From Ruegeria arenilitoris (GTDB lineage: Bacteria; Pseudomonadota; Alphaproteobacteria; Rhodobacterales; Rhodobacteraceae), in assembly GCF_013030985.1 (NCBI RefSeq), contig NZ_WPYP01000007.1:1-64000 (forward strand): DNA of 64,000 bases. The letters are read 5' to 3'. The notes under the pieces are model-generated. The model had not been told where the DNA came from. It searched no databases and saw only the letters and a program-made list of their open reading frames with translations. Positions 1 to 64,000 of the stretch are shown here, piece after piece; within the stretch, counting starts at the first letter, position 1, and every line of letters begins with the position of its first letter. A program made the translations under genes and the position numbers.

Positions 1-52
1 CCTCGTCTGCACATGCCCCCCAATGGACGCATACCAAGACGCCGCCGAGTGA
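1..52 (+). CDS. C-terminal end of an unidentified protein (partial)
   Basis: One forward frame is open from the left edge to a TGA at 50-52 and would encode the last 16 residues of a protein ending in PPMDAYQDAAE. A strong GC-rich hairpin follows 6 bases later, as expected downstream of a gene. The piece is too short to assign a family, and its reality rests only on the plausible C-terminus and the terminator. Confidence 0.3.
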   Translation, partial: LVCTCPPMDAYQDAAE

Positions 53-58
53 AAAACA

Positions 59-82
59 CCCCCGCCGGGAAACCGGCGGGGG
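59..82. terminator. GC-rich hairpin with GAAA tetraloop
   Basis: A perfect 10-bp stem (59-68 with 73-82) closes on a GAAA tetraloop. An A-run at 52-56 becomes a T-run on the minus strand, so the canonical orientation is leftward. It probably still ends the partial gene before it. It separates that gene from the araC-family gene at 113. Confidence 0.65.
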
Positions 83-112
83 ACGACCCCATGAATGGCA
101 GTTGGAGGAACG

Positions 113-1111
113 ATGAAACACTATGTCCTCGGAAACGACCAAGCACGGCCGGCCAACAGAGCGTCTGAAAGAACACGGTATATCGACGTTTTCCTGAATG
201 ATCCCAAGGCAAAAGCATCGGCTGAGATGATTGTCGAGTTTTTCGACGCTTTGAACGATCTGGTCGAAGACCACATCTACGTCGTGAATGTCCGATGCTC
301 TGCAACCGGCTCAGCGGGCGCCCCGCTTTATTGGGCGGGACGCACGGCGATTTTCTGGGGCGACATTCACAAAGCCTGGCCTTGTGACAGCACCAACAAA
401 GCCCGGATATCGCAGATACTGAATCTGGCGCCGCGGTCCATATTGGTTGGCGGCGCGGTGCTGCTGTTGGCGCAGGCCGGGCGGGCCGCAGAAACAACCG
501 CTGCCATCCATCCCAACTTCGCCGCTGCGGCACAGGAAATTGGGCTTTCTGACTGCCACAGCAACACGCACTGGTCACCTGACAACCGCACGCACAGCGC
601 CGCAACCAAGCTGAGCGCTCTCCGGCTGTTGTCGGACTGTGTGGCACTGGATCACGGAGAGCATCTGGCCGATACCCTGCGCGGCTATATCGGTCTGACC
701 GAGCCGGAACGCAGCTGTTCCAGCCAGCTTGCGACCCGCCTGATCCAACGGTCCGGGGCCGATCCGATGGTACGGCATGCAATAGAGGCAATGCTGAACA
801 ACGTGGAAGACCCGTTGAAGATCTCAGATCTGTCTCAGGCTGTTGGCGCATCCACCCGCCAATTGCAGCGGCGGTTTCTGGGCAAAACGGGCGTCAAGCT
901 TCTGATCACGTATCGAGAGCTTCGGCTGGAGCGCGCCCACAGCCTGCTGCAACACACAAACATGCCGCAATCCGAAATTGCCACGGCGACCGGGTTTTCA
1001 TCCGCCGCTGCATTGGGGCGGGCGTTTCGGGCGCAATACAACCTGACCACCGCAGACGTCCGAAACCAGCGTTTTGCCGGGGAATTGTCGGGGCACCGCC
1101 ACACGCACTAA
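113..1111 (+). CDS. AraC-family transcriptional regulator
   Basis: This 332-residue protein has a variable N-terminal sensing half and a C-terminal double helix-turn-helix domain. The DNA-binding part (about residues 225-320) shows the family pattern: LKISDLSQAVGASTRQLQRRF for the first helix pair, and IATATGFSSAAALGRAFRAQY for the second. ATG 113 is preferred over the upstream ATG at 95 because GGAGG lies four bases before it. The ligand and target genes cannot be read from the sequence. The gene stands alone, before the DUF4173/two-component operon. Confidence 0.85.
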   Translation: MKHYVLGNDQARPANRASERTRYIDVFLNDPKAKASAEMIVEFFDALNDLVEDHIYVVNVRCSATGSAGAPLYWAGRTAIFWGDIHKAWPCDSTNKARISQILNLAPRSILVGGAVLLLAQAGRAAETTAAIHPNFAAAAQEIGLSDCHSNTHWSPDNRTHSAATKLSALRLLSDCVALDHGEHLADTLRGYIGLTEPERSCSSQLATRLIQRSGADPMVRHAIEAMLNNVEDPLKISDLSQAVGASTRQLQRRFLGKTGVKLLITYRELRLERAHSLLQHTNMPQSEIATATGFSSAAALGRAFRAQYNLTTADVRNQRFAGELSGHRHTH

Positions 1112-1216
1112 GGCAAAAGGCAGTATTCTGCATATCTGCACGAAATCTGCACAACTGGTGCGGATTATCTGCAGCCCGCGCGTTCACCTTCGGGGAAACT
1201 CGAGCAGGAGAACGAC

Positions 1217-2782
1217 ATGCCCAAAGAACTCATCATCCGTGGATTGCCCCGGTCCCTTGCCCATGACGGCTGGTGGCTGGCCAGCGAAAGCGGCCCATCG
1301 ATTGACCAGGCGCCCCCTTCGGCGCCACCGGGCAACATACTGGACCATATCCGCCGATTTCCCCGATTTGCCGCGCTGATCCTTCTTGTTCTGCTGGGGG
1401 ATTTTCTGTTTTGGGGATATTGTCCCGGGCTTTCGTTAGCCCTTTTCGCATGGGGTATCTTTGCGGCGGTTAGTTTCGAAAGCCCGGCCCGCAACAAGCA
1501 GTGGACCCCTGCCGGAGTGCTGCTGCTGGCCACCCTACCCATTCTGGAACATGTGCAGCTTCTGTCGCTGACCTTCCTCACCGTCGGGCTGCTTTGTGCC
1601 GTGGCCCTGCTGCGCATACCGCCTGGGATCAAGACACGCGAAAGCCTGCCATGGCTGGCAAGCGCCGTTCTCCGTCTGATAAAAAGGCTTCCGACCGCTG
1701 GTGTCGTGGCCTTAGCGGCCCACATCCGGGACTCGCGCACTCGGGCTGCCTCTCACAGCTCTTTCAGCGGAACTTCGGTACGCACGTTCCTTCGCAACTG
1801 GGCGTTTCCGCTTGGCGGCGTAATGGTTCTGAGCGCCCTGCTGATCAGTGCGAACCCTGTTCTCGAACATATGCTGGTACGAATGCTTCGGGTGGATTTC
1901 GATCTGTTCGTACTGCTCCGACGTGCAATGTTCTGGTCCGGGTTGGCGCTGTTGGTCTGGCCGGTCCTGACCTCCCCCGCCCCCGACGAAGCGATTGCGC
2001 TGACACTACCCGGCTGGAATGCTCCGCGTTTTCTGAATGCCGGGTCGGTCTTCCGGGCACTGGTTCTGTTCAACCTGATGCTGGCCGTGCAGAGCGTACT
2101 GGATTTCTCGATCCTGTTCGGCGGCGCGTCTCTGCCCGACGGCATGAGCTATGCCACTTATGCCCATCGCGGTGCCTACCCCTTGCTGGCGACTGCCCTG
2201 CTGGCCGGAAGTTTCGCACTGGTGGCGCGCCCGTTTTCGGAGCAAAACCCGGCGCTGAAATCCCTTCTGCTGCTGTGGTTGGCGCAAAACGTGCTGCTGA
2301 TCCTGTCGGCCGCGTTCCGGCTGGACCTGTATATCGATTCCTATGGCCTGACCTATCTGCGCGTCTATGCGGTGATCTGGATGGGTCTGGTCGCGATCGG
2401 GCTGGCGATGGTGGCGTGGCAGGTACAACAGGGTCGGTCCTCGGCCTGGCTGGTGCTGCGGGTCGCCGCGTTGAGTGCCGTGACGCTCTACGCCTGCGCG
2501 TTCATCAATTTCGCCGCCCTGATCGCAACCGACACATTGTCGCGCGCATCGGACTCGGACAACACGACCCCGACGGATTGGCTCTATCTGTGCAGCCTTG
2601 GGCATACTGCGGCCAAAGCGATGTCGACACAGGTCGCGCTGCAACCGATCCCGCATATCCCGGACTGGGCGCAAAGCTGTGTGCATCCCGACCCAACCGA
2701 TCCGAACTGGCGCGAATGGGACTTTCGCACCGCGCGCGTGAATGGCTATCTTGCAGCAAACACGCAAAGCGAGGCGCAATGA
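1217..2782 (+). CDS. DUF4173-type polytopic membrane protein
   Basis: This 521-residue integral membrane protein has about a dozen hydrophobic segments from residue 50 to 430 and a short hydrophilic C-terminus. Its layout fits the DUF4153/DUF4173 family, whose biochemical role is not established. A GGAG seven bases before ATG 1217 supports the start. Its stop overlaps the start of the response-regulator gene in an ATGA, and the kinase follows in the same way. It is therefore probably co-translated with, and may signal to, the two-component pair. Confidence 0.75.
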   Translation: MPKELIIRGLPRSLAHDGWWLASESGPSIDQAPPSAPPGNILDHIRRFPRFAALILLVLLGDFLFWGYCPGLSLALFAWGIFAAVSFESPARNKQWTPAGVLLLATLPILEHVQLLSLTFLTVGLLCAVALLRIPPGIKTRESLPWLASAVLRLIKRLPTAGVVALAAHIRDSRTRAASHSSFSGTSVRTFLRNWAFPLGGVMVLSALLISANPVLEHMLVRMLRVDFDLFVLLRRAMFWSGLALLVWPVLTSPAPDEAIALTLPGWNAPRFLNAGSVFRALVLFNLMLAVQSVLDFSILFGGASLPDGMSYATYAHRGAYPLLATALLAGSFALVARPFSEQNPALKSLLLLWLAQNVLLILSAAFRLDLYIDSYGLTYLRVYAVIWMGLVAIGLAMVAWQVQQGRSSAWLVLRVAALSAVTLYACAFINFAALIATDTLSRASDSDNTTPTDWLYLCSLGHTAAKAMSTQVALQPIPHIPDWAQSCVHPDPTDPNWREWDFRTARVNGYLAANTQSEAQ

Positions 2783-3456
2783 AAATCCTGTTGGTTGATG
2801 ACGACCCCCGCCTGCGCGAGTTGGTAAGTCTGGCGCTGCAACGCGCGGGATTTCAGGTGGTCACCGCCAGCGACGGCCAGATCGCAGTGACCCACGCCGC
2901 CCGCGAAGCACCGGACCTGATCGTTCTGGATATCGGCCTGCCCGAGATGGACGGGTTCGAGGTGTGCCGCCGCATCCGCGCCCGGTCCGAAGTACCGATC
3001 CTGTTCCTGACCGCGCGAGATGATGAGATTGACCGGGTTCTGGGCCTGGAAATGGGCGCCGACGACTACGTCACCAAACCCTTCAGCCCGCGAGAGCTGG
3101 TGGCGCGGGTGCGTGCGATCCTGAAACGCTCGGCCGGGCCGCGCCGCAATGCGGTCCTGTCCCACGGCCGGATCACGCTGGATCCCGGCGCGCATATTTG
3201 CAGGCTGGATGAGGCCACAGTGCCCCTGACCGCGACCGAATTCACCTTGCTGGCCACGCTGATCGAACGCCCCGGTCAGGTGCTCAGCCGGGCGCAGCTG
3301 ATACAGGCGGTCTGGGGCGCTCTGTCTCAGGTCTCGGACCGCACGCTGGACAGCCATCTCAGAAACTTGCGGGGCAAGCTGGCGCAGGCGGGCTGTTCAG
3401 GCGTGATCGAGACTGTGCACGGCGTCGGCATCCGCATTCAGGGTGCCGCGACATGA
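2779..3456 (+). CDS. OmpR/PhoB-type response regulator
   Basis: The 225-residue protein has an N-terminal receiver domain and a C-terminal winged helix. The receiver shows the acidic pair (DDD at 7-9), phospho-acceptor Asp51 in VLDIGLPEMDG, and the conserved Lys in DDYVTKPF. The C-terminal half contains LTATEFTLLATLIERPGQVLS and the SDRTLDSHLRNLRGKL recognition region of OmpR-type DNA-binding domains. It overlaps DUF4173 upstream and the kinase downstream by four bases each, so all three should be one transcript. The stimulus is unknown. Confidence 0.92.
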   Translation: MKILLVDDDPRLRELVSLALQRAGFQVVTASDGQIAVTHAAREAPDLIVLDIGLPEMDGFEVCRRIRARSEVPILFLTARDDEIDRVLGLEMGADDYVTKPFSPRELVARVRAILKRSAGPRRNAVLSHGRITLDPGAHICRLDEATVPLTATEFTLLATLIERPGQVLSRAQLIQAVWGALSQVSDRTLDSHLRNLRGKLAQAGCSGVIETVHGVGIRIQGAAT

Positions 3457-4427
3457 GGCGCAAGTGGCGCCCGGGTCTTGCCTTTGTATTGGGCGGCGCC
3501 CTGTGCGGCACGTTGCTGTTGTCGCTGAGCGGTCTGGTGGCGTTTCGCTATCTGGGGCCGGAACTGGGCTATCGCAACGCCGCCGTATTGCTGGCGCTGA
3601 TCATTACCGCCGCCACCGGGGTTCTGGGCTGGCTGTTGGTCCGGTTGTTGCTGCGACCGATCTTTGCGCTGGAACGCTTCGCCACTCAGGTCGTCCGGCA
3701 CCCCGCCGACCCCCTGTCGCCGCCTGCGCGGTTCGGCACTCAGGAACTTGGCACCACCGCACAAAGCGTCATCGACATGGCCGAGACCCTGCGCAACCGC
3801 GAGACGACGATCCGCAGTTTCTCGGACCATGTCACGCATGAGCTGAAAACCCCGGTGGCAACCCTCCGCGCGGCGACGGAACTGCTGCGTGATGACGAAA
3901 CACTCTCGGCCGAGAACCTGCGTCTGGTTGATCAGATCGCCAGTGCGGGCGTGCAGATGGAGCATCAGATCGATGCCATGCGGCAGGTCGCCCGTGCACG
4001 CGAGTCACGTCATGACGGGGTGACCTCGTTGAGTGAACTGCAGGACGGGTTGAGCAGCGACTTCCCTGCCCTCAATCTGCGGATCGACGGTGGTGATGTG
4101 ACAATCCCGATTGGCCCCAAAGGTCTGCAGGTCGTGCTGCGGCAACTGCTGAGCAACGCATCGGAACATGGCGCGCAGGCCGTGCAACTTTCAGCCGCGG
4201 CCGATGAGACGCAGGTTGGCCTGACGGTTCGTGATGATGGGCACGGGATCTCTGCCGGCAACGCGGCCCGCGTGTTTGACCCGTTCTTCACCACGAAACG
4301 CGATCAGGGCGGGACCGGCATGGGCCTGGCCATCGTCCGCAACACACTGCGCGCGCATGGCGGAGATGTTTCCCTGCTGCCCGCCACTGACGGCGCCGCC
4401 TTTTCGATCTGGTTCCAGCTCAGATAG
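3453..4427 (+). CDS. Sensor histidine kinase
   Basis: This 324-residue inner-membrane kinase has two transmembrane segments (about residues 8-32 and 45-66) with almost no periplasmic loop between them, so it has little room for an external sensor domain. His129 in SDHVTHELKTP is the phosphorylation site. The ATPase domain carries the N box (LLSNASEHG), DDGHGIS, FDPFFTT and GGTGMGLAIV. It is probably the cognate kinase of the overlapping response regulator. The small sensor and the linked DUF4173 protein suggest it may read a membrane or partner-protein signal. Immediately downstream lies the MttB relic. Confidence 0.92.
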   Translation: MRRKWRPGLAFVLGGALCGTLLLSLSGLVAFRYLGPELGYRNAAVLLALIITAATGVLGWLLVRLLLRPIFALERFATQVVRHPADPLSPPARFGTQELGTTAQSVIDMAETLRNRETTIRSFSDHVTHELKTPVATLRAATELLRDDETLSAENLRLVDQIASAGVQMEHQIDAMRQVARARESRHDGVTSLSELQDGLSSDFPALNLRIDGGDVTIPIGPKGLQVVLRQLLSNASEHGAQAVQLSAAADETQVGLTVRDDGHGISAGNAARVFDPFFTTKRDQGGTGMGLAIVRNTLRAHGGDVSLLPATDGAAFSIWFQLR

Positions 4428-4436
4428 GCCCAGGCC

Positions 4437-4868
4437 GCATTGCGCCCTAACTCCGGCTGCCCAGCATTCCGCCGAACTCGCACACCCGGTTGGCCCGGCA
4501 TGGGCGGCCAGAGAAAAGGTCAGCGCCTATTCAAACCATATTGCGCATCTGGCAGCTTGGCATCTGTCATCCCGCCCCGACCGAGGTCGGCAGGCCGTAG
4601 AAATTGCCCATCTGCACGGCGGCGGCCCCGATCAAGGCCTGCTCTCCACTGCTGCCTGTGAACGATCCGCTGCGCAGATCAGTGATGAACGGCCAGGCCC
4701 CGAAGCTGACCGGGCGGCCGGGTGAAATCGTAAATATCGCACAGGGTAGACGGGCGATAGGATTTGGTCTGCGCGTCAAAGGTCGTGACCGCAGTACCAG
4801 AGTTGGTGAAATACACGCTTTGGGCTGTACAGTGCATGTCGTCCTTGCCCTCACGCTCACCCCGGGCA
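4437..4868 (-). pseudogene. Decayed MttB-family methyltransferase remnant
   Basis: Pieces of a trimethylamine-methyltransferase-family protein lie here in order on the minus strand but in different frames. They can be matched to the intact paralogue at 41085-42605: SVYFTNSGTAV and SYRPSTLCDIYDFTR match VYFGTGGAAV and LYRPSTLIDLHDFTR; GAWPFITDLRSGSF matches SNWPLIVDLRTGSF; MTDAKLPDAQYG matches MTDAKAVDAQYG. About 165 residues are missing between the second and third pieces. The N-terminus is absent, and at least two frameshifts and stops follow GLPTSVGAG. No functional product is expected. It directly follows the dehydrogenase relic, so both look like one lost methylamine locus. Confidence 0.8.
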
Positions 4869-4871
4869 TGG

Positions 4872-6363
4872 ATGTAATATTCCCGCGCAGCGTTGGACGG
4901 CAGGTCCTCGGTCAGTCCACCATGAACCGCCTCATTTCCGGTACTGGCCTGCTGCTGCGCGATGCGTGCAGCGCGGCGGCCATCGAAAACCGCATCGGCA
5001 ATCAGGCCAGGCGTGGCAGCGGCGCAGATCAGTTCAAGCGTCTTCAACCCCCTGCTCTGCAACTGATCATAAAGGGTAGTGTTACGCTGCCGTTCGGTCA
5101 CCAAAACGGTCACCTCGCATTCGACCTGCGACACACGCCCGGAATAGACGCAGGCCGTGGTCACGCAGTCGGCGCAATGCGGCCCAAAGTTTGGTTGCAT
5201 CGGATATCCGCCCCCAGTTCGATCAGCGGTGGTGAGCGGCGCGAATTGCGACCCACACCGTCGGCGCGCCATGCGGCTCCGGTGGCCAGAAACACATGTT
5301 CGATGCCCAGTTCCGACACCTGATCCGCATCCAGCGTGCTTTCTGCGAACATCCGGACATTGGCGCGCTGGCGCAGGTCGTTCAACCAATAATCAGCCAC
5401 CCGGCGCCATGCGGCCAGCCCCGGCAAACGGCTTTCCCGCAAAACCCGCCCACTAAAATCCATCGCGCCTTCGGCCAACGTGACCTCGTACCCACGCCGC
5501 GCCAGTTGCATGGCGCATTCAAGACCGGCGGGGCCGCTGCCAACCGCCAGAGTCTGCGTCGCTTGCCCCCGTCGAGCGATCCGTTCGGGGTGCCAGCCGC
5601 GCCGCCATTCCTCGCCAATGGTGGGGTTCTGGGTGCAGCGGATCGGAATGCCCGACCCGTCCGAGGCGGCGCAGATGTTGCAGCCGATGCATTCACGGAT
5701 TTCGTCGATGCAGCCTTCCTGAATCTTGCGCGGGATGAACGGGGCGGCGATCGACGGACGAGCCGCACCGATCAGGTCAACAATCCCCTTGCGCAGCATC
5801 GACTGCATCACGTCTGGCGAGGTCAGCCGCCCGACCCCCACAACCGGCTTGTCGGTCACCTGTTTGACGTAAGACAGATGGTCATTCTGATACCTGTCCT
5901 GCGGCTGGAACCGGGTGGTCGCGGATTCGTTGGCCCAGTCCGAGACGTTCACGTCCCAGATATCGGGCAGATCGGCCAACAGTTCGACCACGGCCCGGCC
6001 GTCCTCGGCCGCCTGCATCCCGTCGGGGCCGAGCATCTCATCGATCCCGAACCGGAAGGCCACGGCGCAGGTGTCACCAACGGCATCGCGCGTGTCTTCC
6101 AACAGCTCACGGGTCAGGCGCACGCGGTTCTCCAGCGATCCGCCATACTCGTCGCTGCGCGTGTTCAGATGGGGCAGCATGAACTGTTGGGCTAGCGTCA
6201 TCCCGTGGCCCGCATAGACATAGATGATATCGAACCCAGCCTCTTTGACGCGCGGAGCGGCCTCCCGGTGCCAATGCCGCAGTGCGCCGATGTGGGCCTT
6301 GTCCAACACCCGCCCCTGTTTCGGCTGACACGCAAAGATCGCCATATCCGAGGGCGCAAGCAC
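4872..6363 (-). pseudogene. Decayed trimethylamine/dimethylamine dehydrogenase-like flavoprotein
   Basis: The main frame (6363 to 5161) matches the middle of the TMADH/histamine-dehydrogenase family: FDIIYVYAGHG, TRSDEYGGSLENR, GAARPSIA, the iron-sulfur cysteines in CIGCNIC plus a later Cys, EEWRRGWHPE, and an ADP-binding GSGPAGLECA. About 150 N-terminal residues of the TIM barrel are absent. Roughly 150 residues are missing after FLATGAAWRADG. A frameshift near 5161 then moves the C-terminal part (LVTERQRNTTLYDQL, TPGLIADAVFDGRRAARI) into another frame. Family members oxidatively demethylate methylamines. This copy cannot bind FMN properly and is dead. It sits just downstream of the BCCT gene on the same strand. 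Confidence 0.85.
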
Positions 6364-6395
6364 AGGTGGAAAGATAAAGTAAACCTCAAGTGAGC

Positions 6396-8201
6396 TTAAC
6401 GTTCAGAGGGGCTTTCGTCATAACGTGCACGCCGCAGGTCGTTGATCATGGCCTTGCCCAGCGCGACACACATCAGCAGCAGGACAACGCTGAAGGGCAG
6501 CGCGCCAATGATCATTGAATTGGTCAGCGCCTCAAGCCCTCCGCCGCCCGCAATCAGCAATGTCCCGATCACCAGCGTCAGCAAACCGCCCCACAGGATG
6601 CGATGCGTGACCCCGGTTTCCTCGGCCCCGCCGGACATGATCGTGTTCATCACCAATATTCCGGAATCCGCCGAGGTGACCAGAAAGGTCATCGTCAGCA
6701 CCACGCACATGAAACTGACGATCACCAACATATGGCCCGAGATCATCTGGCTGAGGGTCACGAACAAAGTCGCCGTGGTCGAGGCCGACAGGATCGCGCC
6801 ATTGGCGCCTCCGTTCAGTTCCAGATCAATTGCCGATCCGCCCAGAATAGTCATCCAGGCGAAACAGACCAGCGACGGCGCGATCACCGCGCCCAGGATG
6901 AACTCGCGCACTGTGCGCCCGCGTGAGATGCGGGCCAGAAACAGGCCGACAAACGGGGAAAATGCAATCCACCACGCCCAGTAGAACGTGGTCCAGCCCG
7001 ATTGCCAGCCGAACAAGCGCCCCGGAGTTCCGGCCTCATAGGCAGCGTGTTTCGCGGCATCCGGCAGAGCAGCGGCCTCGTCACCCAACCCGGCCAGAAA
7101 ACTGTCGCGGGTGCCCCAGGCATCGGTCGCGCCGGGAAACAGCTCGGCCACGAAAGGGGCAGCCTCGGGCGGCAGGGCCGAGGCGAACTCGGCCTCGGAC
7201 ATCGGGCCATAGGCCTGCAGGCTGAGCGGGATGAAATTGATGATGTAGTCCACCAACGCCTGCCCATAAGTCGTCAGGGCGAACACAAACGAGCCGAAGA
7301 CAATGAACACCGTCAGCAGGACCAGCGACAGGACCAGATTGAGGTTCGACAGGTATTTCACCCCGCGCCCCACACCCGAAACCGCTGACAGGGTCGACAT
7401 CAGCATCACGGTCGCCAGAGCCACGATCAGCCCAGCGGTCGAGGGTCTCATCACTCCGTCCATCAGCCATTCCGCACGGGTGATCAGAAACGCTCCGTCC
7501 ACCAATTGCGACACCCCATATCCGATGGTCACCGCCACCCCGAGGATCGTGGCCACAACACCCAGAATGTCGATCACATGCCCCGCGATGCCGTTGGAAT
7601 ACTCCCCCAATAAAGGCGTCAGCGCGGTGCGGATCGTCAGCGGCATATCGCGGGTATAGGCGTAATAGGCCAGGCTCAGCCCTGTGACCACATAGATGGC
7701 CCAGGCGTGAAACCCGGTGTGCAGGAACGTGTATCGATAAGCCCCCTTGATCGCCTCTTGGCTTTTGGCGGCGACCTCGCCCGAGACGGTCAGCGGGTTG
7801 GTCTCCCACAGGCCCAGCGGCTCGGCGGTGGCATAGACCATCAATCCAACTCCCAGCCCGGCCCCGAACATCATCGAAAACCATGAAAAGTTGGTGAATT
7901 CGGGCCGTTCGTCATCACCCCCCAGCCGCCTCCGACCCGTTGCCGGGATGATCGCTATGACGATCAGAAAGAAGGCGAACAGCGCAACCGACAGATCGTA
8001 GAAGATGTTGAACTCGCTCAACAGGCCCGATTTCCACGACCGCAACGTGTCGTTTGCGCTCAGCGGCCAGACCAACGCCCAAAGCACCAGCAGCGACACA
8101 GCGATCTTGCTGACCAGCGCGATCGGCAGGTTGTAGCCCTTGTAAAACCCGCTGTCCTGCCGTTCGATTTTCAGGTCCGTAAAGGGGTCTTGCAGCGACA
8201 T
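6396..8201 (-). CDS. BCCT-family betaine/carnitine/choline carrier
   Basis: This is a roughly 600-residue inner-membrane transporter with twelve predicted helices. BCCT signatures include MMFGAGLGVGLMVYATAEP, the aromatic-rich GWTTFYWAWWIAFSPFVG in helix 8, and ITSADSG-like VTSADSGILV. Family members import quaternary ammonium compounds or related osmolytes; the exact substrate is not evident. ATG 8201 (MSLQDPF) gives the usual N-terminus. ATG 8240 and TTG 8267 are in-frame alternatives, and the latter would begin only four bases after the RND gene stops. Cotranscription with the pump is therefore likely. The methylamine-dehydrogenase relic lies directly downstream. Confidence 0.88.
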   Translation of the reverse strand: MSLQDPFTDLKIERQDSGFYKGYNLPIALVSKIAVSLLVLWALVWPLSANDTLRSWKSGLLSEFNIFYDLSVALFAFFLIVIAIIPATGRRRLGGDDERPEFTNFSWFSMMFGAGLGVGLMVYATAEPLGLWETNPLTVSGEVAAKSQEAIKGAYRYTFLHTGFHAWAIYVVTGLSLAYYAYTRDMPLTIRTALTPLLGEYSNGIAGHVIDILGVVATILGVAVTIGYGVSQLVDGAFLITRAEWLMDGVMRPSTAGLIVALATVMLMSTLSAVSGVGRGVKYLSNLNLVLSLVLLTVFIVFGSFVFALTTYGQALVDYIINFIPLSLQAYGPMSEAEFASALPPEAAPFVAELFPGATDAWGTRDSFLAGLGDEAAALPDAAKHAAYEAGTPGRLFGWQSGWTTFYWAWWIAFSPFVGLFLARISRGRTVREFILGAVIAPSLVCFAWMTILGGSAIDLELNGGANGAILSASTTATLFVTLSQMISGHMLVIVSFMCVVLTMTFLVTSADSGILVMNTIMSGGAEETGVTHRILWGGLLTLVIGTLLIAGGGGLEALTNSMIIGALPFSVVLLLMCVALGKAMINDLRRARYDESPSER

Positions 8202-8270
8202 GTTGCTTGGGCCCGCCTCGGTTCCGGTGCCGCTCAGCATCCGGCAAACCCTGAAAGACTGCAACAATTT

Positions 8271-11200
8271 TCAGGTCTTGCGGCGCACCTGCCCAAGACT
8301 GACCAGCCATTCCCGCAGGCACTGGAACGCTGCATAGAGTACCGGGATCATCAACAACCCCAGCGTACTGTCGAGGATCATGCCGAACAGAACCGGGTAG
8401 CCCACCGAGACCCGCGCCGCCGCCCCTGCCCCGCTGGACAGAACAAGGGGCAGAACACCCACGATGAAACACAGGCCGGTCATTGTGACGGGCCGGAACC
8501 GGATTTCCGCCGCTTTCAGGGCCGCTTCGCGGATGCTGGCACCGCCTTCGCGTTGCTGGTTGGCAAACTCGACCACCATGATCGCCTTTTTTGCGGCCAG
8601 CCCGATCAGCAGTACCATCCCGACCTGCGCAAAGATGTTGCTGTTCACGAAGGGCAGCAGCGCCAGCGGGATCAGCGCGCCCAGCAGCGCAAAGACGGCT
8701 GAGGTGATGATTGAAAACGGCAGGATCCAACTTTCATACAGCACCACAAGAAACAGGTAGGCCAGCACCAGTGCCGACAGCATGATATAGGGCACAAGCC
8801 CCTGCGCTTTGACCTCTTGCTGTGTGACGCCCGACCAGTCGATCCGGAACCCATCGGGCAGGGTTTTGTCGGCTATCGCCTGCATGGCGGTGATACCATC
8901 GCCGGAACTGACCCCATCCGCCAGTTGCGCACTGACCGAGGCCGCCGTGAACAGGTTGTAGCGCGGCACCGTATCCGGCGCGAGAACCGGTTCGTTGCTG
9001 ACAAAATTGCGCAGCGGCAAAGACTCTCCGGCGATGTTTTTGACATAGATGTTGTCCACATCGTCCAGCGTCTGACGGAATTCGGCATCGGCGGAAATCA
9101 CCACCCAGTAGACGCGTTCATTCAGTATGAAGTTGTCCACAAAATACGAACTGAGATTGGCCTGCAACGCGGTGAAGATATCGGCCACGCTAACGCCCAG
9201 AGTCTCGGCCCGGTCGCGGTCGACGGACAGTTTGTATTGCGGGCTCTGGGCCGAGAAATTGCCGTGCGCCCGGGAAAACTCGGGCGCGGCATTCAGGGCG
9301 GTGACAAAGCCGTTCATCACCGCATCCAGTTGCGCCCCATCACCATTGCCGAGGTCCAGCAACTCAACCGAAATCCCCCCGGTCGAGCCCAGCCCGTGAA
9401 TGGTCGGGAAGGGAAACACGTACGAAACCCCCTCGGGCAGCGCGGCCAGCTTGCGCTCAAGTTGGTGCATGATCGCGTACCACTGCAGATCCGGACTGGT
9501 GCGTTGATCCCAAGGAGTCAGCGTGACGATGACCATACCCGCGTTGGGGCGTCCTCCGGCCAGCATCGAGTGTCCGGATACAACGGTGACGTCCTCAACA
9601 CCCGGTGTCTGTTCGATCAGCGCGCCCGCCTTGTCCATGAACGCCTGCGTGCGTTGCAGCGAGGCCCCGTCGGGCAGCTCCATCGACGCCATCAGAACGC
9701 CGTTGTCTTCCTGCGGAATCAAGCCTGTGGGCACGGTTTTGAACAGGTACACCGTCAGACCCACAGCACCGGCAAACACCACCAACGACACCGCCATATA
9801 GCGCAGCATCAGCGAAACCAGACGCAGGTACTGACGCCGTACCCAAACGATCACCGCCGGAACAATCGCCAGCGGCCCGATGGGTTTGCTGTCGGTCCTC
9901 AGCATCATGGCGCAGAGCACAGGCGCAAGGGTCAAAGCATTTACGGCCGACAGGACAAAGGCAAAGATGATCGTCAGCGCGAACTGAAAATAGATCGTGC
10001 CGGTCACGCCGGGGAAGAAACACACCGGCACAAACACCGCCGCCAGAACAAAGGTCGTGGCGATGATCGGCCGGTTGACCTGAGACATCGCTTTCAGCGT
10101 CGCCTCGCGCGGGTCCAAGCCTTCGTCCCGCAGGATACGTTCGGCGTTTTCGATGATGATGATTGCGTCATCCACCACCAGAGTAATAGCCAGAACCAAC
10201 GCGAACAGGGTGATCATGTTGGCGCTGAAGCCGATTGCATAGATCAGCGCTACTGCGCCCAGCAGAGACACCGGTATGGCAATGGCTGGCACGATGGTGG
10301 CACGCAGGCTGGCCAGAAACAGGAAGGTCACGCCGATCACCAGCCCCGCCGTCAGGGCCAGCGTGGTCATGATATCGCGAATCGACACTCGCACCGCGTC
10401 GGTGACGTCATAGGTGACTTCGTACGCGACCCCTTCGGGGAACTTCGCCGACAACTCCTTCATCAACGCGCGCAGGGTGTCGGAAATCTCAAGCGCGTTG
10501 GCCGTGCTTTCCTGATAAACCGCAACAGTGGCCGAGTCCTTGCCATTCAGTTTGGTCGAGCCGGAATAGGTCGCCGCGCCCAGCTCGATCCGGGCGATAT
10601 CCTCTAACCGAGTGACGGAACCGCTGGGGTCCGAGGCGACGATGATCCGCCCGAACTCCTCAGCATCGCGCAGCAGGCCTTCGGCGCGCAGTTTGAATTG
10701 AAAGTCGGTTTGCCCTTCCGCAAACGGAGGTGCCCCGACCTGCCCCGCGGCGGCGATGACGTTCTGGTCCTTGATAGCATCCGCCACCTCCGCAGCGGTG
10801 ATGTTCAGCGCCGCCATGCGGACCGGGTTGATCCAAACCCGCATGCTGTATTCCAACTGACCAAATTGCGAGACCGACCCCACGCCCGGCAACCTTTGCA
10901 ACGGGTCATGCAGGAAATCGGCGGCGAAATTGCTGAGAAACAGCTCATCCCGCGACCCGTCGGGCGAGGTCAGGTTGATCACCATGATCATGTTGCCCGA
11001 CCGTTTGGTCACCTCGACCCCCTGCTGCAACACCGCCGAGGGCAACTCGGAACTGGCCAGCGCGATACGGTTTTGCACCTCAACAGCCGCCACGTCGGGA
11101 TCGGTGCCCAGCTCAAAGGACACGTTCAGCATATAGCTGCCGTCATTCGAGCTTTTGGAGGACAGGGACAACATGCCCGGAATGCCGTTCACACGCTCTT

Positions 11201-11399
11201 CGATCGGGGTCGCGACGGATTCCAGAATGACCTGCGCGTCCGCCCCTGGATACGAAGTATCGACGTAGATCTGCGGCGGCGTGATATGGGGGTATTCGGT
11301 GATCGGGATCAGGCGCACGCAGACCGCACCGAACAGAACCATCAGGATCGCAATGACAGCTGCGAAATGTGGCCTGTTGATGAAATAGCGCGCGATCAA
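8271..11399 (-). CDS. RND multidrug efflux permease (HAE-1 type)
   Basis: The 1042 residues are standard for the AcrB/MexB family of inner-membrane proton-driven exporters. The N-terminus MIARYFINRPHFA, the periplasmic porter domains, and the helix-4 motif VLAITLVVDDAIIIIENAERI with the paired acidic residues used in proton relay are all visible. A second repeat ends with GLAAKKAIMVVEFAN. It follows its adaptor gene after eight bases, giving the usual MFP-RND order. No outer-membrane TolC-type gene or TetR regulator lies nearby, so the channel is probably encoded elsewhere. The substrate is unknown. Confidence 0.93.
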   Translation of the reverse strand: MIARYFINRPHFAAVIAILMVLFGAVCVRLIPITEYPHITPPQIYVDTSYPGADAQVILESVATPIEERVNGIPGMLSLSSKSSNDGSYMLNVSFELGTDPDVAAVEVQNRIALASSELPSAVLQQGVEVTKRSGNMIMVINLTSPDGSRDELFLSNFAADFLHDPLQRLPGVGSVSQFGQLEYSMRVWINPVRMAALNITAAEVADAIKDQNVIAAAGQVGAPPFAEGQTDFQFKLRAEGLLRDAEEFGRIIVASDPSGSVTRLEDIARIELGAATYSGSTKLNGKDSATVAVYQESTANALEISDTLRALMKELSAKFPEGVAYEVTYDVTDAVRVSIRDIMTTLALTAGLVIGVTFLFLASLRATIVPAIAIPVSLLGAVALIYAIGFSANMITLFALVLAITLVVDDAIIIIENAERILRDEGLDPREATLKAMSQVNRPIIATTFVLAAVFVPVCFFPGVTGTIYFQFALTIIFAFVLSAVNALTLAPVLCAMMLRTDSKPIGPLAIVPAVIVWVRRQYLRLVSLMLRYMAVSLVVFAGAVGLTVYLFKTVPTGLIPQEDNGVLMASMELPDGASLQRTQAFMDKAGALIEQTPGVEDVTVVSGHSMLAGGRPNAGMVIVTLTPWDQRTSPDLQWYAIMHQLERKLAALPEGVSYVFPFPTIHGLGSTGGISVELLDLGNGDGAQLDAVMNGFVTALNAAPEFSRAHGNFSAQSPQYKLSVDRDRAETLGVSVADIFTALQANLSSYFVDNFILNERVYWVVISADAEFRQTLDDVDNIYVKNIAGESLPLRNFVSNEPVLAPDTVPRYNLFTAASVSAQLADGVSSGDGITAMQAIADKTLPDGFRIDWSGVTQQEVKAQGLVPYIMLSALVLAYLFLVVLYESWILPFSIITSAVFALLGALIPLALLPFVNSNIFAQVGMVLLIGLAAKKAIMVVEFANQQREGGASIREAALKAAEIRFRPVTMTGLCFIVGVLPLVLSSGAGAAARVSVGYPVLFGMILDSTLGLLMIPVLYAAFQCLREWLVSLGQVRRKT

Positions 11400-11407
11400 A
11401 CCGGCCC

Positions 11408-12505
11408 CTAACCCTGACTGTCGACCGCTTTCACGACCAGCCCTTCATGTATTTTCTGAAGCCCCTGCACCACCACGCGGTCGCCCTCGGACAGCCCGGA
11501 TGTGACTTGCGTCCGGATCGCGGTCTGGGTGCCGATCTCGATATTCTGCCGATGGACCTTGCCGTCGCCGTCGACTGTGAAGACAAAATACCCCTGTTTG
11601 TCGAACTGCACCGCGTTGCGCGGCACGGTCAGCACCTTGGGGTCTTCGGACCCCGTCAGGCGGACGGTCACGAACTGGCCGGGGATCAGCACTCCGTCAG
11701 GGTTGGCGAAGCTGGCGCGCAGCTCGATCGTGTCGGTGTCCTGACTGACGCTGTCACCGACAAAGGTCACCTTGCCCGGGGTGGGATAGGCCTCGCCGTC
11801 GGCCAGTTCGATGCCCGTGGTCAGCTTGATGTCACCCGGCGTGATCCGCCCTTTGCGACGTTCTTGCAGCAGAACCGGCTCACTGACGTAAAAGCTGACC
11901 AGTATCGGATCAATGCTGGAGACCGTTGCCAGAACGCCGGTATCCGAGCTGACCAGATTACCCGCATCCACTGCCGACAACCCGATACGTCCGTCAAGCG
12001 GGCTGAGGATTTCAGTATAGTCCAGATCAATCTGCGCGATCTTCAGATCGGCCTGCGCCTCATCCACAGCGGCCTGTCCGGCGGCATAGGTCGCCAGAGC
12101 GGTATCCAAAACAGCCTGCGGAATATCGCCCTTGTTGAACAACTCCTGCTGCCGGTCCAACGCCGCCTTGTCCAACTGCGCGCTGGCCTGCGCGCTTTTC
12201 AGCGCCGCTTGCGCACTGGTCACACTGGCGGCGTATTTCTTCTTTTCGATCCGGAATAGAATATCGCCTTTGGCGACCGTCCCGCCTTCGGTAAAATTGA
12301 CCTCTTCCAGAAACCCTTCGACCCGGGCTTGCAGATCGACACTTTGATCCGCCACGACACGGCCAACGAGCCGGTCCTGTTTCTGCAGGTCCTGCAGTGT
12401 CACCGGCGCGACCATTACACTGGGCGGCGCGTCGGACTGGGCCGCTGCCGGGGCCGGCAGAAACAGGGGGATAAATGCGCAAACAAACAGAGCAGAAGGT
12501 TTCAT
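11408..12505 (-). CDS. RND efflux periplasmic adaptor (membrane fusion protein)
   Basis: The 365-residue product carries a signal peptide (MKPSALFVCAFIPLFLPAPAAAQ), a split biotinyl-lipoyl-like domain (QARVEGFLEEVNFTEGGTV and ILSPLDGRIG), an alpha-helical hairpin around residues 95-150, and a beta-barrel with the membrane-proximal domain. This is the HlyD/AcrA family that bridges the inner-membrane pump and outer-membrane channel. The frame is open to 12661, but ATG 12505 is chosen because it starts the signal peptide and GAGGG lies five bases upstream. It is the first gene of the pump operon and diverges from the VOC gene. Confidence 0.92.
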   Translation of the reverse strand: MKPSALFVCAFIPLFLPAPAAAQSDAPPSVMVAPVTLQDLQKQDRLVGRVVADQSVDLQARVEGFLEEVNFTEGGTVAKGDILFRIEKKKYAASVTSAQAALKSAQASAQLDKAALDRQQELFNKGDIPQAVLDTALATYAAGQAAVDEAQADLKIAQIDLDYTEILSPLDGRIGLSAVDAGNLVSSDTGVLATVSSIDPILVSFYVSEPVLLQERRKGRITPGDIKLTTGIELADGEAYPTPGKVTFVGDSVSQDTDTIELRASFANPDGVLIPGQFVTVRLTGSEDPKVLTVPRNAVQFDKQGYFVFTVDGDGKVHRQNIEIGTQTAIRTQVTSGLSEGDRVVVQGLQKIHEGLVVKAVDSQG

Positions 12506-12686
12506 GAGACCCTCGGGAGCTTGTAATACCTTAACTATCCCCGCATCCCTGCACTGGCGCAACGGTTTTCTGGGCACGTCCACCTGCGCATTTCCCTGCC
12601 ATATCAAACCCTTTGACGCAGGGCTTGCCTGTCGCGGGTTCTTGGGATTTTCTGACGCCACACATCAACCAAAAGGCCGGACTCGC

Positions 12687-13100
12687 ATGAAGCTCGAATT
12701 CCACCACATCAACTTTGTGTCCGAGGATGTCGACCGGCTGCACCGGTTTTACACGCAGGTCCTTGGGCTGGCCGATGTCCCGATTGAGAATTTCCCCCGC
12801 CCCGATGCAACCGAAGACAAGGGCTATAGCGGTAAAATCCGCTTCGCGACCGATGGCGGAATGCAGATGCATCTGGCCGAAAGAAACCTCGACGTTGCCT
12901 TCAAACACGGTGAGACGATCAACCCGGTCGAGCGCGGCCATATCGCCTTTCGCACCGACGACATTGAGGCGTTCAAGAAGCTGCTGGACGACAATGGCAT
13001 TCCCTATTCGGACTATGGCACCGCCTTCGCAAAAGAATGGCATCAGCTCTTCTTCCACGACCCCGAGGGTAATATCATCGAGGTTCATCAGGCGGTGTAA
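12687..13100 (+). CDS. VOC/glyoxalase-superfamily protein
   Basis: This 137-residue protein has two beta-alpha-beta-beta-beta units typical of the vicinal-oxygen-chelate fold. It begins LEFHHINFVSEDVDRLHRFY, contains the mid-protein HIAFRTDDIEAF, and ends HDPEGNIIEVHQ. The conserved His and Glu at the repeat edges are likely metal ligands. Close relatives include lactoylglutathione-lyase-like and fosfomycin-resistance-like proteins, and the substrate cannot be told from sequence. ATG 12687 is selected from a longer open frame because the domain starts there. A cysteine hydrolase follows after 19 bases, so the two are probably cotranscribed. Confidence 0.85.
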   Translation: MKLEFHHINFVSEDVDRLHRFYTQVLGLADVPIENFPRPDATEDKGYSGKIRFATDGGMQMHLAERNLDVAFKHGETINPVERGHIAFRTDDIEAFKKLLDDNGIPYSDYGTAFAKEWHQLFFHDPEGNIIEVHQAV

Positions 13101-13119
13101 GTAACGTCGGAGGCACGCA

Positions 13120-13587
13120 TTGAAACAGGCAGTACTGGTCGTCGATGTTCAACCCAGCTTTGACCCGCCGGATTGGCTGGTCGAACGCAGCCAGCTGTTG
13201 GCATCACATTTTCCGTCCATCGCCACGGTTGAACGCAATGACGAAGCGAAAGTGCCCTTTTTCAGACAGTTGGGATGGAAGCCCCGCTCGGTCGATGACG
13301 GCCTTGTTCAGGCGGATCGCACCGTTCTGAAATACGGCTACGGCCCGCCGCCCGAAGTGATCGATCAGTTTCACAGCTGGAAGGTCGACCGCGTTCTGGT
13401 CTGCGGCATTCAGGCCGACACCTGTGTTCTGGCCGCAGGGTTCGCCCTGTTTGACGCGGGCCTGCAACCGACCATAATTGCGGATACGGTCGTCGGATCT
13501 TCGCTGGATCGCAGCGGCACGCTTGGCGTGGACCTCTGGCGGCATCATTTTGGCCAGGTGATTGAGAAGCACTCGGATATTTTGTGA
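13120..13587 (+). CDS. Isochorismatase-like cysteine hydrolase
   Basis: This 155-residue protein shows the isochorismatase-superfamily triad: Asp9 in VVDVQ, Lys71 in VLKYGYG, and Cys102 in GIQADTCVLAAGFALFDAG. The usual cis-peptide region precedes the Cys. Members hydrolyse amides, N-carbamoyl compounds or enol ethers; nothing here identifies the substrate. The start is a TTG at 13120, supported by CGGAGG seven bases upstream; no ATG is available. It follows the VOC gene closely and precedes a small secreted protein. Confidence 0.85.
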   Translation: MKQAVLVVDVQPSFDPPDWLVERSQLLASHFPSIATVERNDEAKVPFFRQLGWKPRSVDDGLVQADRTVLKYGYGPPPEVIDQFHSWKVDRVLVCGIQADTCVLAAGFALFDAGLQPTIIADTVVGSSLDRSGTLGVDLWRHHFGQVIEKHSDIL

Positions 13588-13626
13588 CGGCGCAATCCCT
13601 GTCCGCATCGGAGAGGAGAGCCTATT

Positions 13627-14145
13627 ATGCCCTCGGAACACATTCTTGGAAGAACAGCCATCACCCTTCTTGTGGCCAGCGGGTTTGCACCGGCACATGC
13701 AGACAGTTTTTCGCTGACCGGCCAGTATGAAGGCATGTATGCCTGCGACAGCACCACGGGCGGCGTGCCGTCTAGCTGGGCTGACCCGATGCGCGCCGGA
13801 ATAGTTCAGGACGGGGATCGCATTTCGATCGACCTGCTCTACACCGACAAGCAAGAGCTTGGGGCCGAGTATTCGCTCTACACCGGTTCGGTTGCGCTGG
13901 CACCTGATGGCACACTGGTCAGCGGGTATTTCGAAGCCTGCGGAGGTACCTTCCCATCAAAGGAACTGGCCCGAATATTTCCCGCCGCCACGGATACACC
14001 TTTCAGTTTTTCGGTCACCAGCGTTTGGGCCTCGGATCAGGTGCCAAACCTTCCCGGCCTGACCGTACAGACCTGCACATGGAGTCTGAAACGGGTGTCC
14101 ACGGAATCCCCCAAAGTCAGGCCGTGCGAAACGGCTGAACGCTAG
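13627..14145 (+). CDS. Small secreted protein of unknown function
   Basis: This 172-residue protein has an N-terminal signal peptide, with likely cleavage after PAHA near residue 25. It then has a beta-rich body with paired cysteines (Cys40, Cys104 and Cys150, with a fourth near the C-terminus) that could form periplasmic disulfides. A strong GGAGAGGAG lies before ATG 13627. I do not recognise a family. It is followed by a perfect stem-loop at 14157-14185, which probably ends a transcript beginning at the VOC gene. Confidence 0.7.
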   Translation: MPSEHILGRTAITLLVASGFAPAHADSFSLTGQYEGMYACDSTTGGVPSSWADPMRAGIVQDGDRISIDLLYTDKQELGAEYSLYTGSVALAPDGTLVSGYFEACGGTFPSKELARIFPAATDTPFSFSVTSVWASDQVPNLPGLTVQTCTWSLKRVSTESPKVRPCETAER

Positions 14146-14156
14146 GTTCAAAACCT

Positions 14157-14185
14157 CATCTGGACTTATTTGTTAAGTCCAGATG
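14157..14185 (+). terminator. Perfect 12-bp inverted repeat, probable terminator
   Basis: Bases 14157-14168 pair exactly with 14174-14185 across a five-base TTTGT loop, and TTTAAATT follows. It lies 12 bases after the secreted-protein stop and 100 bases before sstT. The stem is AT-richer than usual, so an operator is possible, but a terminator is the simpler reading. Confidence 0.65.
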
Positions 14186-14294
14186 TTTAAATTGGATCCA
14201 AAGTGCCCATATAGCGCCCAATCTTGCAACTTAACCGTGCCTGATCGGGAGAATCCATTCCCCGGCAGGCCCTCAGTCAAACAGGATGGTCCCG

Positions 14295-15524
14295 ATGAAT
14301 TTTATTCTACGCGGTAGCCTGGTTACGCAAATCATCATCGGCCTTGTGGCCGGTGCCCTTCTCGCCACCCTTTGGCCTGCTGCTGGTTCGGCTGTTGGTC
14401 TGTTGGGTGATTTCTTTGTCGACGCGCTGAAAGCCGTCGCGCCCGTGCTGGTGCTGATCCTTGTCTGCGCTGCAATCACCAACCACAAGAAAGACAGTCA
14501 GGCCCGCATGGGGCCTGTAGTTCTGCTGTACATCCTCGGCACTTTTGCAGCTGCGCTGGTTGCGGTGGTGGCCAGTTATATGTTCCCGGTCACCCTGCAT
14601 CTGACCGGCACGCCCGAGCTGATGGACGCCCCTGACGGTCTGGCCGAGGTGGTGAAGAACATCCTTCTGAAAATCGTGGACAACCCGGTGAATGCACTGG
14701 CCCAGGCCAACTATATCGGCATTCTCGCCTGGGCCGTCGGCCTTGGGCTGGTCTTCCGCCACGCAAGCGACTCGACCAAAACGCTGATGTCGGATCTGGA
14801 CAGCGCGATCACCAAGATCGTGTCTGTTATCATCCGGATCGCACCCATCGGTATCTTTGGCATCGTGGCCTCGACCATTGCCGAAACCGGCTTTGTGACC
14901 CTTGCCAGCTATGGTCATCTGCTGTTGGTTCTGATCGGCTGCATGGCGTTCATGGCGCTGGTCGTGAACCCGTTGATTGTGTTCCTGCGTATCCGCAAAA
15001 ACCCCTATCCGCTGGTCTTCACCTGCCTCAGGGAATCCGGCATTACCGCGTTCTTCATGCGCAGTTCGGCCGCCAACATTCCGGTCAACATGGAACTGTG
15101 CCGCCGCATGAACCTGGATGAGGAGACCTATTCGGTCACCATTCCCATCGGCGCCACGATCAACATGGCCGGTGCCGCGATCACCATCACGGTGATGACA
15201 CTGGCGACTGTGCACACCATGGGCATTCAGGTCGATTTCCTGTCCGCCCTGTTCCTGAGCGTCATCGCATCGATTGCCGCGACCGGAGCCTCGGGCGTAG
15301 CAGGCGGGTCGCTGTTGCTGATCCCGATGGCCGCCAGCCTGTTTGGCATCGACAACGCAACCGCCATGCAGGTGGTCAGCATCGGCTTTATCATCGGCGT
15401 TCTGCAAGACTCCGCGGAAACCGGGCTGAACTCGTCCACCGATGTGCTGTTCACGGCCGCAGGGTCGTACAAGAGCGGCGATCCATATCCACGCAAACTG
15501 CCAATGGAAGAGGTCGCCGCCTAA
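14295..15524 (+). CDS. sstT: Sodium:serine/threonine symporter SstT
   Basis: This 409-residue inner-membrane protein follows E. coli SstT closely from memory. Shared stretches include [106 protein letters not shown] and the C-terminal [11 protein letters not shown]. It belongs to the dicarboxylate/amino acid:cation symporter family and imports serine and threonine with sodium. ATG 14286 is an in-frame alternative start. 14295 is preferred because AGGA lies about ten bases before it. It appears monocistronic, lying between two terminator hairpins. Confidence 0.93.
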
Positions 15525-15547
15525 GCGACCCCTTCCCACCAACCTTT

Positions 15548-15580
15548 CCACAACCGCGCGGTTTCACGTCGCGGTTGTGG
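15548..15580 (+). terminator. Rho-independent-type hairpin after sstT
   Basis: An 11-bp perfect stem (15548-15558 with 15570-15580) has an 11-base loop and is followed by TCCTCCTTC. It sits 23 bases after the sstT stop and well before the sulfatase gene, so it marks the end of the sstT transcript. Confidence 0.75.
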
Positions 15581-15722
15581 TCCTCCTTCGGGCCCGCAAC
15601 AGGCTTGGAAGCCGGCAACGCTGCAGTTTCCGTAGAAATTTTCCTGTAAACATCATAATGTTTCAATGTGAGATCATCTTGCGGCATCAGCGAGCCGGTC
15701 TGACAATGGGGAGGGACACGGA

Positions 15723-17390
15723 ATGAAATTGAACTGGTGGATTGCGCTTTCGACGAGTCTTGCGGCCGCACCGGCCCTGACACAGGAAAATCCCATTCAG
15801 CACGATGCGGAGTTTTACATCCTTCAGGCCCAGCACGGTGAACAATGGGCACAGGATGACGCAGCCGTTGATGAGGCCCTGGCCGCGTTTCGGGACAGCA
15901 ATGGGGGCAAGTCCCCGAACATCATCAGCGTGCTGATTGACGATATGGGGTTTGGCGACATGGGCATCCCCGAGTTAAACGCGGTGCGGGGATATGAGAC
16001 GCCGAATATCAACGATTTCTCGGACCAGGCCATGCGGATGGTGCGGATGTATACCGAACCCTCCTGCACGCCGACCCGTGTGGCGCAGATGACCGGGCGG
16101 TTGCCGGTGCGGATGGGCATGGGCGACACCACCGTCGATATTGCGGGCTTTGGCTTGCCCGGTAATGAGGTGACACTGGCCGAAGTGCTGAAACAGGCAG
16201 GCTATGCCACCAGCCATGTGGGCAAATGGCATATGGGCGACATTGCTGAAAGCTGGGCCATGAACCAGGGCTTTGATTATGCCCAACACGCGGTTCACCA
16301 ACAGGGTCAGCTGACCATCTTCAACGACGACGCGATCAAGGAACAGGTTTCGGTCGCGATCCGCGACTATGACGACAAATACACACTGGACGGTTGGTTC
16401 CGACCGGACTCTGCCGCGATGATGACCGTGATCGAGGGCGAAACCGGTGGCCCCATCCGCGAGATCCGCATGGAACCCGGTGAACGCTGGAACGCCGCCA
16501 AATATGACGAGATGAACCAGGCGTTTCAGGACAAGACGCTTGAGGAACTGGAACGCCTCGCTGGTGGAGACGCGCCGTTCTTCCTGCAATACTGGCCGAT
16601 GATCCCGCTGGACAATACCCGCGCAGGGCGATCCGGGCCGGAAAGCGCCAATGGCGGTCTCTACGTGGACAAGATGCAGCTTTTGGATCAATGGCTGGGT
16701 GATCTGTTCACGCGACTGGATGAGCTTGGGCTGGCGGACAACACGGTGGTCGTCGTGATGGGCGACAATGGCCATTTCACCAAATACGCGCCGCAATCCG
16801 GCTTTACCCCGCTGATCTACGCAGGAGGCAAGGGCGACACGACCGAGGGTGGTATCCGCGTCGATGCCTTCATCCGTTGGCCTGGCATGATTGAGGCCGA
16901 CGGCCTGCTGAACAGCATCATCCATGTCTCGGACCTGTATACGACCCTGTCCCGCTTTGCCGGAGCGGATCAGTATATCCCGCGCGACCGGCTGGTGGAC
17001 GGCGTGGACCAGTCCGCCGCCTTGCTGTTTGCCGATGAATCCAAGGCGCGACGCGATCACGTGATCATCTATTCAGTCAACAAACCCGAGGCGATCGTTA
17101 AGGACCAACTCAAGCTGAAACTGCCAGGGCCTGGCGAAAATGCGATCGTGGCCAAATTCTTCGACCTCTATCGCGACACGCGCGAGGAATACTCGGTGTC
17201 CACCGAAGTCGGCGCGTGGGGCGGTCAGGAGTTCGTACGCATCCTCGGGCGTCACATGGCGCGGAAAGAGAAATATCCCGACACCACGCCCGCCTATGGC
17301 GTGCCTTATGAGGGGATCGAGAACATCCGCCCCGAAACGCAACAGGCGGTCGAGGCGTTCATGATCAAACGCGCCTCTCCGCAGCAATAG
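15723..17390 (+). CDS. Secreted type I sulfatase
   Basis: This 555-residue arylsulfatase-family protein has a signal peptide of about 20 residues. The metal-binding Asp73-Asp74 occurs in VLIDDMGFGD. The formylglycine motif is Cys115-T-P-T-Arg119 (CTPTR, within the C-x-P-x-R consensus). HVGKWHMGD and MGDNGHFTKYAP supply further active-site residues. The Cys type needs a formylglycine-generating enzyme, which is not in this window. The substrate (a sulfated polysaccharide or small aryl/alkyl sulfate) is unknown. It is followed after 21 bases by a DUF3179-like gene and then a barrel protein, suggesting a cell-envelope unit. Confidence 0.88.
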   Translation: MKLNWWIALSTSLAAAPALTQENPIQHDAEFYILQAQHGEQWAQDDAAVDEALAAFRDSNGGKSPNIISVLIDDMGFGDMGIPELNAVRGYETPNINDFSDQAMRMVRMYTEPSCTPTRVAQMTGRLPVRMGMGDTTVDIAGFGLPGNEVTLAEVLKQAGYATSHVGKWHMGDIAESWAMNQGFDYAQHAVHQQGQLTIFNDDAIKEQVSVAIRDYDDKYTLDGWFRPDSAAMMTVIEGETGGPIREIRMEPGERWNAAKYDEMNQAFQDKTLEELERLAGGDAPFFLQYWPMIPLDNTRAGRSGPESANGGLYVDKMQLLDQWLGDLFTRLDELGLADNTVVVVMGDNGHFTKYAPQSGFTPLIYAGGKGDTTEGGIRVDAFIRWPGMIEADGLLNSIIHVSDLYTTLSRFAGADQYIPRDRLVDGVDQSAALLFADESKARRDHVIIYSVNKPEAIVKDQLKLKLPGPGENAIVAKFFDLYRDTREEYSVSTEVGAWGGQEFVRILGRHMARKEKYPDTTPAYGVPYEGIENIRPETQQAVEAFMIKRASPQQ

Positions 17391-17411
17391 AACCCGGATC
17401 AGGAGGCACAT

Positions 17412-18656
17412 ATGGTCGGCAATATACTCTTCGTTCTTGGCATGATCGTCTCGCTTGGGATCGGGTTTGTCTATTTCCGCGATCTGGGAGACATCTCGCA
17501 GATGCTGTTGAAGGTGAAACGCCAGAACATGGTGCGTTTCATCCGGCACGAGTACCGCCTGATTGGCGTCGGACTGGGCGCGTTTGCCATCGCGACACTG
17601 GCGCATTTCATTCTGGGTGGCGGGCCGTTCTGGCTGTGGATCGTTTCTGCGCTTTTGGTTCTGTTTCTGTACGGTTTTCCCTATGTCTGGGTGCATCTGG
17701 GCCTGCGCAACCAGATGAATGATGCCGCCTTCTTTCCCATCAGCGAGGCACAGAAATATGTCGGCCCCACCGCGCCGGTCGTCGTTATCGAGAACAACGG
17801 CCACGCCCGTGCGCACCCCGATGCGCAGATCATGCGGCCGCATCTGGCGGGCGATGTGGACGGGCTGGGCGGCGAAGATGTGGTCATGACCTATTGCGCG
17901 ATGGCCAATCTTGGGCAGGGCTACGCCCCCCGGATTGAAGGCAAACGGCTGGATCTTGAGGTTCTGGCCCAGCACGGCAACAACCTGATCCTGCGCGACA
18001 ATGAATCCGGCGAGCCAATCCAGCACATCTATGGCTTCCGCGAGGCCGACCGCAACCCGAATGCCGACGGTCCTGCCTGCCCCAGACGTCCCGAAGCGCA
18101 GATGAAACCCTGGCCGACTTATCGGATGACCTTCCGCGGATTCCAGAAGGCCTTCCCCGAGGGTGAGGTGTTTCTGAACATGCCTTCCTCCAACCCTCTG
18201 CTGCGGCTGCTGGACATGGCGACCGAGATCACCTTTGGCTGGGGCATCGGTCGCCAGCATCAGGAAGACGCGCCGGTGATGGACAACATGGACCGCTCGG
18301 ACGGCCGGTTGCCGAACAAGACCCTTGTCTGGGGGATCACCATCGGCAAAGACGCCGCCTGCTGGACCGATGATTTCGTCGTTGACAACAACTGGATCGT
18401 CAATGCCACCGTCGGCGGGCGCGATGTCGTTGTCAGTCTGGACCCAAAATACGAAAGCCTTGGGGTCTGGTATAATGACAGCGGCAAACCCGTTACGCGT
18501 TGCGATTTCTGGGGCATGTCAGATCAGGGGCAACTGCACCGGGTAGAAACTCTGCGCGCTGGCATCTTCTGGCACGTCTGGTCCGAGTTCTTCCCGAACA
18601 CCGACATCAATCGCGTGGGCTCGCGCGCGGAAACACCTGATACCGTAGCGGCTTGA
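17412..18656 (+). CDS. Membrane-anchored DUF3179-like protein
   Basis: This 414-residue protein begins with one hydrophobic segment (residues 3-21), followed by two more (about 52-70 and 76-95), then a long soluble domain. The soluble part has VVVIENNGHARAHPDAQIM and GEDVVMTYCAMANLG, resembling the core of DUF3179 proteins, whose function is undefined. The Cys in TYCAMAN is the kind of conserved residue seen there. A strong AGGAGG lies before the ATG. Its position directly after the sulfatase suggests shared use, but no reaction can be assigned. Confidence 0.6.
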   Translation: MVGNILFVLGMIVSLGIGFVYFRDLGDISQMLLKVKRQNMVRFIRHEYRLIGVGLGAFAIATLAHFILGGGPFWLWIVSALLVLFLYGFPYVWVHLGLRNQMNDAAFFPISEAQKYVGPTAPVVVIENNGHARAHPDAQIMRPHLAGDVDGLGGEDVVMTYCAMANLGQGYAPRIEGKRLDLEVLAQHGNNLILRDNESGEPIQHIYGFREADRNPNADGPACPRRPEAQMKPWPTYRMTFRGFQKAFPEGEVFLNMPSSNPLLRLLDMATEITFGWGIGRQHQEDAPVMDNMDRSDGRLPNKTLVWGITIGKDAACWTDDFVVDNNWIVNATVGGRDVVVSLDPKYESLGVWYNDSGKPVTRCDFWGMSDQGQLHRVETLRAGIFWHVWSEFFPNTDINRVGSRAETPDTVAA

Positions 18657-18704
18657 CCCCGCAGGATCTAGGAAACACAGGCAACAATAAAACGGAGGGA
18701 CGGA

Positions 18705-19454
18705 ATGGCACTAAAGCAAAGATTGAAGGGCTGCGCGGCAGCGGCTGTGTTTGTTTCAGCGGCAACGATGGCTTCTGCGCAGCAGTCCGATTGGTCATAC
18801 GAGGCCACAATCTATCTGTACATGCCCGAGACCGAAACGAGCATTGAAACTGCGTCCGGCACGCTTGAGGGGACGCTCAGCTTTTCCGACGCGCTGGAGA
18901 ATTTGGACTTTGCCTTCATGGGCACCATGGCCGCAACAAACGGGCAATGGAGTGTGCTGGCCGATTACAATTACACCAACCTGACCTTCGGCAATACGGC
19001 TCTCGGTCCGGCGGGGTCAGAACTAGAGACCTCGGTCAAGACGCAGTTTCTGACTGCTTTGTTGGGATACCGGGTGCGCAATGACCGATCCGTAAAGATT
19101 GATCTGGCGGGCGGCTTCAGATGGTACAGCACCGACACAGAATTCACCCTGACCCCGGGCGGGGCGCCCCCGCAAACCAGCTCTGCCGATGCCAGTTGGT
19201 TCGATCCGGTGGTAGGGGTACGCGCCCGGTATTTCTTCACCGACGCGTGGTCCGGAACCGGCTATATCGATTACGGAGGGTTCCGCAGCGGCAGCGAAAC
19301 CTGGTCCGTTCTGCTGACGGCGGATTATGCCATCAATGACAGGTGGTTGCTGCGGGGCGGGTATCGCTATATCTCATTTGATCACGACATTGACGGCGGC
19401 AACTATTCGTTTGATCAGTCCGGGCCACTCATCGGGGCCACCTACCGGTTCTGA
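18705..19454 (+). CDS. Outer-membrane beta-barrel protein
   Basis: The 249-residue product has a signal peptide ending at ASAQQ (about residue 26). Alternating hydrophobic/polar beta strands follow, ending with GPLIGATYRF, whose terminal Phe is a typical outer-membrane insertion signal. The strand pattern (WSYEATIYLYMP, LLTADYAINDRWLLRGGYRY) resembles small OmpA/OmpW-like barrels. It follows the DUF3179-like gene by 48 bases and ends only nine bases before the convergent livF stop. It is probably a porin-like or structural envelope protein; no ligand is evident. Confidence 0.75.
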   Translation: MALKQRLKGCAAAAVFVSAATMASAQQSDWSYEATIYLYMPETETSIETASGTLEGTLSFSDALENLDFAFMGTMAATNGQWSVLADYNYTNLTFGNTALGPAGSELETSVKTQFLTALLGYRVRNDRSVKIDLAGGFRWYSTDTEFTLTPGGAPPQTSSADASWFDPVVGVRARYFFTDAWSGTGYIDYGGFRSGSETWSVLLTADYAINDRWLLRGGYRYISFDHDIDGGNYSFDQSGPLIGATYRF

Positions 19455-19463
19455 AGCGCACGA

Positions 19464-20150
19464 TTAGACGCCTACATACTTCTCAGAAATATCGGGGGTC
19501 AGGTCCGTCATGGCGCCGGACCAGACTGTTCGCCCTTTTTCAAGAATAACGGCCCGGTCAGACACCGCCGACAGTTCCTTGCGGGATTTGTCGATCAGCA
19601 GGATCGCCACATTTGTCTCTTGCCGCAGGCGGTTCAAAGCCGCCCAGATCTCCTGCCGGACGATCGGCGCAAGGCCCTCGGTGGCTTCGTCCAGTATCAG
19701 CAGGCGTGGATTGGTCATCAGCGCCCGGCCAATCGCCAACATCTGCTGCTCTCCACCCGACAGCGAGGCGGCGCGCTGGCCCTTCCGCTCTCCCAGCCGG
19801 GGAAACAGCTCAGTCACGCGGCGCAGGGTCCAGTCACCGGGCCGCGCGGCGGCGGTCAGGTTTTCGCGCACGGTAAGATCGGCAAAGCAGCGGCGGCCTT
19901 CGGGCACCAACCCTACCCCCTTGCGGGCTACCTTATGGCTGGGCAGCGTGTGCAGATCCTGACTGTCCAGCATCAGCGTGCCCTGCGACCGGATCATCCG
20001 ACAGATCGCCTTGACCGTGGTGGTCTTGCCCATCCCGTTGCGCCCCATCAGAGCAGTCACCTCGCCCTGCGCCATCTGCAGATCAACGCCGAACAGCGCC
20101 TGACTGTCGCCATAACTGGCGGTGAGGTTTTCAAGCCGCAGCAGGGTCAT
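19464..20150 (-). CDS. livF: Branched-chain-type ABC importer ATPase (LivF-like)
   Basis: This 228-residue ATP-binding subunit has Walker A GRNGMGKTT, signature LSGGEQQML, and Walker B LLILDEATEGLAP. The short ATPase lacking the LivG-type extension is the LivF pattern of HAAT importers. It is the last gene of a five-gene minus-strand unit and overlaps livG by four bases (ATGA). With LivG it would power uptake through the LivHM channel. Confidence 0.88.
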   Translation of the reverse strand: MTLLRLENLTASYGDSQALFGVDLQMAQGEVTALMGRNGMGKTTTVKAICRMIRSQGTLMLDSQDLHTLPSHKVARKGVGLVPEGRRCFADLTVRENLTAAARPGDWTLRRVTELFPRLGERKGQRAASLSGGEQQMLAIGRALMTNPRLLILDEATEGLAPIVRQEIWAALNRLRQETNVAILLIDKSRKELSAVSDRAVILEKGRTVWSGAMTDLTPDISEKYVGV

Positions 20151-20896
20151 GCCGCATCCCCCAGATAGGCGTCTCGCACCTCGGGGCTGGTGCGGATTTC
20201 ATCGGCCGTACCGGTGGCGATGACCTTGCCGTAAACCAGAACACTGATCCGATCGGCCAGCGCGAATACGGCATCCATGTCATGTTCGACCAGCAAAATG
20301 GGCGCTTCCTGCCGCAATCCGTCCAGAAACCCTGTCAGCCGTTTCGATCCCTCGGCGCCAAGACCAGCCATCGGCTCGTCCATGACAAAGGCTTTGGGTG
20401 ACAGGGTCAGGGCCACCGCGACCTCCAACTGCCGCCGTTGGCCGTGGCTGAGGTTGGCGCAGCGCGTGTCGCGCTCATCGCTGAGACCCACGCGTTCCAG
20501 CGCGGCCTCGGCCCTGTCGCGCAGTTCGGGCCGTTTCAGCGCGGGCCGCCAGAACCGCCACGCCACGCGTTCCGAGCCCATTGCGCCCAGCACTACGTTC
20601 TCCAGTACCGTATCCTCCATACACAGCTGCGAAATCTGGAAGGTACGCCCTAGCCCGGCCTGCGCCCGTGCCTGTGTAGAATAGCCCGAGACATCCTGAC
20701 CATTCAGCAGAACCTGCCCTGAATCTGGTGTCAGCCCACCGCATACCTGCTGAATCAATGTCGACTTGCCGGCACCGTTCGGGCCGATGATGGCGTGGAT
20801 TTCTCCGGGCCTCAGATCAATAGAGACATCGTCGGTGGCCTTGAGCGCTCCAAAGCTCTTGTTCAGGTTCAGCGTAGCAAGAACAGGATCAGACAT
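20147..20896 (-). CDS. livG: Branched-chain-type ABC importer ATPase (LivG-like)
   Basis: This 249-residue ATPase has Walker A GPNGAGKST, a signature-region LSHGQRRQLEVAVAL and Walker B AFVMDEPMAGLG. In the signature, the usual Gly-Gly is replaced by His-Gly, as is common in LivG proteins. The C-terminal EVRDAYLG is characteristic of this subunit. It overlaps livM by eight bases upstream and livF downstream, so the subunits are translationally coupled. Confidence 0.88.
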   Translation of the reverse strand: MSDPVLATLNLNKSFGALKATDDVSIDLRPGEIHAIIGPNGAGKSTLIQQVCGGLTPDSGQVLLNGQDVSGYSTQARAQAGLGRTFQISQLCMEDTVLENVVLGAMGSERVAWRFWRPALKRPELRDRAEAALERVGLSDERDTRCANLSHGQRRQLEVAVALTLSPKAFVMDEPMAGLGAEGSKRLTGFLDGLRQEAPILLVEHDMDAVFALADRISVLVYGKVIATGTADEIRTSPEVRDAYLGDAA

Positions 20897-21875
20897 GCGC
20901 GCCCTCTTTCCCGGTCAGCAGGCCGATCAGGCCACCACGGGCGAACAGAACGATGCACAGTAGGGCCACACCCAGATAGACGTGCCAGAAATCGGTGAGT
21001 TCGCCCAGGAAATGCTCCAAAGCGACAAAGACGCAGGCTCCGATGACCGGCCCCATCAGGCGACCAACCCCGCCGATGATGATCAGCACGATCAGCTCTC
21101 CGGACAGCTGCCAGCTGAACATCGAGGGCGAGACAAAGCGGTTCAGGTCGGCAAACAATGCCCCCGCCAGCCCGGTGATCGCGCCCGAGATCACGAAGGC
21201 CAGCAGTTTCAGCCGCATCGGGTTCAAACCGACGGTCTCGACCCGCGTGGCCGTCTGCCGGGCAGCGTTCAGCGCCAGCCCAAATGGCGACGCCTGAAGG
21301 CGCGCAAACAGAAACAGCACGACACACAGCAGAGTGAAGCAGATGGCGTAGAACTGGATCGGCACCAGCGTGTTCAGGCCGGGAAATCCGTTGCGTACAT
21401 AGATCGACAGCCCGTCTTCACCGCCATATTGCGCCCAGGATATTGCGAAGTAGAAGAACATCTGCCCAAAGGCGAGCGTGATCATGATGAAATACACGCC
21501 GGACGTCCGCAGGGACAACAACCCGATGAAGAACGCCACCAGCGCCGACAGGATCATGGCCACCAGCCAGATCACCGGCATGGATTTGGTGCCATCGGTA
21601 GTGAACAGCCCCAGATCAAGCGCGGTATAGGTCTGCGCGTGATAGGCGAGGATGCCCATCGCATAGCCTCCGATCCCGAAAAAGACGGCGTGGCCGAAAC
21701 TGACCATACCTCCGATCCCCAGGATGATGTTCAGCCCCACCGCCGCCAGCGCAAGGATCACCGCCCGTGTCACCAGCGTGATCGTGAACGGTTGATCCGC
21801 CAAGACCGCCCAAAGCGGCAACACCAGCAAACCCGCGATTACCAGCGCGTTGAGGTACCTTTCGTTCAACCTCAT
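20889..21875 (-). CDS. livM: Branched-chain-type ABC importer permease (LivM-like)
   Basis: This 328-residue integral membrane protein has about nine or ten helices. The LivM hallmarks are LNIILGIGGMVSFGHAVFFGIGGYAMGIL near the N-terminus, TSGVYFIMITLAFGQM, and the coupling segment LGLALNAARQTATRVETVGLNPMRLKLLAF. It overlaps livH by four bases. The channel substrate is unresolved: HAAT permeases carry branched-chain amino acids, amides, urea and other small polar compounds. Confidence 0.88.
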   Translation of the reverse strand: MRLNERYLNALVIAGLLVLPLWAVLADQPFTITLVTRAVILALAAVGLNIILGIGGMVSFGHAVFFGIGGYAMGILAYHAQTYTALDLGLFTTDGTKSMPVIWLVAMILSALVAFFIGLLSLRTSGVYFIMITLAFGQMFFYFAISWAQYGGEDGLSIYVRNGFPGLNTLVPIQFYAICFTLLCVVLFLFARLQASPFGLALNAARQTATRVETVGLNPMRLKLLAFVISGAITGLAGALFADLNRFVSPSMFSWQLSGELIVLIIIGGVGRLMGPVIGACVFVALEHFLGELTDFWHVYLGVALLCIVLFARGGLIGLLTGKEGAHV

Positions 21876-22792
21876 GCGCGTGCTCCGAACAGGCCGGTGG
21901 GCCGCCAGATCAACACCAGCCCCATCAGCACGTAGATCCCCATCGAAGCCAGCGCCGAGCCGGTCTTTTGCGCCGCGCCATTGTCCATGAACAGCTTGAA
22001 CATTTCGGGCAGGAACACCCCGCCCAGCGTATCCGTCAGCCCAACCAGCAGCGCGCCGATGAACGCCCCGCGCACCGAGCCAATACCGCCGATAACGATG
22101 ACCACAAAGGCCAGGATCAGCACCGGCTCGCCCATCCCCACCTGAACCGACTGGATCGCGCCAACCAGAGCGCCCGCCAGCCCGGCCAGCGCCGCACCCA
22201 ACGCAAAGACCAGTGTGTAGAGTTTCGAGATATCGACGCCCAGCGCGGCAATCATCTCGCGGTCATTCTCACCTGCGCGGATCTGGATGCCCAGCCGGGT
22301 GCGCTCGATCAGCGCCCAGAGGCCCACGGCCACGGCCAGCCCGATGCCGATCAGGGTCAGGCGATAGAGAGGATATTCGATGCCACCCGGCAGAGTAACC
22401 GGCCCCGACAGCGCATCGGGAATGTCCAGAAACAGCGGAAAGGAACCAAAGACCCAGCGTGTTCCTTCAGAAAAGATCAGGATCAGGGCAAAGGTCGCCA
22501 GCACCTGATCCAGATGCGGCGCGTTATACAGCCGTCGGATCACCACCATCTCGACAATCGCCCCGGCCAGCGCCGCAGCGGCCAGTGCGGCAACCAACGC
22601 CAACAGGAAAGACCCTGTGGCCCCCGCCACGGCAGCGGCCGCAAAAGCCCCCACCATATACAGCGAGCCGTGCGCCAGATTGATCAGACCCATCACACCG
22701 AAAATCAGCGTCAGGCCAGCCGCCATCAGGAACAGCATGACGCCGAACTGCAGCCCGTTGAGGATCTGCTCGATAATCAGGATCGAGGACAT
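21872..22792 (-). CDS. livH: Branched-chain-type ABC importer permease (LivH-like)
   Basis: This 306-residue membrane protein opens with IIEQILNGLQFGVMLFLMAAGLTLIFGVMGLINLAHGSLYMVGAF, the usual LivH start, and contains GIQIRAGENDREMIAALGVD as the EAA-like ATPase contact. It pairs with LivM to form the transmembrane channel. It is separated from the binding-protein gene by 52 bases containing a stem-loop, unlike the overlapping junctions of the other subunits. This suggests lower expression than the binding protein. Confidence 0.88.
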   Translation of the reverse strand: MSSILIIEQILNGLQFGVMLFLMAAGLTLIFGVMGLINLAHGSLYMVGAFAAAAVAGATGSFLLALVAALAAAALAGAIVEMVVIRRLYNAPHLDQVLATFALILIFSEGTRWVFGSFPLFLDIPDALSGPVTLPGGIEYPLYRLTLIGIGLAVAVGLWALIERTRLGIQIRAGENDREMIAALGVDISKLYTLVFALGAALAGLAGALVGAIQSVQVGMGEPVLILAFVVIVIGGIGSVRGAFIGALLVGLTDTLGGVFLPEMFKLFMDNGAAQKTGSALASMGIYVLMGLVLIWRPTGLFGARA

Positions 22793-22806
22793 GGAAACTC
22801 CGGCGG

Positions 22807-22837
22807 TCTGCCCGCCCCTTTGGCCGGGGCAGGCAGA
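22807..22837 (-). promoter_or_regulatory. Intercistronic stem-loop between binding protein and permease genes
   Basis: An 11-bp stem with one mismatch (22807-22818 paired with 22826-22837) lies between the end of the binding-protein gene and livH on the same strand. Such hairpins often stabilise the upstream mRNA or partially terminate, so the binding protein is made in excess. That role is inference from position. Confidence 0.55.
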
Positions 22838-22844
22838 TGGTCAA

Positions 22845-23975
22845 TTACATTTTGCATTCTGCCCCGTAGGCATCAAAATGGTCTTCCAGAGCGACACCGA
22901 TGATCTTGTTGGTGAAGACGTCACCTTCTTTGATCACTTCGCGGGCATAGATCGTCTGAACCGGGTGGTGGTTCGGGCCGAACTTGAAATCGCCGCGGGT
23001 GCTGTCGAACTCGGCCAGACGCAGCGCGTTGCGGAAGGCCCTCGCATCTGAAGGATCGGCCTTGTCCAGCGCAGACAGCAGCAGGTTGGCGGTGTCGAAG
23101 CCCTGGCTGGCGTAAAGCGAGGGCAGACGACCGTATTCCGCCTGGAAGCTTTCGACAAACGCCGCGTTGGTCGGGTTTTCGATATCCTTGTTCCACTGCG
23201 AAGTGTTTACCACTCCCATCGCCGCATCACCGACCGCTTGCAGGATGCCCTGATCAAAGCTGAAGGCCGGGCCGACCACGGGCTTGTCGATACCGCTGTC
23301 GGCATATTGTTTCAGGAAGGAGATTCCCATGCCGCCCGGAAGAAAAAAGAACACACTGTCCGCATCGCTGGCGCGGATTTGCGCGATCTCGGCGGCGTAG
23401 TCGGTTTGCCCCAGCTCGGTATAGATCTCACCGGCAAGTTCACCCTCGAAAAACCGCTTATACCCAGTCAGCGCGTCCACGCCTGCCGGGTAGTTCGGGG
23501 CCAGAATGAAGCTGTTCTTGTAACCCGCACCGTTGGCATAGGCACCTGCGGCCTCGTGCAGGTTGTCGTTCTGCCAAGCGACGTTGAAATAGTTCTGATG
23601 ACAGCCCTTCCCGGCCAAAGGCGACGGGCCGGCATTGGGCGACAGGTAGAACACGTTCTGGTTCACGGCCGCAGGCACAACCGCCATCGCAAGGTTGGAC
23701 CAGATGATGCCGGTCATCACATCAACCCGCTCGGACTGGATCATCTTGTCGGACAGTTGCACGGCGATGTCGGGTTTGCGCTGGTCGTCCTCAATAACGA
23801 CTTCGATGTCATCGCGACCCGATTGCGCGATCGCCAGCATGAACCCATCGCGCACGTCGATGCCAAGCCCCGCACCACCGCCCGAAAGCGTGGTGATCAT
23901 GCCAACCTTGACCTCGGCCAAAGCGCCGGTGGCGCACAGCGCGGAAACCGCAGCGGCTGCTAGAAACTTTTTCAT
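22845..23975 (-). CDS. Periplasmic binding protein of a liv-type ABC importer
   Basis: This 376-residue type I periplasmic binding protein has a signal peptide MKKFLAAAAVSALCATGALA. The mature part has VKVGMITTLSGGGAGLGIDVRDGF, the domain-1 opening of the ligand-binding family, and DVMTGIIWSNLAMAVVPAAVNQNVF. ATG 23975 is chosen because GGGAG lies six bases before it; 23981 is in frame. The family covers leucine/isoleucine/valine, amide, urea and aromatic acid binders, and the sequence does not decide among them. It leads the liv operon. Confidence 0.88.
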   Translation of the reverse strand: MKKFLAAAAVSALCATGALAEVKVGMITTLSGGGAGLGIDVRDGFMLAIAQSGRDDIEVVIEDDQRKPDIAVQLSDKMIQSERVDVMTGIIWSNLAMAVVPAAVNQNVFYLSPNAGPSPLAGKGCHQNYFNVAWQNDNLHEAAGAYANGAGYKNSFILAPNYPAGVDALTGYKRFFEGELAGEIYTELGQTDYAAEIAQIRASDADSVFFFLPGGMGISFLKQYADSGIDKPVVGPAFSFDQGILQAVGDAAMGVVNTSQWNKDIENPTNAAFVESFQAEYGRLPSLYASQGFDTANLLLSALDKADPSDARAFRNALRLAEFDSTRGDFKFGPNHHPVQTIYAREVIKEGDVFTNKIIGVALEDHFDAYGAECKM

Positions 23976-24157
23976 CTTCATCTCCCTTCGCTGGTCTTTT
24001 CGACGCAACTTATGTCAGCCTTCACGGCGTTCAGTCTATTCCTCTGACAGAGCGGTCTTTTTCCACCCGGTCAATCGCCAAACAATCACCGATCACACCC
24101 CCGCCGTCGAGGGCGTTTTCAACCTGAACTGCTGAATTTTCCTAAAAATGGCCCGCC

Positions 24158-24880
24158 TCAGAAGGCCAGAGTGATCATGATGGCGTAGTTGTCGGCCAGC
24201 ATCTCGGCATCGGTTCGGTTGAACTTGACCGACGGCAGAGCCTGCATGTCAATCTGCGCTGTCCCATCGAAGAACTTCGCCAGATCGACGATCAGGTGCA
24301 CCTCGGGATCGTCGCTCGCAGAAACGTCCGGCGGCAACATGAACTCGACCTCGCGGGCGTTTTCGGAAAACCCGACATGATAGACCAGCGGGGACACGTC
24401 ATCCCCCTGTTTAAGCGCGCCTTCCACGACCACGAATTTGTATCCGACCTCCCAGTTCCACGCCATCTGGCTGTTGGGATCCAGATCGCCCCGCACCTCA
24501 ATCGAGCCATTCGCCGCAGGATCAACCCCGATCAGGAATTGCACGGTATCGACGGATTTCAGGGGCACCTCGGGCAGAGTGATCGAGTGCGTCCTGTCCT
24601 CATTATCAAAGCGCAACAGGTGATAGCTGTCCGGTTCGGCATAGGTTTTTTCACCCTGCGCCAGAGACAGGTTGCTGATGTAGAACCTGAAATCCCGAAC
24701 CCTGAACTGCCCTTCCCCACCCGGGTTGTCATAAACAAACTGATCATAGACCAGAGGCTCATCCCCCATATGCGCGTGAAAGGTCAGCGTGACCGGAGTG
24801 GTTCTCCGCTGTCCGGAGCTCAGAAGGAACCACCCCGCGATCAGGGCTGCTACGGCCAGTACTCCAAGGATCGGTCTCAT
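24158..24880 (-). CDS. MbnP-family protein
   Basis: This 240-residue protein has an N-terminal hydrophobic anchor (residues 4-22) and a beta-rich periplasmic domain. Several segments fit the MbnP family: VTLTFHAHMGDEPL, RVRDFRFYISNLSLAQ, YHLLRFDNEDRTHSI, VQFLIGVDPAANGSIEVRGDLDP and MAWNWEVGYKFVVVEG. In characterised methanotroph systems MbnP is a copper-binding protein in which a partner di-haem enzyme, MbnH, converts a Trp to kynurenine. Here the gene directly abuts a MauG/MbnH-like di-haem protein, sharing a single base at 24880. The pairing is therefore well supported by context. The Trp residues in the MAWNW segment are present. Confidence 0.72.
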   Translation of the reverse strand: MRPILGVLAVAALIAGWFLLSSGQRRTTPVTLTFHAHMGDEPLVYDQFVYDNPGGEGQFRVRDFRFYISNLSLAQGEKTYAEPDSYHLLRFDNEDRTHSITLPEVPLKSVDTVQFLIGVDPAANGSIEVRGDLDPNSQMAWNWEVGYKFVVVEGALKQGDDVSPLVYHVGFSENAREVEFMLPPDVSASDDPEVHLIVDLAKFFDGTAQIDMQALPSVKFNRTDAEMLADNYAIMITLAF

Positions 24881-25998
24881 CAGGAACCTCCGTCGAACGG
24901 GTCGGAAAACTTCGGGTCGGTCAGAAACGCCTCATCCGTCAGCGTGTGCAGAAAGGCGATGATGGCCTGTATTTCCTCGGGCGTCATACGCAGCCCGACC
25001 GTGCCCTTTGCGGCCTCGGGTGCGTTGTCGGCCTCTAGGATCAGAGGGCTGAGCGTGTCACTGACCACGATGCCGTCATTGTAGTGGGCCATGACGTCCT
25101 CAAGCGTTTCAAACCGGCCGTCATGCATGTAGGGCGCGGTGACGGCAATGTTGCGCAGGGTCGGAACCTTGAAAAACCCCTTATGCGCCGGGTTTCCCGT
25201 CACCGCCATCAGGCCATCAGGCAGGGTCTCATCCGGGTCCAAGCCGTTGTTGGAAAACCCGTCCAGCGCATCGCGAAACCCCGAGGTCAGAAACTGGCTG
25301 TGGCAGTCGATGCAGTTGCCGCCGCGCAGCGAAACCTTGGTGTCGGGATGCGCCATGAACAGTTTGCGCCCGTGTTCCTCCTGCGCGGTCAGGCGGGCTT
25401 CGCCGCGCAGATATCTGTCATATTTCGACCCGGACGAAATCAGCATCCGCATGAAGGTGGCCAGCGCCTTGGCCATGTTTTCCGGCGTGATTGCGCCATA
25501 GGCCTGACGAAACATACGGCGATAAGTGCCGGATGCCTCAAGCTCGGCCATCAGGGCGTCGATATCTTGCCCCATCTCATCCGGATGCTGGATCGGTATC
25601 AACGCCTGTTCCTCAAGCGAGGCCGCACGGCCATCCCAGAAAAACCTCTCTTGCCCCCAAAGAAGATTGGCAAGGCTCATGGCGCTGAATTCCAGCTCAC
25701 CCCCTGACAGGGACGGCGATTTCGCGCGCCCATCGGTGAAGGCCAGCGCCTGCACATGGCAGGTGGCGCAGGACACCTGATTGTTGCCCGACAGGATCGG
25801 GTCATAAAACAGGTGTCGGCCCAGCGCGAACGCCTCTTCGGTCAGTGGATTGTCGGGCGGTACGGCAAAGCGACCGAACACAAACGGCGCCGAGAAATCG
25901 GCTATTGGCGTCGCCACCGGGTGACGCGTGCGATCCCAAGCCGCCCACCCCGCCACCGCAAGACCTGCAGCGGCGAGGATCAGAAGCACCCAGCGCAT
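24880..25998 (-). CDS. Di-haem cytochrome c peroxidase/MauG-like protein (MbnH-like)
   Basis: This 372-residue periplasmic protein has an N-terminal membrane anchor (MRWVLLILAAAGLAVAGW) and two c-type haem sites: CATCH in the N-terminal half and CIDCH in the C-terminal half. The conserved FFWDGRAASLEEQALIPI and TAPYMHDGRFETLEDVMAHY segments match the bacterial di-haem peroxidase/MauG superfamily. The start at 25998 rather than the farther upstream codon is supported by GGAGGG seven bases before it. Adjacent mbnP suggests it oxidatively modifies that protein. A general peroxide-reducing role is the alternative. Confidence 0.82.
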   Translation of the reverse strand: MRWVLLILAAAGLAVAGWAAWDRTRHPVATPIADFSAPFVFGRFAVPPDNPLTEEAFALGRHLFYDPILSGNNQVSCATCHVQALAFTDGRAKSPSLSGGELEFSAMSLANLLWGQERFFWDGRAASLEEQALIPIQHPDEMGQDIDALMAELEASGTYRRMFRQAYGAITPENMAKALATFMRMLISSGSKYDRYLRGEARLTAQEEHGRKLFMAHPDTKVSLRGGNCIDCHSQFLTSGFRDALDGFSNNGLDPDETLPDGLMAVTGNPAHKGFFKVPTLRNIAVTAPYMHDGRFETLEDVMAHYNDGIVVSDTLSPLILEADNAPEAAKGTVGLRMTPEEIQAIIAFLHTLTDEAFLTDPKFSDPFDGGS

Positions 25999-26014
25999 AA
26001 CGCCCTCCGGGCCG

Positions 26015-27313
26015 CTAGTGGTGGTGGACAAAGCCCGATCCGAACAGGCCTTCGAGGTTCTCTATCCCCTTGTTGTACCGATCCTTGATATTGACCGTGG
26101 CCAGACGCTCACCGGTTTCAAGATCGTGGACCGAGATCGTGTGGCTGTTCAGACCGGCGATGAAATCCACATCCGTCGGGTCATTGTCAGCGCTATTGCC
26201 CAGGTTCAGCAGGTTGTTCTGAATGGCAATCAGATCACGGCCCGAGGCCGAGGTGAAAAAGATCATATGATGCGCCCCCGGATCGGCCACGATATCCGGG
26301 CCGCTGGAGACCAGCTCGGGCAGGGCTGCCAGATCATAGCGTTTTACCACGCCGGGCAGAGCATGTGAGATGAACAGCTCGTCCTCGGTGCCATAGAATT
26401 CCAGCGGAACGGCGGTTTCATTGGCAACGCCGCTATAAATCACCTCGGCCTCACCAAAGGTCTTGGAACTGGCGTCATAGGGCACCTTCCACGTCTCGAA
26501 GCCAAACATGGTGTTGGCCAGAATGGCCGGTTTGATATCCGGGTGCATGTCAGGACGCGCAAACAGCACCTCGACCGGAGAGGACGGGAAGTTCAACGGC
26601 TTTTCCTTTTCGACCGTGATGTTTTCGATGGGCTCCAGCGTGTTCAGATCGATGATCGTCAGCACATTGCCGACACCGGTGGCCAGGTCCGGATGCACCG
26701 TCGACGTCACCACCATTCGGTCATCAAAGGCCGATATCCCGTGCGGGTACATGATGTAGGGCGCGCCCTCGCCCACCTGACTTTTGCGCGCTTCGATAAC
26801 CTTGACGACCTCGTTGGTCTGGGCGTCGAACACACCGACCGAGCCTCCGTCATCCCCGCCGGTTCCGCCCAGGAAGGTCACGAACATGTATTCCTGACCG
26901 TTCGAGTTGGCCCACATGATATCTTCGCCAACCATCTGCCCCTGCGTGTCCAGACAGTCAAAGCCGGAAATCACCGGCGCACCGCCCGCATCGCGCGACA
27001 GCCCAACCTCGGCCAGGCTACAGGACGGATCAAGCCCGGTGGAATAAAGCCGGCCATTGGGGCTGTAGTAGAGGTGGTGCAGCGGATGCACCATCTCGGG
27101 CTGTTCCACCTCGCTGAGAATCTCTCCGAACCGATCCGATTCCGGGTCCAGTTCGATGATTGCGATGCTGTGGCGGGTGTCCAGTGTCGGAAGCCCGCGC
27201 AACAGCACCATGCCCTGACTTTCCTCGCGGTCCTGCGACAGCGCCGGAGACAGCCCCGCCAGTATCAGGCCCGCACCAACCAGAATGCTTAGTGTAAAAT
27301 GATTGAGTTTCAT
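26015..27313 (-). CDS. Secreted beta-propeller-like protein
   Basis: This 432-residue exported protein has a signal peptide ending near PALSQ. The body is a series of beta-blade-like units with recurring aromatic and Gly-rich turns, for example HLYYSPNGRLYSTGLDPS, MFVTFLGGTGGDDGGSVGVFDAQTNEVV, VLTIIDLNTLEPI and HTISVHDLETGERLATV. It ends in FGSGFVHHH. I cannot place it confidently in a named family. Selenium-binding-protein/methanethiol-oxidase and YncE-like propellers are the closest in style. It is 16 bases upstream of the MbnH-like gene, so the three form one periplasmic unit. The terminal histidines could bind metal. Confidence 0.6.
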   Translation of the reverse strand: MKLNHFTLSILVGAGLILAGLSPALSQDREESQGMVLLRGLPTLDTRHSIAIIELDPESDRFGEILSEVEQPEMVHPLHHLYYSPNGRLYSTGLDPSCSLAEVGLSRDAGGAPVISGFDCLDTQGQMVGEDIMWANSNGQEYMFVTFLGGTGGDDGGSVGVFDAQTNEVVKVIEARKSQVGEGAPYIMYPHGISAFDDRMVVTSTVHPDLATGVGNVLTIIDLNTLEPIENITVEKEKPLNFPSSPVEVLFARPDMHPDIKPAILANTMFGFETWKVPYDASSKTFGEAEVIYSGVANETAVPLEFYGTEDELFISHALPGVVKRYDLAALPELVSSGPDIVADPGAHHMIFFTSASGRDLIAIQNNLLNLGNSADNDPTDVDFIAGLNSHTISVHDLETGERLATVNIKDRYNKGIENLEGLFGSGFVHHH

Positions 27314-27622
27314 GACTTACCCCCTTGTGATGAAATTTCCAAACATTTCAGAGTGGGATGCGCCGCGCCCTATGTATTATCATATCTTGGAATTTGCACC
27401 AAACCTGCGCATCCCTCGAATGAGGTGTTGACGGAAGGGTCCTTCCTCACTCAATGTCGTGGCACTCAGACGACGGGGAACTGAAGCTGTGACAGCCAAC
27501 CTTCGACAACCGATGATGCGTCGCGAAACCGGGTGCGATCTGGTCGCCTGACCCGCGGGGAACAGTCCGTTTTCACCTGACCCGCCTTCGGGTCTGTTCC
27601 ACCCTTTCAGGCTGATACCCTT
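27314..27622. promoter_or_regulatory. Divergent intergenic region with nested inverted repeat in hyuA leader
   Basis: This 309-base region holds the promoters of the propeller-mbn operon (leftward) and the hydantoinase operon (rightward). At 27559-27600, GGAACAG pairs with CTGTTCC around an inner GACCCG/CGGGTC hairpin (27579-27594). CCTGACCCGC occurs twice, at 27547 and 27576. The structure ends 22 bases before the hyuA ATG and could influence its translation or bind a regulator. A second small symmetric element, GGAAGG-GT-CCTTCC, lies near 27433-27446. No canonical sigma-70 pair is convincing. Confidence 0.45.
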
Positions 27623-29722
27623 ATGAATCAAACAGTTGGATTGCGTATGGCAATCGACATCGGCGGCACGTTCACCGATACCGTGCTGCTGGACAGCGCG
27701 TCTCAGGTGGTGGCGACCACCAAAACACCCACCACACCGCACCGCCCTGCCCTTGGCGCGGTTGCCGGTGCCACGCATGTGCTTGAGGTTGCCGACACCG
27801 ACTGGCGTCAGGTGACCGGGTTCATCCATGGCACCACTCTGGCCACCAATGCGCTGATCGAACACCGTGGGGCCGTCACGGCCACGGTCACCACGCGCGG
27901 GTTCCGCGACATCCTCGAAATTGCATATGAGCGGCGCTATAGCCAGTACGCGATTGATCTGGTCAAACCCGACCTGATCGTGCCGCGCACCCATTCACTG
28001 ACGATCGGCGGGCGCATGGATGCCAGCGGGCAAGAGCTGGAGCCGCTGGATGAGGCCGGTATCGCGCCTTTGGTCTCGGAATTGCTGGCCCTTGAGGTCG
28101 AGGCCGTCGCCATCTGCCTGCTGCACTCCTATGCCAACCCGGCGCATGAGCTGGCGCTGCGCAGCCTTCTGGCGCGGCATATGCCAGATCTTGTCATCTC
28201 GCTCAGCCATGAGGTCAGCCCCGAAGCGCGCGAGTTTGACCGGCTCTGCACCACAATTGCCAACGCTTATGTGCAGCCCCTGATGGCTGGGTATCTGCAG
28301 GATTTTGAAACCCGATTCCGGCAAATGGGGCTGGCCTGCCCGATCCTGATGATGACGGCGGGGGGCGGCATGACCACACTGGACACCGCCGCCCGGCTGC
28401 CGATCCGACTGGTCGAATCCGGCCCGGCCGGGGGGGCCGTTCTGGCCGCCCGCATCGCCGAGGCCACGGGTGAGGCCGACGTGCTGTCCTTTGACATGGG
28501 CGGTACCACCGCCAAGCTGTGCCTGATCGACGACTTTCACCCCCAGACCGCGCGCAAGTTCGAAATTTCGCGGGCCGAGCGTTTCATCAAGGGGTCAGGA
28601 ATGCCGGTGCGCATTCCGGTGATCGAGATGATCGAGATCGGAGCGGGGGGCGGCTCGATCGCCAGCGTCGATCGCCTGGGCCGCATTCAGGTCGGTCCGC
28701 ACAGCGCGGGATCAGATCCCGGCCCCGCGGCCTTTGGCAAGGGCGGCGACAAGCCAACGGTCACCGATGCCGACCTGACGCTGGGCCTGATCGAACCGGG
28801 GCGGTTTGCCGAAGGGCGGTTGCAGATCGATCAGGGTGCGGCACAACAGGCGATGTCGCAGGATGTGGGCGATCCGCTGAACCTCAGCCCCGATCAGGCC
28901 GCATTTGCGGTCAGCGAAATTGTCGATGAAAGCATGGCCAGTGCAGGCCGGATGCACGCGGTCGAATCCGGCAAGGACCTAAGCAACCGGTTGATGATCG
29001 CGTTCGGAGGCAACGGTCCGCTGCACGCCACCCGCGTGGCCCGACGCGCCCAGATGCTACGTGTGTTGATCCCGCGTGATCCGGGTGTGGGCTCGGCGGT
29101 CGGCTTCCTGTTCGCGCCCGTGTCGTACGAGGTTATCCGTTCACGCTATGCCCGGTTGGACAATCTGGATATCGAGGGCCTGAACCGGTTCTTCGACGCC
29201 ATGCAGGCCGAGGCGGAACAGGTCGTCCGTGCCGGAGCAGCCGAAGGTGCTCTGCTGCAGCGCCGGGTCGCCTATATGCGGTATCACGGGCAAGGTCACG
29301 AGATCGAAATCCGCCTGCCCGACCGCGCGTTGGCCACCTCAGACCTTGACGCGCTACGAAAGGCATTTGAAACGGAATACAGCCGCCAATTCAGCCGGAT
29401 CGTGCCCGGCATGACCGTAGAAATCCTGAACTGGGGGCTGTCAGTTTCCTCCCCCGCCCCCGCACATGAGGCCTATCCTGACGCTCCGGCGGAACACACC
29501 GCCACGGCAACCGAACACCGGCAAATCCTGTGCGACGTCACCGGCGCCCGGCGTCCGGCGGGCGTGTTCAACCGCTCTGACCTGACGCCCGGAGTGGCCC
29601 TCAGCGGTCCGGCACTGATCGTCGAGGCCCAGACAACAACATTCGTCAGCGCCGATTTCAGCGCCAGCGTCGACGGCCAGGGCAATATCTGGCTGACCCG
29701 GCAAGAGGAGGAGGAAGCATGA
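27623..29722 (+). CDS. hyuA: Hydantoinase/oxoprolinase family subunit A
   Basis: This 699-residue protein has the family N-terminus MAIDIGGTFTDTVLLD (phosphate-binding), HGTTLATNALIEHRGA, RGFRDILEIAYERRY, ESGPAGGAVLAARI, DMGGTTAKLCLI and GAGGGSIASVDRLGRIQVGPHSAGSDPGP. These identify the HyuA group of ATP-dependent hydantoinase/5-oxoprolinase enzymes, which also include acetone/acetophenone carboxylase subunits. ATG 27647 is a possible internal start. The gene overlaps the B subunit by four bases, and the aminotransferase and racemase-like genes follow. The natural substrate is not evident. Confidence 0.9.
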   Translation: MNQTVGLRMAIDIGGTFTDTVLLDSASQVVATTKTPTTPHRPALGAVAGATHVLEVADTDWRQVTGFIHGTTLATNALIEHRGAVTATVTTRGFRDILEIAYERRYSQYAIDLVKPDLIVPRTHSLTIGGRMDASGQELEPLDEAGIAPLVSELLALEVEAVAICLLHSYANPAHELALRSLLARHMPDLVISLSHEVSPEAREFDRLCTTIANAYVQPLMAGYLQDFETRFRQMGLACPILMMTAGGGMTTLDTAARLPIRLVESGPAGGAVLAARIAEATGEADVLSFDMGGTTAKLCLIDDFHPQTARKFEISRAERFIKGSGMPVRIPVIEMIEIGAGGGSIASVDRLGRIQVGPHSAGSDPGPAAFGKGGDKPTVTDADLTLGLIEPGRFAEGRLQIDQGAAQQAMSQDVGDPLNLSPDQAAFAVSEIVDESMASAGRMHAVESGKDLSNRLMIAFGGNGPLHATRVARRAQMLRVLIPRDPGVGSAVGFLFAPVSYEVIRSRYARLDNLDIEGLNRFFDAMQAEAEQVVRAGAAEGALLQRRVAYMRYHGQGHEIEIRLPDRALATSDLDALRKAFETEYSRQFSRIVPGMTVEILNWGLSVSSPAPAHEAYPDAPAEHTATATEHRQILCDVTGARRPAGVFNRSDLTPGVALSGPALIVEAQTTTFVSADFSASVDGQGNIWLTRQEEEEA

Positions 29723-31368
29723 TCCAGTCAGATACACGCCTGCAGGTGATGTGGAACCGACTTCTGGCCGTGGTCGAGGAACAGGGGCAAGCGCTGATCC
29801 GCGCCGCCTTCAGCCCGATCGTGCGTGAATGCGGTGACATCTCGGCCGGGATATTTGATGCGCAAGGCCGGATGCTGGCGCAGGCCGTCACCGGCACGCC
29901 CGGGCATATCAACACCATGGCCGAGGCGGTCAAAACCCTGCGCGCCCGCTTTGCCCAGAGCGAGATGAAACCCGGCGATATCTACATGACCAACGACCCG
30001 TGGATCGCCTCGGGGCATCTGAACGACTTTCTGCTGATGATGCCGGTGTTTTTTCAGGACACGGTGATTGGCTACACCGCCTGCACATCGCATTTGGTCG
30101 ATCTGGGTGGGTTGGGCATGGGGCCCGAAGGGTCCGATATTTATGACGAAGGATTGCTGATCCCACCCTGCAAACTGGTCAGTCAAGGCGAAGTCAACGC
30201 GCTGCTGCTGGACATCGTCAAAGCCAACTCGCGCGAGCCCATCGCCAATGAAGGTGACATTTATGCTCTGATCGCCTGTTGCGAGGCCGGAGCCGAACGG
30301 CTGGTACAGATGATGCAGGAGTTTGGCATCACCGACCTGAATGCGCTGGCCGACTATATCATCGACACCTCCAGACGTGGCACCCTTGAAGCCGTCGCGG
30401 CCTTGCCCAAGGGCACGTGGCGGCGCGTGCTGAAGGTTGATGGATATGATGACGAGATCGAGCTGCACGCCGCCCTCACCATAGCAGACGACCACCTGCT
30501 GCTGGATTTCGACGGCACCGCGGCTTGCGTCGGCAAGGGGATCAACGTGCCGCTGAATTATGCCACGGCCTATTCCGTCTTTGCCCTACGCTGCATCATC
30601 GGGGCGGATATCCCGAACAATGCAGGCTCGCTCGACCCGTTCCGGGTGACCGGCCCCGAGGGCTGTATCCTGAACGCACAGCCCCCGGCCCCAGTTGCAA
30701 TGCGGCACACGCTGGGGCAGATGACACCCGATCTGGTCTATGGCTGCCTGTCACAAGCCCTGCCCGACAGAGTTCCGGCCGAGGGGGCATCCTGCATGTA
30801 CGACCTGCCTCTGCGCCACGCGCCCGAGGCGGTTGACCGCGGCGATGATCTCTTTGCCCTTGAGCTAGTGTTCAACGGCGGTACAGGTGCCCGGCCCCGG
30901 CTGGATGGCCTGTCGGCCACGGCATTTCCCAGCGGCGTCTGGGGCAGTCAGGTCGAAACCACAGAGGCCGTCGCGCCGGTACTGTTTCACCGCCGCGAGT
31001 TGCGACCGGATTCCGGTGGCGCCGGGCGTTTGCGGGGCGGGCTGGGGCAGCAGATTGAACTCAGCGCATCCAAGGCTCAGGACCTGATGCTGTTCCTGTC
31101 GGTCGAGCGGATCAAGAACCCAGCCAAGGGCCGTGACGGCGGTTTGGACGGCGCGCCCGGGCGTATCACCGTGCAGCCCGGCAACCGCCAACTGCCAGGC
31201 AAAGGCGAGGTTCGGATCAAGGCCGGTGAAACGCTGACGTTCGAAACGCCTGGTGGGGGCGGGTTTGGTCCGCCCGAGGAACGCTCGGACGACGCGGTGC
31301 AGAATGACCTGCGCGCGGGGCTGGTCACGCAGGACATGGCCCGAGCCCAGTACCAGAGACAGACATGA
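29719..31368 (+). CDS. hyuB: Hydantoinase/oxoprolinase family subunit B
   Basis: This 549-residue partner has GDISAGIFDAQGRMLAQAVTGTPGHINTMAE near the N-terminus, MKPGDIYMTNDPWIASGHLND, LDFDGTAACVGKGINVPLNYATAYSVFALR, and the Gly-rich C-terminal FETPGGGGFGPPEERS. This is the HyuB/OplAH C-terminal family. With HyuA it should form a heteromeric ATP-dependent cyclic-amide hydrolase. It starts in the hyuA stop (ATGA) and overlaps the aminotransferase start likewise, so equimolar synthesis is likely. Confidence 0.9.
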   Translation: MIQSDTRLQVMWNRLLAVVEEQGQALIRAAFSPIVRECGDISAGIFDAQGRMLAQAVTGTPGHINTMAEAVKTLRARFAQSEMKPGDIYMTNDPWIASGHLNDFLLMMPVFFQDTVIGYTACTSHLVDLGGLGMGPEGSDIYDEGLLIPPCKLVSQGEVNALLLDIVKANSREPIANEGDIYALIACCEAGAERLVQMMQEFGITDLNALADYIIDTSRRGTLEAVAALPKGTWRRVLKVDGYDDEIELHAALTIADDHLLLDFDGTAACVGKGINVPLNYATAYSVFALRCIIGADIPNNAGSLDPFRVTGPEGCILNAQPPAPVAMRHTLGQMTPDLVYGCLSQALPDRVPAEGASCMYDLPLRHAPEAVDRGDDLFALELVFNGGTGARPRLDGLSATAFPSGVWGSQVETTEAVAPVLFHRRELRPDSGGAGRLRGGLGQQIELSASKAQDLMLFLSVERIKNPAKGRDGGLDGAPGRITVQPGNRQLPGKGEVRIKAGETLTFETPGGGGFGPPEERSDDAVQNDLRAGLVTQDMARAQYQRQT

Positions 31369-32447
31369 CCCGCCCGCACCCACATATCGCGCGCATGTCG
31401 CCTTATGCGCTGGCTGACCTGAGCGCGCCCGAGGGCAAAACCCTGATTTCGCTGTCCCAGAACGAGAGCCTGCGCCCACCTAGCCCCAAGGCAATTGGGG
31501 CGGCGGCGCATGCCATGGGGACGTCGATGCTGTATCCCGATCCGGACTGGACGGACCTGCGAAACGCCCTGTCCGACCTGCATGGGATCGATGCGGATGG
31601 GATCTTGTGCGGCAACGGATCGCTCGACCTGATCGGTTGCCTGGCCCGCGTGTTTTCGGGGCCAGATCGGGCGGTGCTGGCCCCGGTCCATGCCTATCCC
31701 TTCTTTCAGACGGCGGCGCGCATGGCGGATGCGCGGTTCGACACCGCCCGGGAAATGGATGTCACCGTCAGCGTTGATGCTCTGTTGGCATCGGTCCAGC
31801 CGGACACCGGTATCGTCTTTGTCGCGAACCCGGGCAACCCGACCGGAACGCGTATCCCCAAATCCGACCTCATTCGACTACGGCAAGGACTGCGGCCCGA
31901 CATCCTGCTGGTTGTCGACGAGGCCTATGGTGAATTCTCAGACCATCTGGGCGAGATGTGTTTCGATATGATCGCGGCCGGCAACACGGTCGTTCTGCGC
32001 ACCTTTTCCAAGGCCTACGGCATGGCCGGGTTCCGCGTCGGTTGGGGGCTGTTCCCGCCGGTCATTGCCGAAGAGGTGCGCAAGGTGATGAACCCCAACA
32101 ACATCCCTGCCAGCGCTCAAATCGCCGCCGCAGCAGCGGTGCGAGACGACGCCTATATGCGTGAGACTTGCGAGATGACGGCTGCTCTGCACGATCAGGC
32201 CGCTACCGGCCTGAGGGACGCGGGCTTCACCACCTATCCGAGTTTCACCAACTTCCTGCTGTTGAACTTGGGCAGCCCCGAGGCTGCGGCAAGTGCCGAC
32301 CGAAAGTTACGCTCCGAAGGTGTATTCCTGCGCCCACAGGGCGGCGCGAGTCTGCCGCATACACTGCGCATGACCGTCGGGTCACTGGATGCAATGAACA
32401 CAGCAATAGAAATCCTGACACAATGGAAACAGGAGGGTCAGCCATGA
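31365..32447 (+). CDS. PLP-dependent aminotransferase, HisC-like
   Basis: This 360-residue fold-type I aminotransferase has NESLRPPSPKAI, the GNGSLDLIGCLARVF cofactor loop, VANPGNPTGTRIP, LLVVDEAYGEF with the cofactor-binding Asp, and the Schiff-base Lys in LRTFSKAYGMAGFRVGW. The nearest relatives are histidinol-phosphate/aromatic aminotransferases. Context (hydantoinase A/B before it, an Asp/Glu-racemase-family enzyme after it, all overlapping) makes a catabolic amino-acid role more likely than histidine synthesis. No other his gene is adjacent. Confidence 0.85.
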   Translation: MTRPHPHIARMSPYALADLSAPEGKTLISLSQNESLRPPSPKAIGAAAHAMGTSMLYPDPDWTDLRNALSDLHGIDADGILCGNGSLDLIGCLARVFSGPDRAVLAPVHAYPFFQTAARMADARFDTAREMDVTVSVDALLASVQPDTGIVFVANPGNPTGTRIPKSDLIRLRQGLRPDILLVVDEAYGEFSDHLGEMCFDMIAAGNTVVLRTFSKAYGMAGFRVGWGLFPPVIAEEVRKVMNPNNIPASAQIAAAAAVRDDAYMRETCEMTAALHDQAATGLRDAGFTTYPSFTNFLLLNLGSPEAAASADRKLRSEGVFLRPQGGASLPHTLRMTVGSLDAMNTAIEILTQWKQEGQP

Positions 32448-33184
32448 GCACGTCCCGAGGCCGCGCCCGGTTCGGGGTACTTGTCCCCTTTACCAACACC
32501 AATCTTGAACCCGATCTGGCGTTGATGGCCCCGCCGGGTGTTTCGCTGCACGTGGCCCGAATGGGCGGGTATGACGAAGATAAGATCCCGGACGAGGCCC
32601 AAATGCACGATCTTGGGGCCGCCGATCTGGACGAGCCCCTGCGCCTGCTGATGGGGGCAAAGCCGGACGTGGTCTTCTACGGATGCACCTCGGCCACCCT
32701 GACCCACGGCCCGCAGTTTGACCGCGAACTGGCTGCACGGATCAGTACCGCAAGCGGGGCCAAAACGGTCACTGCGGCCGGGGCTTTGGTTCATGCATTG
32801 ACGACGCTGGGTGCCCGACGCATCGGGTTCGCCTCGCCTTATGTTCCGGCAATCAATAATATGGCGGTCGGATTTCTGGCCAAGCTGGGTTTCGAGACCA
32901 TCCAGCGCTCCGAGGTAACCGAGGCACTGGACAATGAAGGCCAAGGCGCATTGGACCCCGAGGCGGTTTTCGAATTGGGCCGCGCGGCAGATCACCCCGA
33001 GGCCGACGCGCTGGTTCTGTCTTGCACCGACATGCGCAGCATCGAGGTTCTGGCCCAGCTGGAAGAGACGGTCGGCAAACCGGTGATCAGCTCAAATCAG
33101 GCAATGCTGTTTCAGGCGCTGCAGCTATCAAACTTCAAAGAGCCCGTCTTAGGGTTCGGTCGGCTATTGGAACAGGCGCGGTAA
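32444..33184 (+). CDS. Asp/Glu racemase-superfamily enzyme (maleate isomerase/arylmalonate decarboxylase type)
   Basis: This 246-residue protein has two active-site cysteine motifs, VVFYGCTSATLTHG and ALVLSCTDMRSIEVL, placed as in the Asp/Glu racemase superfamily. The N-terminus VLVPFTNTNLEPDL and GARRIGFASPYVPAIN are typical of the maleate cis-trans isomerase/arylmalonate decarboxylase branch. In a hydantoinase operon a racemase for the ring compound or its product is plausible. ATG 32444 overlaps the aminotransferase stop in ATGA, which fixes the start. It is the last gene of the operon before a two-way hairpin. Confidence 0.8.
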   Translation: MSTSRGRARFGVLVPFTNTNLEPDLALMAPPGVSLHVARMGGYDEDKIPDEAQMHDLGAADLDEPLRLLMGAKPDVVFYGCTSATLTHGPQFDRELAARISTASGAKTVTAAGALVHALTTLGARRIGFASPYVPAINNMAVGFLAKLGFETIQRSEVTEALDNEGQGALDPEAVFELGRAADHPEADALVLSCTDMRSIEVLAQLEETVGKPVISSNQAMLFQALQLSNFKEPVLGFGRLLEQAR

Positions 33185-33196
33185 ACGTCCCTGAAA

Positions 33197-33222
33197 GCGC
33201 GGAAGAAGCATCATTTCCGCGC
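33197..33222. terminator. Bidirectional hairpin between convergent operons
   Basis: A perfect 8-bp GC-rich stem (33197-33204 with 33215-33222) sits between the stop of the racemase-like gene (33184) and the stop of the convergent comE-like gene (33233). Only short T-runs flank it. Its position between two convergent stops argues for use in both directions. Confidence 0.65.
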
Positions 33223-33232
33223 CTTGATTTCT

Positions 33233-33787
33233 TCACGCCTGAACGGCCTTCATGAACCGGTCGCGGATCACCACCGGGTCCATCGTGATCGGCGGCATCT
33301 TGGCGTTGCCGCTTTCGCACTTGCTGACGATCACGGTCATCTGCCGGGCGTCCAGCGCCTCTTGCAGCACCCTCCCGGTGTCTTCGGCGGGGCATTCGAT
33401 CACGCGGTCACAGCCTGCGGCCGCGGCCATTTTCGCCAGCGAGGTCTTCCGCCCCGCATAGGTCGGCTGGTCCCCGGTCGACCCGTAAGAGCCGTTGTCG
33501 ATGATCAACAGGATATAGTTGTCGGCCACATTGTTCGCGATGGTCGGCAGCGTGCCCAGGTTGGTCAGCACGGACCCGTCCCCATCAATCACGATCACCG
33601 GCTTCGGCTGCGACAGCGCCAGCCCAAGACCGATAGACGAGGCCAGACCCATAGTGCCCAACATGTAGAAATTGGTCGGTTGATCGTCGATGGCGTGCAG
33701 CTCCTGACTGGGGATGCCGATATTGCAGACCACCAGTTGATCACGCAGGATCGGGGCGATTTCCTTCAGGATTTCAGAACGGATCAT
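33233..33787 (-). CDS. comE: Sulfopyruvate decarboxylase beta-subunit-like protein
   Basis: This 184-residue thiamine-diphosphate-enzyme C-terminal half has GTMGLASSIGLGLALSQPKPVIVIDGDGSVLTNLGTLPTIANN, containing the ThDP/Mg-binding GDGS and NN pair. IDNGSYGSTGDQPT follows. As in ComDE of sulfonate metabolism it is a separate polypeptide from the pyrimidine-binding half. ATG 33787 overlaps the alpha-subunit stop (ATGA). The pair would convert sulfopyruvate to sulfoacetaldehyde; phosphonopyruvate is the alternative substrate. The upstream HpsN-like gene favours the sulfonate role. Confidence 0.82.
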   Translation of the reverse strand: MIRSEILKEIAPILRDQLVVCNIGIPSQELHAIDDQPTNFYMLGTMGLASSIGLGLALSQPKPVIVIDGDGSVLTNLGTLPTIANNVADNYILLIIDNGSYGSTGDQPTYAGRKTSLAKMAAAAGCDRVIECPAEDTGRVLQEALDARQMTVIVSKCESGNAKMPPITMDPVVIRDRFMKAVQA

Positions 33788-34290
33788 TGGTCGCCATAGC
33801 CTCCCCAGAAATTGGCGTCGGTCAGGACGGCGACCGGCTTGTTGCACATGAAAGTGTATTTCAGGATCGCATCCAGCTCGGCCACATCCGACTGATGGTG
33901 AAAGTGATAGGTCGGGATGTTCAGTTGCGCCAGCAGAGCCTTGGTATGCACTGCCATTTCCACCTGACAGGCGATGGGTTCACGTAGCTCTCCGCGATAA
34001 GAGATCAGCATGGGCAGTGGCATCCGGTAGTACTGGATCAACGTCGCCAGCGTGTTGATGGTCACGCCGATGGCGGTGTTCTGCATGATGATGGCGGGGC
34101 GCTTACCACCCATCCACGCCCCCGCGCACAGGCCCATGCCCTCGTCCTCTTTGTTCGAGGGGATGTGATAGATGCCATCGCGCTTGTCGATTTCGTCGAT
34201 GACTCCGGCCAGCTGTTTGCACGGGACAGTGGTAACAAACGAGATATCGTTTGCGACCAGATCGTCCGTGATCTTCTTGTCTATATTCAT
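33784..34290 (-). CDS. comD: Sulfopyruvate decarboxylase alpha-subunit-like protein
   Basis: This roughly 168-residue ThDP-enzyme N-terminal half has FVTTVPCKQLAGVIDEI, the catalytic-Glu region HIPSNKEDEGMGLCAGAWMGGKRPAIIMQN, and MLISYRGELREPI. The separate short alpha subunit followed by an overlapping beta subunit is the ComD-ComE arrangement. ATG 34305 is an alternative start; neither has a clean ribosome site. It lies between the usp gene and comE on the same strand. No sulfolactate-to-sulfopyruvate dehydrogenase is visible nearby. Confidence 0.82.
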   Translation of the reverse strand: MNIDKKITDDLVANDISFVTTVPCKQLAGVIDEIDKRDGIYHIPSNKEDEGMGLCAGAWMGGKRPAIIMQNTAIGVTINTLATLIQYYRMPLPMLISYRGELREPIACQVEMAVHTKALLAQLNIPTYHFHHQSDVAELDAILKYTFMCNKPVAVLTDANFWGGYGDQ

Positions 34291-34337
34291 ATCCGGTCTG
34301 TCCATCCTGCTTGGGGCGCCGGGGCGCGATTGTAGGT

Positions 34338-34748
34338 TCAGATCCTGCGATGCACATGCACGGCGCAGCCGGCATGGCGCACCACACGCGATGCGGTCGA
34401 GCCCAGGAAATAGTCGCTGAGCCCCGGCTTGTGCGAGCCGATGACAATGCAGTCAAAGTCCATGTTGTTGGCATAGTCGATGATTGTCCGGGCAGTATGG
34501 CCCTTGACGATCTCGGGCTGGATGCCCTCCAGTTCCTCGGTCTTTTCGCGCAGCAAACTGGCCGCAGCGCGAAACCCGTCGGCTACAGCGTCCTTGTCCA
34601 GATAGGCACTGACCGACCCCTGTGGCATCTCGTAGACATGCAGCGCAACAATTTCGCTGTCCGCCGCCGATAGTGCACGGGCCACTTCCAGCGTGTGCTG
34701 CGAAATTCCGTGATCCAGCGCCATGGGAACAAGAATTTTCTTATACAT
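34338..34748 (-). CDS. Universal stress protein (UspA family)
   Basis: This 136-residue single-domain protein starts MYKKILVPMALDHG and ends with the nucleotide-binding signature IVIGSHKPGLSDYFLGSTASRVVRHAGCAVHVHR, matching the G-2x-G-9x-G-S/T pattern of ATP-binding Usp proteins. ATG 34748 is chosen because GGAGGG lies six bases before it. It sits between the HpsN-like and ComD genes in the same direction and so probably belongs to the same sulfonate unit. Its role there is unknown. Confidence 0.87.
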   Translation of the reverse strand: MYKKILVPMALDHGISQHTLEVARALSAADSEIVALHVYEMPQGSVSAYLDKDAVADGFRAAASLLREKTEELEGIQPEIVKGHTARTIIDYANNMDFDCIVIGSHKPGLSDYFLGSTASRVVRHAGCAVHVHRRI

Positions 34749-34929
34749 GAGTCCCTCCGTTTCTGTCGGACCTCGGCCCACAGACAGCCTTCAAAATAAC
34801 CCGCGCGGTCTGTCGGAAATCCTCGGCCGTAAAGGTATACGGTGCCGATAAAAGTGATTTCCCGCAAGGTATTGCGGCATGATTCCGGCCCAAGGCACCC
34901 CTGCAGTCTGGTTCAAGGGCATCCGGTGC

Positions 34930-36237
34930 TCACCCATCTGCCTGCAGATCAAACTGTTCGTCGGGGAAGTACTTTGCCAGACGCACATCCGCGGCGCGGG
35001 CGTGACCTTCCATGCCTTCCAGCCGGGAAATACGGGCGGTTGCAACAGCCACGGGCTTTGATCCTTCGCGCGTGGCCCGCTGCCAGGTGACGATCTTCAT
35101 ATACTTGTGGACACTCAGCCCCCCCGTATAACTGGCCGCCCCCGAGGTCGGCAGAACGTGGTTGGTGCCGGTGGCCTTGTCGCCATAAGACACGGTGGTT
35201 TCTTCCCCCAGAAACAGTGAACCGTAACAGGTCAGCCGCTCCAGCCACCAATCCAGGTCCTCGGCCTGCACTGTCAGATGCTCGGGGGCGTATTCATCCG
35301 AACAGGTGGCCATTTCCTCACGATCCGAACAAACGATCACCTCGGCATAGTCGCGCCACGCGGCGGCAGCGTTTTCGCGGTTCAACTCGGGCAGATCGTC
35401 GATGAGCTTTGGCACCAGTTCCATCACCTTTTGCGCCAGATTTCGGTCATCGGTCACCAGCCAGACGGGCGAGTTGTAGCCGTGTTCGGCCTGGCTGACC
35501 AAGTCGGTGGCCACCACAAGGGCGTCCGCACTGCTGTCGGCCAGGATCAGGCTGTCGGTGGGGCCTGCAATCATGTCGATGCCAACCTTGCCGTAGAGAA
35601 TGCGCTTGGCCTCGGCCACGAACTGGTTGCCCGGACCCACCAGGATATTGGCGCGCGGCAGACCGAACAGGCCATAGGTCATCGCGGCCACGCCCTGCAC
35701 CCCGCCCATGGCCAAGATGCTGTCGGCCCCGCAGATATGCGCGGCATAGACAATCGCAGGCGCGACCCCCTCACCCGGGCGCGGCGGGGAACAGGCGGTG
35801 ATGTGGCGGCACCCGGCGACCTTGGCGGTGGTGACAGTCATAATCGCGCTGGCGGTGTGGCTATAGCGCCCACCGGGCACATAGCAGCCCGCCGCGTCCA
35901 CCGGGATTGCCTTTTGACCGGCGACAAAACCCGGAACAATCTCGGTCTGCACATCGGCCACGGTTGCCTTCTGGGTTTCGGCAAAGCGGCGCACATTGTC
36001 ATGGGCAAAGCGGATATCGGCCTTCAGCTTCTCTGGAACCCGGGCGATGGCGGCGTCGATCTCGGCCTGAGTCATCAGGACATTGCCGTCGAACTTGTCG
36101 AACTTGGCCGCGTATTCCAGCGCCTTTGCATCACCCCCCACCTCGATATCAGCAAGGATGGTCCTTACCGAATCGTGCACTTCAGAGGCATGGGATTGCG
36201 CCGTCAAAGTCGCTTTTTTCAAATAGTCACGAGGCAT
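34930..36237 (-). CDS. hpsN: HisD-family dehydrogenase, probable sulfopropanediol dehydrogenase (HpsN-like)
   Basis: This 435-residue protein has the histidinol-dehydrogenase fold signatures: GCYVPGGRYSHTASAIMTVTTAKVAGC, SILAMGGVQGVAAMTYG, GPGNQFVAEAKRIL, IDMIAGPTDSLILADSSAD, LVSQAEHGYNSPVWLVT and EYAPEHL. Roseobacters use a HisD relative, HpsN, to oxidise 2,3-dihydroxypropane-1-sulfonate (DHPS) to sulfolactate. Presence beside ComDE, with no other his gene, supports this over histidine synthesis. A LacI regulator faces it across two palindromic operators. A transporter and the sulfolactate dehydrogenase are not seen here, so the pathway is incomplete in this window. Confidence 0.75.
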   Translation of the reverse strand: MPRDYLKKATLTAQSHASEVHDSVRTILADIEVGGDAKALEYAAKFDKFDGNVLMTQAEIDAAIARVPEKLKADIRFAHDNVRRFAETQKATVADVQTEIVPGFVAGQKAIPVDAAGCYVPGGRYSHTASAIMTVTTAKVAGCRHITACSPPRPGEGVAPAIVYAAHICGADSILAMGGVQGVAAMTYGLFGLPRANILVGPGNQFVAEAKRILYGKVGIDMIAGPTDSLILADSSADALVVATDLVSQAEHGYNSPVWLVTDDRNLAQKVMELVPKLIDDLPELNRENAAAAWRDYAEVIVCSDREEMATCSDEYAPEHLTVQAEDLDWWLERLTCYGSLFLGEETTVSYGDKATGTNHVLPTSGAASYTGGLSVHKYMKIVTWQRATREGSKPVAVATARISRLEGMEGHARAADVRLAKYFPDEQFDLQADG

Positions 36238-36289
36238 GGGCAGCGGTTCCTATTTTCTGGCCTTTTTCCGGATTCGGTTCATCGAAATT

Positions 36290-36303
36290 TGTAAGCGCTT
36301 ACA
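36290..36303. promoter_or_regulatory. LacI-type operator 1 (perfect palindrome)
   Basis: TGTAAGCGCTTACA is a perfect 14-base palindrome with the central CG typical of LacI/GalR operators. It lies 53 bases before the hpsN-like start. It overlaps the possible -10 (TACAAA on the minus strand, 36288-36293) of a leftward promoter whose -35 would be TTGCAT (36310-36315, 16-base spacer). Binding would block that promoter. Confidence 0.8.
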
Positions 36304-36310
36304 TCAAAAA

Positions 36311-36324
36311 TGCAAGCGCTTACA
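36311..36324. promoter_or_regulatory. LacI-type operator 2 (near-perfect palindrome)
   Basis: TGCAAGCGCTTACA differs from operator 1 by one base. The centres are 21 bp apart, two helical turns, so two dimers could bind the same DNA face. It overlaps the predicted -35 of the hpsN promoter and lies 67 bases before lacI, so autoregulation is also possible. Confidence 0.78.
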
Positions 36325-36390
36325 TCTACACTTTTCTTAGGCGGCACTTGAGCTTACACTTATTGGCAAAAGCAAATCTCAGGTTTGAAA

Positions 36391-37416
36391 ATGTCGAAAC
36401 TTCGATCCGTACCCACACTGGATGATGTCGCCAAGCTGGCAGGCGTTTCGACGGCGACCGTATCGCGCTGTCTGAATGATCCTGACCGGGTGGTTGAGGC
36501 GACGCGTCAGCGCGTTTTGTCGGCGGTGGACAGGCTGGGATACACACCGAATTTTGCCGCGCGGGTGATGGCGGCCAAGCGGAGTTGGACGATCGGCGCA
36601 ATCATTCCCACCATGGAGAACGCAATTTTCGCGCGCGGTCTGCAAGCTTTTCAGGAAGAACTCCATCAGCACGGTTACACGCTGCTGGTTTCGAGTTCGG
36701 CCTACGATCCCGACCTTGAAGCAGAGCAGATACGGACACTGGTCGCGCGCGGTGCGGATGGGGTGTTGCTGATCGGCCATGACCGCGATCCGAAGGTTTA
36801 TAAGGACCTCGCGCGCCGCGACATCCCGGTGATGATCGCGTGGTCATTTCTGGCAGAGGCACAGGTTGCCTCGGTCGGTTTTGACAATCGCGCGGCGATG
36901 GCCGGGCTGGCGAACCGCGTGATCGAGCTGGGCCACAAACGGATCGGCGTGATTTCCGGCATCACCGCCGGCAATGATCGGGCACGTCTGCGGATCGAGG
37001 GGATAAGGGACGCGGTCCGGCAGAACGGGCTTTCATCGTCGAATCTGACGATCCTTGAAACCCCCTATCAGATCGAAAACGGCGCCGAGGCGTTTTCCAG
37101 GCTGATGTCACAGGACGTCCGACCCACAGCGATCCTGTGCGGCAATGACGTGCTGGCTGTCGGTGCGCTGCACCGGGCGCGCGAAATGGGGCTGAAGGTA
37201 CCAAAGGACGTGTCGGTTACCGGGTTTGACGATATCGAACTGGCCCGGATCGCCTCACCTGCGCTGACCACCGTACATGTGCCACACCGGGAAATGGGCC
37301 GCCGGGCGGCGCTGGCGCTGATTGATATGTTGGAAAACCAGACCCCGAACACTGGCACGCAACTGGCCACGCATATCGTCGAGCGTCAATCCCTTGGACC
37401 GCCGACCAGCGCCTAG
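36391..37416 (+). CDS. LacI-family transcriptional regulator
   Basis: This 341-residue regulator has an N-terminal DNA-binding domain (PTLDDVAKLAGVSTATVSRCLNDPDRV), a hinge, and a periplasmic-binding-protein-like sensor domain (TIGAIIPTMENAIFARGLQAF to CGNDVLAVGALHRAREMGLKVPKDVSVTGFDD). ATG 36391 with AGG seven to eight bases upstream is preferred to the TTG at 36385. It diverges from the hpsN-usp-comDE cluster, and the two operators lie between them. It is probably a repressor relieved by a sulfonate-pathway compound (inference). Its stop shares the bases CTAG with the stop of the convergent lysR gene. Confidence 0.92.
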   Translation: MSKLRSVPTLDDVAKLAGVSTATVSRCLNDPDRVVEATRQRVLSAVDRLGYTPNFAARVMAAKRSWTIGAIIPTMENAIFARGLQAFQEELHQHGYTLLVSSSAYDPDLEAEQIRTLVARGADGVLLIGHDRDPKVYKDLARRDIPVMIAWSFLAEAQVASVGFDNRAAMAGLANRVIELGHKRIGVISGITAGNDRARLRIEGIRDAVRQNGLSSSNLTILETPYQIENGAEAFSRLMSQDVRPTAILCGNDVLAVGALHRAREMGLKVPKDVSVTGFDDIELARIASPALTTVHVPHREMGRRAALALIDMLENQTPNTGTQLATHIVERQSLGPPTSA

Positions 37417-38384
37417 GCGGCCTCGGCCTCCATAGTGCGGAAATCGTCCCTCAACCAGGAGTGCGCCTCGCACATCGGGTCGGTGAAATGCTGCCTGATC
37501 AGCTTTGCCATTGCCTTCTGGATCAGCTTCGAGGTCGTCTCGGGATACACCTCGGTGGTGAACAGGGACACGGTGCGCACAAAGTTGCGCCCCGGAAACG
37601 GAAGCGCCCGGACACTGTCATGGAACCTTTGCGCGCGGTGGAAACAGGCGGCGGTCGTGATCGCCCAGCCGCTGCCCTCGGCGACCAGACCGATGATCGA
37701 TTGGTTGCACTCCATTTCAAACCGGTTGGGTAGATTGTATTTGCTGCGAGTCAGCTGAATTTCGATCTGCTTGCCGATCATGTAGTCCCGCGAATAGCGC
37801 AGCAGGGGCAATTCCGCGTCCGGCTTCAACAAATCTTCGGGTTCGCCGCGGAACGTGTTGGGCAGGATCACGATAAACGGGTCGCGCATCAGCGGGTATT
37901 CGACCAACCCCTCGGTGCGATCCGACGGGCGAGTAGCGACCCCCGCGTCCAGCTTATGCTCTTGCAGATGGGTGATGATCTCGTGACTGGGGCGCGTATA
38001 GTGGCGAAAGCTGCAACGCGGCAGGGCGTGCGCCAGAAACCGAAACAGGTCTGGCGCAATCTGGTTGTCGAAATCGTCGATCAGCGCCAGCCGCAGGTCC
38101 GTTGCATGTTTCCAGTTGCCCGAGCGGATTTCGGCCTCTCCCCGTTTCAGCACCGTCAGCCCGTCACGGACATAACGCGCAAACACCTCGCCCGCCGGGG
38201 TCAGCCCCATCGGACGCCGCCCGTGATCGACCAGATCGACGCCCAGCGCGGCCTCTAGACTGCGCAGATGGTTCGAGACGGTACTGATCGACAGCCCCGT
38301 CTCAGACGCGACCTGCTGGATCGATCCCGATTTGGCGACCAGCCGGAAGACTTCCAGCCAGCGAAGGCTCAGAGATTTGGACAC
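37413..38384 (-). CDS. LysR-family transcriptional regulator
   Basis: This roughly 323-residue protein has the LysR winged helix (LRWLEVFRLVAKSGSIQQVASETGLSISTVSNHLRSLEAALGVDLVDHG) and a C-terminal effector domain. GTG 38384 (SKSLSLRW) gives the normal family start. An in-frame TTG at 38438 would add 18 residues without a clear ribosome site. It lies 81 bases downstream of the dimethylglycine-dehydrogenase-like gene on the same strand. That gene and its divergent MttB partner are candidate targets, perhaps through the inverted repeat at 40989-41020. Confidence 0.88.
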   Translation of the reverse strand: MSKSLSLRWLEVFRLVAKSGSIQQVASETGLSISTVSNHLRSLEAALGVDLVDHGRRPMGLTPAGEVFARYVRDGLTVLKRGEAEIRSGNWKHATDLRLALIDDFDNQIAPDLFRFLAHALPRCSFRHYTRPSHEIITHLQEHKLDAGVATRPSDRTEGLVEYPLMRDPFIVILPNTFRGEPEDLLKPDAELPLLRYSRDYMIGKQIEIQLTRSKYNLPNRFEMECNQSIIGLVAEGSGWAITTAACFHRAQRFHDSVRALPFPGRNFVRTVSLFTTEVYPETTSKLIQKAMAKLIRQHFTDPMCEAHSWLRDDFRTMEAEAA

Positions 38385-38465
38385 CGCGCACCCGTTGTTT
38401 CGGTTTCTTCGAAACAAACCAAGCAAAGATTGATGCAAACGGCAATGGTGAAGTTGGCTGAGGGG

Positions 38466-40901
38466 TCAAGCTTTCATACGGCCAAAGCTTGGATCATAAG
38501 GCGATGGCGGTATGACCGTCGCACGCACGCGCTGGCCGCAGGAATCCAACTCCATCTCGGTCCCGACATCGGCCAGTTCGGGCCGCACGAACCCATGCGC
38601 AAGGTTCAAGCCAATACGATGCCCCCAGTCACCCGAGGTGATCGTACCCACGACCTTCTCCCCCTGCATCAGCGACGCCCCGGGATGGGCAGGTTGCTGC
38701 GTGGCGTGAATGTGCAAGGCGACCAGCTTCTTACATGGCCCCTCAGCCTGTCTTTTCAGCAAAGCTTCGCGTCCAATGAAATCGCCTTTGTCCATTTTTA
38801 CAAAGCGTTCGAGGCAGGTTTCAAACGGGTCAAACTCTGTGATCAGGTCGGCCTTCCAATGCAGAAAGCTCTTTTCCATACGCATGGACTCCACCGCCCG
38901 GGCACCGAACAGTTTCAACCCGTGGGCTTCTCCGGCCTGTCGCAACGCCAGATAGGCGGCATAGAGCGAGGCGTTGGGAACATGGATTTCATAAGCCAAC
39001 TCGCCCGAGAAACTGACGCCCATCACCGTCGCCGGAGCGATCCCGACGAAGCACTCGCGCATGCTGAGCCACGGGAAAGCCTCGGCGGACCAATCACCGC
39101 GCGCACAAGCGGACAGGACATCGCGCGCCTTGGGCCCGGCCAGCACCAGAATGGTCTGGTCATTGGTCAGGCTGCGCAACTGCACGTCCTCGTCGGCCCA
39201 CAAGTGCTGGGTCAGCCAATCCATGTCGTGAAACTCGCTGGCCGCGGCGGACCCGTACCACAGGCGGTCCGGCCCCCGGTCACTGGCGGGCAGGTTGGCG
39301 ACGGTCGCCTCGGCCTTGACCATGCCGTGACGGTTGAGCAGATAGCCCAGCCCGACCCGACCATCGCGCCGCGTGACGGTGCCGCAGAACATCCTGTCCA
39401 GAAAAGCATGCCGATCCGCGCCGGTGATCTCGATCCGATTGAACCCGTTCACTTCGGCCAAGCCGACGCTGTTTTGCACACTGGCCACCTCGGCCGCGAC
39501 CAGATTGAATGTTTCGTCAAAATCGAAACTGAGGGACGGTGAGAAATCAGGGGTGGGCTTGATGTATTCCACCCTCTCCCACCCGTTGACCACTGTGAAC
39601 TCCGCGCCCTCGGCGGCCAGAACGGGGGTCAGAGGCGTCGTTTTGGCTGGCCGCCCGGCCGGGCGGTGTTCGTGCGGGAAGTGAAAGCGGAATTCGTTCT
39701 GATAGTCCTCGATGGCTTTCAGCGCCGTCAGTTCCACATTCGCATGACCGGTGAACCGGCGCGGGTCCAGGCACCACGTGTCGTAACATGCCTCGCCATG
39801 CACAATCTGTTGCGCCAGCAGCCAGCCATGCCCCCCGCCCTCACCCAACCCGGCGCGCAGGCCAATGATGCAGAACGCGTTACGTTTGCCCGGTATCGGC
39901 CCGACCAAGGGCGCACCGTCGATCGTATAGGTGATCGGACCGTTGACGACCGTGTGAACGCCGACCTCCATCAGCGCCGGCATACGAGCAAACGCGCCCT
40001 CCAGCACATCGGTCACCCGGTCCAGATCGTCTGGGCACAGGGCATTGACGAAGTTCGGATCGATCCCGTCCATGCCCCAAGTCTTGCAGTCCTGTTCATA
40101 AAACCCCAGCAGCAGCCCGTTCTTTTCCTGCCTGCAATAATAGTCACTGATCGGGCACCGCAGCAGGGGCATTCTGTGACCCGCATCCCGGATGGCAGGG
40201 ATCTCTTCAGTCAGGAAATACTGGTGCTCCATGGACGAGACAGGGTGATGCACCCCCATCATCGCGCCGACCTCGTTCACCCGATACCCGCAGGCGTTGA
40301 CCACGATGTCACAATCGATATCGCCATGTTCGGTGTGGACCGTCCAGGTGTCGTCGCCGTGCTGGGTCAAACCGACAACCGGCGTGTTGCGATAAACCTC
40401 GGCCCCGGCCTTGCGCGCTCGGCGCGCCAGCGCCTGACACAGCTGCGCCGGGTCGATGTCGCCATCCATAGGGTCCCACAAACCGCCAATCAGGTTCTCG
40501 GTCGAGATCAGCGGGTGGCGGCGGGCGCATTCCTCGGCGTCGATCACCTCGAACTGCACATCCATCCCGCGCGCCATCGAGGCAAAATGGTGATAACCCT
40601 GCATCTGCGCCTCGGTATTGGCCAGACGGATGCCGCCATCCCCGTGGTGGTAGTTGATCGGGTAATCCGGGTCCTCGGCCAGTTCCTTGTACAGCCGGAT
40701 CGAGTGCGACTTCAGGCCCACCATCGTCTGGTTCATGCCGAAATTCGTCACCTGCGCCGCAGAATGCCATGTCGTGCCCGAGGTCAGCTCGTTGCGTTCC
40801 ACCAGAACCACATCCGTCCACCCCTCTTGCGTCAGGTGATAAAGTGTCGAGCAACCGGCGATCCCGCCCCCGATCACAACAACTTTGGTGCGCGACTTCA
40901 T
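38466..40901 (-). CDS. Dimethylglycine/sarcosine dehydrogenase-like flavoprotein
   Basis: This 811-residue protein matches the size and layout of dimethylglycine dehydrogenases. An N-terminal FAD-binding DAO domain (VVVIGGGIAGCSTLYHL; TSGTTWHSA, where the family's His carries covalent FAD) is followed by a C-terminal GcvT-like folate domain from about residue 430 (NRIEITGADRHAFLDRMF, GLKLFGARAVESMRMEKSF). Such enzymes demethylate N-methyl groups and pass formaldehyde equivalents to tetrahydrofolate. ATG 40901 has GGGAG nine bases upstream. It diverges from the MttB-family gene, suggesting sequential demethylation of a quaternary amine, with the actual substrate unknown. Confidence 0.85.
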   Translation of the reverse strand: MKSRTKVVVIGGGIAGCSTLYHLTQEGWTDVVLVERNELTSGTTWHSAAQVTNFGMNQTMVGLKSHSIRLYKELAEDPDYPINYHHGDGGIRLANTEAQMQGYHHFASMARGMDVQFEVIDAEECARRHPLISTENLIGGLWDPMDGDIDPAQLCQALARRARKAGAEVYRNTPVVGLTQHGDDTWTVHTEHGDIDCDIVVNACGYRVNEVGAMMGVHHPVSSMEHQYFLTEEIPAIRDAGHRMPLLRCPISDYYCRQEKNGLLLGFYEQDCKTWGMDGIDPNFVNALCPDDLDRVTDVLEGAFARMPALMEVGVHTVVNGPITYTIDGAPLVGPIPGKRNAFCIIGLRAGLGEGGGHGWLLAQQIVHGEACYDTWCLDPRRFTGHANVELTALKAIEDYQNEFRFHFPHEHRPAGRPAKTTPLTPVLAAEGAEFTVVNGWERVEYIKPTPDFSPSLSFDFDETFNLVAAEVASVQNSVGLAEVNGFNRIEITGADRHAFLDRMFCGTVTRRDGRVGLGYLLNRHGMVKAEATVANLPASDRGPDRLWYGSAAASEFHDMDWLTQHLWADEDVQLRSLTNDQTILVLAGPKARDVLSACARGDWSAEAFPWLSMRECFVGIAPATVMGVSFSGELAYEIHVPNASLYAAYLALRQAGEAHGLKLFGARAVESMRMEKSFLHWKADLITEFDPFETCLERFVKMDKGDFIGREALLKRQAEGPCKKLVALHIHATQQPAHPGASLMQGEKVVGTITSGDWGHRIGLNLAHGFVRPELADVGTEMELDSCGQRVRATVIPPSPYDPSFGRMKA

Positions 40902-40988
40902 TGGCTCTGCTCCCTCTGGTCCGGGACAAGTTTTGCGGAAGAATGGACCGGGCCGACAATAGGGGCAGTGACTGTATTGCAAAATCGA

Positions 40989-41020
40989 AACTGCGATTGA
41001 GGATTCTGATATTCGCAGTT
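40989..41020. promoter_or_regulatory. Inverted repeat between DMGDH-like and MttB-like genes
   Basis: AACTGCGA (40989-40996) is the exact reverse complement of TCGCAGTT (41013-41020), with a 16-base spacer. It lies in the 183-base divergent gap, 87 bases before the flavoprotein start and 64 before the methyltransferase start. The geometry suits a dimeric regulator controlling both genes. Confidence 0.5.
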
Positions 41021-41084
41021 CCCCTTTGCGGCGGGGCAGAGTTGCCGCTTAGTGTGCCCGGAAGATTAGCGGGAAAGGATTGGG

Positions 41085-42605
41085 ATGTCCTCGGAAGGTG
41101 GCAAACGAAGCGGTCGGCGGGCACGGCACGCCCAGCGCGCGGCCAAGCCTGTGGTTGATCCCTGCCCGCCCGGTCAAAAAGGAGGCGCGTTCAAACCACT
41201 GAATCCATCTGAGCTTGAGCAAATCTACGACACCGCCCTGCGCCTGCTAGAGACGCTTGGCATGGGCAACGTTCCAGACAGGCTGGCCGCTGATCTGCTG
41301 TCTGCTGGTGCGCAGCCGGGAGAACAGGATCGGCTGGTCTTTCCGCGCATAATGGTGGAGCGGTTGGTCAATTCCGCCGCCAAGACATTCATCTTCCACG
41401 GCCGGGACGAAACACGCTCCATTCAGGTGGGTGGAGACCGCGTATACTTCGGCACCGGAGGCGCCGCCGTGCAGACGTTGGATATCGACAGCGGGCTCTA
41501 TCGCCCCTCAACGCTGATCGATCTGCATGATTTCACCCGGCTGCAGGACACTCTGGCCAATGTCAGCTGGTTTACCCGCTGCTGCGTGGCGACCGATGTA
41601 CCCGATGTGCGCGATCTGGACATCAACACGGCTTATGCGCTGGTGCGCAACACGACCAAACCGGTGGCCACTTCGTTCACGCTGGCCGAAAACGTCGCCC
41701 CAATTGTCGAGATGCTGGATATCGTGGCCGGTGGACCGGGCGAATTCGCCAAGCGGCCCTTTTTGAAGGCTCATATCAGCCCGGTGATCTCTCCGCTGCG
41801 CTATGGAGAGGATGCGGTGGACGTGGTCTATGAATGCGTTGCCCACAACATTCCCATGTCCTGCATCACCGCCGCGCAGGCCGGGGCCACTGCCCCGGCG
41901 ACCCTGGCCGGGTTTCTGGCGCAGTCTCTGGCCGAAACGCTGGCCAGCCTTGTCATGGTCAACGCGATCCAGCCCGGTTTTCCGATGGTGTTCTCCAACT
42001 GGCCCCTGATCGTGGACCTGCGCACCGGCTCCTTCGCCGGGGGTAGTGGTGAGACCGCCATTCTGAACGCCGCCTCAGCGCAGCTCACCAACTGGCTGGG
42101 CCTGCCCTCGGGCGTGGCGGCGTCAATGACCGACGCCAAAGCCGTCGACGCGCAATACGGAGCCGAAAAGGGGATGACCTCTCTGGCCGCCGCGCTGGCC
42201 GGGGGCAACCTGATCTATGAAAGTTCAGGTATGACAGCATCTCTGCTGGGGGCCAGTTTCGAAGCGTTTGTTCTGGACGATGAAATGCACTCTCACACCT
42301 ATCGGGCCTTGCGTGGGATCGAAGTGACTGAGGAAAATCTGGGTTTTGACGCGATCTGCCAGTCGGTCCTGGGCGACGGTCACTTTCTTGGCAGCACCCA
42401 TACCTATGAGGCGATGGAGCGGGATTATTTCTACCCGTCCCTCGCCGACCGGAATGAGCCGCGCACATGGGAAGAGGAAGGTGCAACCGACGCGTGGTCT
42501 GCCGCGCGCACAAAGGCCAAAGAGGTTCTGGCCACCCATCACCCACAATACCTGAGCGATGCGCAGGACGCTGAAATCCGCAAACGCTTTCGCATCCTGA
42601 TCTGA
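41085..42605 (+). CDS. MttB-family (trimethylamine methyltransferase superfamily) methyltransferase
   Basis: This 506-residue protein has VYFGTGGAAVQTLD, YRPSTLIDLHDFTRLQDTLANV, FSNWPLIVDLRTGSFAGGSGETAILNAASAQL and AGGNLIYESSGMTASLLGASFEAFVLDDE. The frame has no internal TAG, so it is a non-pyrrolysine member, as are MtgB-type betaine methyltransferases. Such proteins move a methyl group from a quaternary amine to a corrinoid protein. No corrinoid protein gene is adjacent, so the acceptor must come from elsewhere or the mechanism differs. It is divergent from the DMGDH-like gene and followed by a ureohydrolase. Confidence 0.85.
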   Translation: MSSEGGKRSGRRARHAQRAAKPVVDPCPPGQKGGAFKPLNPSELEQIYDTALRLLETLGMGNVPDRLAADLLSAGAQPGEQDRLVFPRIMVERLVNSAAKTFIFHGRDETRSIQVGGDRVYFGTGGAAVQTLDIDSGLYRPSTLIDLHDFTRLQDTLANVSWFTRCCVATDVPDVRDLDINTAYALVRNTTKPVATSFTLAENVAPIVEMLDIVAGGPGEFAKRPFLKAHISPVISPLRYGEDAVDVVYECVAHNIPMSCITAAQAGATAPATLAGFLAQSLAETLASLVMVNAIQPGFPMVFSNWPLIVDLRTGSFAGGSGETAILNAASAQLTNWLGLPSGVAASMTDAKAVDAQYGAEKGMTSLAAALAGGNLIYESSGMTASLLGASFEAFVLDDEMHSHTYRALRGIEVTEENLGFDAICQSVLGDGHFLGSTHTYEAMERDYFYPSLADRNEPRTWEEEGATDAWSAARTKAKEVLATHHPQYLSDAQDAEIRKRFRILI

Positions 42606-42675
42606 GCCCATCGGACCATTCCCAAGTCACAGATCTGCCGCTAGGCTCGCGCCAGAACCAACAAGGGGAAGCCAC

Positions 42676-43644
42676 ATGACCAATTCATTTTTTCAGCCGG
42701 TCTCGGCAATGGAGCTTGCCCGGTTTGCTGGTATCCCCACCTTCATGCGCCTGCCGAGCATGACGCTGGATCACGAACGCATTGCCGAGGTTGAGCTGGG
42801 CCTGGTCGGCATCCCGTGGGATGGCGGCACCACCAACCGCCCCGGCGCCCGACATGGACCACGTCAGTTGCGGGATTATTCGACGATGATCCGTGCGATG
42901 AACCCGGTGACCGGGGTTGCGCCTTTTTCCATGGTCAATTGCGCCGATCTGGGAGATGTCGCGCCGAACCCGGTGGATATTCAGGATACTCTGGACCGGG
43001 TGACCGGTTTCTACGCTGATCTGACAGAGCGCGGAATCACCCCTCTGACGGCCGGAGGCGACCACCTGACCACCCTGCCCGTCCTGCGTGCGCTGGCCAA
43101 ATCCGGCCCGCTGGGTTTGATCCAGTTCGACAGCCACACCGACCTGTTCGACACCTATTTCGGCGGCCACAAATTCACCCACGGCACCCCGTTTCGCCGC
43201 GCGGTCGAGGAAGGGCTGGTGGACCCAAAACGCTTTGTTCAGGTCGGCATTCGCGGCACCGCCTACAACACCGAAGACATCGAATGGGGTGAGGCGCAGG
43301 GTATCCGCATCATCCGCATCGAGGAACTGTTCGACCGCGGCATCAACGACGTCATGGCCGAAGTGCGCAGCATCGTGGGTACCGCACCCACCTATTGCAC
43401 CTATGACATCGACTTCGTTGACCCAACCTATGCCCCCGGAACCGGCACGCCCGAAATAGGCGGGCCGAACAGCTTTCAGGCGCAGCAGGTCATTCGCCAG
43501 ATGGCGGGCATCAATCTGGCCGGCGCCGATCTGGTCGAGGTCGCACCGCCCTTCGACCCCGAGGGCGGCACTGCGTGGCTGGGCATCTCATTGATGTTCG
43601 AACTGCTGTGTGTGCTGGCACAGGCAGTGGATGCGCGACGCTAA
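42676..43644 (+). CDS. Agmatinase/ureohydrolase-family protein
   Basis: This 322-residue arginase-fold enzyme has metal-ligand motifs GGDHLTTL, FDSHTDLFD and YDIDFVDPTYAPGTGTPE, and the substrate-loop GIPWDGGTTNRPGARHGPRQLRDYS. The family hydrolyses guanidino compounds to urea plus an amine, using two Mn (or Ni) ions. Agmatine is the textbook substrate, but guanidino-acid hydrolases look the same at this level. It follows the MttB-like gene by 70 bases with an AAGGGGAAG ribosome site. Its stop overlaps the stop of a second, convergent ureohydrolase. Confidence 0.87.
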   Translation: MTNSFFQPVSAMELARFAGIPTFMRLPSMTLDHERIAEVELGLVGIPWDGGTTNRPGARHGPRQLRDYSTMIRAMNPVTGVAPFSMVNCADLGDVAPNPVDIQDTLDRVTGFYADLTERGITPLTAGGDHLTTLPVLRALAKSGPLGLIQFDSHTDLFDTYFGGHKFTHGTPFRRAVEEGLVDPKRFVQVGIRGTAYNTEDIEWGEAQGIRIIRIEELFDRGINDVMAEVRSIVGTAPTYCTYDIDFVDPTYAPGTGTPEIGGPNSFQAQQVIRQMAGINLAGADLVEVAPPFDPEGGTAWLGISLMFELLCVLAQAVDARR

Positions 43645-44615
43645 CCGACGTTTTCCGCGATCATCGAGATCATCTCGAACATCACCGCCGCTGCTGTCAG
43701 GGCGGTGATGTTGTTCGGACTATCCTTCGTGGGCATCATGCAGACAACATCTCCGCCCACGATATTCAGGCCCCGCGCGGCCCGCAGAATGCCGACCGCC
43801 TCATCAATGTCGAAGCCCTTCTCGCCGGGTTCCAGATTGGACACAGCGGGCGCGACGGTTGGGTCGAGGCAATCCAGATCGAAGGTGATATAGACCGGAC
43901 GGTCGCCCAGAACCTCGCGCGTCTGCGCCACCACATCCTGTAGCCCACGCTGGCGGAATTCGCGCATGGTGACGATGTTGTAGCCATAGTCATAAGAGGG
44001 CTGCAGCCAATCGAGGCTGCGCGGATGGCCCCGCAGCCCAATCTGCATCGACCGCGTCGGGTCGACTTGCCCCTGATCGGCCAGATAGGCCCCCCAATGA
44101 GCCGCCGATTTTTTGGCGCCCAGAAAGTGATCAACCTTGGTGAACACATCCGTATGCGCGTCCAGATGCAGAAAGCTGACTGGTCCTCCGCCCGCCAGCT
44201 TGCCATTGCCCAACGCCTGTACGATCCCGCCGGTGATCGAATGATCGCCCCCGACGGACACTGGCCTCGCCCCCGCCGCGTCGATATCCTTGTAAAAGGC
44301 GGTGATGCGTTCGATGCAGTCCTCGTTGTCGTTCGCACGCGGAAACGGCACGTCGCCCACATCGGCAATCCGCGCGCTGTTCCACGGATCGATCCCGAAC
44401 ACCGAATGCACCCGGCGTTGGACCGCCGAGACGTGACGCAGGGCACGCGGGCCCAGATGCTGATCCCGCTCGGTCGTGCCGTTGCCGGTAGAATGCGGCA
44501 CACCCACCAGCGCGATGTCCTGCCCCTCGGGGCCTTCGTTGGGGCAGCGGAACAAGGTGGGCACACCCCACCAATAGAGATTGTCCATCATGGACTGTTC
44601 ATAACGATCGGTCAT
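43641..44615 (-). CDS. Second agmatinase/ureohydrolase-family protein
   Basis: This 324-residue arginase-fold protein is clearly divergent from its convergent neighbour. It has GVPHSTGNGTTERDQHLGPRALRHVS, SVGGDHSITGGIV, LHLDAHTDVF and FDLDCLDPTVAPAVSNLEPGE. All six expected metal ligands appear present. It lies 55 bases downstream of proW on the same strand, but a strong terminator intervenes, so it probably has its own control. Two unlike ureohydrolases tail-to-tail suggest different guanidino substrates or steps. Confidence 0.87.
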   Translation of the reverse strand: MTDRYEQSMMDNLYWWGVPTLFRCPNEGPEGQDIALVGVPHSTGNGTTERDQHLGPRALRHVSAVQRRVHSVFGIDPWNSARIADVGDVPFPRANDNEDCIERITAFYKDIDAAGARPVSVGGDHSITGGIVQALGNGKLAGGGPVSFLHLDAHTDVFTKVDHFLGAKKSAAHWGAYLADQGQVDPTRSMQIGLRGHPRSLDWLQPSYDYGYNIVTMREFRQRGLQDVVAQTREVLGDRPVYITFDLDCLDPTVAPAVSNLEPGEKGFDIDEAVGILRAARGLNIVGGDVVCMMPTKDSPNNITALTAAAVMFEMISMIAENVG

Positions 44616-44637
44616 TGTCTTCCCCGGTCAAAGAAAA

Positions 44638-44663
44638 ACGCCCCCGGCGACAACCGGAGGCGT
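44638..44663 (-). terminator. Rho-independent terminator after proXVW
   Basis: On the minus strand a 10-bp stem with one mismatch (44654-44663 with 44638-44647) and a six-base loop is followed directly by a T-run (44634-44637 region). It lies seven bases after the proW stop and ends the proXVW transcript before the ureohydrolase. Confidence 0.82.
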
Positions 44664-44669
44664 GCATGT

Positions 44670-46259
44670 TCAGATTTTCTCGTCTTCCCGCCGGAAGGCC
44701 CCCTGTACGATCCGGTCAATGACCATCGCGCAGAAGAGGATAGCAAAACCACCCAGCAGACCCGGCCCCTTGGCGGCGTATTGCAGTGCCTCGAGGATTT
44801 CCTTACCCAGACCACCGCCACCGATCAGCGAGATAATCACCACCATCGACAGACACATCAGGATGGTCTGGTTCACCCCGGTCATGATCGAGGGCAAGGC
44901 CAGCGGAATTTCCACATCCTTCAGCAACTGCCATTTGGAAGCACCAAAGGCGACCGCCGCCTCTTTGATGCTTTCGGGCACACCGCGCATCCCCAGCGCG
45001 GTCAAACGGATCACCGGCGGCATGCCAAAGATGATCGTGGCCAGAATGCCCGGCGGGTTACCGGTGCCAAAGAAGGCGATGATCGGGATCAGGTAGACGA
45101 AGGCCGGTAGCGTCTGCATCAGGTCCAGCACCGGCTCTGCCGCGCGATAAGCCCGCTGTGATTTCCCGAACCAGATGCCCAGAGGGATGCCGAACACCAC
45201 ACATAGCAACACCGCTGCACCGACCAACGCGACTGTCTCCATCGCCACATCCCAATAGCCCAGCAGGGCAATATAGGCGAGCGAGGACGCGGTGAAGATC
45301 GCCACGCGCGGACCTGCTGCCCGCCATGCAGTCACGCAGATAACCAACATCACCACCGGCCACGGAGAGCCGATCAGAGCGATCGTCAAAGCATCCAGAA
45401 CCGATCGGACACCGGCGACAATGCCGTCAAAAACATCGCCCCCTGCCGCGGCGGCGGCGTCGATCTGCGCCTCCATCCAACTGGCGAGGTTCGAGAAGAT
45501 TGTGCCCTCGCCCTCACCCAGTATCAACGCAGACACCTCTTGTTCCGGAAAGGCATCCAGCATCGCCAGCGACGCATTCACCGTGAACTTGTAGATGATG
45601 AGCGGTGCAATCGCGGCCACCAGAACCGCGCCCAGAACCGTATTGCGCGTGGATCGGCCGCTTTCGGTGCTGGTCGGATCGATCCGCCATTTCGAATACT
45701 GCTTTTCATAGACCCGGTCTGCGTAGAACCCCTGAGCCAGTTTGAACACGAGCAGCATCAGAAGTCCGGTGATCAGGATCCCCGACGCCTCGGCCTGAGC
45801 CGCCTGCGCTTGCGCCAGACTGCTGTCCGCCGCCTTCTGGATATTCTCGGCCAGCCGGTTGAACCGGTCTATGTCGGCCTGTTCGGTTGCGGCTGCTGCG
45901 CGTTCCAATAATTCGTTGGCTCGTGTCTGCTGACGTTCGGCGCGTTCGGCCAGATCAGCGCCGGGATTGCCCCAGGCCCCACGCCCGATCTGGACCCAGG
46001 CGATGATCTCAAGGATCAGAAAGGTCCAGAACATCCCCCAGATCGCCCGCGACGCCGACCAGAACGGACCCAGCGCCGCCGCCCAGATGTTGAACGTGTT
46101 GGGCATTGCGCTGGTGGCATCGTGGATCTTGTGGAATGCGGTGACGTAATAGTCTCCGTTCGGACCGGTAAACTCGTGAATGGATTGGTCCAGTGCCTCG
46201 CGGTCGACCTCGATATCAGAGGCGGCCGTGACTTTCATTTCCATTGCTGCATCAGTCAT
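44670..46259 (-). CDS. proW: Glycine-betaine-type ABC importer permease (ProW-like) with long N-terminal extension
   Basis: This 529-residue protein is longer than the usual permease of about 300-350 residues. The C-terminal part (about 280-520) is a standard ProW/OpuAB domain: VALVGAAVLLCVVFGIPLGIWFG, VLDLMQTLPAFVYLIPIIAFFGTG and the EAA loop AAVAFGASKWQLLKDVEIPLALPSIMTG. The N-terminal 260 residues add a hydrophobic segment near 70-90, a coiled-coil-like stretch (about 105-155, rich in Ala/Glu/Gln) and another membrane segment. The start overlaps proV by eight bases. Betaines or proline are the likely substrates. Confidence 0.85.
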   Translation of the reverse strand: MTDAAMEMKVTAASDIEVDREALDQSIHEFTGPNGDYYVTAFHKIHDATSAMPNTFNIWAAALGPFWSASRAIWGMFWTFLILEIIAWVQIGRGAWGNPGADLAERAERQQTRANELLERAAAATEQADIDRFNRLAENIQKAADSSLAQAQAAQAEASGILITGLLMLLVFKLAQGFYADRVYEKQYSKWRIDPTSTESGRSTRNTVLGAVLVAAIAPLIIYKFTVNASLAMLDAFPEQEVSALILGEGEGTIFSNLASWMEAQIDAAAAAGGDVFDGIVAGVRSVLDALTIALIGSPWPVVMLVICVTAWRAAGPRVAIFTASSLAYIALLGYWDVAMETVALVGAAVLLCVVFGIPLGIWFGKSQRAYRAAEPVLDLMQTLPAFVYLIPIIAFFGTGNPPGILATIIFGMPPVIRLTALGMRGVPESIKEAAVAFGASKWQLLKDVEIPLALPSIMTGVNQTILMCLSMVVIISLIGGGGLGKEILEALQYAAKGPGLLGGFAILFCAMVIDRIVQGAFRREDEKI

Positions 46260-47289
46260 TTTTGCCCCCCTGAATTCCGCGCAGCAGACGCGGCTTGGTC
46301 ACAATGCCGACGTCACTGCCCGAATCGGTGATGACGACCGGCATATCGGTATTCACGGCCAGATCGATCAGTTGATCCAAATCCGCGCCCTCATCCGCGC
46401 GCGGCGCTCCGTCGAGCGGACCAGAATAGCTTCCCATCGGCTCCATGATCGAATGCGCCTTGACCAGTTTCAGTTTCGAAATGCCCTGCACGAACTCGCG
46501 CACATAATCGTCCGCCGGGTTCATGACGATGTCTTCCGGCGTGCCAATCTGCACAATCACCCCGTCTTTCATGATGGCGATGCGGTGACCGATGCGGATG
46601 GCCTCGTCCAGATCGTGGGTGATGAACAGAGTGGTTTTCTGAAGCTGTGCCACCAGCGCCTTGAACTGATCCTGCAGTTGCAGACGGATCAGCGGATCAA
46701 GGGCCGAGAACGGCTCGTCCATCAGCAGGATTTCAGGGTCAGAGGCCAGCGCGCGGGCAATCCCCACCCGCTGCTGCATTCCGCCCGACAGTTCCTTGGG
46801 CAGGCGGTCTTCATAGCCGGTCAGGTCCACCAAACCCAGAGCGTGATCCGAAACCGCCCAGCGCTTGGACTTGGATACTTTGCGAATTTCCAGCGGATAG
46901 GCCACGTTGTCACGCACCGAGCGATGCGGCATCAGTGCCATGTGCTGGAACACCATCCCGATCTGCTGCGCCCGGATGCGGCGCAATTCGGCCTCGGATA
47001 TCTGCGACACGTCATGGCCCAGAATCTCGATCTTGCCCGAGGTCGGCTCGATCAGGCGGTTAACGTGCCGCACCAGCGTGGATTTGCCTGAGCCCGACAG
47101 GCCCATGATGCAGAAAATCTCACCCCGCGGCACTTCGAAGGTGGCCCCCTGAACACCCACGACGCAATTGAATCTTTCCAGAACTTCCGGCTTTCCAATG
47201 CCTTCGTTCCGCACGGCTTCCATGGCTTCTTCGGCCCGCGCGCCAAAGATCTTCCACACATCCGTCAGTTTTACGACTGTTTCGGTCAT
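46252..47289 (-). CDS. proV: Glycine-betaine-type ABC importer ATPase (ProV-like)
   Basis: This 345-residue ATPase has Walker A GLSGSGKSTLVRHVNRLIEPTSG, signature LSGGMQQRVGIARALA, Walker B ILLMDEPFSALDP and His-switch TLFITHDLDEA. A C-terminal extension holds a single CBS-like stretch (about 285-345, MPVVITDSGSDVGIVTKPRLL), shorter than the tandem CBS osmosensor of OpuA/ProV. ATG 47289 has GGGAC five bases upstream. It lies between proX and proW, separated from proX by a stem-loop. Confidence 0.9.
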   Translation of the reverse strand: MTETVVKLTDVWKIFGARAEEAMEAVRNEGIGKPEVLERFNCVVGVQGATFEVPRGEIFCIMGLSGSGKSTLVRHVNRLIEPTSGKIEILGHDVSQISEAELRRIRAQQIGMVFQHMALMPHRSVRDNVAYPLEIRKVSKSKRWAVSDHALGLVDLTGYEDRLPKELSGGMQQRVGIARALASDPEILLMDEPFSALDPLIRLQLQDQFKALVAQLQKTTLFITHDLDEAIRIGHRIAIMKDGVIVQIGTPEDIVMNPADDYVREFVQGISKLKLVKAHSIMEPMGSYSGPLDGAPRADEGADLDQLIDLAVNTDMPVVITDSGSDVGIVTKPRLLRGIQGGKND

Positions 47290-47309
47290 TTTTGTCCCTT
47301 TGATGCAAA

Positions 47310-47339
47310 ACAGGCCGCCGGACATGTCCGACGGCCTGT
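47310..47339 (-). promoter_or_regulatory. Intercistronic stem-loop between proX and proV
   Basis: ACAGGCCG (47310-47317) pairs with CGGCCTGT (47332-47339), and the interior 47319-47330 is itself the palindrome CGGACATGTCCG. The position after the binding-protein gene and before the ATPase gene parallels the hairpin after the liv binding protein. It may raise proX over proVW by mRNA protection or partial termination. Confidence 0.6.
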
Positions 47340-47366
47340 CCGGTTTTCAATTCCGGTCGGCGTCAA

Positions 47367-48317
47367 TCACTGAGACATCCAATTCAGAACAGCATCTTCG
47401 TTGGCTGCCACCCATTCCTCGGCATAGGCGGCGGGCTCTTTGCCTTCGATCACCAGCGCATAGGTCATGGCCGAGACCGTGTCGGTGTCCAGCTTCATAT
47501 TGGCCAGCAACTGGGCAACTTCCGGGAACTCATCCTCAAGGGATTTTGCATAATGCAGGTGCAGATAGGCCAGATCCCAGGCCACACCGGCCTCGGATTT
47601 CTCAAGCCAGTCCGGATCGTCGGTCGGCTGCAACACGTTCCACTTGGACGCGTCATAGGCCGGCTCTTCCAGAATCTGCATGTCATGCAGGGCAAACACG
47701 TAATGCGGCGTATAGCAGAACCCGACCCACGGATCGCCCGCCTTGATCGCGTTGTCCAGGTTGGCATAGGCCACCGTCTCGTCAATCTCGGTCAGTTCCA
47801 TGACCTGATCGTACCCATAAGACTTGGCCCGGATTTTTTCGACATTGGTCGAGGCCCAGCCCGGGGCGCCGATCCACACCTCACCCTGACCGTCGCCATT
47901 GCTGTCGAACAGCGCGGCAATATCGGGGTTGGTCAGATCTTCAATCGAGCGGATATCGTTGGCATCCGCAGTCGCCTTGTCGACACACATGCCCTGAAAC
48001 GCCTCAACGCCGTTGGGGTTGAAAGCAACAGTGCCTTTGTCGGTGACATAGGTATCATGCAGGTTCTGCTGGTTCGGCATCCAGACCTCGGGGTGAACAT
48101 GCATGGCGCCGGAATCCATCGCCTCGAATACGATCGGATTAGTCCCGTTCTGCAGCTCGACCTCAAGCCCGAGGTTCTGTTCGATGGCCACCTTCAGAAT
48201 ATGCGCCGTAGCGTTCACCGACGGCCAGTTCGGCACACCGATCACGATATCCGCAGCCATTGCTGGCCCGGCGACCGCCATCGATACACCTCCCAAAAGC
48301 GTTGCAAGTTTTTTCAT
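47367..48317 (-). CDS. proX: Glycine-betaine-type periplasmic binding protein (ProX/OpuAC-like)
   Basis: This 316-residue exported protein has signal peptide MKKLATLLGGVSMAVAGPAMA. The mature OpuAC-type domain has IVIGVPNWPSVNATAHILKVAIEQNLGLEVEL, AMDSGAMHVHPEVWMPNQ and AGDPWVGFCYTPHYVF. Aromatic residues of this kind form the quaternary-ammonium cage. ATG 48317 has GGAG seven bases upstream. It leads the proXVW operon. With MttB- and DMGDH-like genes next door, its ligand is probably a methylated amine used as nutrient or osmolyte. Confidence 0.88.
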   Translation of the reverse strand: MKKLATLLGGVSMAVAGPAMAADIVIGVPNWPSVNATAHILKVAIEQNLGLEVELQNGTNPIVFEAMDSGAMHVHPEVWMPNQQNLHDTYVTDKGTVAFNPNGVEAFQGMCVDKATADANDIRSIEDLTNPDIAALFDSNGDGQGEVWIGAPGWASTNVEKIRAKSYGYDQVMELTEIDETVAYANLDNAIKAGDPWVGFCYTPHYVFALHDMQILEEPAYDASKWNVLQPTDDPDWLEKSEAGVAWDLAYLHLHYAKSLEDEFPEVAQLLANMKLDTDTVSAMTYALVIEGKEPAAYAEEWVAANEDAVLNWMSQ

Positions 48318-48716
48318 CTGATATCTCCATGTTGGTCATTCGTGGTGCTTGTTTTTTTAGCGACCCTACTGGGCACTGACGCACCTTGCGAACAGTAGCG
48401 GGAAGGCGAAACTTCCCCGTTTCCTTGGCCAACGGCTTGCAGCGCCGGGTTGGCCCGAAAATTGAACCATGCCGGAACGCCGCCCTTCAAGAACTACGTG
48501 CGACAATCCCCGCTATGCGACATTATCGTAGATTAGTTTCGCTTTTTTGCAAATTGGAACGCCCAGGCCTTGCGTTGAAGCGATCACTGAAACTGAGCTT
48601 CAGGGCCATGAGAGCGACTTACACAACAGAATATTAACACACTCTTAACACATTGCTTTCATTGACTTATGAGCTGTGTTTTGCTTTTCGAGAAGCAGGT
48701 AACTGAAGGAAATACG
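48318..48716. promoter_or_regulatory. Divergent intergenic region at the start of AT-rich sequence
   Basis: These 399 bases separate proX (leftward) from the AT-rich hypothetical gene (rightward). The left half is GC-rich chromosomal DNA. From about 48530 base composition falls. TTAACACA occurs twice, at about 48633 and 48645, and TTGACT at about 48662 is a possible -35. I see no gene, tRNA or clear riboswitch. Confidence 0.4.
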
Positions 48717-49364
48717 ATGGGTACAGTGAAGGCAAAAAAGGCGTTTGAGCTCGAAAACAAAGGCGACCACGCAATTATCCACTTTGAGCCAAGCACCCGT
48801 TTTGAAACAGGGCTCATGCAGTTTTCTACACGAATGTTAGTCATTTGGACCCTTGGCGGATGGATACCAGGCTTTCTTTTCGCGATTACAAAAGAACCAT
48901 ATGGCGGAACATCATATAATTGGCCAATTTTCTGGGCTGTTTGGATCATTCCTTTCATCGCAATATTGGCTTGGGGTGTGAAGATAGACAAAAAACATAC
49001 TGGAAAAGGGTCTCCTGCGACGACAATTGCACTACACAGTGACAGAATTGACGCCCCTGGCTGGCCCAAGCATACGTCATATGGCCACGCAGACTTGGGA
49101 ACACTCTATTCCCAAGCGCCGGACACTTCTTTCACTTACAAATCCGGAAAATACACCACTGACTACAAATCTAAAAAGCAGGCTGCCGAAGAAAAAGGTA
49201 AGATCGGCTTTTCGGTAACCGCCGACTATGGCGCGGAAAGGATTTCAATTGTGTACGAATGCCTGACCGAACAGCAGGCCGTCGGCATCAGAGATATAAT
49301 AGCTGAATGGAGAGACGATCCGTCTTCGGTTCTAGGAAACGATTACAACGCGTCAGCCGCATAG
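48717..49364 (+). CDS. AT-rich membrane protein of unknown function
   Basis: This 215-residue protein has two close hydrophobic segments (about residues 35-57 and 68-87) and a soluble C-terminal domain of about 120 residues. I do not recognise the family. ATG 48717 is preferred over 48669 because AAGGA lies seven bases upstream. Base composition is clearly lower in GC than the preceding chromosome. A good terminator follows at 49410. It lies just outside the tRNA-like attachment site, so it may be a remnant of an earlier insertion or simply foreign DNA. Confidence 0.65.
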   Translation: MGTVKAKKAFELENKGDHAIIHFEPSTRFETGLMQFSTRMLVIWTLGGWIPGFLFAITKEPYGGTSYNWPIFWAVWIIPFIAILAWGVKIDKKHTGKGSPATTIALHSDRIDAPGWPKHTSYGHADLGTLYSQAPDTSFTYKSGKYTTDYKSKKQAAEEKGKIGFSVTADYGAERISIVYECLTEQQAVGIRDIIAEWRDDPSSVLGNDYNASAA

Positions 49365-49409
49365 ATTTTCTATCAGCGAAATTCTGACAATCATCCCGAC
49401 GAAATTAGC

Positions 49410-49445
49410 AAGACCAGGGCGAATTCAACGCTTTGGTCTTTTTTA
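49410..49445 (+). terminator. Rho-independent terminator
   Basis: AAGACCA (49410-49416) pairs with TGGTCTT (49434-49440), with an inner GCG/CGC pair, and a six-base T-run follows. It ends the transcript of the hypothetical membrane protein 45 bases after its stop. Confidence 0.8.
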
Positions 49446-49569
49446 GCGTTGCTGAGCTCAGTAGTTTTGCCTCACCAAATCACTGCAGTTCAAAATCAGA
49501 GCCCTAAGAGAAAACACCGCCATACGACCAGCGCGGCAGGCAAACGCGAAGCATGCTAAACTTGAAAAA

Positions 49570-49588
49570 TGGTGCCCGGGGGCGGAAT
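49570..49588 (-). other. tRNA 3'-end attachment-site remnant (attachment half-site)
   Basis: Read on the minus strand, 49588-49570 is ATTCCGCCCCCGGGCACCA. It splits exactly as the last T-loop bases, a 5-base T-stem strand CCGCC, a 7-base acceptor strand CCCGGGC, the discriminator A and CCA, followed by a T-run. The rest of a tRNA is absent upstream, so this is a duplicated 3' end, as left by site-specific integration. From memory it matches the roseobacter tRNA-Phe 3' end; that identity is less certain. The integrase gene starts 107 bases away. Confidence 0.75.
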
Positions 49589-49694
49589 ATGCGACTATAT
49601 AGCAAACGAAATAAGTCATTGATTAAAAACACTTTTGAGGCTACTCGCTAAAACAAGGCGCAGCATTCTGTGTAGCAAATTGTGGAGCGTAAAT

Positions 49695-51050
49695 TTGACA
49701 CGAAAAGCGAACAAAAACCCACCGAATATGTGCCAACGTGGTGGAATATGGCACCTGCGCATGCGTGTGCCGAAACGATACGCTTACATCGAAGAAAAGA
49801 AGGAAGTTCATCGGAGTCTGTTTACCGGGGATCAGAACGAAGCCCAGGCACGCCTTCCTCTTGTGAAAAAGAAAATCTTGGCTGAACTGGATGCGCGTCT
49901 CGTCGGCAGGTCACCGGAAAAGAGTAGTCACTATGAAGCTATAGCAGAACTATCAACGTCTCGCTCATTTTCATACCGAACCGCTGATGAGCTTGTCGCG
50001 TCAGGTGCCGAAACAATAATGGATCGAATGATAAGCCTGATATCACACAATGACACTCCAACTTCTGAAGCGGCCACCTCCTTGTTGGGCGGAGTTGAGA
50101 GGCAAAAGCTGACCATCACGGAAGTTGCGGCATCCATGGAGACACGCTTCCCGGAAGACGTAGTCAATAAAGCCCATAGGGCCAAGAAATCTTGGTGTGC
50201 GCAATGGACACGCCCAGCTTCAAAGGTTGTCGAGCTGCTTGGGCATGACCCGATCTTTCAGGAAATTCTACGGCAAGACGCTGTCGCCCTCAGAGACGCG
50301 CTGAAAGATCGAGTTCTCGAAGGCGATATGAAGGGGAGGTCGGCACAGAAAGAGCTTCGGCTGCTGAATACCCTTTGGGATCGGTTTCATGATTCAATTG
50401 GAGTTGATGAGCGAGAAATGCCCCACTCCCCCTTCTACAATCTGGGGAAAGGCTTTGCAAAATTGGACGATGAAGACAGCCGAAAACTCGAGGTGCCGAC
50501 CGAAATCATCAGTCAAAAAATGATTGCACCGGACGCACTACATTTCATGAACGACGAACTAAGAGACATCACACTTGTGATCGTGGAAACGGGCGCCCGC
50601 CAATCGGAAATCACGGATTTGCCCCCTCATTCAATTTTTCTGAATGCCTCCATACCTCACATCTGGATAAGAAAAGAAACCGGTGAGTGGGCAAGAGAGA
50701 TAAAAAACAAACCAAGCAAGAGAAAAATCCCTTTGGTTGGAGTGGCGCTCGAAGCATTCCTTAGGCACCCTGAAGGTTTCCCAAGATACCGTTACAAGGG
50801 AACTTATTCTGCAGCTGCGAACAAGGCATTGCACGCCCACAAGATTTTGCCCGATGACATTACCGTTGTGGGGCTTCGCCACAGCTTCGAAACCCGCATG
50901 ATAAATGCAGGCATTCCAAATGACGAGCGTGCCGCATTGATGGGTCATTCCATTAAGAAAGCCCGTGGCCGCGAAGAATACGGGGACAAAATGCCACTGG
51001 AGAAAAAAGTGCTCTATCACAAGAAAATCATGGTCAAGCCGCCAGCTTGA
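49695..51050 (+). CDS. Tyrosine recombinase (integrase) of the element
   Basis: This roughly 451-residue phage-type integrase has an N-terminal arm (CQRGGIWHLRMRVPKRYAYIEEKKEVHRSL), a core-binding region, and a catalytic domain. The catalytic residues seen are Arg in ETGARQSEI, Arg in VVGLRHSFETRM, His in LMGHSIKKARGREEY and the nucleophile Tyr in REEYGDK. The first His of the usual HxxR box appears replaced by Val. TTG 49695 has GGAG seven bases upstream; ATG 49728 is the alternative. Its place beside the tRNA-like half-site makes it the likely integrase for this insertion. Confidence 0.88.
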   Translation: MTRKANKNPPNMCQRGGIWHLRMRVPKRYAYIEEKKEVHRSLFTGDQNEAQARLPLVKKKILAELDARLVGRSPEKSSHYEAIAELSTSRSFSYRTADELVASGAETIMDRMISLISHNDTPTSEAATSLLGGVERQKLTITEVAASMETRFPEDVVNKAHRAKKSWCAQWTRPASKVVELLGHDPIFQEILRQDAVALRDALKDRVLEGDMKGRSAQKELRLLNTLWDRFHDSIGVDEREMPHSPFYNLGKGFAKLDDEDSRKLEVPTEIISQKMIAPDALHFMNDELRDITLVIVETGARQSEITDLPPHSIFLNASIPHIWIRKETGEWAREIKNKPSKRKIPLVGVALEAFLRHPEGFPRYRYKGTYSAAANKALHAHKILPDDITVVGLRHSFETRMINAGIPNDERAALMGHSIKKARGREEYGDKMPLEKKVLYHKKIMVKPPA

Positions 51051-51258
51051 CAGATTTGGATGCCAATCGCAGACGGATACGCGCCTTGGTGTCGTCTTGT
51101 GTCTTCAGCGCATCCAGTTCTTGCTCCAGGGTTTCATAAAGTCCAATGTAGGTTTCTCCATCCGCTCTCTGAGTTACCATCGCCCCTACAAAATCAAGTG
51201 CTTGCTCGACCGCTTCAATCTTTTTTACACGAGAAAGACTGGCATACACTTTGCTCAT
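51034..51258 (-). CDS. Small hypothetical protein of the element
   Basis: This 74-residue, mostly alpha-helical protein (MSKVYASLSRVKKIEAVEQALDFVGAMV) has no recognisable domain. GAGG lies eight bases before its ATG, which supports translation. Its 3' end overlaps the integrase 3' end by 17 bases on the opposite strand. A small regulatory or mobilization accessory role is possible but unproven. Confidence 0.5.
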   Translation of the reverse strand: MSKVYASLSRVKKIEAVEQALDFVGAMVTQRADGETYIGLYETLEQELDALKTQDDTKARIRLRLASKSVKLAA

Positions 51259-51487
51259 TTTTCGACCTCAATTCACAGGAGGTCGGGAAATAGGTCCGCA
51301 GTTAAAATCACAGAAAACGGGTTTGTTAGCATTTTTGGCAGCCAGGAACTTTCGCACCAAGTTGGAAGAAGGAATTCCTTAGTGCCACGTTGCCAACACC
51401 TTCAAAGAACACTCAAACCCGCTTTGAAAATCAAAGTTGGACCCATCTTCCGTTAGCCAAACGCGTTATTCTAACGGAGACACAACA

Positions 51488-51904
51488 ATGACTGCACAAA
51501 TCATTCACATGGAGCCAGAAGTTGAAGCAGCCATCCGCGACGGAAGGTTGACAACGATTGAAGTAACCGAAGCGAGAATGAAACTGGTCGGCGGCGTGCT
51601 GTCTCTGAGGGCTCGAGATCTTCTCCCTCCGAAAATCAAAGCCGAGCAGGACGTGAAAGAAGCAAAGTCAGCAAAGGAAAGACAGCGCGAATTCGTGCAG
51701 CGAAAGAAGGATGCCGGGTTCAAAAAAGATTGGCTTCATGAAAGCCTCGTTCTCCTTGCAGAAGAAATCGGGGGACAAGAGAAAATAGCCGAAAAAATCC
51801 AACAACTACAGCAGAGAGCTGAGGAGGCAGAGCGACGAGCTGAGGAGGCCGAAGCCGAAGTTCAACGGTTGAAGTCTCGTCGACGGTGGCGGCTTTGGTT
51901 CTGA
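51488..51904 (+). CDS. Hypothetical coiled-coil protein of the element
   Basis: This 138-residue protein begins MTAQIIHMEPEVEAAIRDGRL. Residues about 95-130 form a strong charged coiled coil (repeats of AEEAERR type) ending in a basic RRRWRLWF tail. GGAG lies eight bases before ATG 51488. The basic, coiled-coil architecture would suit an accessory DNA- or relaxase-binding protein near mob genes, but I recognise no family. Confidence 0.55.
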   Translation: MTAQIIHMEPEVEAAIRDGRLTTIEVTEARMKLVGGVLSLRARDLLPPKIKAEQDVKEAKSAKERQREFVQRKKDAGFKKDWLHESLVLLAEEIGGQEKIAEKIQQLQQRAEEAERRAEEAEAEVQRLKSRRRWRLWF

Positions 51905-52257
51905 CTGTCAGTAACATGCAGAGCGCTGATCTCAGCCAGTGTCATAATTTTATCGGAGCCCTGAGGCATACCGTTCCAACCGGGGCGCGGCGTGATGAAG
52001 TGCTCGAATTGCACTGATAATTGCACAAAATTTACGTTTCTTCCGATGAACCCGAGAATGATTGCCTCTTGTAAGAGGTCACTGACGACGCGTTTTAAAT
52101 CTTTGGATGTGACGTTCGGCTCCTTGTCGACAGCGATGTCAAGAATAGACATCGCCGCGGCCCTGCGCTCGTCTTTTGTGGCCGCAGCCACAAAATCAAG
52201 CAGTGCTTCTCTGACATCGGTTGGGGCTTTGTCAAAACGACCGAAAATAAGTGCCAT
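51862..52257 (-). CDS. Hypothetical protein downstream of the relaxase gene
   Basis: This 131-residue protein starts MALIFGRFDKAPTDVREALLDFVAAATKDERRAAAM and looks helical and soluble in its first 90 residues. ATG 52257 begins two bases after the relaxase stop, with AAGG six bases upstream, so the two are translationally coupled. Its last 14 codons overlap the end of the opposite coiled-coil gene. No family is recognised; a mobilization accessory role is inferred from the coupling. Confidence 0.55.
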   Translation of the reverse strand: MALIFGRFDKAPTDVREALLDFVAAATKDERRAAAMSILDIAVDKEPNVTSKDLKRVVSDLLQEAIILGFIGRNVNFVQLSVQFEHFITPRPGWNGMPQGSDKIMTLAEISALHVTDSQNQSRHRRRDFNR

Positions 52258-52259
52258 TG

Positions 52260-53048
52260 TTACCTTTCTTCATCAAATACGAAGTCCTGAATCTCTTTTT
52301 GCAGTCTGTTGGCAGAGCGTGAAAACAAATGCCCTGACCTGGCTGCCAGACGCTCTGCGCCTTTGACAAGACGCGCGGCTTTTCGCGCGTCAGCGGCAAT
52401 TTTCTCACGATCCTGAATGAGTCCGTAGACTTCAGGTTCCAATCGGTCTTTCGTTGTTGTTTTCTTGCGTTCCGGTCGTTGAACATCAATTCCCAGTTCA
52501 TCACGCAAATACTCAAACCAGGCATCTTGAAGTGCGCTTCCCTGAGCACGTCTGTCATCTCTACCGAAGCGCCGCTTTGCTTCCGCTTTCGTAAATTTCG
52601 AGACACTTGCACGCATCGCGGTTCGTCCGTCTTTGTAGGTGCGCTCGTATGTCGGCATCGCAAAAACATCGACGACATGTCTGCCAGCTTCGTCTCTATC
52701 AATTCTGGCTGCAAAGACAGCACGACCACCATGGAATTTATTCACGAACTGAACGGCGTGGATAAGCATCTTGTATTGCCCGTGTTCGTCCGCTTTCACT
52801 AATTCGGTTGGAAACTGGCACAGCACATGAAGAGCAGCCGTTTGCCCTTGCTGTGCAACATTTGACATGTGAACTTCACGCGCAGACTTCAGATCCAGAG
52901 TATTCCAGACGAGTGGTGCTTCATCGCGGATGCTGCGTTGTCTACCGCTACGATCTGTTCTGTTACCGTGCCGCTCCATCGCTGCAAAGTCAGGCCACTT
53001 CAAGGCGACCTGTCTGATCGCACCGACATATCCTTTTTTGTTTGTCAT
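52260..53048 (-). CDS. Mob/Pre-like plasmid mobilization relaxase
   Basis: This 262-residue protein has the motif RIDRDEAGRHVVDVFAMP, similar to the MobV/Pre relaxase core in which an acidic pair and a His precede a hydrophobic strand and Pro. RTAMRASVSKFTKAEAKRRFGRDDRR and ALQDAWFEYLRDELGIDVQRP follow, like the 'lq..f...' region of Mob/Pre proteins. The C-terminus is highly charged and helical. MobV relaxases nick oriT for transfer. The core His motif is not canonical (no HxDExxPH), so the assignment is moderate. The downstream coupled gene and upstream intergenic inverted repeats fit a mobilization region. Confidence 0.6.
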   Translation of the reverse strand: MTNKKGYVGAIRQVALKWPDFAAMERHGNRTDRSGRQRSIRDEAPLVWNTLDLKSAREVHMSNVAQQGQTAALHVLCQFPTELVKADEHGQYKMLIHAVQFVNKFHGGRAVFAARIDRDEAGRHVVDVFAMPTYERTYKDGRTAMRASVSKFTKAEAKRRFGRDDRRAQGSALQDAWFEYLRDELGIDVQRPERKKTTTKDRLEPEVYGLIQDREKIAADARKAARLVKGAERLAARSGHLFSRSANRLQKEIQDFVFDEER

Positions 53049-53205
53049 ATGATGCAGGTAGGGCCTTCGTGCGGATTTTGAAAAAATTGGTTAACCCGCT
53101 AACCCTTTTTTAGAAAAAAAGGCGGCCCCTCCGGGGGTGGGGAGTAGTATCGATAGGCTTCAACCGCGACTATGTCGGTCCGTTCCAAACGAAATCAATC
53201 CGATG
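53049..53205. other. Intergenic inverted repeats, candidate terminator/oriT region
   Basis: Between the relaxase start and the replication-gene stop lie three compact elements: GGTTA/TAACC around 53090-53105; an 8-bp stem CCTTTTTT/AAAAAAGG (53104-53111 with 53115-53122); and a GC-rich CCCC-TCC-GGGG at about 53126-53136. One may be the terminator of the leftward replication gene. The location just upstream of a relaxase gene also makes this the best candidate for an oriT. No known nick consensus could be recognised. Confidence 0.35.
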
Positions 53206-53970
53206 TCAGCGTGTTTCCTGGGGCAGCGGTTCAACAGCCCACCGAAGAGATCCTGGAGGCTGTTTCAGGAACTGCCCGTCGGGCCACTCGGTCTTTTTGT
53301 GACGCATTCTGATAACGACATCAGTGTAGCCCGGGCGCGATCCACCTTGAACAAGCAGCACGGTGAACGAGATACCCGTCACGTTTGACCAATTTTGAAG
53401 CGACGGACCCAACTGTCGTTTGATTTCGTTGGGTATGAGGTTGGGCATCACTGCATCAGGGTCGATTTCGAAATCTTTGTTCGGCGCTATCAGGCTAAAT
53501 GCCGGTTTGCGTTTCTTTCGATGCAAAGCAATCTGCGCTAAAAGCGCGCCATCGAACTTTCGCTTACAGTGACCAATCTCACTCGCGTCGATAAGCGCAT
53601 AAACTTCCATGTCGGACATAATGTGGAAGAAAACTTCGGTAAATCTCCACGTGAGAAAGCGGCCATTTTCGGAGATCTGCAGGTTATCGAAGAATTCAGG
53701 CATCGTAGCCAATTCAAAAACTGGCTTCCTCAAGAAACGGCTTGATCCGGTTTTGGCCGGAAAACACAGCTCCCTTAGTTGATTAACAAAAACAAAGTGT
53801 TCTGTCGGCTTCTCGCCTTCCAACAAGATGGTTGGCCAAGACTCTGCCGTCTCATTTTGGAGAAAAATCAGCGCAAATAGAAGCTTTGCCGTCGTTGCGG
53901 AAAACTGGTGCATTTTGATTATCTCGGCAGCATAGGCGGAGATACGGAATTTCTGGTTAGGTGATTGCAA
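53206..53970 (-). CDS. Probable plasmid replication initiation protein
   Basis: This 254-residue protein starts with TTG at 53970, supported by AGGAG eight bases upstream. It has FRISAYAAEIIKMHQFSATTAKLLFALIFLQN, a helical N-terminal region; LRELCFPAKTGSSRFLRKPVFELATMPEFFDNLQI; and a second unit KFDGALLAQIALHRKKRKPAFSLIAPNKDF. Such two-part winged-helix-like layouts occur in iteron-binding Rep proteins. Sequence alone is weak. The stronger evidence is the series of 21-bp-spaced repeats directly upstream. Another DNA-binding role remains possible. Confidence 0.5.
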   Translation of the reverse strand: MQSPNQKFRISAYAAEIIKMHQFSATTAKLLFALIFLQNETAESWPTILLEGEKPTEHFVFVNQLRELCFPAKTGSSRFLRKPVFELATMPEFFDNLQISENGRFLTWRFTEVFFHIMSDMEVYALIDASEIGHCKRKFDGALLAQIALHRKKRKPAFSLIAPNKDFEIDPDAVMPNLIPNEIKRQLGPSLQNWSNVTGISFTVLLVQGGSRPGYTDVVIRMRHKKTEWPDGQFLKQPPGSLRWAVEPLPQETR

Positions 53971-54043
53971 AATGCCTCTCCTTTCGTTGTGGAAAGGAGT
54001 TGGTGGTGCCTAAGTGCAGCGGGAAAGAAAGGGAGCAAAAAAT

Positions 54044-54148
54044 TCTGCAAGCATCCTCGATCCTCCTGCCGCTACAGTAGAAATAGCTGCAAGAAGCTAC
54101 TTTTCGTCTGCAAAAGATTGCTTGGAATCTGCAATTCACGCGGAAGAA
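54044..54148. repeat. Iteron-like 21-bp-phased repeats upstream of the replication gene
   Basis: The heptamer TCTGCAA occurs at 54044, 54107 and 54128, with GCTGCAA at 54086 and a weaker CCTGCCG at 54065. All five positions are exactly 21 bp apart, two helical turns. The array begins 74 bases upstream of the TTG start of the probable Rep gene. Helically phased repeats before rep are the hallmark of iteron plasmid origins. The flanking 14 bases are poorly conserved, so these are degenerate or short iterons. Confidence 0.6.
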
Positions 54149-54350
54149 GCCTCTTAAGCATCTGAAAGAGCGCAGCAAATGTCCCTGGAAATCTGGAATT
54201 ATAGAAATCCTGAAAAGAAGAAATGACTTGTTTTTGGGAAGTCACAATGTGGCTTGGACCCATGAACATGTCGCTGCCAGCTACTGACTCCGCTGGCTCG
54301 GGTCACAAATCCAGATGTCCAAATAGATTTGCAAAGTTTTTACTTCCCTT

Positions 54351-54548
54351 TCAAAAGGGCCTGGCCGTATCGGCGACTTGGCCAAGCAGTTTGACGCAGT
54401 TCGTCTTGGTTTCTGCGCGGCTTCGGCGGTGATATCCGGTCAGCAGCCGCCACAGCGCTCGCCCAAGGTATTTCAGGCCCGTAGTACTTCGTTTCGCGCG
54501 ACGGCTCCCGCAGTGTCGGGTTACCGCAAGTGTTGAGGCATCGAGCAT
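54351..54548 (-). pseudogene. IS5-family transposase C-terminal remnant
   Basis: The minus-strand translation contains LWRLLTGYHRRSRAETKTNCVKLLGQ, which corresponds to the highly conserved C-terminal catalytic region of IS5-type (DDE) transposases: GYHRRSRxETKMxCVKLLGQ. The sequence then breaks off (VADTARPF then stop) where the family continues with RLMARDF. Nothing of the N-terminal catalytic part is visible, so this is a dead scar. It sits in the gap between the iterons and the drmB-like gene. Confidence 0.75.
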
Positions 54549-54613
54549 AGCGAGAGCTGCTAAATGAACCAGAGAACTGAAAGGCCCGCCTCTCCACCAG
54601 TTTATGCTCGGCC

Positions 54614-56473
54614 CTATTCCTCGAAATAGGCCAGCTTTGAAATACTGGGGTGACCAACGACAATCGCTCGATCGAGCAACATGTTTGACATTTCACAGCT
54701 TGTTTCAGGCAAGAGCGAGCAGGCGTGGCAAGCGGCTAAGTTCAGGGAATTCAGGCCTTGTCCAGCACTCTCGATACAAAGCGGATCGGACGAACAATAT
54801 CTTCCGTTCTCCAATGCTGCAGCGACCGTTGAAGGTAGGTACTCAGGTCGACCTTGTCGAACAAGGCCTCCAAGTGTTCCTTCCGAGTCCCCACTGGCTG
54901 TATAGAGCAACACACCAGCCATGCCATCGGGCCCATCCGATGCATAGATGCGCTCACATATGCTGGAACTGTCATAACCGGAGTCGAAGGCAAGTTGCCT
55001 GATGAGGAGATGAGCGAAAGTGTGCAGTAGTACCTTGGTCACACCTCCTTCCAAATCAACCCGAGCCATTCCTGCTTCAATCGCATTGTGGGCAATACGC
55101 AGCTGCTCAAATCGTTCCTGCACCGTCTCACTCGACGCCCATTCATCAAGCCGGCTTTTCCGAAGCCGCAGAAAAATGCCTTCACCGCGAACTGAAACAC
55201 CCGGTAGCCATTCTGGTCTTCCAAGAGACAATGGGGCGAGGTCATTCTCATTTGCGCCTGGCGGAAGCAATCGGGTGAATCCTTGCAAGACACGTGTTTC
55301 TCTGAGACGTGTTACAAGAGCAACCTCCTCAAAGTGATCGTCAAACCAAGTGCCATAATCCCTTAGCTGTACCGGGCGGAGGTCAAAGTCTTCCCTGTCC
55401 CTGGGCGAAGGTCTTGGACCAGTGAACGCATCATATTCGGCTCGGCGAAAGGCATTTTCCGTTACCACGGTTTTGGCCGATGTTCCGTCCTTAAGTGCCA
55501 GCGCACCTTTCAGGAGTTCATCCGGTTCAACGCCGTTCTTCTTAGCCAGATACTCTAAGGTTGGTTGTGGCGGATCCGGTAGAAGCGCTTCGAGGATGTT
55601 GTATACCCCCTTGTCAGACAACACCTTCATGACACGTTGAGAATGGGGCGGGATGAGGATTGATTTTGCCACTTTGGCGAAATACGCGTTTGAAGCACCG
55701 CGTTGGATAGTTTGCATTGCGCTGTGTTGGCAGGACTCTGCGCTGCCGGGGCCAAGCCATGGTCTCTCACCTGGGCAACCTTCACTCAAGGTGTCAGCCA
55801 ACACCCCGCGATTGAAGGCTCCAACCATAGACCGCTGTTCCCCACAAGTACGACAAACGATACGGATACCAGCGGTGCCAGGTTGGGTTGTTGATGTAAA
55901 ATAGAGTTCCGCTGCTCCTTCAGAACAGTTGTGACCTCGGTGAACCCATCGTTCCCACGGGAAATCAAAAATGTGACCACTTTCACAGGCGACTACGAAG
56001 CGAACGGGTATCAACCGTGGCCGCCCGTACTTTTGCAATTCCCCACAGGTCTTGCCCCGTCCTCCCGCAAGTCGCTCCTTGTTGCTGCATCGCATATTTT
56101 CGTCTTTTGATTGGGTATTCCAATCAAGTTCCTTCATCCGCCGACAACGCGGGCAATAGTGCCAGCGCGGAAATCGAACAAATGGCATAGGTGCGCGGTC
56201 TTCCTGGGGTGCCATACCTCGCGCGTTAGATTCATGCGCAAGCGATGGTGTGTAGAAGTGGGAAATTCTACGCCCCATTTCGGCGCTCAACCGTTGTGCC
56301 AAGCGACTGTCCACAACTTTCGTCGATCTCTCCAGGTCCAGAGCGGTACCGGGTTGCGCCACGGGCCAAGCATCGAGGCCCGCCATCATCAGCGTGTCAT
56401 CAAGAAAATCAACGATTGCACCGACACCGAACGGGACAATCCCTTGGGATGTTCTGAATTCATTCTTGGCCAT
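54614..56473 (-). CDS. drmB: DrmB-like DUF1998 protein
   Basis: This 619-residue protein has N-terminal NEFRTSQGIVPFGVGAIVDF, several Cys pairs suited to zinc binding (HYCPRCRRM; RIVCRTCGEQRSM) and the C-terminal DUF1998 region: LLHTFAHLLIRQLAFDSGYDSSSICERIY, GVLLYTASGDSEGTLGGL, CSSDPLC and NLAACHACSLLPETSCEMSN. This is the DrmB pattern of DISARM anti-phage systems. There DrmB partners the DrmA helicase and senses or loads onto foreign DNA. ATG 56473 begins one base after the drmA-like stop, so translation is coupled. It is the last gene of the operon. The drmC position downstream is occupied by a transposase scar. Confidence 0.8.
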   Translation of the reverse strand: MAKNEFRTSQGIVPFGVGAIVDFLDDTLMMAGLDAWPVAQPGTALDLERSTKVVDSRLAQRLSAEMGRRISHFYTPSLAHESNARGMAPQEDRAPMPFVRFPRWHYCPRCRRMKELDWNTQSKDENMRCSNKERLAGGRGKTCGELQKYGRPRLIPVRFVVACESGHIFDFPWERWVHRGHNCSEGAAELYFTSTTQPGTAGIRIVCRTCGEQRSMVGAFNRGVLADTLSEGCPGERPWLGPGSAESCQHSAMQTIQRGASNAYFAKVAKSILIPPHSQRVMKVLSDKGVYNILEALLPDPPQPTLEYLAKKNGVEPDELLKGALALKDGTSAKTVVTENAFRRAEYDAFTGPRPSPRDREDFDLRPVQLRDYGTWFDDHFEEVALVTRLRETRVLQGFTRLLPPGANENDLAPLSLGRPEWLPGVSVRGEGIFLRLRKSRLDEWASSETVQERFEQLRIAHNAIEAGMARVDLEGGVTKVLLHTFAHLLIRQLAFDSGYDSSSICERIYASDGPDGMAGVLLYTASGDSEGTLGGLVRQGRPEYLPSTVAAALENGRYCSSDPLCIESAGQGLNSLNLAACHACSLLPETSCEMSNMLLDRAIVVGHPSISKLAYFEE

Positions 56474-56474
56474 T

Positions 56475-59400
56475 TTACTTATCCGGCTCCGGGTAAATCG
56501 AAAGAATGCTGGCCGAACTGCTACCGTCCACATTCCGCATGGATGTCATCACCGGCCAAGCGTCCTTCAGCAACTCATCATCTGATGTCCCGCCGAAAGG
56601 GTACATCAATGACGCTTCTTCAACGTTTCCGGCCATTTTTCCCCAGGCTGACGGGGAACGTTTGCGCCAGAGCTCTCTCCACTCCTCCAATTGATCTTTA
56701 GAATCCTCAAATTCGTCTTCGTTGATGTCTCGGATTCGACTGAGGACCCAATTCAGCTCATCATCCAGTTTTGATGCCTTGGCTGCGTTCAAGATGTCTT
56801 TTGGGTTGCTGAAACCGCACAAATGTCTCGCTACAGCAACCAAAAGGCCCCGCATCCCGCGGCTACGAGCTTGCGGTGAAAAGGGTGTCACACTGGTCGG
56901 CTCGACGTGACGATAGAGGCTTTGGTGGTACCCGACGAAACGCTCGTAGTGGGACCGATCTCGGTTCTTTGTCTGAGTATACGCAACGACGACCAATCCA
57001 GGATATTTGCGACCAACCCGTGAGGTGGCTTGGATGTATTCCGACGTTCCTTTTGGCTGGCCGTTCACGAGCATGAGACCGAGCCGGTCGATATCAACAC
57101 CAACCGCAATCATATTGGTTGCGAGCAGAATATCCACCGGGGCAGGGTTCCGCTGACCTCGACGCCAATCGATTGCAAGCTGATCGAGAATTTCCGGAAT
57201 CTCTTCAGCTTTGCGGCGGCTGGTCAGTTCTGCGGGCTCATCGAGCATTCGTCGGTTTTCAGGAGGAATGTTCTCGAGACCGCACAGCTGTTTTAAGTAT
57301 TCCGGGATGTCGCCAGCACACAGGGTTGCTGCATGGCCGAGCTCGCGCAGCGTATTGAAATACCAAACCAAGGTTCCGTAGGGATTGAGATGTTCGGCCG
57401 TCTTTTCGTCGTTGGGATCAAAACGGTTGGGGAACTGCAGTAGTGGTCCTGTAACACGCACCAAAGCTGTTTGGTGCGAGGAAAGAGCGCTTCCGAGAAA
57501 GCCAATGTAAAGACGCCCTGGGGCATCGTCATTTTGCTGAGCAAAGTAACTATCGTTGGCTTGGTTGCCCTGCGGGGGATATTCGAAAGCTTCGCGATTA
57601 TAAAGCGCACTGCATTGGTCGGCCGCTCGTCTGATCGTAGCGGTTGAAGCGACAATTTTCGGAGGGATGCCATCACGGGAACATAGCTTGTCGATTAGCG
57701 TCTCGTATAGGCCCACCATTGTACCAAGCGGCCCAGAAATGAGATGAAGCTCATCCTGGATGATTAGTGAAGGTGCGACGCCATCATCACCGCCAAAGAG
57801 GTTGTGGGTACGATCCTCCCAAGCAAGTTGCGCGAACTTGTCCACGGTACCAATGACCAGAGTGGGCGGGGCGTCATAGATGTCGTCGTCGATTACCAGA
57901 ATAGGCAAGTGTTCGGAGTGAAACTCACACCCCGGTTCGGGGCAGTGAAAGCGAACTGTCTTTTCCCCACCGTGATTGTTTTCTTGCCGGTAACCTTGGA
58001 ATTTGTTCTCAGTGAGATCAGTCCTACACCATGGACAGTGTAGTATTTGGAACGGGTTTGATTGATACGGCTTTGTTTTCAGGCTTCTTAGCTTTGCGCA
58101 TGCATCACTCCTGCGGTTGGGAGTTAAGCTCGTACCCACCCACATTCCGATGGTGATTGGTTCATCGCCCAAGTCTATGCCCATCGCGCTTTCCCGCCGT
58201 AATTGCTCCAGTGCAAAAATCAGAGCGGAAGCTCGATCAAATTGTTGGCGCGTTAGAAGGCGAAGAGTGTAACGCATCAAGACAGCCGTTCCGCCACCCT
58301 CGTTTCTTAGGCGCCGCATTAGAATACTGAACGCAGCCAGACCTAAATATGCCTCGGTCTTGCCGCCGCCAGTCGGAAACCAAATCAGCTCGACCAGTTT
58401 CCGATCGGAGTGATCAGGGTCGCTGGCTGAGGCCAGGTTCATCAAGATGAAGCCAAGTTGGAATGCGCGCCACTTGTTCTCCATGCCGTCGCCAACCTGG
58501 CTGACCTCCTCACTACCAAGCTTACGTGGTTTCAGGCGGGAACGCTGCTGCTGCGTGAACATGGCACGGTTCATCAAGCGGAACGCGACCATTGCGTCTT
58601 TGTCCGTGCGCAGCAGCTCTATTCCTTGACGCATTCGACGCAGGCAGATTTCACACTTTGATAAGTTGCCTTGTGATGCCGAGCGCAAATGACTTGGAAT
58701 GGCTTCGCGTGCCAGATCATCAATCCAAGCCGCATAGTCTTCTACAAGTCCCGAAAGAACATTCAAAATGGCTGTTTCTGGATCTGCCGACTCGTCGCCA
58801 GCGTAAAGAAATCCCATGGAAAGATTGAAGGCAGAACCGTCTCGATAGTGTTTTGACCTCGGTTCGACAGGTTGTACTTCGTATTGAGGAAGGGCTGCCG
58901 TACGTATCAGATTGCACCGACCGTCCTCGGAGGGGATTGAATTTCGATTCCAGTCTGCGGCTACCCCGTGTCCCAATGCAAATGAGCGGCGATGCCGATA
59001 CAGTAGTTCGAGCTGATCCAACTCGTCTTCTCGCACCCCTCCATCCAGGCGATCTATCGATTCAAATACCGGTTCGTCATCTGCTGAACTCACTTCGAGT
59101 CCAACCTGGAAAAAGCAGGCGTCATACCTCGCGGATCGTTCACCACAGGTTCTTTTGTTGACCAGCATTGCCGATACGACTGAATTGCCGTCGTTCTCTC
59201 GTATGATCAGCTCAAATGAGAGTTCTCCTCGCAGTGTGGGCACCCTTACGGGATCCAACACACCGAATTGGTTTGTTTGGATCTTGACCAACTCGTCGAT
59301 TGGCTCTCTGATATAGCGCTGACGGTGGGCCCTCTCAGGATCTGGTTCTGAACTATATGTAGCTGCACGAATTCTGCAGATTAACTCAGTTCCCGACTTA

Positions 59401-59750
59401 ACTCTAAAGGTCAGGCCCATGGCAGCTGGGCGGAACTCATTCGCGAGGTTCAAGGGTTCTGTAACATCTGACGAGCGATCTGTTCTGTCTGTTTCAGAGC
59501 CGCCAGCCGCCGATGTACTGGAATCTGATATGTCCCCGTCAACAAGAGGAGCGGTATCATCACTTTCGGCAACATCCATTTCGGCCATCAAGATACGTTG
59601 AGGGAACAAGACTCCAGTTGCATAGAGTTGCAACGGATTAAGACGGATTGAGTTGGAATCCATAGGATCCAGCGGGCCAAAGAGTTTGGTCTGCAGGTCC
59701 TCAACCATTGCAGCACGCATCTCCCTGAAATCGTTCGGTAAGGTGCTCAT
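56475..59750 (-). CDS. drmA: DrmA-like superfamily 2 helicase
   Basis: This 1091-residue helicase has Walker A PTGGGKTE (residues 459-466, Lys464), Walker B DELH (666-669), motif III ASTATIRR (701-708), motif V TNMIAVGVDIDRL (about 878-890) and motif VI QATSRVGR (907-914). A Cys-x2-Cys at 572-575 and Cys-x4-Cys at 603-608 form a zinc-ribbon-like insert before motif II. A long N-terminal region of about 400 residues precedes the motor. The size, DELH box and linkage to a DUF1998 gene fit DrmA of DISARM. GAGGA lies six bases before the ATG, two bases after the preceding stop. Confidence 0.8.
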   Translation of the reverse strand: MSTLPNDFREMRAAMVEDLQTKLFGPLDPMDSNSIRLNPLQLYATGVLFPQRILMAEMDVAESDDTAPLVDGDISDSSTSAAGGSETDRTDRSSDVTEPLNLANEFRPAAMGLTFRVKSGTELICRIRAATYSSEPDPERAHRQRYIREPIDELVKIQTNQFGVLDPVRVPTLRGELSFELIIRENDGNSVVSAMLVNKRTCGERSARYDACFFQVGLEVSSADDEPVFESIDRLDGGVREDELDQLELLYRHRRSFALGHGVAADWNRNSIPSEDGRCNLIRTAALPQYEVQPVEPRSKHYRDGSAFNLSMGFLYAGDESADPETAILNVLSGLVEDYAAWIDDLAREAIPSHLRSASQGNLSKCEICLRRMRQGIELLRTDKDAMVAFRLMNRAMFTQQQRSRLKPRKLGSEEVSQVGDGMENKWRAFQLGFILMNLASASDPDHSDRKLVELIWFPTGGGKTEAYLGLAAFSILMRRLRNEGGGTAVLMRYTLRLLTRQQFDRASALIFALEQLRRESAMGIDLGDEPITIGMWVGTSLTPNRRSDACAKLRSLKTKPYQSNPFQILHCPWCRTDLTENKFQGYRQENNHGGEKTVRFHCPEPGCEFHSEHLPILVIDDDIYDAPPTLVIGTVDKFAQLAWEDRTHNLFGGDDGVAPSLIIQDELHLISGPLGTMVGLYETLIDKLCSRDGIPPKIVASTATIRRAADQCSALYNREAFEYPPQGNQANDSYFAQQNDDAPGRLYIGFLGSALSSHQTALVRVTGPLLQFPNRFDPNDEKTAEHLNPYGTLVWYFNTLRELGHAATLCAGDIPEYLKQLCGLENIPPENRRMLDEPAELTSRRKAEEIPEILDQLAIDWRRGQRNPAPVDILLATNMIAVGVDIDRLGLMLVNGQPKGTSEYIQATSRVGRKYPGLVVVAYTQTKNRDRSHYERFVGYHQSLYRHVEPTSVTPFSPQARSRGMRGLLVAVARHLCGFSNPKDILNAAKASKLDDELNWVLSRIRDINEDEFEDSKDQLEEWRELWRKRSPSAWGKMAGNVEEASLMYPFGGTSDDELLKDAWPVMTSMRNVDGSSSASILSIYPEPDK

Positions 59751-59752
59751 GT

Positions 59753-61498
59753 TTAGTCCTCAATGTTCTTTTGAGATTTCAGCATCTCAATTGCTCGCCA
59801 CTGAATGAACGCGTTAGAAACAATGGCGTAGCATTTCGTACGCGTACGTGTGAGTGCAACGAGCAAAAGGCTGTTCTGCCATTCATTTTCGAGGATATCT
59901 GGAACATCGGTGACGATTACGATCTCTGATTCCAGTCCCTTGAATGCTGCAATGCCAGTGGAAAGTATCTGTTGCCTATCAGGTTGAACCTCTCGAGGCG
60001 CAACCAATGGCTTGCCAACGTTTGGTGGAAAGCGATCCACAAGCCGCTGCCCAGCCCTTCGCCATGACAGTATCGCAATGTCCCCAGGACAAACGCCGTC
60101 GCGGATCAATTCTACAAGAAGAGCGCGCAGTTTGGCGGCAGCCTCCTTGTCGGTTGTAGCGCCGATATACTTCACGGGCGAATTGAGCTGACGACGGCAT
60201 TCCGGCGCGTCCGCCTTCGAAAAAAAGTAGGCTTCGGTAGAAGTCTTCGGAGGATTTCTGAAGTTCTCCCTCAATTCAACTGATACCGCTCCGGCCTCTA
60301 CGAGGGCGTCGAAAGCTTGTTTTTCAAAGCGTGAATAAACGTTTGCCTGATCGCCTTGGTCTAAGAAGATTGCCCAGCGCCCCTTCAGGCCGCCGCTGAG
60401 GATCAACGTCAGACAAGCAAGATTTCTTTCGTTTAGAATATCCTGGGCTTCATCCAAAATCACCGCGTCATACTGCGGGAGCTCGCCAGTCTCCAATAGG
60501 ATCTCACAAGCGTCTTCAAAAAGTGCTGGGTAGCCCCTTAAGAAGTGCTCTTCTTCTGAGGTTCCGATGGGAACCGCCGGTGACAACCCAGCACGTCGGA
60601 TGATGTCATGCATGAACTTATGGAGCGTCGCAATCTTGAATTTTGAGTCGCCACGTTCCACCGAGAGATGGGCGGCGAGTTCAGTATTGAAGCAAAGGTA
60701 GAGTACCTTCTGTCGTTCTTCAGAAATCCGACGGGCGGATTCCAACGCCAGAACAGTTTTGCCTGTTCCTGGTCCTCCGGCACAAATCAGTCTCGGGTTT
60801 TGTGGGCTCAAAACAAGGTCGAGTACTCGAAATTGCTCCCTGCTAAGAACAGGCGCCTCACGTTGACTTTCGATCACGAGCCCCAAAACCGTCAACCCGG
60901 TTTCAAAGTCGGCTCGCATAGCGTCAGCACAAGTTCGCAGCTTTTCCGAGGTGAGAGGAAAGGTGGTTCTTCCACCCTTCTCTTTTCGCTTGCGCTCGAA
61001 GTATGCCTCCAATCGTTTCAGGTATGCCGAAAACGGGTTCTTCTGATCGCGGAGGTCATATATTACGTCTTGGCTCCATTCCGCGTCCTGGTATTCGAAA
61101 ATGACCGAAGGCAGGATCACTCCCCAACCGAAAAGGGCTTCCTTGCGAGAAAGCACTCGCTGTTCTTGAAGGTGTTTCAAGACTGCCCAGCGACAACCCT
61201 CGGCTTGTTTGAACGGCCCCTCGGTGGTGGTGTACGAACGCTCCCCCGACCCAATCGTCCAAATCCCATTTTTTCGCTGAATTGCCCCCCCTTTAACCTC
61301 AAGGCAAAACACTCCACGCGGGCTCATCAATACGAAATCGCATTCGGCATGTTCCTTGGTGCCATGTCTCTCTAATCCGACTGATTGGAAGCAGTATACT
61401 TCCTCCTTAGTCTTCATATCTCTGATTTCGTTGAAAATATTCTGCTCAGTAAAGGTAGCGCTCGGGCTGCAAATAGGAGGTATCATATGAACGGTCAT
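59753..61498 (-). CDS. NERD nuclease-UvrD-like helicase fusion
   Basis: This 581-residue protein joins an N-terminal NERD (nuclease-related) domain to a superfamily 1 helicase. The nuclease-like core shows Asp54, Glu67 and Lys69 (ECDFVLMSPRGVFCLEVKGG, the PD-(D/E)xK arrangement). The helicase has Walker A GGPGTGKT (241-248), DEAQD (349-353), QGDQANVYSRFE-like QANVYSRF, and LVALTRTRTKCYAIVS near the C-terminus. It could cut and unwind invading DNA. It overlaps the DrmE-like gene by four bases and precedes drmA by two. It is not one of the named DISARM core components, which makes its operon place notable. Confidence 0.82.
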   Translation of the reverse strand: MTVHMIPPICSPSATFTEQNIFNEIRDMKTKEEVYCFQSVGLERHGTKEHAECDFVLMSPRGVFCLEVKGGAIQRKNGIWTIGSGERSYTTTEGPFKQAEGCRWAVLKHLQEQRVLSRKEALFGWGVILPSVIFEYQDAEWSQDVIYDLRDQKNPFSAYLKRLEAYFERKRKEKGGRTTFPLTSEKLRTCADAMRADFETGLTVLGLVIESQREAPVLSREQFRVLDLVLSPQNPRLICAGGPGTGKTVLALESARRISEERQKVLYLCFNTELAAHLSVERGDSKFKIATLHKFMHDIIRRAGLSPAVPIGTSEEEHFLRGYPALFEDACEILLETGELPQYDAVILDEAQDILNERNLACLTLILSGGLKGRWAIFLDQGDQANVYSRFEKQAFDALVEAGAVSVELRENFRNPPKTSTEAYFFSKADAPECRRQLNSPVKYIGATTDKEAAAKLRALLVELIRDGVCPGDIAILSWRRAGQRLVDRFPPNVGKPLVAPREVQPDRQQILSTGIAAFKGLESEIVIVTDVPDILENEWQNSLLLVALTRTRTKCYAIVSNAFIQWRAIEMLKSQKNIED

Positions 61499-63975
61499 GA
61501 CAATCTCGCTGCTGCATTGTGATCAAGTCGTTGCCGTTGCCACAGAAGCGAACCCACGCAAGTCGCAACCTTACCAACGAATTCCACACGATGGATATTG
61601 AGGTCGACGCAAGTGTTCCCCACTTCGATGCGCAATTTGCCTGTTGTTTGGTTAGCCGTTCCTCTTACAAGTTGCTCAAAAATGTGATCCGCAGCTTCAT
61701 GACGAGCTCGATACAGAGCTGAAACGGCTTGCACCGAAGCCTCACCGGATTTTTGAATTTCCGTATCGTCTGAGAGGGCGCAAATTTTTGGAATAACTTC
61801 TCGATAATTCATTGGCGCGACAGTTTGCCCGTTGATCCAGTTTCGATACGCCATATCCGATCGCTGCAACCCAGCAGCAGCCAACCGCTTGCGAAAGTTA
61901 CTCCAAGGAACAGACCCGGCGGCATAAGCTCTCTTCAGAGGTTGCCGCCAAAGATCGGCCATATTCAATGTATTTTTGGGGTCTCGCAAATAGTTTGGAG
62001 CAAGTTCTTGGAACAGCTCTCGGTGAGAGCCGTCCTTAAGCACAAAAATATCACCTTCCCGCAATTGGCTGACAGGTATGCAGGCATCTTCTGGTCGTGA
62101 GGCATCTCTATTCAAGAGAACCAGGTCAGCATGAGGCGGCAAGAACACGTAAGCTGAATAGTCGTCGAGAATGACAGGAGTTCCACTGACCTTTGAGTCG
62201 CCCCCGGAGTTAACGGTTCGATAGATACGTTCGAACAATCCATCAAGGTCGGGGCGCTTCTCTGTCGGCGGGATAAACTCTGATAAATCCTCGCTTAGTG
62301 TAGCTTTACCTCTCTTCGGGCTGGGCCACACCAACTGCTCGACTGCCCCGCTGGGCTCACGCCCTTCATTTGAGTGTTCCATAGGCGTGCTGAAAGAACG
62401 GACACGCCTACGCACCCCGTCCGTTACTCTGTCGAACCATTCTTCTTGAAAGTCGAACATAAGGTAGGTCAATTTTATTGCGGGAACGATTGTATCGAGC
62501 CGGCGCATTGTTTCCGCACCGTGCCAGCCGGGAACAACCAAATGTTCCACGGGCGCAACGCGAAATAGTTCTGGCGCGGTAAGACCCGCACCGTGGAGAC
62601 CGTTCCCGTTCAGCAGGGCTGTAGTTTCTTGCGCTTCCTGATGGGATCGGCAGAGGATTGTAACTGGCTTGCCCTCCTTAGCGATCCTTTCACCAAAGAT
62701 ATCAGGGGAGAATTCGCCATTCTCGGCGAGCTCGTCGAGTGCGTTTGCGACTCCAATCAAGGATTGATCATAAAGCGCTTCAGCCTTAGCAGCCTTCGAA
62801 AGAGCCAAGGCTCGTTCCCGTATTTTAGCAGACGCGGAGCTACCCGGGCGCGGCATCCTCCCCGCATCGGAAAGGAAGTTTCTTAATTGCGGCACAATAG
62901 GAGTGAAGTCATCTTCCGGATCATCATGTTGATCTTGCAAGAACCGGTTGATTATAGCCAACGCCGGGTTGGGAATTACCTGAACGCTTCGATCAACGAT
63001 CCAATGATTGTATTGTCGCTTCAATCCGCGCGCCAAAGGATCAATTTGCCTGAAACCTCGTGGTTTCAAAGACCACGGCAGAACTACGTCGTCCTCCATG
63101 ATCAGGGCATCTCGGGGCGGACCAGGTACTTCGGAGATATCCGCTAAACAAAGCATCCGCAGATTTGGAATCTCTCGACCGACGAATTCAGCATTGATCT
63201 CGCGATAGGTCATCGAACCGAAGGCAATCAAATCGAATGCGATCACTCCCGCAGGGGGATTCTCAATCAGGTTTCTTGCAACCATCGCGGACCCGCACGC
63301 GTAGATCATCGCCCGATCAATAACGCTTTGCGTCATGGGTTCTTCGCGCTCGGTTCCGCTTATCCAAGTGGCACCGACTACCTTCGAAATTGCGTCACCG
63401 CGACAATGCAGGGAAGGCAAATAGTTTTCCAGTAAGTTGCGTGGAGCTACGACAAGTACGGCACGCCGGGCATCGCTACGAGGCCGCCCTTTTAGAAGAA
63501 AATGTAATGGGTCGATAGAATGGTGTTGCTGCCACGCTGAAACGACAGAACCGTTCGACAAGGTTTTGTAGTCTTGCCGAGGAGATACCTCCATGCAGTT
63601 CACCAGGTTATCAGGCAGGTATAGCCGGCCAGATGAACTCACTTCCACAACGATCTTTTCTTCACCTGCGATGACTTGTCGCCCTAAGTATCGCACACGC
63701 TCCGGACGCTGGCCGAAGTTTAGCAGATTGAGGATTGTACCCTCTTGCCATCTTCCATTCGTACCGGTCTGTGCATTTTCTCGCATTGCGGCAAGTGTGA
63801 CTGCCCCGACTACAGGTGCGAGAAAGACTTCTGCGTCTCGCAGAGTAATATGGTCGTTTTGCGAGCTTTCAAGCACAGCTTGTGCATTTCCGACGACATA
63901 CTGGCCGAAGCGATCCAGCATCATTCCGCCTGCTGTGAGATATGAGCTTTCCAAATGGGGAATTCGTTGCTGCAA
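61495..63975 (-). CDS. DrmE-like large protein of the defence operon (start uncertain)
   Basis: This 826-residue soluble protein resembles DrmE of class 2 DISARM in size, operon place and C-terminal style: SVPWSNFRKRLAAAGLQRSDMAYRNWINGQTVAPMNYREVIPKI, an HTH-like unit. An N-terminal region contains AVLVVAPRNLLENYLPSLHC, resembling a degenerate helicase strand-loop; no Walker motif is clear. The frame stays open to the window edge, so the true start may lie beyond 64000. TTG 63975 and ATG 63924 (MMLDRFGQ, after GGCGGA) are in-frame options. It overlaps the NERD-UvrD gene by four bases. Family assignment is inference from context and partial motif resemblance. Confidence 0.6.
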   Translation of the reverse strand: MQQRIPHLESSYLTAGGMMLDRFGQYVVGNAQAVLESSQNDHITLRDAEVFLAPVVGAVTLAAMRENAQTGTNGRWQEGTILNLLNFGQRPERVRYLGRQVIAGEEKIVVEVSSSGRLYLPDNLVNCMEVSPRQDYKTLSNGSVVSAWQQHHSIDPLHFLLKGRPRSDARRAVLVVAPRNLLENYLPSLHCRGDAISKVVGATWISGTEREEPMTQSVIDRAMIYACGSAMVARNLIENPPAGVIAFDLIAFGSMTYREINAEFVGREIPNLRMLCLADISEVPGPPRDALIMEDDVVLPWSLKPRGFRQIDPLARGLKRQYNHWIVDRSVQVIPNPALAIINRFLQDQHDDPEDDFTPIVPQLRNFLSDAGRMPRPGSSASAKIRERALALSKAAKAEALYDQSLIGVANALDELAENGEFSPDIFGERIAKEGKPVTILCRSHQEAQETTALLNGNGLHGAGLTAPELFRVAPVEHLVVPGWHGAETMRRLDTIVPAIKLTYLMFDFQEEWFDRVTDGVRRRVRSFSTPMEHSNEGREPSGAVEQLVWPSPKRGKATLSEDLSEFIPPTEKRPDLDGLFERIYRTVNSGGDSKVSGTPVILDDYSAYVFLPPHADLVLLNRDASRPEDACIPVSQLREGDIFVLKDGSHRELFQELAPNYLRDPKNTLNMADLWRQPLKRAYAAGSVPWSNFRKRLAAAGLQRSDMAYRNWINGQTVAPMNYREVIPKICALSDDTEIQKSGEASVQAVSALYRARHEAADHIFEQLVRGTANQTTGKLRIEVGNTCVDLNIHRVEFVGKVATCVGSLLWQRQRLDHNAAARLS

Positions 63976-64000
63976 GCTACTTAAATGGGGAAGGCCATAT

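Follow-up and report, generated by a model that had tools for sequence, protein, structure and literature searches.

A DISARM-type operon with a DrmE-like protein and a NERD nuclease-UvrD helicase fusion on a putative tRNA-integrated island

The operon described here is read, with moderate confidence and from sequence comparison, as an antiphage system of the DISARM type on a mobile island, class-2-like in its composition, in which DrmE, a NERD nuclease-UvrD-type helicase fusion (NERD-UvrD), DrmA and DrmB would form a co-inherited core accompanied by an exchangeable 5-cytosine methyltransferase. In this class-2-like variant, the NERD-UvrD protein probably takes the place of DrmC.

Composition of the operon and of the element that carries it

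The window, that is the whole stretch of DNA analysed, belongs to a 290-kb contig, of which it makes up the first 64 kb. Between 54614 and 64000, the listing of open reading frames gives four long frames on the minus strand, in a gene order that recurs elsewhere. These are a divergent drmE (61495 to 64000 and on to contig position 64740; 1081 aa; NF038316 below cut-off), the NERD nuclease-UvrD-type helicase fusion (59753-61498; 581 aa; PF08378 and SLFN-g3/AAA_19 helicase domains), a short form of drmA (56475-59750; 1091 aa; NF038325 and PADLOC DrmA) and drmB, encoding a DUF1998/MZB protein (54614-56473; 619 aa; NF038324 and PF09369 MZB). The drmE-like and NERD-UvrD genes overlap by 4 bases (61495-61498), 2 bases (59751-59752) separate NERD-UvrD from drmA, and a 1-base gap separates drmA from drmB when drmB starts at the ATG at 56473; the start chosen by the ORF lister, which lies further upstream at 56533, would make drmB overlap drmA. 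The overlap and gaps reported in the first-pass annotation are thus correct, the last one for the ATG at 56473. By contrast, the boundary it gave to the drmE-like gene, 63975, is an internal TTG of the longer frame.

The proposal that DrmA and DrmB represent the DISARM core was upheld by the HMM searches, as both proteins score above the curated NCBIfam cut-offs, DrmB by a wide interval (NF038324, 481 bits for a cut-off of 240) and DrmA narrowly (NF038325, 955.6 bits for a cut-off of 950). DrmA also matches the PADLOC DrmA model with an E-value of 3e-223. The DrmA helicase and DrmB are encoded by separate adjacent genes, which is what DISARM in the broad sense requires. The DrmE-like protein gave a weaker signal, with 36-37 bits against NF038316 DrmE_fam (cut-off 80, E 1e-9). 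Its homologues at the same place of the operon match the DrmE family with E-values down to 8e-181, and all 28 proteins submitted to hmmscan, out of 32, match NCBIfam DrmE_fam at E<=0.001, some of them under the cut-off. The presence of a DrmE-like protein is therefore borne out by a weak profile match in the window and by stronger ones in relatives at the same place.

No methyltransferase had been seen in the first reading of this DNA. This is true of the window, which ends before the gene, and not of the contig, where a 5-cytosine methyltransferase with the motifs PCQ, ENV and QRR is encoded at 65142-66326 on the plus strand (TIGR00675, 166 bits, cut-off 100.65), starting 401 bp from drmE on the opposite strand. 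A Vsr endonuclease (contig 66372-66803, plus strand; TIGR00632, 133.5 bits, cut-off 97.85) and a NOV_C protein (contig 66945-67775, L002:12946-13776, plus strand; PF13020, 83.5 bits) are encoded downstream. In PADLOC, the NOV_C protein has a close counterpart in PDC-S36, a candidate defence family (425.8 bits). Extension of the contig past 64000, where the remaining DISARM genes were suspected to lie, yielded a methyltransferase and no drmC. The flank holds no complete standard DISARM set, which would have made the operon an ordinary one, since drmC is missing; nor were DrmD and DrmMI found beside the operon with the PADLOC models and the locus annotation.

The operon sits on what looks like a tRNA-integrated island, as judged from a repeat, an integrase gene and a drop in GC content. 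Two perfect 24-bp copies of the 3' end of a tRNA-Phe gene lie at 49565-49588 and at contig 68027-68050, the right one covering the 3' end of the tRNA-Phe gene itself (contig 68032-68106, minus strand), and they delimit a low-GC element of 18,486 bp that carries the operon. A tyrosine-type integrase gene (49635-51050, plus strand; PF00589, 30.1 bits, cut-off 27.1; phrog_1 integrase) begins just after the left copy. Within the window, the GC content is 0.604 to the left of this repeat and 0.513 to its right. Two other frames of the island, of 262 and 254 aa, are located between the integrase gene and drmB (52260-53970); on inspection by eye, they are reminiscent of proteins for mobilisation and replication, and searches in PADLOC, Pfam, NCBIfam and PHROGs gave no convincing match.

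Recurrence and joint inheritance of the core

In a class-level scan of 289 genomes, two besides the window's own were found to encode the DrmE-like protein, and in both of these two a divergent methyltransferase gene is followed by the genes for DrmE, NERD-UvrD, DrmA and DrmB. A DrmA scan with one genome per species, using search patterns derived from three sequences, provided 80 loci; these are the best 80 of 579 confirmed, so that the sample favours relatives of the window DrmA. With the window, the two first relatives and 14 loci from 398 genomes of the phylum, 97 loci were annotated, some of them ending at contig ends, and the three in which no DrmA was called (L063, L064 and L066) were dropped, leaving 94. 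Class 2 DISARM was described from a Bacillus system, which falls outside the sampled loci.

DrmE is present in 32 of these 94 DrmA loci (best 80 of 579 included) and separates into two branches. In the window's branch, the order DrmE-NERD-UvrD-DrmA-DrmB is found in 21 of 22 loci from this sample of the best 80 of 579, the exception being L015. The other branch consists of 10 loci, 9 of them from Bacillota, and NERD-UvrD is there encoded after DrmB in 7 (again with the best 80 of 579 included), the others being L037, L048 and L062. Only these four of the 32 DrmE loci (L015, L037, L048 and L062) are devoid of an adjacent NERD-UvrD gene. Over the whole set of 94, best 80 of 579 included, NERD-UvrD adjoins DrmAB in 50 loci. 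The synteny that the first-pass annotation had suggested checking was thus found in other genomes, which indicates that the arrangement is not due to chance.

On a quickly built DrmA tree of 88 rows, which carries SH-aLRT support only and a long-branch warning and omits 6 loci whose DrmA is short or weak, the DrmE-NERD-A-B order falls in a group of 26 rows (SH-aLRT 97) with Pseudomonadota, Myxococcota, Bacteroidota, Bacillota and Verrucomicrobiota. Five of the 26 rows do not show this order: L015 (Planctomycetota), which has DrmE without NERD-UvrD; L013, which has full flanks and neither NERD-UvrD nor DrmE; and L049, L054 and L069, located at contig ends. DrmE changes state twice on this tree and NERD-UvrD 11 times, so that NERD-UvrD must have been gained, lost or moved more than once.

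Co-divergence was measured on 16 loci, obtained from 20 by removing four near-copies, L041 not being used. Distances between the core proteins are strongly correlated (DrmA-DrmB 0.97, DrmA-NERD-UvrD 0.93, NERD-UvrD-DrmE 0.92 and DrmA-DrmE 0.88), and none of 2000 permutations gave values as high. The methyltransferase, compared in 15 loci, follows the core weakly, with correlations of 0.32 to DrmA, 0.29 to NERD-UvrD and 0.20 to DrmE. The 20-locus version had given 0.66-0.69 for the methyltransferase, a value inflated by the near-copies, and the 16-locus values are used instead. As far as sequence divergence can tell, the core proteins are inherited together and the methyltransferase is largely exchanged.

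The operon had been proposed to be a methylation-independent variant. This was abandoned as the main reading because a 5-cytosine methyltransferase gene flanks the operon and because one lies within the examined stretch of 30 of the 32 DrmE loci (best 80 of 579 included), the exceptions being L020, which has full flanks, and L041, an incomplete locus. A version of this proposal still has to be weighed, namely that the core works independently of methylation and that the methyltransferase, Vsr and NOV_C belong to a separate restriction-modification-like module on the same island. The methyltransferase gene lies on the strand opposite to the core, in an apparent unit with those for Vsr and NOV_C; its product matches PADLOC DrmMII with an E-value of 8e-54, and the best PADLOC models for it are the general type II ones (E 4e-89); L020 has DrmE and no methyltransferase; and the weak tracking of the core leaves room for such a module. 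We nevertheless consider this explanation rather unlikely, since the methyltransferase is found in nearly all DrmE loci, is divergent from drmE in the two first relatives too, and has a correlation that still exceeds most permutations (12, 22 and 86 of 2000 are as high for DrmA, NERD-UvrD and DrmE, respectively). Vsr is less regular, being found in 19 of the 32 DrmE loci (best 80 of 579 included). In a related locus of genome G160 (L008:557-5363), two large proteins encoded beside the methyltransferase match phage families that have no assigned function, phrog_8137 and phrog_7659; one of the two starts, by eye, like a GHKL ATPase.

The NERD-UvrD protein and its alternation with DrmC

The third protein had been described as a NERD nuclease-UvrD helicase fusion encoded between the drmE-like and drmA genes, and the profiles agree: a NERD domain (PF08378, 40.3 bits, cut-off 22.1) is joined to SF1/UvrD-type helicase domains, and the protein matches the PADLOC models RTasNERD-Hel (E 5e-22) and C3a187 NERD+UvrD (E 1e-16). 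Among proteins of solved structure, those nearest to it in sequence are helicases (HelD, UPF1, Schlafen 11, GajB and UvrD/PcrA, for example), and the matches listed fall in its helicase part. Active-site residues were compared in 28 proteins chosen from a cluster of 62, in which a filter on motif and length set aside 19 members as having no NERD; of the 28, 25 match Pfam NERD. None of the 28 deviates at D54, E67 and K69, which make up the D..ExK nuclease signature, at the residues of Walker A and Walker B, in the KGxE motif or at R551. As a regular member of the operon, the protein could supply nuclease activity, in line with the suggestion of the first-pass annotation.

DrmC was not found at the locus or in its flank with the PADLOC models and the cluster annotation, so that the absence of drmC noted in the window extends beyond 64000. 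In the whole genome, one PADLOC DrmC model gave a single weak match (29.7 bits), to a 492-aa frame on another contig (C1:654541). Since this model finds matches in 9 of 14 control genomes too, the frame is probably an ordinary PLD-family protein.

Among the 94 DrmA loci, best 80 of 579 included, 12 have a DrmC-like gene, 9 of these together with DrmMI; the 12 include three distant relatives (L122-L124) with matches of just 24-26 bits. No locus of this same sample (best 80 of 579 included) has both a DrmC-like gene and NERD-UvrD (Fisher p 4e-5, only indicative because the loci are related), and none of its 32 DrmE loci, 28 of which have NERD-UvrD, has a DrmC-like gene. It should be noted that the search for DrmC relied on an HKD motif and on a profile built from six proteins of class 1, both of which a divergent DrmC could escape; with these, DrmC was not found in L116 and L117, where DrmMI is present. 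On the DrmA tree, the nine stronger DrmC loci lie on one side of a branch with SH-aLRT 97, and next to them are two loci that have DrmMI and gave no DrmC.

In another explanation, the nuclease would be a PLD protein acting in trans, along the lines suggested for class 1, and NERD-UvrD an accessory or self-protective (repair) protein. The recruitment of alternative PLD nucleases is indeed proposed in the excerpted text of PMC9142583, and the genome contains the weak DrmC match mentioned above and a PLD-like frame of 336 aa with an HxK-type stretch recognised by eye (contig 78731-79741, L003:4832-5842, near a tRNA-Thr gene). This frame has no family match in Pfam, NCBIfam or PADLOC, the DrmC model is unspecific in the control genomes, and the DrmE loci combine a regular NERD-UvrD, its nuclease residues invariant, with the absence of DrmC-like genes, making this explanation improbable.

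The association was also followed in samples that were not ranked by likeness to the window DrmA. In a set of 398 genomes from the phylum, DrmA is present in 15 (E<=1e-30) and a NERD-UvrD relative in 7 (E<=1e-8); DrmA is adjacent in 4 of these 7, for 0.26 co-occurrences expected under independence, and no DrmA match was found in the other 3. When the window's genome is omitted, 3 of 6 have an adjacent DrmA (hypergeometric p 7e-4). In 72,556 plasmids, the matches listed include DrmA in 56 and a NERD-UvrD relative in 22, 10 of which have DrmA within about 2 kb (one pair spans the record start and several are near-copies) and 12 of which have no DrmA among the matches listed. The DrmE-like protein gave no match in plasmids, and of 105 stretches of viral contigs that fit the NERD-UvrD pattern none was confirmed. 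In the existing annotation of 6 plasmid loci, 4 have only the label 'helicase-related protein' beside 'DUF1998 domain-containing protein'. That NERD-UvrD stands alone as an Nhi-type single-gene defence and just happens to neighbour DrmAB, as its relatives without DrmA in genomes and plasmids and the similar fusions that PADLOC has in other contexts might suggest, is very improbable in view of the 4-base overlap with drmE, the co-divergence with DrmA and DrmE, and the PADLOC Nhi model, which covers only residues 218-296, a short helicase stretch (E 2.7e-7).

DrmE, known systems and a possible mechanism

A PDB sequence search with a DrmE profile gave nothing convincing, the best hit being a designed protein (E 0.0074). 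AlphaFold2 models of the window DrmE (mean pLDDT 75.6, pTM 0.58) and of a Bacteroidota relative (mean pLDDT 77.1, pTM 0.56), which are of moderate confidence and not fully independent because their alignments share sequences, both resemble SF2 helicases. With Foldseek, the window model has 4 matches at E<=0.001, with low TM-scores, the best being an MDA5-LGP2 filament (E 1.6e-4), and the Bacteroidota model has 55, including MDA5, Dicer, XPB and Hef. On second comparison, residues 267-794 of the window model superimpose on RIG-I (6gpg; Z 13.7, rmsd 4.3, 305 residues aligned), and the Bacteroidota model on DinG (8zef; Z 12.8, rmsd 4.2, 295 aligned) and RecQ (4q47; Z 12.1, rmsd 3.8, 287 aligned). 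The match lists of both models contain no specific DrmE homologue of known function. The GxxxxGK[ST] motif is missing from 30 of the 32 DrmE proteins, a looser pattern matches 5 of the 32, and the single DExx pattern tried matches none. The models and the missing motifs suggest that DrmE is probably a helicase-like, ATPase-dead subunit. A fold can thus be predicted for a protein to which the cited literature, in the excerpts available, assigns no function. The motif is present in two very long DrmE-related proteins (L020:3044-8221 and L118:1313-6691; 1.7-1.8 kaa), whose P-loop is close to the N terminus; they may have arisen by fusion of an ATPase with a DrmE-like protein.

DISARM type 2 is composed of DrmA, DrmB, DrmC, DrmE and DrmMII, as given in a figure legend of PMC9252829. 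The operon shares with it DrmA and DrmB, as well as a relative of DrmE and, close by, a 5-cytosine methyltransferase; it differs in the lack of DrmC, in NERD-UvrD encoded between DrmE and DrmA, in a DrmE under the family cut-off and in a methyltransferase nearest to general type II models. Since DrmC is lacking, the operon is described as a class-2-like variant and not filed under type 2. With class 1 (DrmD, DrmMI, DrmA, DrmB and DrmC) it shares separate genes for DrmA and DrmB, whereas DrmD, DrmMI and DrmC are all missing and, on the DrmA tree, loci with DrmC are grouped separately. Nhi, a single-gene nuclease-helicase (PMC12904381, in part), likewise has nuclease and helicase in one protein, but the fusion here belongs to a four-gene unit and does not match the Nhi profile over its full extent. 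The YprA-family systems, including TALON, which also has a NERD nuclease (PMC12458937, from the excerpted description), share a YprA-family helicase; TALON combines an ARMADA-like YprA helicase with the NERD nuclease and with TPR-CSD and TBP genes. Here, the helicase and the DUF1998 protein are separate DISARM-type genes, and NERD forms one protein with a UvrD-type helicase. According to excerpts of the same source, the PLD protein DrmC is a typical component of DISARM; the legend of its Figure 1 mentions many uncharacterized DISARM-like classes. NERD contexts named in partial texts are Mokosh type I, Nhi-like systems, PglW and Dnd (PMC10952713, PMC12839542 and PMC10853773). No description of NERD-UvrD in DISARM was found among the matches listed in openly licensed papers.

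A possible mechanism can be drawn. The methyltransferase would mark host DNA, and DrmAB would load on unmarked phage DNA with exposed 5' single strands and then translocate. As an SF2-like subunit whose ATPase motifs have been lost, DrmE might act as a scaffold or sensor. NERD-UvrD would then unwind and cut the captured DNA, the role proposed for DrmC elsewhere. According to excerpts of PMC9142583, DrmAB binds ssDNA and 5'-overhang DNA and is autoinhibited by a loop, DrmC does not co-purify, is dispensable and is often missing, and the way DISARM degrades DNA is called a mystery. A 2026 review (PMC12904381, in part) places DISARM among systems restricting by unknown mechanisms, yet its Table 1 says 'DNA cleavage'. 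From its position in the operon, its co-divergence, the conservation of its active site and its alternation with DrmC, we infer that NERD-UvrD may be the degrading effector; the alternation in the examined loci makes it a concrete candidate for the destruction of DNA by DISARM. Such a probable swap of DrmC for a nuclease-helicase is seen in several bacterial phyla, and a definition requiring DrmC would exclude these loci from type 2. More broadly, and as a tentative proposal, DrmAB might work with two effector types, DrmC in class 1 and NERD-UvrD, as the missing degrader, in a wider set; within the latter, the DrmE-branch core would use a DrmE of SF2 helicase fold with lost ATPase as a structural sensor, and the interchangeable methyltransferase would provide self/non-self specificity.

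Other compositions around DrmAB were also observed. In seven loci (L022, L025, L033, L034, L046, L055 and L086), drmA is preceded by genes for a large protein (about 1.5-1.8 kaa) and for a UvrD helicase resembling GajB, which by sequence is another DrmAB composition; the large protein of L022 matches TmtA models. In five Actinomycetota loci (L023, L026, L032, L038 and L050), DrmA and DrmB are followed by members of two protein clusters, an arrangement that looks like DrmAB coupled with an MZA-like set, and the members in L023 match PADLOC MzaA/MzaB and MzaE.
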